The notes beneath the pieces are model-generated. The model saw only the letters and a program-made list of their open reading frames with translations, had not been told where the DNA came from and made no database searches. A DNA stretch of 11,775 nucleotides, from NCBI GenBank assembly GCA_030591125.1, contig JAUVBP010000017.1, positions 1 through 11,775 on the forward strand. Reading direction: 5' to 3'. Each line of letters starts with the position of its first letter. Position 1 is the first letter of the stretch. The position numbers were made by a program, and so were the translations under genes. Source of the stretch: Candidatus Woesearchaeota archaeon (GTDB taxonomy: Archaea > Nanobdellota > Nanobdellia > Woesearchaeales > UBA11576). Shown here piece after piece: positions 1 to 11,775 of the stretch.

Positions 1-2
1 AT

Positions 3-224
3 GCAGAGAAGCTGGAAGAGTGGCAAGAGCGGCTTCCAGAGTGCGCAGAGTTCATGGGCAATTTCTTCGGCACATGCAGGTCAGATAATATTGAGACCAA
101 TTATCTCAACTATGCGACTGACATCATCAGACAACAGAATATAGACCCGACATGGTACCAGTATGGTGAACCCTTGATGCATGCCTTTGAAGAGATAACT
201 ACCAGCATCAAAGAATTAGACTGA
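3..224 (+). CDS. 3' end of an unrecognised protein (partial)
   Basis: The frame is open from the window edge to a TGA at 222-224, giving 73 residues of the C-terminal end; the start lies upstream of the window. The peptide reads as mostly helical and acidic (EKLEEWQERLPE near the start, ending FEEITTSIKELD), with two Cys, four aromatic residues in a WYQY-type stretch, and no membrane segment. The other two forward frames are broken by stops in the first 145 bases, which favours this one. I do not recognise the family. An 81-base gap separates it from the RHH gene downstream, so whether they share a transcript is unclear. Confidence 0.5.
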   Translation, partial: AEKLEEWQERLPECAEFMGNFFGTCRSDNIETNYLNYATDIIRQQNIDPTWYQYGEPLMHAFEEITTSIKELD

Positions 225-264
225 TCATGATTTTCCCGTAAAAAAAAGAGTTCTTGATTCATGA
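225..264. promoter_or_regulatory. paired TCATGA palindromes, possible RHH operator
   Basis: The palindrome TCATGA occurs at 225-230 inside TGATCATGAT and again at 259-264 inside TGATTCATGAC, 34 bases apart and just upstream of the small RHH gene. RHH proteins commonly bind short palindromes near their own promoter, so this is a candidate autoregulatory operator. No convincing TATA box is visible in the 81-base gap. The call rests only on symmetry and position. Confidence 0.2.
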
Positions 265-305
265 CAAAGTAGCCAGAGCACCAGGCAGATCAATCACCAC
301 ATAAT

Positions 306-443
306 ATGAAACAGGTATTCACAGTATCGATAGACGAGAAACTGGTACAGGACATCCGAGAACGTGCTAGAGACAGCACTTTCCGCAACAAGTCCCACCT
401 AGTAGAGGAAGCTATCAAGAAGTTCCTGGAGGACGAGAGATGA
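306..443 (+). CDS. small ribbon-helix-helix (CopG/Arc-type) DNA-binding protein
   Basis: This 45-residue gene is seen directly from the ATG at 306 to the TGA at 441-443. It has the RHH layout: an N-terminal strand with alternating residues (KQVFTVSID, residues 2-10), a first helix (EKLVQDIRERARDS, 11-24), the turn FRNKSHLV (26-33), and a second helix to residue 45. RHH proteins dimerise, insert the strand pair into the DNA major groove, and often act as antitoxins or autoregulators. There is no Shine-Dalgarno site before the ATG, and an in-frame TAG at 270-272 excludes a long upstream extension. Its stop overlaps the start of the first repeat-nuclease gene (ATGA at 440-443). The tight coupling suggests it regulates or partners the nuclease; that role is inferred. 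Confidence 0.85.
   Translation: MKQVFTVSIDEKLVQDIRERARDSTFRNKSHLVEEAIKKFLEDER
428..432 (+). promoter_or_regulatory. Shine-Dalgarno site of the first repeat-nuclease gene
   Basis: GGAGG lies inside the end of the RHH coding region, 7 bases before the ATG at 440. It fixes that start and indicates coupled translation of the nuclease gene after the RHH gene. Confidence 0.7.
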
Positions 444-1807
444 ACCTCGAAGCCCGCCTCAAGAGAGTAGTTGATAAAGATCCTGATAGGTACGACCCTG
501 AGACAATCATGAGAGTACATCAGTTTATCCTCTGGACAGAAGAGAATCCTGAAAAACACAAACCCTGGAAAGGATTTGAAAAGATTGATGATTTTGAACT
601 GTATTACAATACAAACCCAAACTTAAAAGAAAGAACATCCGAAGAACTAAAAAAAAACAAAAACGGAGGAAACGCATTTTACAGGGCACTTCTAACGATA
701 TGTCAAATAGAGTCTAAGAAAACCGGCAAAACCTTCAGAGAACTGACCGAATGGATGCCCAGACAACTCGTAGACTGGTCAGATTTCAAAACTGTCGAAG
801 ACTTCATAAAAGAATACGAGACAAACCCAAACCTGAACAGCAAAACATACGAAGAACTAAGAAAAGACAAAAACGGAGGAAACGCATTTTACAAGGCACT
901 TCTAACAATATGTCAAATAGAGTCTGAGAAGACCGGCAAAACCTTCAGAGAACTGACCGAGTGGCTACCACGAAATAACAATGACTGGTCTAAATTTGCA
1001 AATATAGCTGACTTTAAAAAAGAATACATGACAAACCCGAACCTCCGAGGAAGAACACCTGCAGAGCTAATGAACGATAAGAAGAAAGGAGGGAAAAAAT
1101 TCTACAATGCACTACGAAAATTCGTCACTAAAATATCTAATGGAGATGACATAAAAAGAGCATCTCTGATGAAAAAAGTATTAGTGTATTCAAATAAGTG
1201 CAAACATTACAATTTTAGGAATAGCACCATTAGATTTGACTCACGACCTGAACGCATCATTGCGATACTCCTCAACAAATATGGCTTGCTTAAGAGACCT
1301 GAAGAAGGGAAGAATGTTCATGTGAAGACAAACGGGGACCATCAACACAGCATAGACTTCCTAGTCGGAAACACATTGATTGAATATCACCCATTCAATA
1401 GAAAATATGATCCTAAACAAGGACGGAACAGCAACGAGGAAGTGACAAGATACAAGTTCAAAAACATAACTAATCCTAAATATTCAGACCACTGGTTCTG
1501 GCATATCTGGGAGATAGATGATGTTTACGATATCTTGAAGGACAACGCAGTGAACCCTCTTATGAACAAGCGTTACCAGAATTTAACTAAAGAACAGTTC
1601 GAAAAACACATAGACCAGGCTTACGATAAAGCACGGAAATACGATATTACTCAAGAAGAAGAAAACAGAAGAAAGACTGAAACAACCCCTTATGGCATTC
1701 ACGCACATATCCCTATGCTACACGGACAGTTTGCGATAGATGACTTGCCCTCAAAGGACGTGGCCAATTCCGACAAAGAGATCGACAAGAAGAGGTCTGC
1801 AGCATGA
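440..1807 (+). CDS. tandem-repeat protein with C-terminal PD-(D/E)XK/Vsr-like nuclease domain, 3-repeat paralog
   Basis: This is a 455-residue protein. Residues 1-45 form an N-terminal helical segment shared with the downstream paralog (MNLE-RL start, EENPE motif). Three units with a 70-residue period follow (about 46-115, 116-185, 186-255). Their pattern is DF..EY..NPNL..+T..EL..D...GG..FY.AL..IC, ending in TEW(M/L)PR in units 1 and 2. Unit 3 is degenerate at its end and runs into the nuclease-like domain (about 264-360). That domain carries RPER with E271, IDFLVGNTLIEYHP with D306, E315 and H317, and a following D324. This order of E, D, H and D fits the Vsr-like/EDxHD branch of the PD-(D/E)XK nucleases. 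A 50-residue polar C-terminal tail is absent from the paralog. The gene overlaps its neighbours by ATGA on both sides. It is visibly more A-rich than the next gene. DNA cleavage and sequence reading by the repeats are inferences. Confidence 0.85.
   Translation: MNLEARLKRVVDKDPDRYDPETIMRVHQFILWTEENPEKHKPWKGFEKIDDFELYYNTNPNLKERTSEELKKNKNGGNAFYRALLTICQIESKKTGKTFRELTEWMPRQLVDWSDFKTVEDFIKEYETNPNLNSKTYEELRKDKNGGNAFYKALLTICQIESEKTGKTFRELTEWLPRNNNDWSKFANIADFKKEYMTNPNLRGRTPAELMNDKKKGGKKFYNALRKFVTKISNGDDIKRASLMKKVLVYSNKCKHYNFRNSTIRFDSRPERIIAILLNKYGLLKRPEEGKNVHVKTNGDHQHSIDFLVGNTLIEYHPFNRKYDPKQGRNSNEEVTRYKFKNITNPKYSDHWFWHIWEIDDVYDILKDNAVNPLMNKRYQNLTKEQFEKHIDQAYDKARKYDITQEEENRRKTETTPYGIHAHIPMLHGQFAIDDLPSKDVANSDKEIDKKRSAA
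575..1204 (+). repeat. three in-frame tandem repeats of 210 bp (70 residues)
   Basis: The units begin near 575, 785 and 995, and the DF motif recurs exactly every 70 residues (52, 122, 192). Units 1 and 2 are nearly identical over 661-754 and 871-964: 5 differences in 94 bases, all A/G transitions. Unit 3 keeps DFKKEY, NPNLRG, KGGKKFYNAL but loses the FC and W(L/I)P elements. Confidence 0.9.
1792..1796 (+). promoter_or_regulatory. Shine-Dalgarno site of the second repeat-nuclease gene
   Basis: GAGGT sits 7 bases before the ATG at 1804, inside the end of the first nuclease gene. The same spacing is used at 428-432, so both paralogs keep the same translation-coupling arrangement. Confidence 0.6.
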
Positions 1808-3903
1808 ACCTCGAGACCCGCCTCAACAAATTAGTAAAGTCTAATCCAGATATTTACACAGATGATTCTGTCGAACGTGTCAGGGAGTTCATAAGGCATA
1901 TAGAGGAGAATCCTGAGAGTCCAAGACCATTTGGCAGGATGCTTACAGATATAGCTGACTTTGAGATGTTCTACAACACACATCCAGAAATCAGAGGTAA
2001 GACTGCCAAAGAGCTTCAGGACGGCACGCCGGGAGGTAATTCATTCTATCAATCATTATTGAGATTCTGCAGGAAAGAGACAGGAGACGATCCTGTTGAG
2101 GGTGAGAGGCTTAGAGCATGGATCCCGCGAAGTCTGAATACCCGGACAGACCATACTACCTTAGAGCATTACAAGAGAGAGTATGAGGCCGATCCAAACC
2201 TCAAAGGGAAGACTGCGAAAGAACTTCTTGATGACCTCGACAATGGAGGAAACTCATTCTATCAATCATTGAGAAAGTTCTGCAAGATACAGACAAAAGG
2301 AGAGAAGGGTAAAGTAAGAGAGATGATGGGTTGGCTTCCGAAAAAAAGGAATTATTCAAGATCGAAGTATACCACAATCAAACAATTCAGACAAGAATAT
2401 GAGAACAACCCACATTTCAGAGGAAAGACACGCGGTGAGCTCTCTGAGGATGTCAGGTTTGGAGGGTCTTCTTTCCACCAGATGTTGATCAAATTCTGTA
2501 ATAAGAATACTGGTGGAGATAAGAAGAAGAGAGATAAGCTGCTGAGTTGGATACCTGCCAAGAGGAAAGATAGGTCTTCATACACGAGCATGGATGATTT
2601 CAGAGAGGAATACAATTCTACTCCTGCCTTCAAGGGGAAGACAAGGAACCAGTTGAATAAAGACAGAGAGAATGGCGGCAAGTCATTCTATAGTGCATTG
2701 ATGCGTTATTGCAGGATAAATTCAGGCGGAGATAAGAATAGACAGGTTGAGATGATGAGTTGGCTGCCGAGCGACAAGAGAAACAGGTCAGGATATGCTA
2801 TGGATGATTTCAGGCAAGAATATGCTGGTGATCCGAACCTGAAAGGTAAGACCCAGAATGAGCTGTACTTGGACAGGAACAGGGGAGGCGAATCGTTCAT
2901 GAGAGCGCTGATACGTTTCTGCAAGAAAGAGTCAAAAGGAGATAAGAAGAAAGAGGAACAGCTCCGGCAGTGGGTACCTAAGAATAATAACGATTGGTCA
3001 GACTTCACCACAGTAGGACATTTCAAGAGAGAATATGAGACTAACCCCCACTTCAAGGGGAAGAGTGCCTCTGAACTATATACAGATGATAAGCATGGAG
3101 GTGCTCGTTTCTATGGGAAGCTCATAAAGTTCTGCAGGACTAAAGCGAAAGGGGATATGAACCTACAGAGAAAGATGACGAATTGGCTGCCAAAAGACAG
3201 GTACGAGTGGGATACTTTGACCTCAATAAATGATTTCATAGAGGAATATAATAATAATCCTGAGCTGGCAGGCAGGTCTCGGACAGATATGATGAATGAT
3301 TACGGGAACATAGGTGCTGCATTCTATGCTGCACTGCGCAGATTCTGTGATATTGAGACCGGGGGAGACAAGAAAAAAACGAAAGAGATGATCAAATGGA
3401 TCCCCTACTCAGACAGGTTCTGTCATTATGACTTCGGGAAAGGACCTATCCGTTTCGACTCCAGACCCGAGCGAACAATCGCAATATTACTCAATAAGTA
3501 TGGCCTGCTGAGATCACCTGAAGAAGACGTTAACATACACGTCCCGACAAATGGAAAACGGAAGCACAGCATCGACTTCCTTGTGGGAAATACCTTCATA
3601 GAATATCATCCGCTCCACTTCAGCGATATACGTGCAGGGTTGGATTTTGATGATGTATTCCAGAAGAGATGGGAGAATATAACAAACCCTGCGTATAGTG
3701 AACATTGGCTCTGGATGATAGATAAGGTGAGTACCTTATATGATGTGCTCAAGGACCCTGAAGTAAACCCTTTGATGTACAAGAAATATCAGATGATGTC
3801 TAAAAAAGAATTCAGTGAAGATGTTAGATGGGCACGAAAAGCAACCAAGAAGTATGACGCCGCCCACCCACCTAAGAAGAGACCACTCAGAAAAGCCGCC
3901 TGA
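1804..3903 (+). CDS. tandem-repeat protein with C-terminal PD-(D/E)XK/Vsr-like nuclease domain, 7-repeat paralog
   Basis: This 699-residue protein is a paralog of the preceding gene, and the first 24 or so bases of the two genes are nearly the same. Residues 1-46 form the shared N-terminal segment. Seven repeats of 69-72 residues start near residues 47, 117, 189, 260, 331, 401 and 472. Their consensus is DF..EY..(N/D)P...GKT..EL..D...GG.SF...L..FC....GDKK....M..W(L/I)P. The nuclease-like domain (about 549-640) repeats the motifs of the first paralog: RPER with E556, IDFLVGNTFIEYHP with D591, E600 and H602, then D608 or D614. A conserved segment after it (NITNPAYSEHW and VNPLMYKKYQ) is also shared, so the domain extends to about residue 685. 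The tail is short and basic (KKRPLRKAA). No signal peptide or membrane segment is seen, which suggests a cytoplasmic DNA-acting protein. The start overlaps the previous stop (ATGA at 1804-1807). I do not recognise the repeat family. A homing-type, defence or repair role is possible. Confidence 0.85.
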   Translation: MNLETRLNKLVKSNPDIYTDDSVERVREFIRHIEENPESPRPFGRMLTDIADFEMFYNTHPEIRGKTAKELQDGTPGGNSFYQSLLRFCRKETGDDPVEGERLRAWIPRSLNTRTDHTTLEHYKREYEADPNLKGKTAKELLDDLDNGGNSFYQSLRKFCKIQTKGEKGKVREMMGWLPKKRNYSRSKYTTIKQFRQEYENNPHFRGKTRGELSEDVRFGGSSFHQMLIKFCNKNTGGDKKKRDKLLSWIPAKRKDRSSYTSMDDFREEYNSTPAFKGKTRNQLNKDRENGGKSFYSALMRYCRINSGGDKNRQVEMMSWLPSDKRNRSGYAMDDFRQEYAGDPNLKGKTQNELYLDRNRGGESFMRALIRFCKKESKGDKKKEEQLRQWVPKNNNDWSDFTTVGHFKREYETNPHFKGKSASELYTDDKHGGARFYGKLIKFCRTKAKGDMNLQRKMTNWLPKDRYEWDTLTSINDFIEEYNNNPELAGRSRTDMMNDYGNIGAAFYAALRRFCDIETGGDKKKTKEMIKWIPYSDRFCHYDFGKGPIRFDSRPERTIAILLNKYGLLRSPEEDVNIHVPTNGKRKHSIDFLVGNTFIEYHPLHFSDIRAGLDFDDVFQKRWENITNPAYSEHWLWMIDKVSTLYDVLKDPEVNPLMYKKYQMMSKKEFSEDVRWARKATKKYDAAHPPKKRPLRKAA
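1942..3426 (+). repeat. seven in-frame tandem repeats of 69-72 residues
   Basis: The units start near 1942, 2152, 2368, 2581, 2794, 3004 and 3217. At protein level they align with almost no gaps. At DNA level they have diverged far more than units 1 and 2 of the upstream gene, so this array is older or has not been homogenised recently. The most variable positions are the residues just before GG, the two residues after GG, and the one or two residues after the conserved F. Confidence 0.9.
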
Positions 3904-3930
3904 ACCCCTTCTACCCTTATTCAAACGAAA

Positions 3931-3940
3931 CCTTTAAAAG
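3931..3940 (+). promoter_or_regulatory. archaeal TATA box of the thioredoxin-reductase operon
   Basis: CCTTTAAAAG lies in the 92-base gap after the second nuclease gene. It places a transcription start near 3960 and a leader of roughly 35 bases before the ATG at 3996, so the downstream operon is probably transcribed separately from the nuclease genes. GGGTG at 3986-3990 is a weak candidate ribosome binding site. Confidence 0.65.
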
Positions 3941-3995
3941 CACTCCTTCACTAAGTATCTATAGCATAGTACAGACCGTCTTACCGGGTGTTTAT

Positions 3996-4907
3996 ATGAC
4001 AGATACCGTACACGACCTTATAATCATAGGCGCAGGGCCAGCAGGCCTTACAGCCGCCATCTACGCTGCCAGATACAGGCTAAACACCCTAGTCATAGGT
4101 CCTGATATCGGCGGAACAGTCACGTCAGCCCATCTCATAGAGAACTGGCCAGGACATAAGGCCACAGGCATGGAGATAATGGACACTTTTGTCCAGCATG
4201 TCAAGGATTTCAATGTCCCTATCCTCACTGATGATGTCAAGAAGATAGAGAAGCAGGATGACCTGTTCATCGTACATACAGGAAAAGATATAGTGAAGGG
4301 CCACACAGTCATCCTGACCATGGGCACTAAACGCCGGAAGCTCGACATCCCTGGAGAGGATAAGTTCTCAGGCAAAGGGGTAAGTCATTGCGCAACCTGT
4401 GATGCGATGTTCTTCAAGGACAAGGATGTCGCGGTTGTCGGAGGTTCAGACGCATCGGCCATGGCTGCTCAGGTATTGAGCCAGCATGCTAAGAGTATAA
4501 AGATAATCTACAGGAAAGCAGCATTGAGAGCAGAACCGGCAAGGGTCAAAGAGATAGATGACAACCCGAAGATAGAGTGCATATTCAACTCTAACGTCAA
4601 AGAGATACATGGTGACAAGACTCTTACAGGAGTCAAGCTGGACACCGGGCAAGAGCTCGATATCCAGGGCCTGTTCATAGAGATCGGCGGCACGCCGATA
4701 ACAGCGATGGCAAAAGAGCTCGGAATAGAGCTTTCAGACACTAACCGCATCAAGGTCAATGCTGACATGTCGACGAATGTCGAGGGTGTTTTCGCGGCCG
4801 GAGACATAACTACCGGCTCCAACGAATTCAACCAGATCGTCACTGCAGCATCAGAGGGCGCGATAGCAGCATTGAGCGCATTCAATCTCACAAGGAAGAA
4901 AAAATAA
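3996..4907 (+). CDS. trxB: thioredoxin-reductase-like FAD/NAD(P)-dependent disulfide oxidoreductase
   Basis: This 303-residue protein has the usual length of low-molecular-weight thioredoxin reductases. FAD-binding GAGPAG is at residues 12-17, the redox-active pair CATC at 132-135, the nicotinamide-nucleotide Rossmann motif GGSDASAMAA at 149-158, and the C-terminal FAD motif VEGVFAAGDIT near 262-272. The family moves electrons from NAD(P)H through FAD and the CxxC pair to thioredoxin or a glutaredoxin-like partner in the cytoplasm. One departure is visible: where NADPH-specific enzymes usually have HRR, this one reads IYRKAALRAEP (171-181), so cofactor preference is uncertain. No thioredoxin gene is present in the window. 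The next gene starts one base after the TAA, so the two are probably co-transcribed. The symbol is given by family; the physiological partner is unknown. Confidence 0.93.
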   Translation: MTDTVHDLIIIGAGPAGLTAAIYAARYRLNTLVIGPDIGGTVTSAHLIENWPGHKATGMEIMDTFVQHVKDFNVPILTDDVKKIEKQDDLFIVHTGKDIVKGHTVILTMGTKRRKLDIPGEDKFSGKGVSHCATCDAMFFKDKDVAVVGGSDASAMAAQVLSQHAKSIKIIYRKAALRAEPARVKEIDDNPKIECIFNSNVKEIHGDKTLTGVKLDTGQELDIQGLFIEIGGTPITAMAKELGIELSDTNRIKVNADMSTNVEGVFAAGDITTGSNEFNQIVTAASEGAIAALSAFNLTRKKK

Positions 4908-4908
4908 G

Positions 4909-5337
4909 ATGGCCAAGAAAAAAGCTACTACAAAGAAAAAGAAGAAAGCGGTCAAGAAGAAGGAAGAGGACGATGACTGGACTGATGAGGATCTTGTAGA
5001 GGACCACGAGAATATTGACATGGAAGAGATCGATATAGATAGTCTTGAATTCACGAAATTGAAGGACCTGAAGCTAGACATGACCGACGTCAACATAGTA
5101 GCTACGATAGATTTTGTGGGAGAGACTCACGGTAAAGGTTACGGCGAGGACCCTTTCGCGATAGGTTTCCTGAGAGACAAGACCGGAGAGATAAAGATGA
5201 CTTTCTGGGGAGATGATCTCAAGGAAGCTAAACCGAAAAAGAAAATACGCATAATCAAGGCATCTGTCGGGCAGTACAGAGGACAGCTGCAGCTATACCC
5301 TAACAGGCAGATAGGTATTGAGTTCTTGGGAAAGTGA
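4909..5337 (+). CDS. OB-fold (RPA/SSB-like) nucleic-acid-binding protein with Lys-rich N-terminal tail
   Basis: This 142-residue protein has three parts. Residues 2-19 are almost all Lys with some Ala and Thr. Residues 19-45 are strongly acidic. Residues about 56-140 match the OB-fold pattern of archaeal RPA/SSB proteins: VNIVATIDFVGE, then FLRDKTGEIKMTFWGDDL (residues 87-104), then IRIIKASVGQYRGQLQLYPN (residues 113-132). The TGEI..TFWGDD strand pair and the later RGQLQL strand are the main diagnostic features. The likely role is binding single-stranded DNA or RNA in the cytoplasm, with the Lys tail adding nonspecific charge contacts; substrate is not determined. AAGGA at 4892-4896 is a possible ribosome binding site. 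It is packed between the reductase gene (1-base gap) and the membrane protein gene (GTGA overlap). Confidence 0.8.
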   Translation: MAKKKATTKKKKKAVKKKEEDDDWTDEDLVEDHENIDMEEIDIDSLEFTKLKDLKLDMTDVNIVATIDFVGETHGKGYGEDPFAIGFLRDKTGEIKMTFWGDDLKEAKPKKKIRIIKASVGQYRGQLQLYPNRQIGIEFLGK

Positions 5338-6065
5338 GAAAACAGACCCTCAAGAAGATTCTCACCGCATTGATAATACTGCTCTGCGTGAGCACTGCAG
5401 TGATGATATACATCTCCAACCTTCAATCAACAGCATTCAACCTGGGACTGTACGAAGATAAGTATGAAGAATTCAATATCTACGATAGATTCCCTGATGA
5501 TACTGACCTGAAGAACGAGACAACAAATCTGATCACCTACATGGAGTCTGGAGAAGGTGAACTCCAATCGGATTTCTTCAATGAAAGAGAGAAGACACAC
5601 ATGGTTGAAGTACGCACTCTTTTCCGTGCATCACAGATGATGCTCAACATCGCAGTGGCCATATCGATCATCACTCTTTTCCTCATATTCTACATCCTGC
5701 GGCATCTCCACATGAAGATGTCAGAGAAAGGCATTGACCAGCTACTGAAAGGTATATTCACCCGTTTCCTGATCTGGACAGGATGGATTGTCGACGGGAT
5801 AGCGATCCTTCTGGCGATCATAGCCATGACGTTCAGCACATCATTCATCAGGTTCCATGAGCTGTTCTTCAGGACAGATACCTGGATCCTCAACCCCGCG
5901 ACAGACAACATGATCAATATGTTCCCTCAGGAGTTCTTCCTTGACATGTTCCTACGGATCATCTTCATGAGCATCCTCTTTGCGACAGTGATGCTTGTGG
6001 CAGGATACCTGATGAGATTAGGTGTTCCAGAAGGCATAAAAGAAAGATTCCACAGGATTAAATAA
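5334..6065 (+). CDS. DUF1461 (TIGR01906-like) integral membrane protein
   Basis: This 243-residue protein starts at a GTG that overlaps the OB-fold stop (GTGA at 5334-5337). Four hydrophobic segments are visible at about residues 9-29, 104-123, 145-168 and 205-226. The large loop after the first helix carries FFNEREKTHMVEVRTLF (81-97). The loop between helices 3 and 4 carries WILNPATDNMINMFPQEFF (184-202). These two motifs, roughly an E..HM.DVR and a NP..D.(L/I)...P..FF signature, are those of the DUF1461 family of four-helix membrane proteins, whose function is not established. Its 3' end overlaps the convergent kinase gene by 8 bases, so transcripts from the two genes are complementary at their ends. 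Family assignment is by recalled motif only. Confidence 0.8.
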   Translation: MRKQTLKKILTALIILLCVSTAVMIYISNLQSTAFNLGLYEDKYEEFNIYDRFPDDTDLKNETTNLITYMESGEGELQSDFFNEREKTHMVEVRTLFRASQMMLNIAVAISIITLFLIFYILRHLHMKMSEKGIDQLLKGIFTRFLIWTGWIVDGIAILLAIIAMTFSTSFIRFHELFFRTDTWILNPATDNMINMFPQEFFLDMFLRIIFMSILFATVMLVAGYLMRLGVPEGIKERFHRIK

Positions 6066-6621
6066 AGTTCTTCTTCCTCAGGAAATTAAACAGCTGCTTT
6101 GCTGCCTTTACAGCAGACATCGACTCCCTGTCCAACACCAGCGCAGGTTTCCGAGGCTCCTCGTATGCCACATCAACACCGACTACAGTTCCCAGTTCAG
6201 GGTAATCTTCACCAGTCATCCGCCTGTTGAGTGCTTTGGAATATACTTCCTTGGTGCTGAGCTTGGTCTTCTTCTTCATCTCTTTCTCAACACATTTACG
6301 CAGGGAAGACTTCACATACACCTCTACAAATCCTGGTGCAATCGTACGGAGGTCCTCTCTCCATTTCCGCTTGTAGCCTGTCGCGTCGATCAGCACATTG
6401 CCCCCATCCTCATATATCTGCATTGCCCGATTGGCAAGCTCATGATATGCCTTTTCCCGGCCATTTTCATCATACGAGGCGAAGCCCAGCTCTTTCTTTA
6501 TCTTGCTCATGCGGAGGTATTCTATCTCTTCCCCTTCTCCATCGAGAAGCCCTACTAGAAGACGCGCTATCTCACTTTTGCCTGCTCCAGGCAGGCCTGT
6601 TATCCATAGTATGAATGCCAT
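6058..6621 (-). CDS. adenylylsulfate (APS) kinase-like P-loop kinase
   Basis: The minus-strand protein is 187 residues from the ATG at 6621. Walker A GLPGAGKS is at residues 9-16 right after the first strand (FILWITG). Later segments match the APS kinase family: VEVYVKSSLRKCVEKEMK, then MTGEDYPELG and VDVAYEEPRKPALVLD, corresponding to the family's FTG...YE.P..P pattern. APS kinases phosphorylate adenylylsulfate to PAPS, but close relatives act on other small molecules, and no sulfate-assimilation partner gene is present here. A TTG at 6645 would add 8 residues. I prefer the ATG because the TATA box at 6673-6664 predicts a transcript start near 6643, at or inside the TTG, and because M-A-F leads straight into the first strand. 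No Shine-Dalgarno site is seen. It converges on the DUF1461 gene with an 8-base 3' overlap. Confidence 0.8.
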   Translation of the reverse strand: MAFILWITGLPGAGKSEIARLLVGLLDGEGEEIEYLRMSKIKKELGFASYDENGREKAYHELANRAMQIYEDGGNVLIDATGYKRKWREDLRTIAPGFVEVYVKSSLRKCVEKEMKKKTKLSTKEVYSKALNRRMTGEDYPELGTVVGVDVAYEEPRKPALVLDRESMSAVKAAKQLFNFLRKKNFI

Positions 6622-6663
6622 ATGTTTCGCCCAAAAACCTATCAATAATTATAGTGCGTCAAG

Positions 6664-6673
6664 ATATTTAAAG
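6664..6673 (-). promoter_or_regulatory. TATA box of the APS-kinase-like gene
   Basis: Read on the minus strand the site is CTTTAAATAT. It predicts a start about 25 bases downstream, near 6643, and a leader of about 20 bases before the ATG at 6621. Confidence 0.6.
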
Positions 6674-6725
6674 ATTTGCCAAAAACACGTAGTTCAGAGC
6701 CCATAGTCCTAAATCCATGCAAAAG

Positions 6726-6734
6726 CTTTAAATA
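6726..6734 (+). promoter_or_regulatory. TATA box upstream of the structured leader and protease
   Basis: CTTTAAATA preceded by AAAAG (a BRE-like purine run) is a strong archaeal core promoter. It predicts transcription starting near 6757, a few bases before the inverted repeat beginning at 6761. It points away from the minus-strand TATA box at 6664-6673, forming a divergent promoter pair. Confidence 0.65.
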
Positions 6735-6760
6735 CCCTTTTGGGCTGTTCTGTCATTGTT

Positions 6761-6844
6761 TTGAGGAATTTCAAGAATCACAAATCAGTTGTATAGAATA
6801 GGGTGGAATAGCTATAGATACTCTGTGGTTCTTGAAGCTCTCAG
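6761..6844 (+). ncRNA. candidate structured leader or small RNA (long stem-loop)
   Basis: TTCAAGAATCAC (6770-6781) pairs with GTGGTTCTTGAA (6825-6836) over 12 positions with one G-U pair. A second short stem, TTGAG (6761-6765) with CTCAG (6840-6844), closes the base with one G-U pair across a small internal loop. The 43-base loop can form a smaller GTAT/ATAC hairpin (6791-6794 with 6818-6821). The element sits directly after the predicted start from the TATA box at 6726. It may be the folded 5' leader of the protease mRNA or an independent small RNA. No T-run terminator follows, and no tRNA, riboswitch or known sRNA class is recognised. Confidence 0.35.
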
Positions 6845-6850
6845 GCCACA

Positions 6851-6865
6851 ATTATTAATAAAAAA
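6851..6865 (+). promoter_or_regulatory. possible second TATA-like element close to the protease start
   Basis: The AT-rich stretch ATTATTAATAAAAAA lies 25-39 bases before the ATG at 6890. It would give a leaderless or nearly leaderless protease transcript, which would suit the lack of a Shine-Dalgarno site there. It competes with the stronger TATA box at 6726 as the protease promoter. Confidence 0.3.
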
Positions 6866-6889
6866 GATAAGTGGAATGAGTTGTTTCAA

Positions 6890-9800
6890 ATGAGAAAAGA
6901 GGAGATTAATGTAATCAAGATACTGTTTGCAGTATTTACTCTCATTCTCGTGAATATCCTCATCATATCCACAGTTGGAAATAATCTTTCTGGACTCGTC
7001 ACCCAACAGGAAGAGGTCTTTGCAGAAGTGCAGCAGGCTCCTGCTGAACAAGAGCCCGCCTTCCTTTCCGAAGCAGATGCTGAGGCAGCAAAACTGCCAT
7101 TGGACAGGACACCTGAATATGGTCCCACACTCGAACGCACTGATGACAATCTCCTGAACATACTGGGAAAAGATGGCTTCGCAGATCCTAGAGTAGATGA
7201 CGGGAATATCAGCGTGATAATAGTTCTGAAAGACCAGCCGCTGAGTAAGATAAGCAAAGAACATAAGGTGATCTCCGAAAAGAAGATTGAGCATAAAGTG
7301 AAAGAGCTCAGGGATATCAACAAGAAGACACAGGTCCTGAGTGAAGAGGAGATCCGTGAGATTGGTCATGCTCAGGCAATGGAGATAGAGTCCGATGCGC
7401 TGAGTGAAGAAGATAAGGCACGTCATGAGATACTGACAAGCGAGATTGAATCTGAGATGCAGGTCATGCGTCAGGGCATACTTGACGAGACCGGAGAAAA
7501 TGTCAAGGCGTCACAAGATAAGGTGCAGAGACGCATCGAGAAGTGCGGCGGCAAGATAAGGAAGAAGCTCAGGATAATGAACGCCCTCTCTGCAGACATA
7601 CCTAAGTCATGTCTCTGGGATCTGCAGAAAGAAGGAGAGATCGCTGGCGTATATGAGAACACGTTGGCTGAAGCACAGCTCGACATCAGCGTACCGACGA
7701 TATATGGTGACCTGCTTCACGCAAGAGGATATGCTGGAGGAGTATGGGACCTTGCAGTGATGGACACAGGGATTGACGCATCACATCCGAATCTCTACGT
7801 CGACTATGCAAAGACTTTCCATCCTGATTGGTTCACAAGGACTTTCCTGATATCCTATAATGACAATCCGGACAGTACAAATGACCTACAAGGCCACGGC
7901 ACCCACGTCGCAGGCATCGTCGCAAGTACACATCCCACATATAGAGGCGTTGCATATGGCCTCGACAAGCTGATCAATGTGAAAGCTGGTTTCCGCACTG
8001 GAGGCGGTGGAGGGAGCATGTTCGATGATGACATGATGGATGGTGCAGACTGGGCCATATACACTGCTGGAGCTGACGTGCTGAGCTATAGTTTCGGAAG
8101 CGGTCATTCTTCAAGTGATGACTGCAGCAGCTGCCGTTTCTTTGATGCTATCGTCGATAATCTTAATGTTCCTATAGCTGTATCTGCAGGTAATAGTGGT
8201 GCTTATGGTAACAATACGGTAGGCTTGCCTGCAATTGCATATAATATATTCAGCGTCGCGAGTGTATATGATTATGGCACCACAAGCAGGAGCAATGATG
8301 CTGTAAGCTATTTCAGTAGCCGTGGCTATTCTGCAGGCGGCAGGATAAAACCAGATATAGCTGCGCCAGGCACTTCAATAATTTCAACAAAATCAAGCGC
8401 AGCACCTTGTTTAGTAGGTTGTTCCTGTTCAGACAATTTAATGACTTGTTCAGGCACCAGCATGGCATGCCCTCATGTCTCCGCTGCAGCAATACTTGCT
8501 CTTGACATGACATCCTGGAGAAACCCTGCGGTCCTAAAGGCACTTCTCATAAATACTGCGGAGAGCTCAGGTACATTCTCTGACAAGATGGATTATGGTT
8601 GGGGATACCTTGACCTTGACCATGCTTATGCACACCGCAACGACCTGTTCTCAAGCACTGTAGCAGAGAATGGAGGTTACAAGCTTTACAAAGGCCACCT
8701 CGACGCAGGTGAGAAAGTTACACTGGTCTGGCATAGGCACGTCAACTATGGTGGAAGTAGCTACCCGAGCACATACTATACAGTGAATGATCTCGACCTC
8801 CACATGTATGATGCTAACAGCAACTCTTATCATGATAGGTCCATAGCAGTCAAGGAGAACGTGGAGCAGGTAGAATCTTCCGGAAGCTATGATGTCGTTG
8901 TGAAGGTGAAAGGATACACATCTAATTTCTATCATGGCTCAAATTATGAATCATACGGTCTTGCCACAGAAGATGGGTTCTACTCTACAACTAAACCCAC
9001 AGTGACTGGTACAGTATCCCACCCTACAACAATATATGATGATGAGCTGCCATTCACCATCAATGTCCAGGTCTCAAACACAGGAGGTACGAACGCGCAC
9101 AGCTCGCATCCTACACTGTATCTTGCTTCAGGCCTGACAGTCTACTCCAGCCCATCATCTATCTCACCGATCTCTGCTTACAGCTCTGACACGGCGACAT
9201 GGCTCATCAATGCGAACAGCCTCGGTACAAAGTCAGGCATCTACGCGAGATACGGGCACTACAGTTATGGGATATATGAATATGGGACAACTTCAACAAC
9301 ATCAGTCACCATCCTTGACGATGACACAGCACCACCATATTTCTACAAATGGCTCTACGCCAGCTCAATATATGGAAGCTCATCCGCATCAGTCACAGCA
9401 TATCTTGTTGACGACAGCGGACTCAGTGATGTTGAACTGGAATATGATTATGACAATGACGGAAATCCTGAAGACAGCATAAACATGAGCATCATAGGTA
9501 CTCGCGCAATCGGGACTATACCTGCACCAAACAAGACATATGAGACCAAGACCCTGTCATTCAGGGTCACAGCAACAGACGGAGACGATGATTGGACAGG
9601 AGACTCATTAGCTACAACCTCATCAAAGAGATACATCTACATCCGTGATGATGATACTGCTGCACCTGCATTCAGTGATTGGCAATTCACAGATACGGGA
9701 GATGTAAATGATCCTATACCCGTCTCGGTCACCATAACTGATGCCAGCGGCATCGAATATGCCACACTATACTATGATTATGGGGCTGACGGGAACATAA

Positions 9801-11775
9801 ACGGCAGCGTCAATCTCACCGATTCGGGGAATGTTTGGTCCGGCATCATACCCGCTCCAGGCCCTGATTATACAGGGATGTCCACGACATTCTTCGTGGA
9901 AGCGCAGGATAATGACAATGATGGTCGGGTAGGCGACAACATAACTGCAATCTCCTCTACGCAGAACGTAAGTATAACCGATGATGACACTGCTCCACCT
10001 TCTTTCGACGCCTGGCGTTTCTCAAGCACAGCATTCGGGATTGATGAACTGATAGTCAACGTCACCATAAGTGATGAGTCAGGACTTGCAAGTGTAAGAC
10101 TATTTTATGATTATGAGGCAGATGGCATTGATGATATCCTCAACATGTCACCTGATGGGTCGTATTGGCTAGGCACAATACCTGCACCAGGTGTGGCAAG
10201 AGAGACAAAGGATGTAGTGTTCTTTGTGGAAGCGATTGACGATGACTATGACATGACCGGGGATTCATTAGGACTGAACTCTTCCAACTTCACCATAACA
10301 GTGCTGGACGATGACACAGAAGACCCTTCATTCGATGTCTGGAATTTTACCCAGGCAGTATACGGGACTTCTGAGATGGAAGTATTTGTCAATCTAAGTG
10401 ATGAGAGCGGGATCAACCACTCCAAAGTATATTATGACTATGGGGATGATGGGTCAATAGAAGGAAGCGTGAACATGACCCAGACAGGCACTCTCTGGAA
10501 CGCGACCATCCCTGCTGCAGGCGTTTCATACGAGACAGGCAATGTAAGTTTCATTATCGAAGCTCAGGATAATGATAATGACAGGACCGGCGACAACCAG
10601 ACAAAGAACTCCACAGCGACAATAGTCCATATATTGGATGATGACGACACGACACCGACAATAACCGATATCAACCACTCAAGCGCGACCGTGTGGAGCG
10701 ATGAGGTATTTGTGACAGCAAACCTTACTGACGCTAGCGGCATAAGTAACGCAAGACTGTACTATGACTACGGAGATGATGGCAACATAAATGGGTCCAT
10801 CTGGATGGATCAGGATGGAGACATATGGAATGCTTCCATCCCCGCTTCAGAAGGGAAATACGAGCTTGAGAACATCAGTTTCATCATCGAGGCAGAAGAT
10901 GGCGATTCAGACAGGGAAGGAGATTCTAGCTTCGAGAATTCCTCAAGACAATTCATTCTCGTCACTGACGATGATACCTCCTACCCTGTCTTTAATTCTT
11001 TTGATTACCCTGACATCAGCAACTATTCGAGCACGATAGACGTGACAGTGAACCTGACTGACGCCAGTGGCATCGAGTATGCGAAGATATACTACATCCA
11101 TGGCGAGGAGTACCCGAACTACAGTTCTATGGTGATGGATCAAGATGGCGACATATGGAATGCTACGCTGCCAGCACCAGGAGAGTTATTCCAAGGCAAC
11201 TATACACACTTCAAGATTGAGGTCAATGATAACGACGGGGATATCGCGAATGACTCATTGAAGCTCAACTCATCGACACAACAGATCCTCATAAACGACC
11301 CTATCGCGGAAGTGACGATACACAGACCTGCACATTCATCTGTCCTCACGTCAGCCTCAGTCGAGTTCAACATAACAGTGACTGAACAGGTCGAATGGAT
11401 GAACATGTCAAATGACTCTTCACCTTTCAACAACCTCTGCACATCCTGCGATGGATACACTGCATCCGCAACGATGGATGAAGGGGTGCACAACATACAC
11501 GTGAAGGTGGCTGACAGCACAGGGAACATCAGTGAACAGACTGCCACATTCACGATTGACAACACCGAACCAGTCATACACAACTACAACCTCGGCGAAA
11601 ATATGACCATCACGGGAAGAGAGAACATCACATTGACAGTGAACTATACTGAAGCGTTCCTCGATAAGATAATGCTGAACAGCCATGATGCAGGCAACCA
11701 CGAGCTGGTGGAGTGCTCTTCAGGCACAGACCAGACCTGTTCATATGTCCAGGACATGTCAGACCGCGTGCACGG
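6890..11775 (+). CDS. giant secreted subtilisin-like (S8) serine protease with Asp-rich repeat stalk, partial at 3' end
   Basis: The frame is open from the ATG at 6890 to the window edge, at least 1628 residues. A hydrophobic segment (about 9-28) after MRKEEINVIK is a signal peptide or membrane anchor. Residues 105-265 form an inhibitor-I9-like propeptide, apparently split by a charged helical insert (about 118-210). The S8 catalytic domain (about 273-570) is complete: D292 in VMDTGID, H336 in GHGTHVAG, oxyanion N435 in SAGNSG, and S524 in GTSMACPHVS. A beta-sandwich follows (about 595-690, with VNDLDLHMYDANSN), then a CARDB-like segment (710-805). Six Asp-rich repeats span 810-1469. From 1470 an Ig-like region begins and continues out of view. 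Many N-X-S/T sequons fit a glycosylated cell-surface protein. The likely role is extracellular protein degradation or surface maturation; substrates are unknown. No Shine-Dalgarno site precedes the ATG. Confidence 0.92.
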   Translation, partial: MRKEEINVIKILFAVFTLILVNILIISTVGNNLSGLVTQQEEVFAEVQQAPAEQEPAFLSEADAEAAKLPLDRTPEYGPTLERTDDNLLNILGKDGFADPRVDDGNISVIIVLKDQPLSKISKEHKVISEKKIEHKVKELRDINKKTQVLSEEEIREIGHAQAMEIESDALSEEDKARHEILTSEIESEMQVMRQGILDETGENVKASQDKVQRRIEKCGGKIRKKLRIMNALSADIPKSCLWDLQKEGEIAGVYENTLAEAQLDISVPTIYGDLLHARGYAGGVWDLAVMDTGIDASHPNLYVDYAKTFHPDWFTRTFLISYNDNPDSTNDLQGHGTHVAGIVASTHPTYRGVAYGLDKLINVKAGFRTGGGGGSMFDDDMMDGADWAIYTAGADVLSYSFGSGHSSSDDCSSCRFFDAIVDNLNVPIAVSAGNSGAYGNNTVGLPAIAYNIFSVASVYDYGTTSRSNDAVSYFSSRGYSAGGRIKPDIAAPGTSIISTKSSAAPCLVGCSCSDNLMTCSGTSMACPHVSAAAILALDMTSWRNPAVLKALLINTAESSGTFSDKMDYGWGYLDLDHAYAHRNDLFSSTVAENGGYKLYKGHLDAGEKVTLVWHRHVNYGGSSYPSTYYTVNDLDLHMYDANSNSYHDRSIAVKENVEQVESSGSYDVVVKVKGYTSNFYHGSNYESYGLATEDGFYSTTKPTVTGTVSHPTTIYDDELPFTINVQVSNTGGTNAHSSHPTLYLASGLTVYSSPSSISPISAYSSDTATWLINANSLGTKSGIYARYGHYSYGIYEYGTTSTTSVTILDDDTAPPYFYKWLYASSIYGSSSASVTAYLVDDSGLSDVELEYDYDNDGNPEDSINMSIIGTRAIGTIPAPNKTYETKTLSFRVTATDGDDDWTGDSLATTSSKRYIYIRDDDTAAPAFSDWQFTDTGDVNDPIPVSVTITDASGIEYATLYYDYGADGNINGSVNLTDSGNVWSGIIPAPGPDYTGMSTTFFVEAQDNDNDGRVGDNITAISSTQNVSITDDDTAPPSFDAWRFSSTAFGIDELIVNVTISDESGLASVRLFYDYEADGIDDILNMSPDGSYWLGTIPAPGVARETKDVVFFVEAIDDDYDMTGDSLGLNSSNFTITVLDDDTEDPSFDVWNFTQAVYGTSEMEVFVNLSDESGINHSKVYYDYGDDGSIEGSVNMTQTGTLWNATIPAAGVSYETGNVSFIIEAQDNDNDRTGDNQTKNSTATIVHILDDDDTTPTITDINHSSATVWSDEVFVTANLTDASGISNARLYYDYGDDGNINGSIWMDQDGDIWNASIPASEGKYELENISFIIEAEDGDSDREGDSSFENSSRQFILVTDDDTSYPVFNSFDYPDISNYSSTIDVTVNLTDASGIEYAKIYYIHGEEYPNYSSMVMDQDGDIWNATLPAPGELFQGNYTHFKIEVNDNDGDIANDSLKLNSSTQQILINDPIAEVTIHRPAHSSVLTSASVEFNITVTEQVEWMNMSNDSSPFNNLCTSCDGYTASATMDEGVHNIHVKVADSTGNISEQTATFTIDNTEPVIHNYNLGENMTITGRENITLTVNYTEAFLDKIMLNSHDAGNHELVECSSGTDQTCSYVQDMSDRVH
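9317..11296 (+). repeat. six tandem repeats of about 330 bp encoding Asp-rich beta-sandwich-like units
   Basis: A DDDT-type marker starts units at 9317, 9647, 9980, 10307, 10637 and 10967, with spacings of 327-333 bases; the array ends near 11296. Each unit runs DDDT.(A/P)P, then DxSG(I/L), then YDYG.DGN..GS.NM(S/T), then a W..(T/S)IPA.G segment, then VEA.D.D.D..GDN. The two Asp-rich loops look like calcium-binding D-x-D-x-D loops. The sixth unit is the most divergent, having lost the YDYG.DG loop (YIHGEEYPN instead). Confidence 0.88.

Follow-up and report, generated by a model that had tools for sequence, protein, structure and literature searches.

An RHH gene and two large genes, denoted A and B, at the beginning of a contig from Candidatus Woesearchaeota archaeon (GCA_030591125.1, JAUVBP010000017.1, positions 1 to 11,775, forward strand) form one operon, in which each large gene encodes an N-terminal cap, an array of repeats of about 71 residues and a nuclease-like C-terminal domain. 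The reading that we tentatively prefer, giving it slightly less than an even chance, is that this is an RHH-led reader-effector operon, in a nucleic-acid-reading nuclease version, involved in conflict with mobile elements. The window, that is, the whole stretch of DNA analyzed, is one entire contig (C94, 11,775 bases) of a genome of 1.31 Mb that is 67% complete. The CopG/Arc-like RHH gene (306..443, 45 aa) was identified by a match to Pfam RHH_1 (1.7e-6) and by upstream homologs in relatives. Gene A (440..1807, 455 aa) encodes a cap (residues 1-48, 440..583), three repeats (584..1213, starting at 584, 794 and 1004) and the nuclease-like domain (1178..1669) with FDSRPER at residue 266, IDFL at 305 and IEYHP at 314. 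Gene B (1804..3903, 699 aa) encodes a cap (residues 1-49, 1804..1950), seven repeats (1951..3414, starting at 1951, 2161, 2377, 2590, 2800, 3013 and 3226) and a nuclease-like domain (3397..3900), with the same motifs at residues 551, 590 and 599. All these features are on the + strand, and an ATGA overlap is present at both the RHH/A and the A/B junction, the latter at 1804-1807. The first-pass annotation described A and B as adjacent paralogs with 3 versus 7 repeats that share an N-terminal segment and a C-terminal domain; the former claim is borne out by the open frames and the repeat copies (i-Evalue <=2e-25 each, from a profile built partly from the A and B repeats and therefore circular for these copies), and the cap and the C-terminal domain are indeed common to both proteins. 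Less circular support comes from a protein of another genome of the order, G195, which matches A at 1e-47 and B at 9e-67 (BLASTP in a small database of the ORFs of 7 loci).

The repeat unit spans 70-72 residues and carries the scaffold DF..EY..NP..GKT..EL..D..GG.SF...L..FC...GDKK...W(L/I)P, in agreement with the initial description of a unit of about 70 residues with a fixed scaffold; the predicted variability of copy number was found as well, from 1 to 7 among the genes examined across relatives. The repeat had not been recognized as a TALE, PPR, OPR, HA or zinc-ribbon repeat, and the searches likewise place it in no catalogued family. Neither A nor B has a credible match in Pfam, PHROGs, NCBIfam or PADLOC, and B retrieves nothing from the PDB sequences at E up to 1. 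The sole match of a profile of 29 repeats is one weak de novo protein, and the same 29 repeats, searched singly against Pfam, produce weak matches scattered over 12 families. No description of the repeat was found among the open-licence papers listed by the literature searches. At the sequence level, the repeat is thus supported as an uncatalogued module. AlphaFold2 modeling (8 sequences) predicts four helices per unit with fair local confidence (mean pLDDT 73.3); the full-length model (pTM 0.32) gives local helices only, and because of this low pTM the overall shape of the array cannot be read from it.

A TALE repeat forms two helices from about 34 residues, of which one pair is variable. The initial comparison of A and B with TALE nucleases holds for the outline, namely a variable number of tandem recognition-type units combined with a nuclease domain, but not for the repeat type, given the longer units, the four predicted helices and the different scaffold; moreover, the same repeat is found on an APH-type kinase in two relatives, and the RHH-led, ATGA-coupled layout recurs at a HEAT-repeat/protein-kinase gene pair of this genome. 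Membership in the TALE or TALE-like families is ruled out by unit length and the four predicted helices. The nearest published design that we found combines CapR-like arrays with an EDxHD/Vsr-like nuclease in phage group II introns; the part of PMC12350094 consulted describes three to five tandem domains of ~60 residues, distantly related to Pfam CapR, DUF4379 and DUF723, and a C-terminal domain distantly related to EDxHD/Vsr. The present repeat is a different one: with E values of up to 5 allowed, CapR, DUF4379 and DUF723 are hit by none of the 29 copies searched. Unlike the CapR intron nucleases, the genes described here show no intron match, reside in an archaeal host, are accompanied by an RHH gene and have relatives with other effectors on the same repeat. 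STAR, MOON and pTERF, from PMC11417379, are likewise tandem repeat proteins, tested for DNA binding in that work; archae, Woese, homing and Vsr do not occur as word beginnings in the main text of the paper, and the repeats were compared by description only.

The claim that a few positions of the unit vary freely was also substantiated, as the same columns vary across genomes: column variability agrees among the repeats of this genome, those of G195 and those of other relatives (Spearman 0.47, 0.51 and 0.51; 58 columns). When the columns were ranked without G195 and then tested in G195 (five repeats of one protein), the top 6 columns showed a pN/pS of 2.06, compared to 0.63 for the other 52 columns, with permutation counts of 10 of 10,000 on pN and 286 of 10,000 on pN minus pS. 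When the top 10 columns are placed on the model, columns 20, 21 and 24 fall within predicted helix 2, columns 35, 39 and 42 within helix 3 and column 6 within helix 1, with 29, 66 and 70 outside the helices. The raised rate is not general because dN/dS stays below 1 both for whole repeats (0.42-0.90 in 10 pairs of G195 repeats, 0.58 for A1/A2, 0.24 for D2/D4 of gene D introduced below, and 0.21-0.31 for four further pairs) and for caps (0.11 for A/C and C/D, 0.49 for A/B and 0.38 for B/C, two comparisons being saturated). The recurrent variable positions support, but do not prove, a diversifying recognition face, with the rate estimate coming from five repeats of one protein.

The model of the nuclease-like domain of B (pLDDT 86.5, pTM 0.83) contains the predicted alpha-beta core fold common to the PD-(D/E)XK superfamily. 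Among the PDB matches of the domain, I-Bth0305I (3r3p) ranks first and Vsr fourth, and viral homing endonucleases lead the matches in BFVD, with no E value below 0.001 in either case. An E, a D and an E-x-H motif, the latter position without a lysine, are conserved in 7 of the 8 domain members, as far as sequence conservation goes. The core fold and the ranking, modest as the matches are, uphold the original assignment of a PD-(D/E)XK/Vsr-like C-terminal domain, which is accordingly a supported, predicted nuclease. In G018, G021 and G264, the nuclease domain occurs without the repeats, next to a gene named by eye as APRT; in these three genomes (L011, L012 and L032), it is attached to a different N-terminal half. 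These APRT-adjacent genes are a possible source of the catalytic domain. At L010 and L029, homologous prolyl-tRNA synthetase-like genes (by eye) are located a few kb from the nuclease gene, which may be due to chance.

Within the order, the repeat profile matches 7 of 352 genomes at 1e-4, and the array-plus-nuclease profile matches 8 of 352, with a nuclease-like match in G348; matches were further obtained in 3 of 59 genomes of relatives, in 6 of 378 genomes of a class draw (repeat profile, E 0.001) and in 5 of 371 genomes of a phylum draw (repeat profile, 1e-4), this genome being included in each count. The gene of G195 encodes 5 repeats and the same nuclease, and that of G203 encodes 4 repeats and an APH-type kinase domain. 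In G119, a similar N-terminal cap is followed by 1 repeat, three copies of another unit and an APH domain homologous to that of G203; this other repeat (L090 4645..7524), with copies delineated by eye, is ~93 residues long and has no Pfam match. G345 encodes a cap and 4 repeats with no effector, G331 has 2 repeats, the second one weak, and weak repeat-profile matches are present in G266, G121, G354 and G455. The profile of the APH part matches 3 of 352 genomes, namely G203, G119 and G219, and the G219 gene has no such repeat by eye. Judging by these profile matches, the same repeat is joined to a nuclease, to an APH-type kinase, or to no effector at all. In G345 (L031 2085..4192), the repeat-only gene adjoins a stretch of 165 bases that Rfam matches as a tRNA, perhaps one with an intron, and in which ARAGORN finds no tRNA, and then a LAGLIDADG_3 gene. 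Viral contigs scanned with B, with the G195 protein and with alignments of the nuclease and of RHH led to no further relative, and a scan of genome contigs with A4 returned 36 stretches, 0 of them confirmed; a second genome-contig scan returned only G195 and G345. Nor did tblastn with B in phages, or with the G195 protein and RHH in phages and plasmids, lead any further. Scans of this kind work with exact or near-exact words and can miss relatives.

The suggested link between the RHH gene and the array genes was confirmed by a tblastn survey with three RHH sequences against 17 sources (two of these being second copies of the same place). Matches below 1e-10 were obtained only at the window, G195, G203, G119, G219 and contig C69 of the same genome, and all six RHH genes overlap or abut the start of a large gene on the same strand. 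Their identity to the window RHH is 60-80%; the next match, on C131 (8e-9, 42% identity), precedes a MoxR-type ATPase-like gene (by eye). Among the eight loci that were found without using RHH and whose upstream side is available, five (the window, G195, G203, G119 and G219) have the RHH gene in front of the large gene, and it is missing in three (gene C on contig C6, G345 and G331); five of the six loci with an effector domain have it. C69 is left out of this count because it was found through similarity to the end of the window RHH. This locus (L099 154..4999) carries a paralogous RHH gene followed by an ATGA-coupled gene pair for proteins of 1019 and 551 aa. Pfam detects a protein kinase domain in each of the two, and the 1019-aa protein also has HEAT repeats; the pair matches the PADLOC kinase models mad6 and PD-T4-6, which probably reflects kinases in general. 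In the four kinase loci (G203, G119, G219 and C69), a convergent gene then follows, with a MazE/AbrB-like N-terminus detected by Pfam in three (one just below the cut-off) and by resemblance in G219.

The same genome encodes further copies. Contig C6 carries a second ATGA-coupled pair, C (4 repeats and the nuclease domain) and D (at least 4 repeats), with D running to the contig end. Gene D contains a 123-bp exact duplication, and because C6 stops exactly at the end of this duplication, the D array is cut by the assembly. Contig C134 carries a fragment, E, which has a TAA in frame close to the beginning of the contig and in which an N replaces a conserved D. C6 and C134 do not overlap at their ends by 15 or more bases, and D and E may represent either a single gene or two separate ones. 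In A, B, C and D, the first 23 bases (440-462 and 1804-1826 in the window; L009 5167-5189 and 6723-6745) fit one pattern, with 21 of the 23 identical in all four genes and with 4 matches genome-wide compared to 0 for the reversed control. Unlike this start, the remaining cap sequence of A-D is strongly diverged at its synonymous sites, with Fisher p values of 0.003 (A, C and D) and 0.013 (all four) and no significance for A/B or B/C.

Under the preferred reading, RHH, A and B would make up one member of a small group of related reader-effector operons that are headed by RHH and occur in archaea of a Woesearchaeota order. The operon is probably under the control of its RHH protein, and each large protein would consist of an N-terminal arm of predicted four-helix repeats and a C-terminal effector, which here would be a PD-(D/E)XK nuclease of the EDxHD/Vsr kind and an APH-type kinase in relatives. 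Most likely, the arm uses the exposed faces of helices 2 and 3 to recognize nucleic acid in a helix-turn-helix-like manner, and the nuclease would then cut at the recognized place; retargeting might proceed by repeat duplication and homogenization, followed by change at the helix 2/3 faces, and the likely role would be in conflict with mobile elements. The nuclease version probably reads nucleic acid, which is favored because of the kind of nuclease and the variable helices; this reading broadens to an operon family with exchangeable ends once the RHH-led layout and the relatives with kinases are considered. Known PADLOC anti-phage systems were searched as well, and no model is matched by A or B: A, at all, and G195, G345, G203 and G119, at 0.01, match 0 families, and B reaches BrxD at 5e-4 without a passing stretch and Csm2 at 0.021.

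A different possibility, which we consider rather unlikely, is that A and B are free-standing homing endonucleases, that is, selfish genes whose array would read a long target and which would spread by cleaving it. The catalytic domain is nearest to I-Bth0305I and phage homing endonucleases, several copies and the degraded fragment E are present in one genome, and the G345 repeat gene lies near a LAGLIDADG gene. The patchy distribution across the order is also in line with homing, as is the absence of array genes from three same-genus genomes (G001-G003) that keep the downstream TrxR-OB-Lit genes; beside TrxR, there is a large DNA polymerase-like gene in G001 and G003 and a different gene in G002. 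The GC content of A, C, D and E (0.38-0.40) is below that of seven neighboring genes (0.44-0.50), with B at 0.44; together with the absence from genus mates, the low GC suggests acquisition. EDxHD enzymes with modular DNA-binding regions, treated in the part of PMC3943268 consulted, spread likewise. Compared to I-Bth0305I, the array here is unrelated and uniform, the match is modest and homing is a proposal of the present work. However, the RHH-led layout is also seen in the kinase versions, homing genes are not usually arranged as ATGA-coupled pairs, neither an intron nor an interrupted gene was found, and upstream of A and C there is no common sequence by eye. According to PMC6125680, ORFs with a Pfam match were present in 21 of 39 archaeal group I introns, and these matches were all to LAGLIDADG. 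The downstream part of the window itself encodes a protein matching Pfam Lit (lipoprotein intramolecular transacylase; 5334..6065, E 1.5e-29), here in an archaeal genome, and a very long frame that leaves the contig (6881..11773) and by eye represents a subtilisin-like protease in which C-terminal domains are repeated.

The APH-kinase relatives and the HEAT/protein-kinase pair of C69, which has the same RHH-led layout, imply that the arm may be a sensor for swappable effectors. In its strict form, in which nucleic acid is not read and the nuclease or kinase is activated when the arm binds a ligand or a protein, such as one of viral origin, this explanation seems unlikely to us; a fast-changing surface would fit host-parasite protein contacts too, but this kind of nuclease is usually carried by DNA-binding arms (PMC3943268 and PMC12350094, as far as the parts consulted go), and the variable positions map to predicted helices 2 and 3, as expected of a helix-turn-helix reader. 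The nucleic-acid-reading operon that we prefer could, in a more specific version that we regard as quite doubtful, be a natural counterpart of a TALE-nuclease pair, with A and B as co-translated monomers whose repeats each read a few base pairs via helices 2 and 3, one on a short and the other on a long half-site, retargeted by repeat shuffling within an archaeal RHH-led system that carries nuclease or kinase effectors. A function in host repair, RNA processing or toxin-antitoxin activity with no target reading and with RHH as a repressor or antitoxin is improbable: RHH proteins are often antitoxins or repressors (also by Pfam and PHROG names), the RHH gene lies directly upstream of A and overlaps it, an adjacency that a type II toxin-antitoxin pair would also require, Vsr is a repair enzyme (by PDB title) and the domain occurs without repeats beside APRT, but the array genes are rare, multicopy here and partly degraded, unlike core repair genes, and the proteins are far larger than typical toxins.

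Altogether, if the array reads nucleic acid, it would provide targeted recognition with a new repeat scaffold, one that already comes with a nuclease, from a lineage of archaea studied mostly via metagenomes. If the arm senses something else, the RHH-led operons, in which both arm and effector can be exchanged, would constitute a class of sensor-effector systems of which our searches of open-licence papers found no description. In either case, the question can be addressed with purified domains, given that 3.5 kb of DNA hold ten repeats and that the array or the effector differs among relatives.
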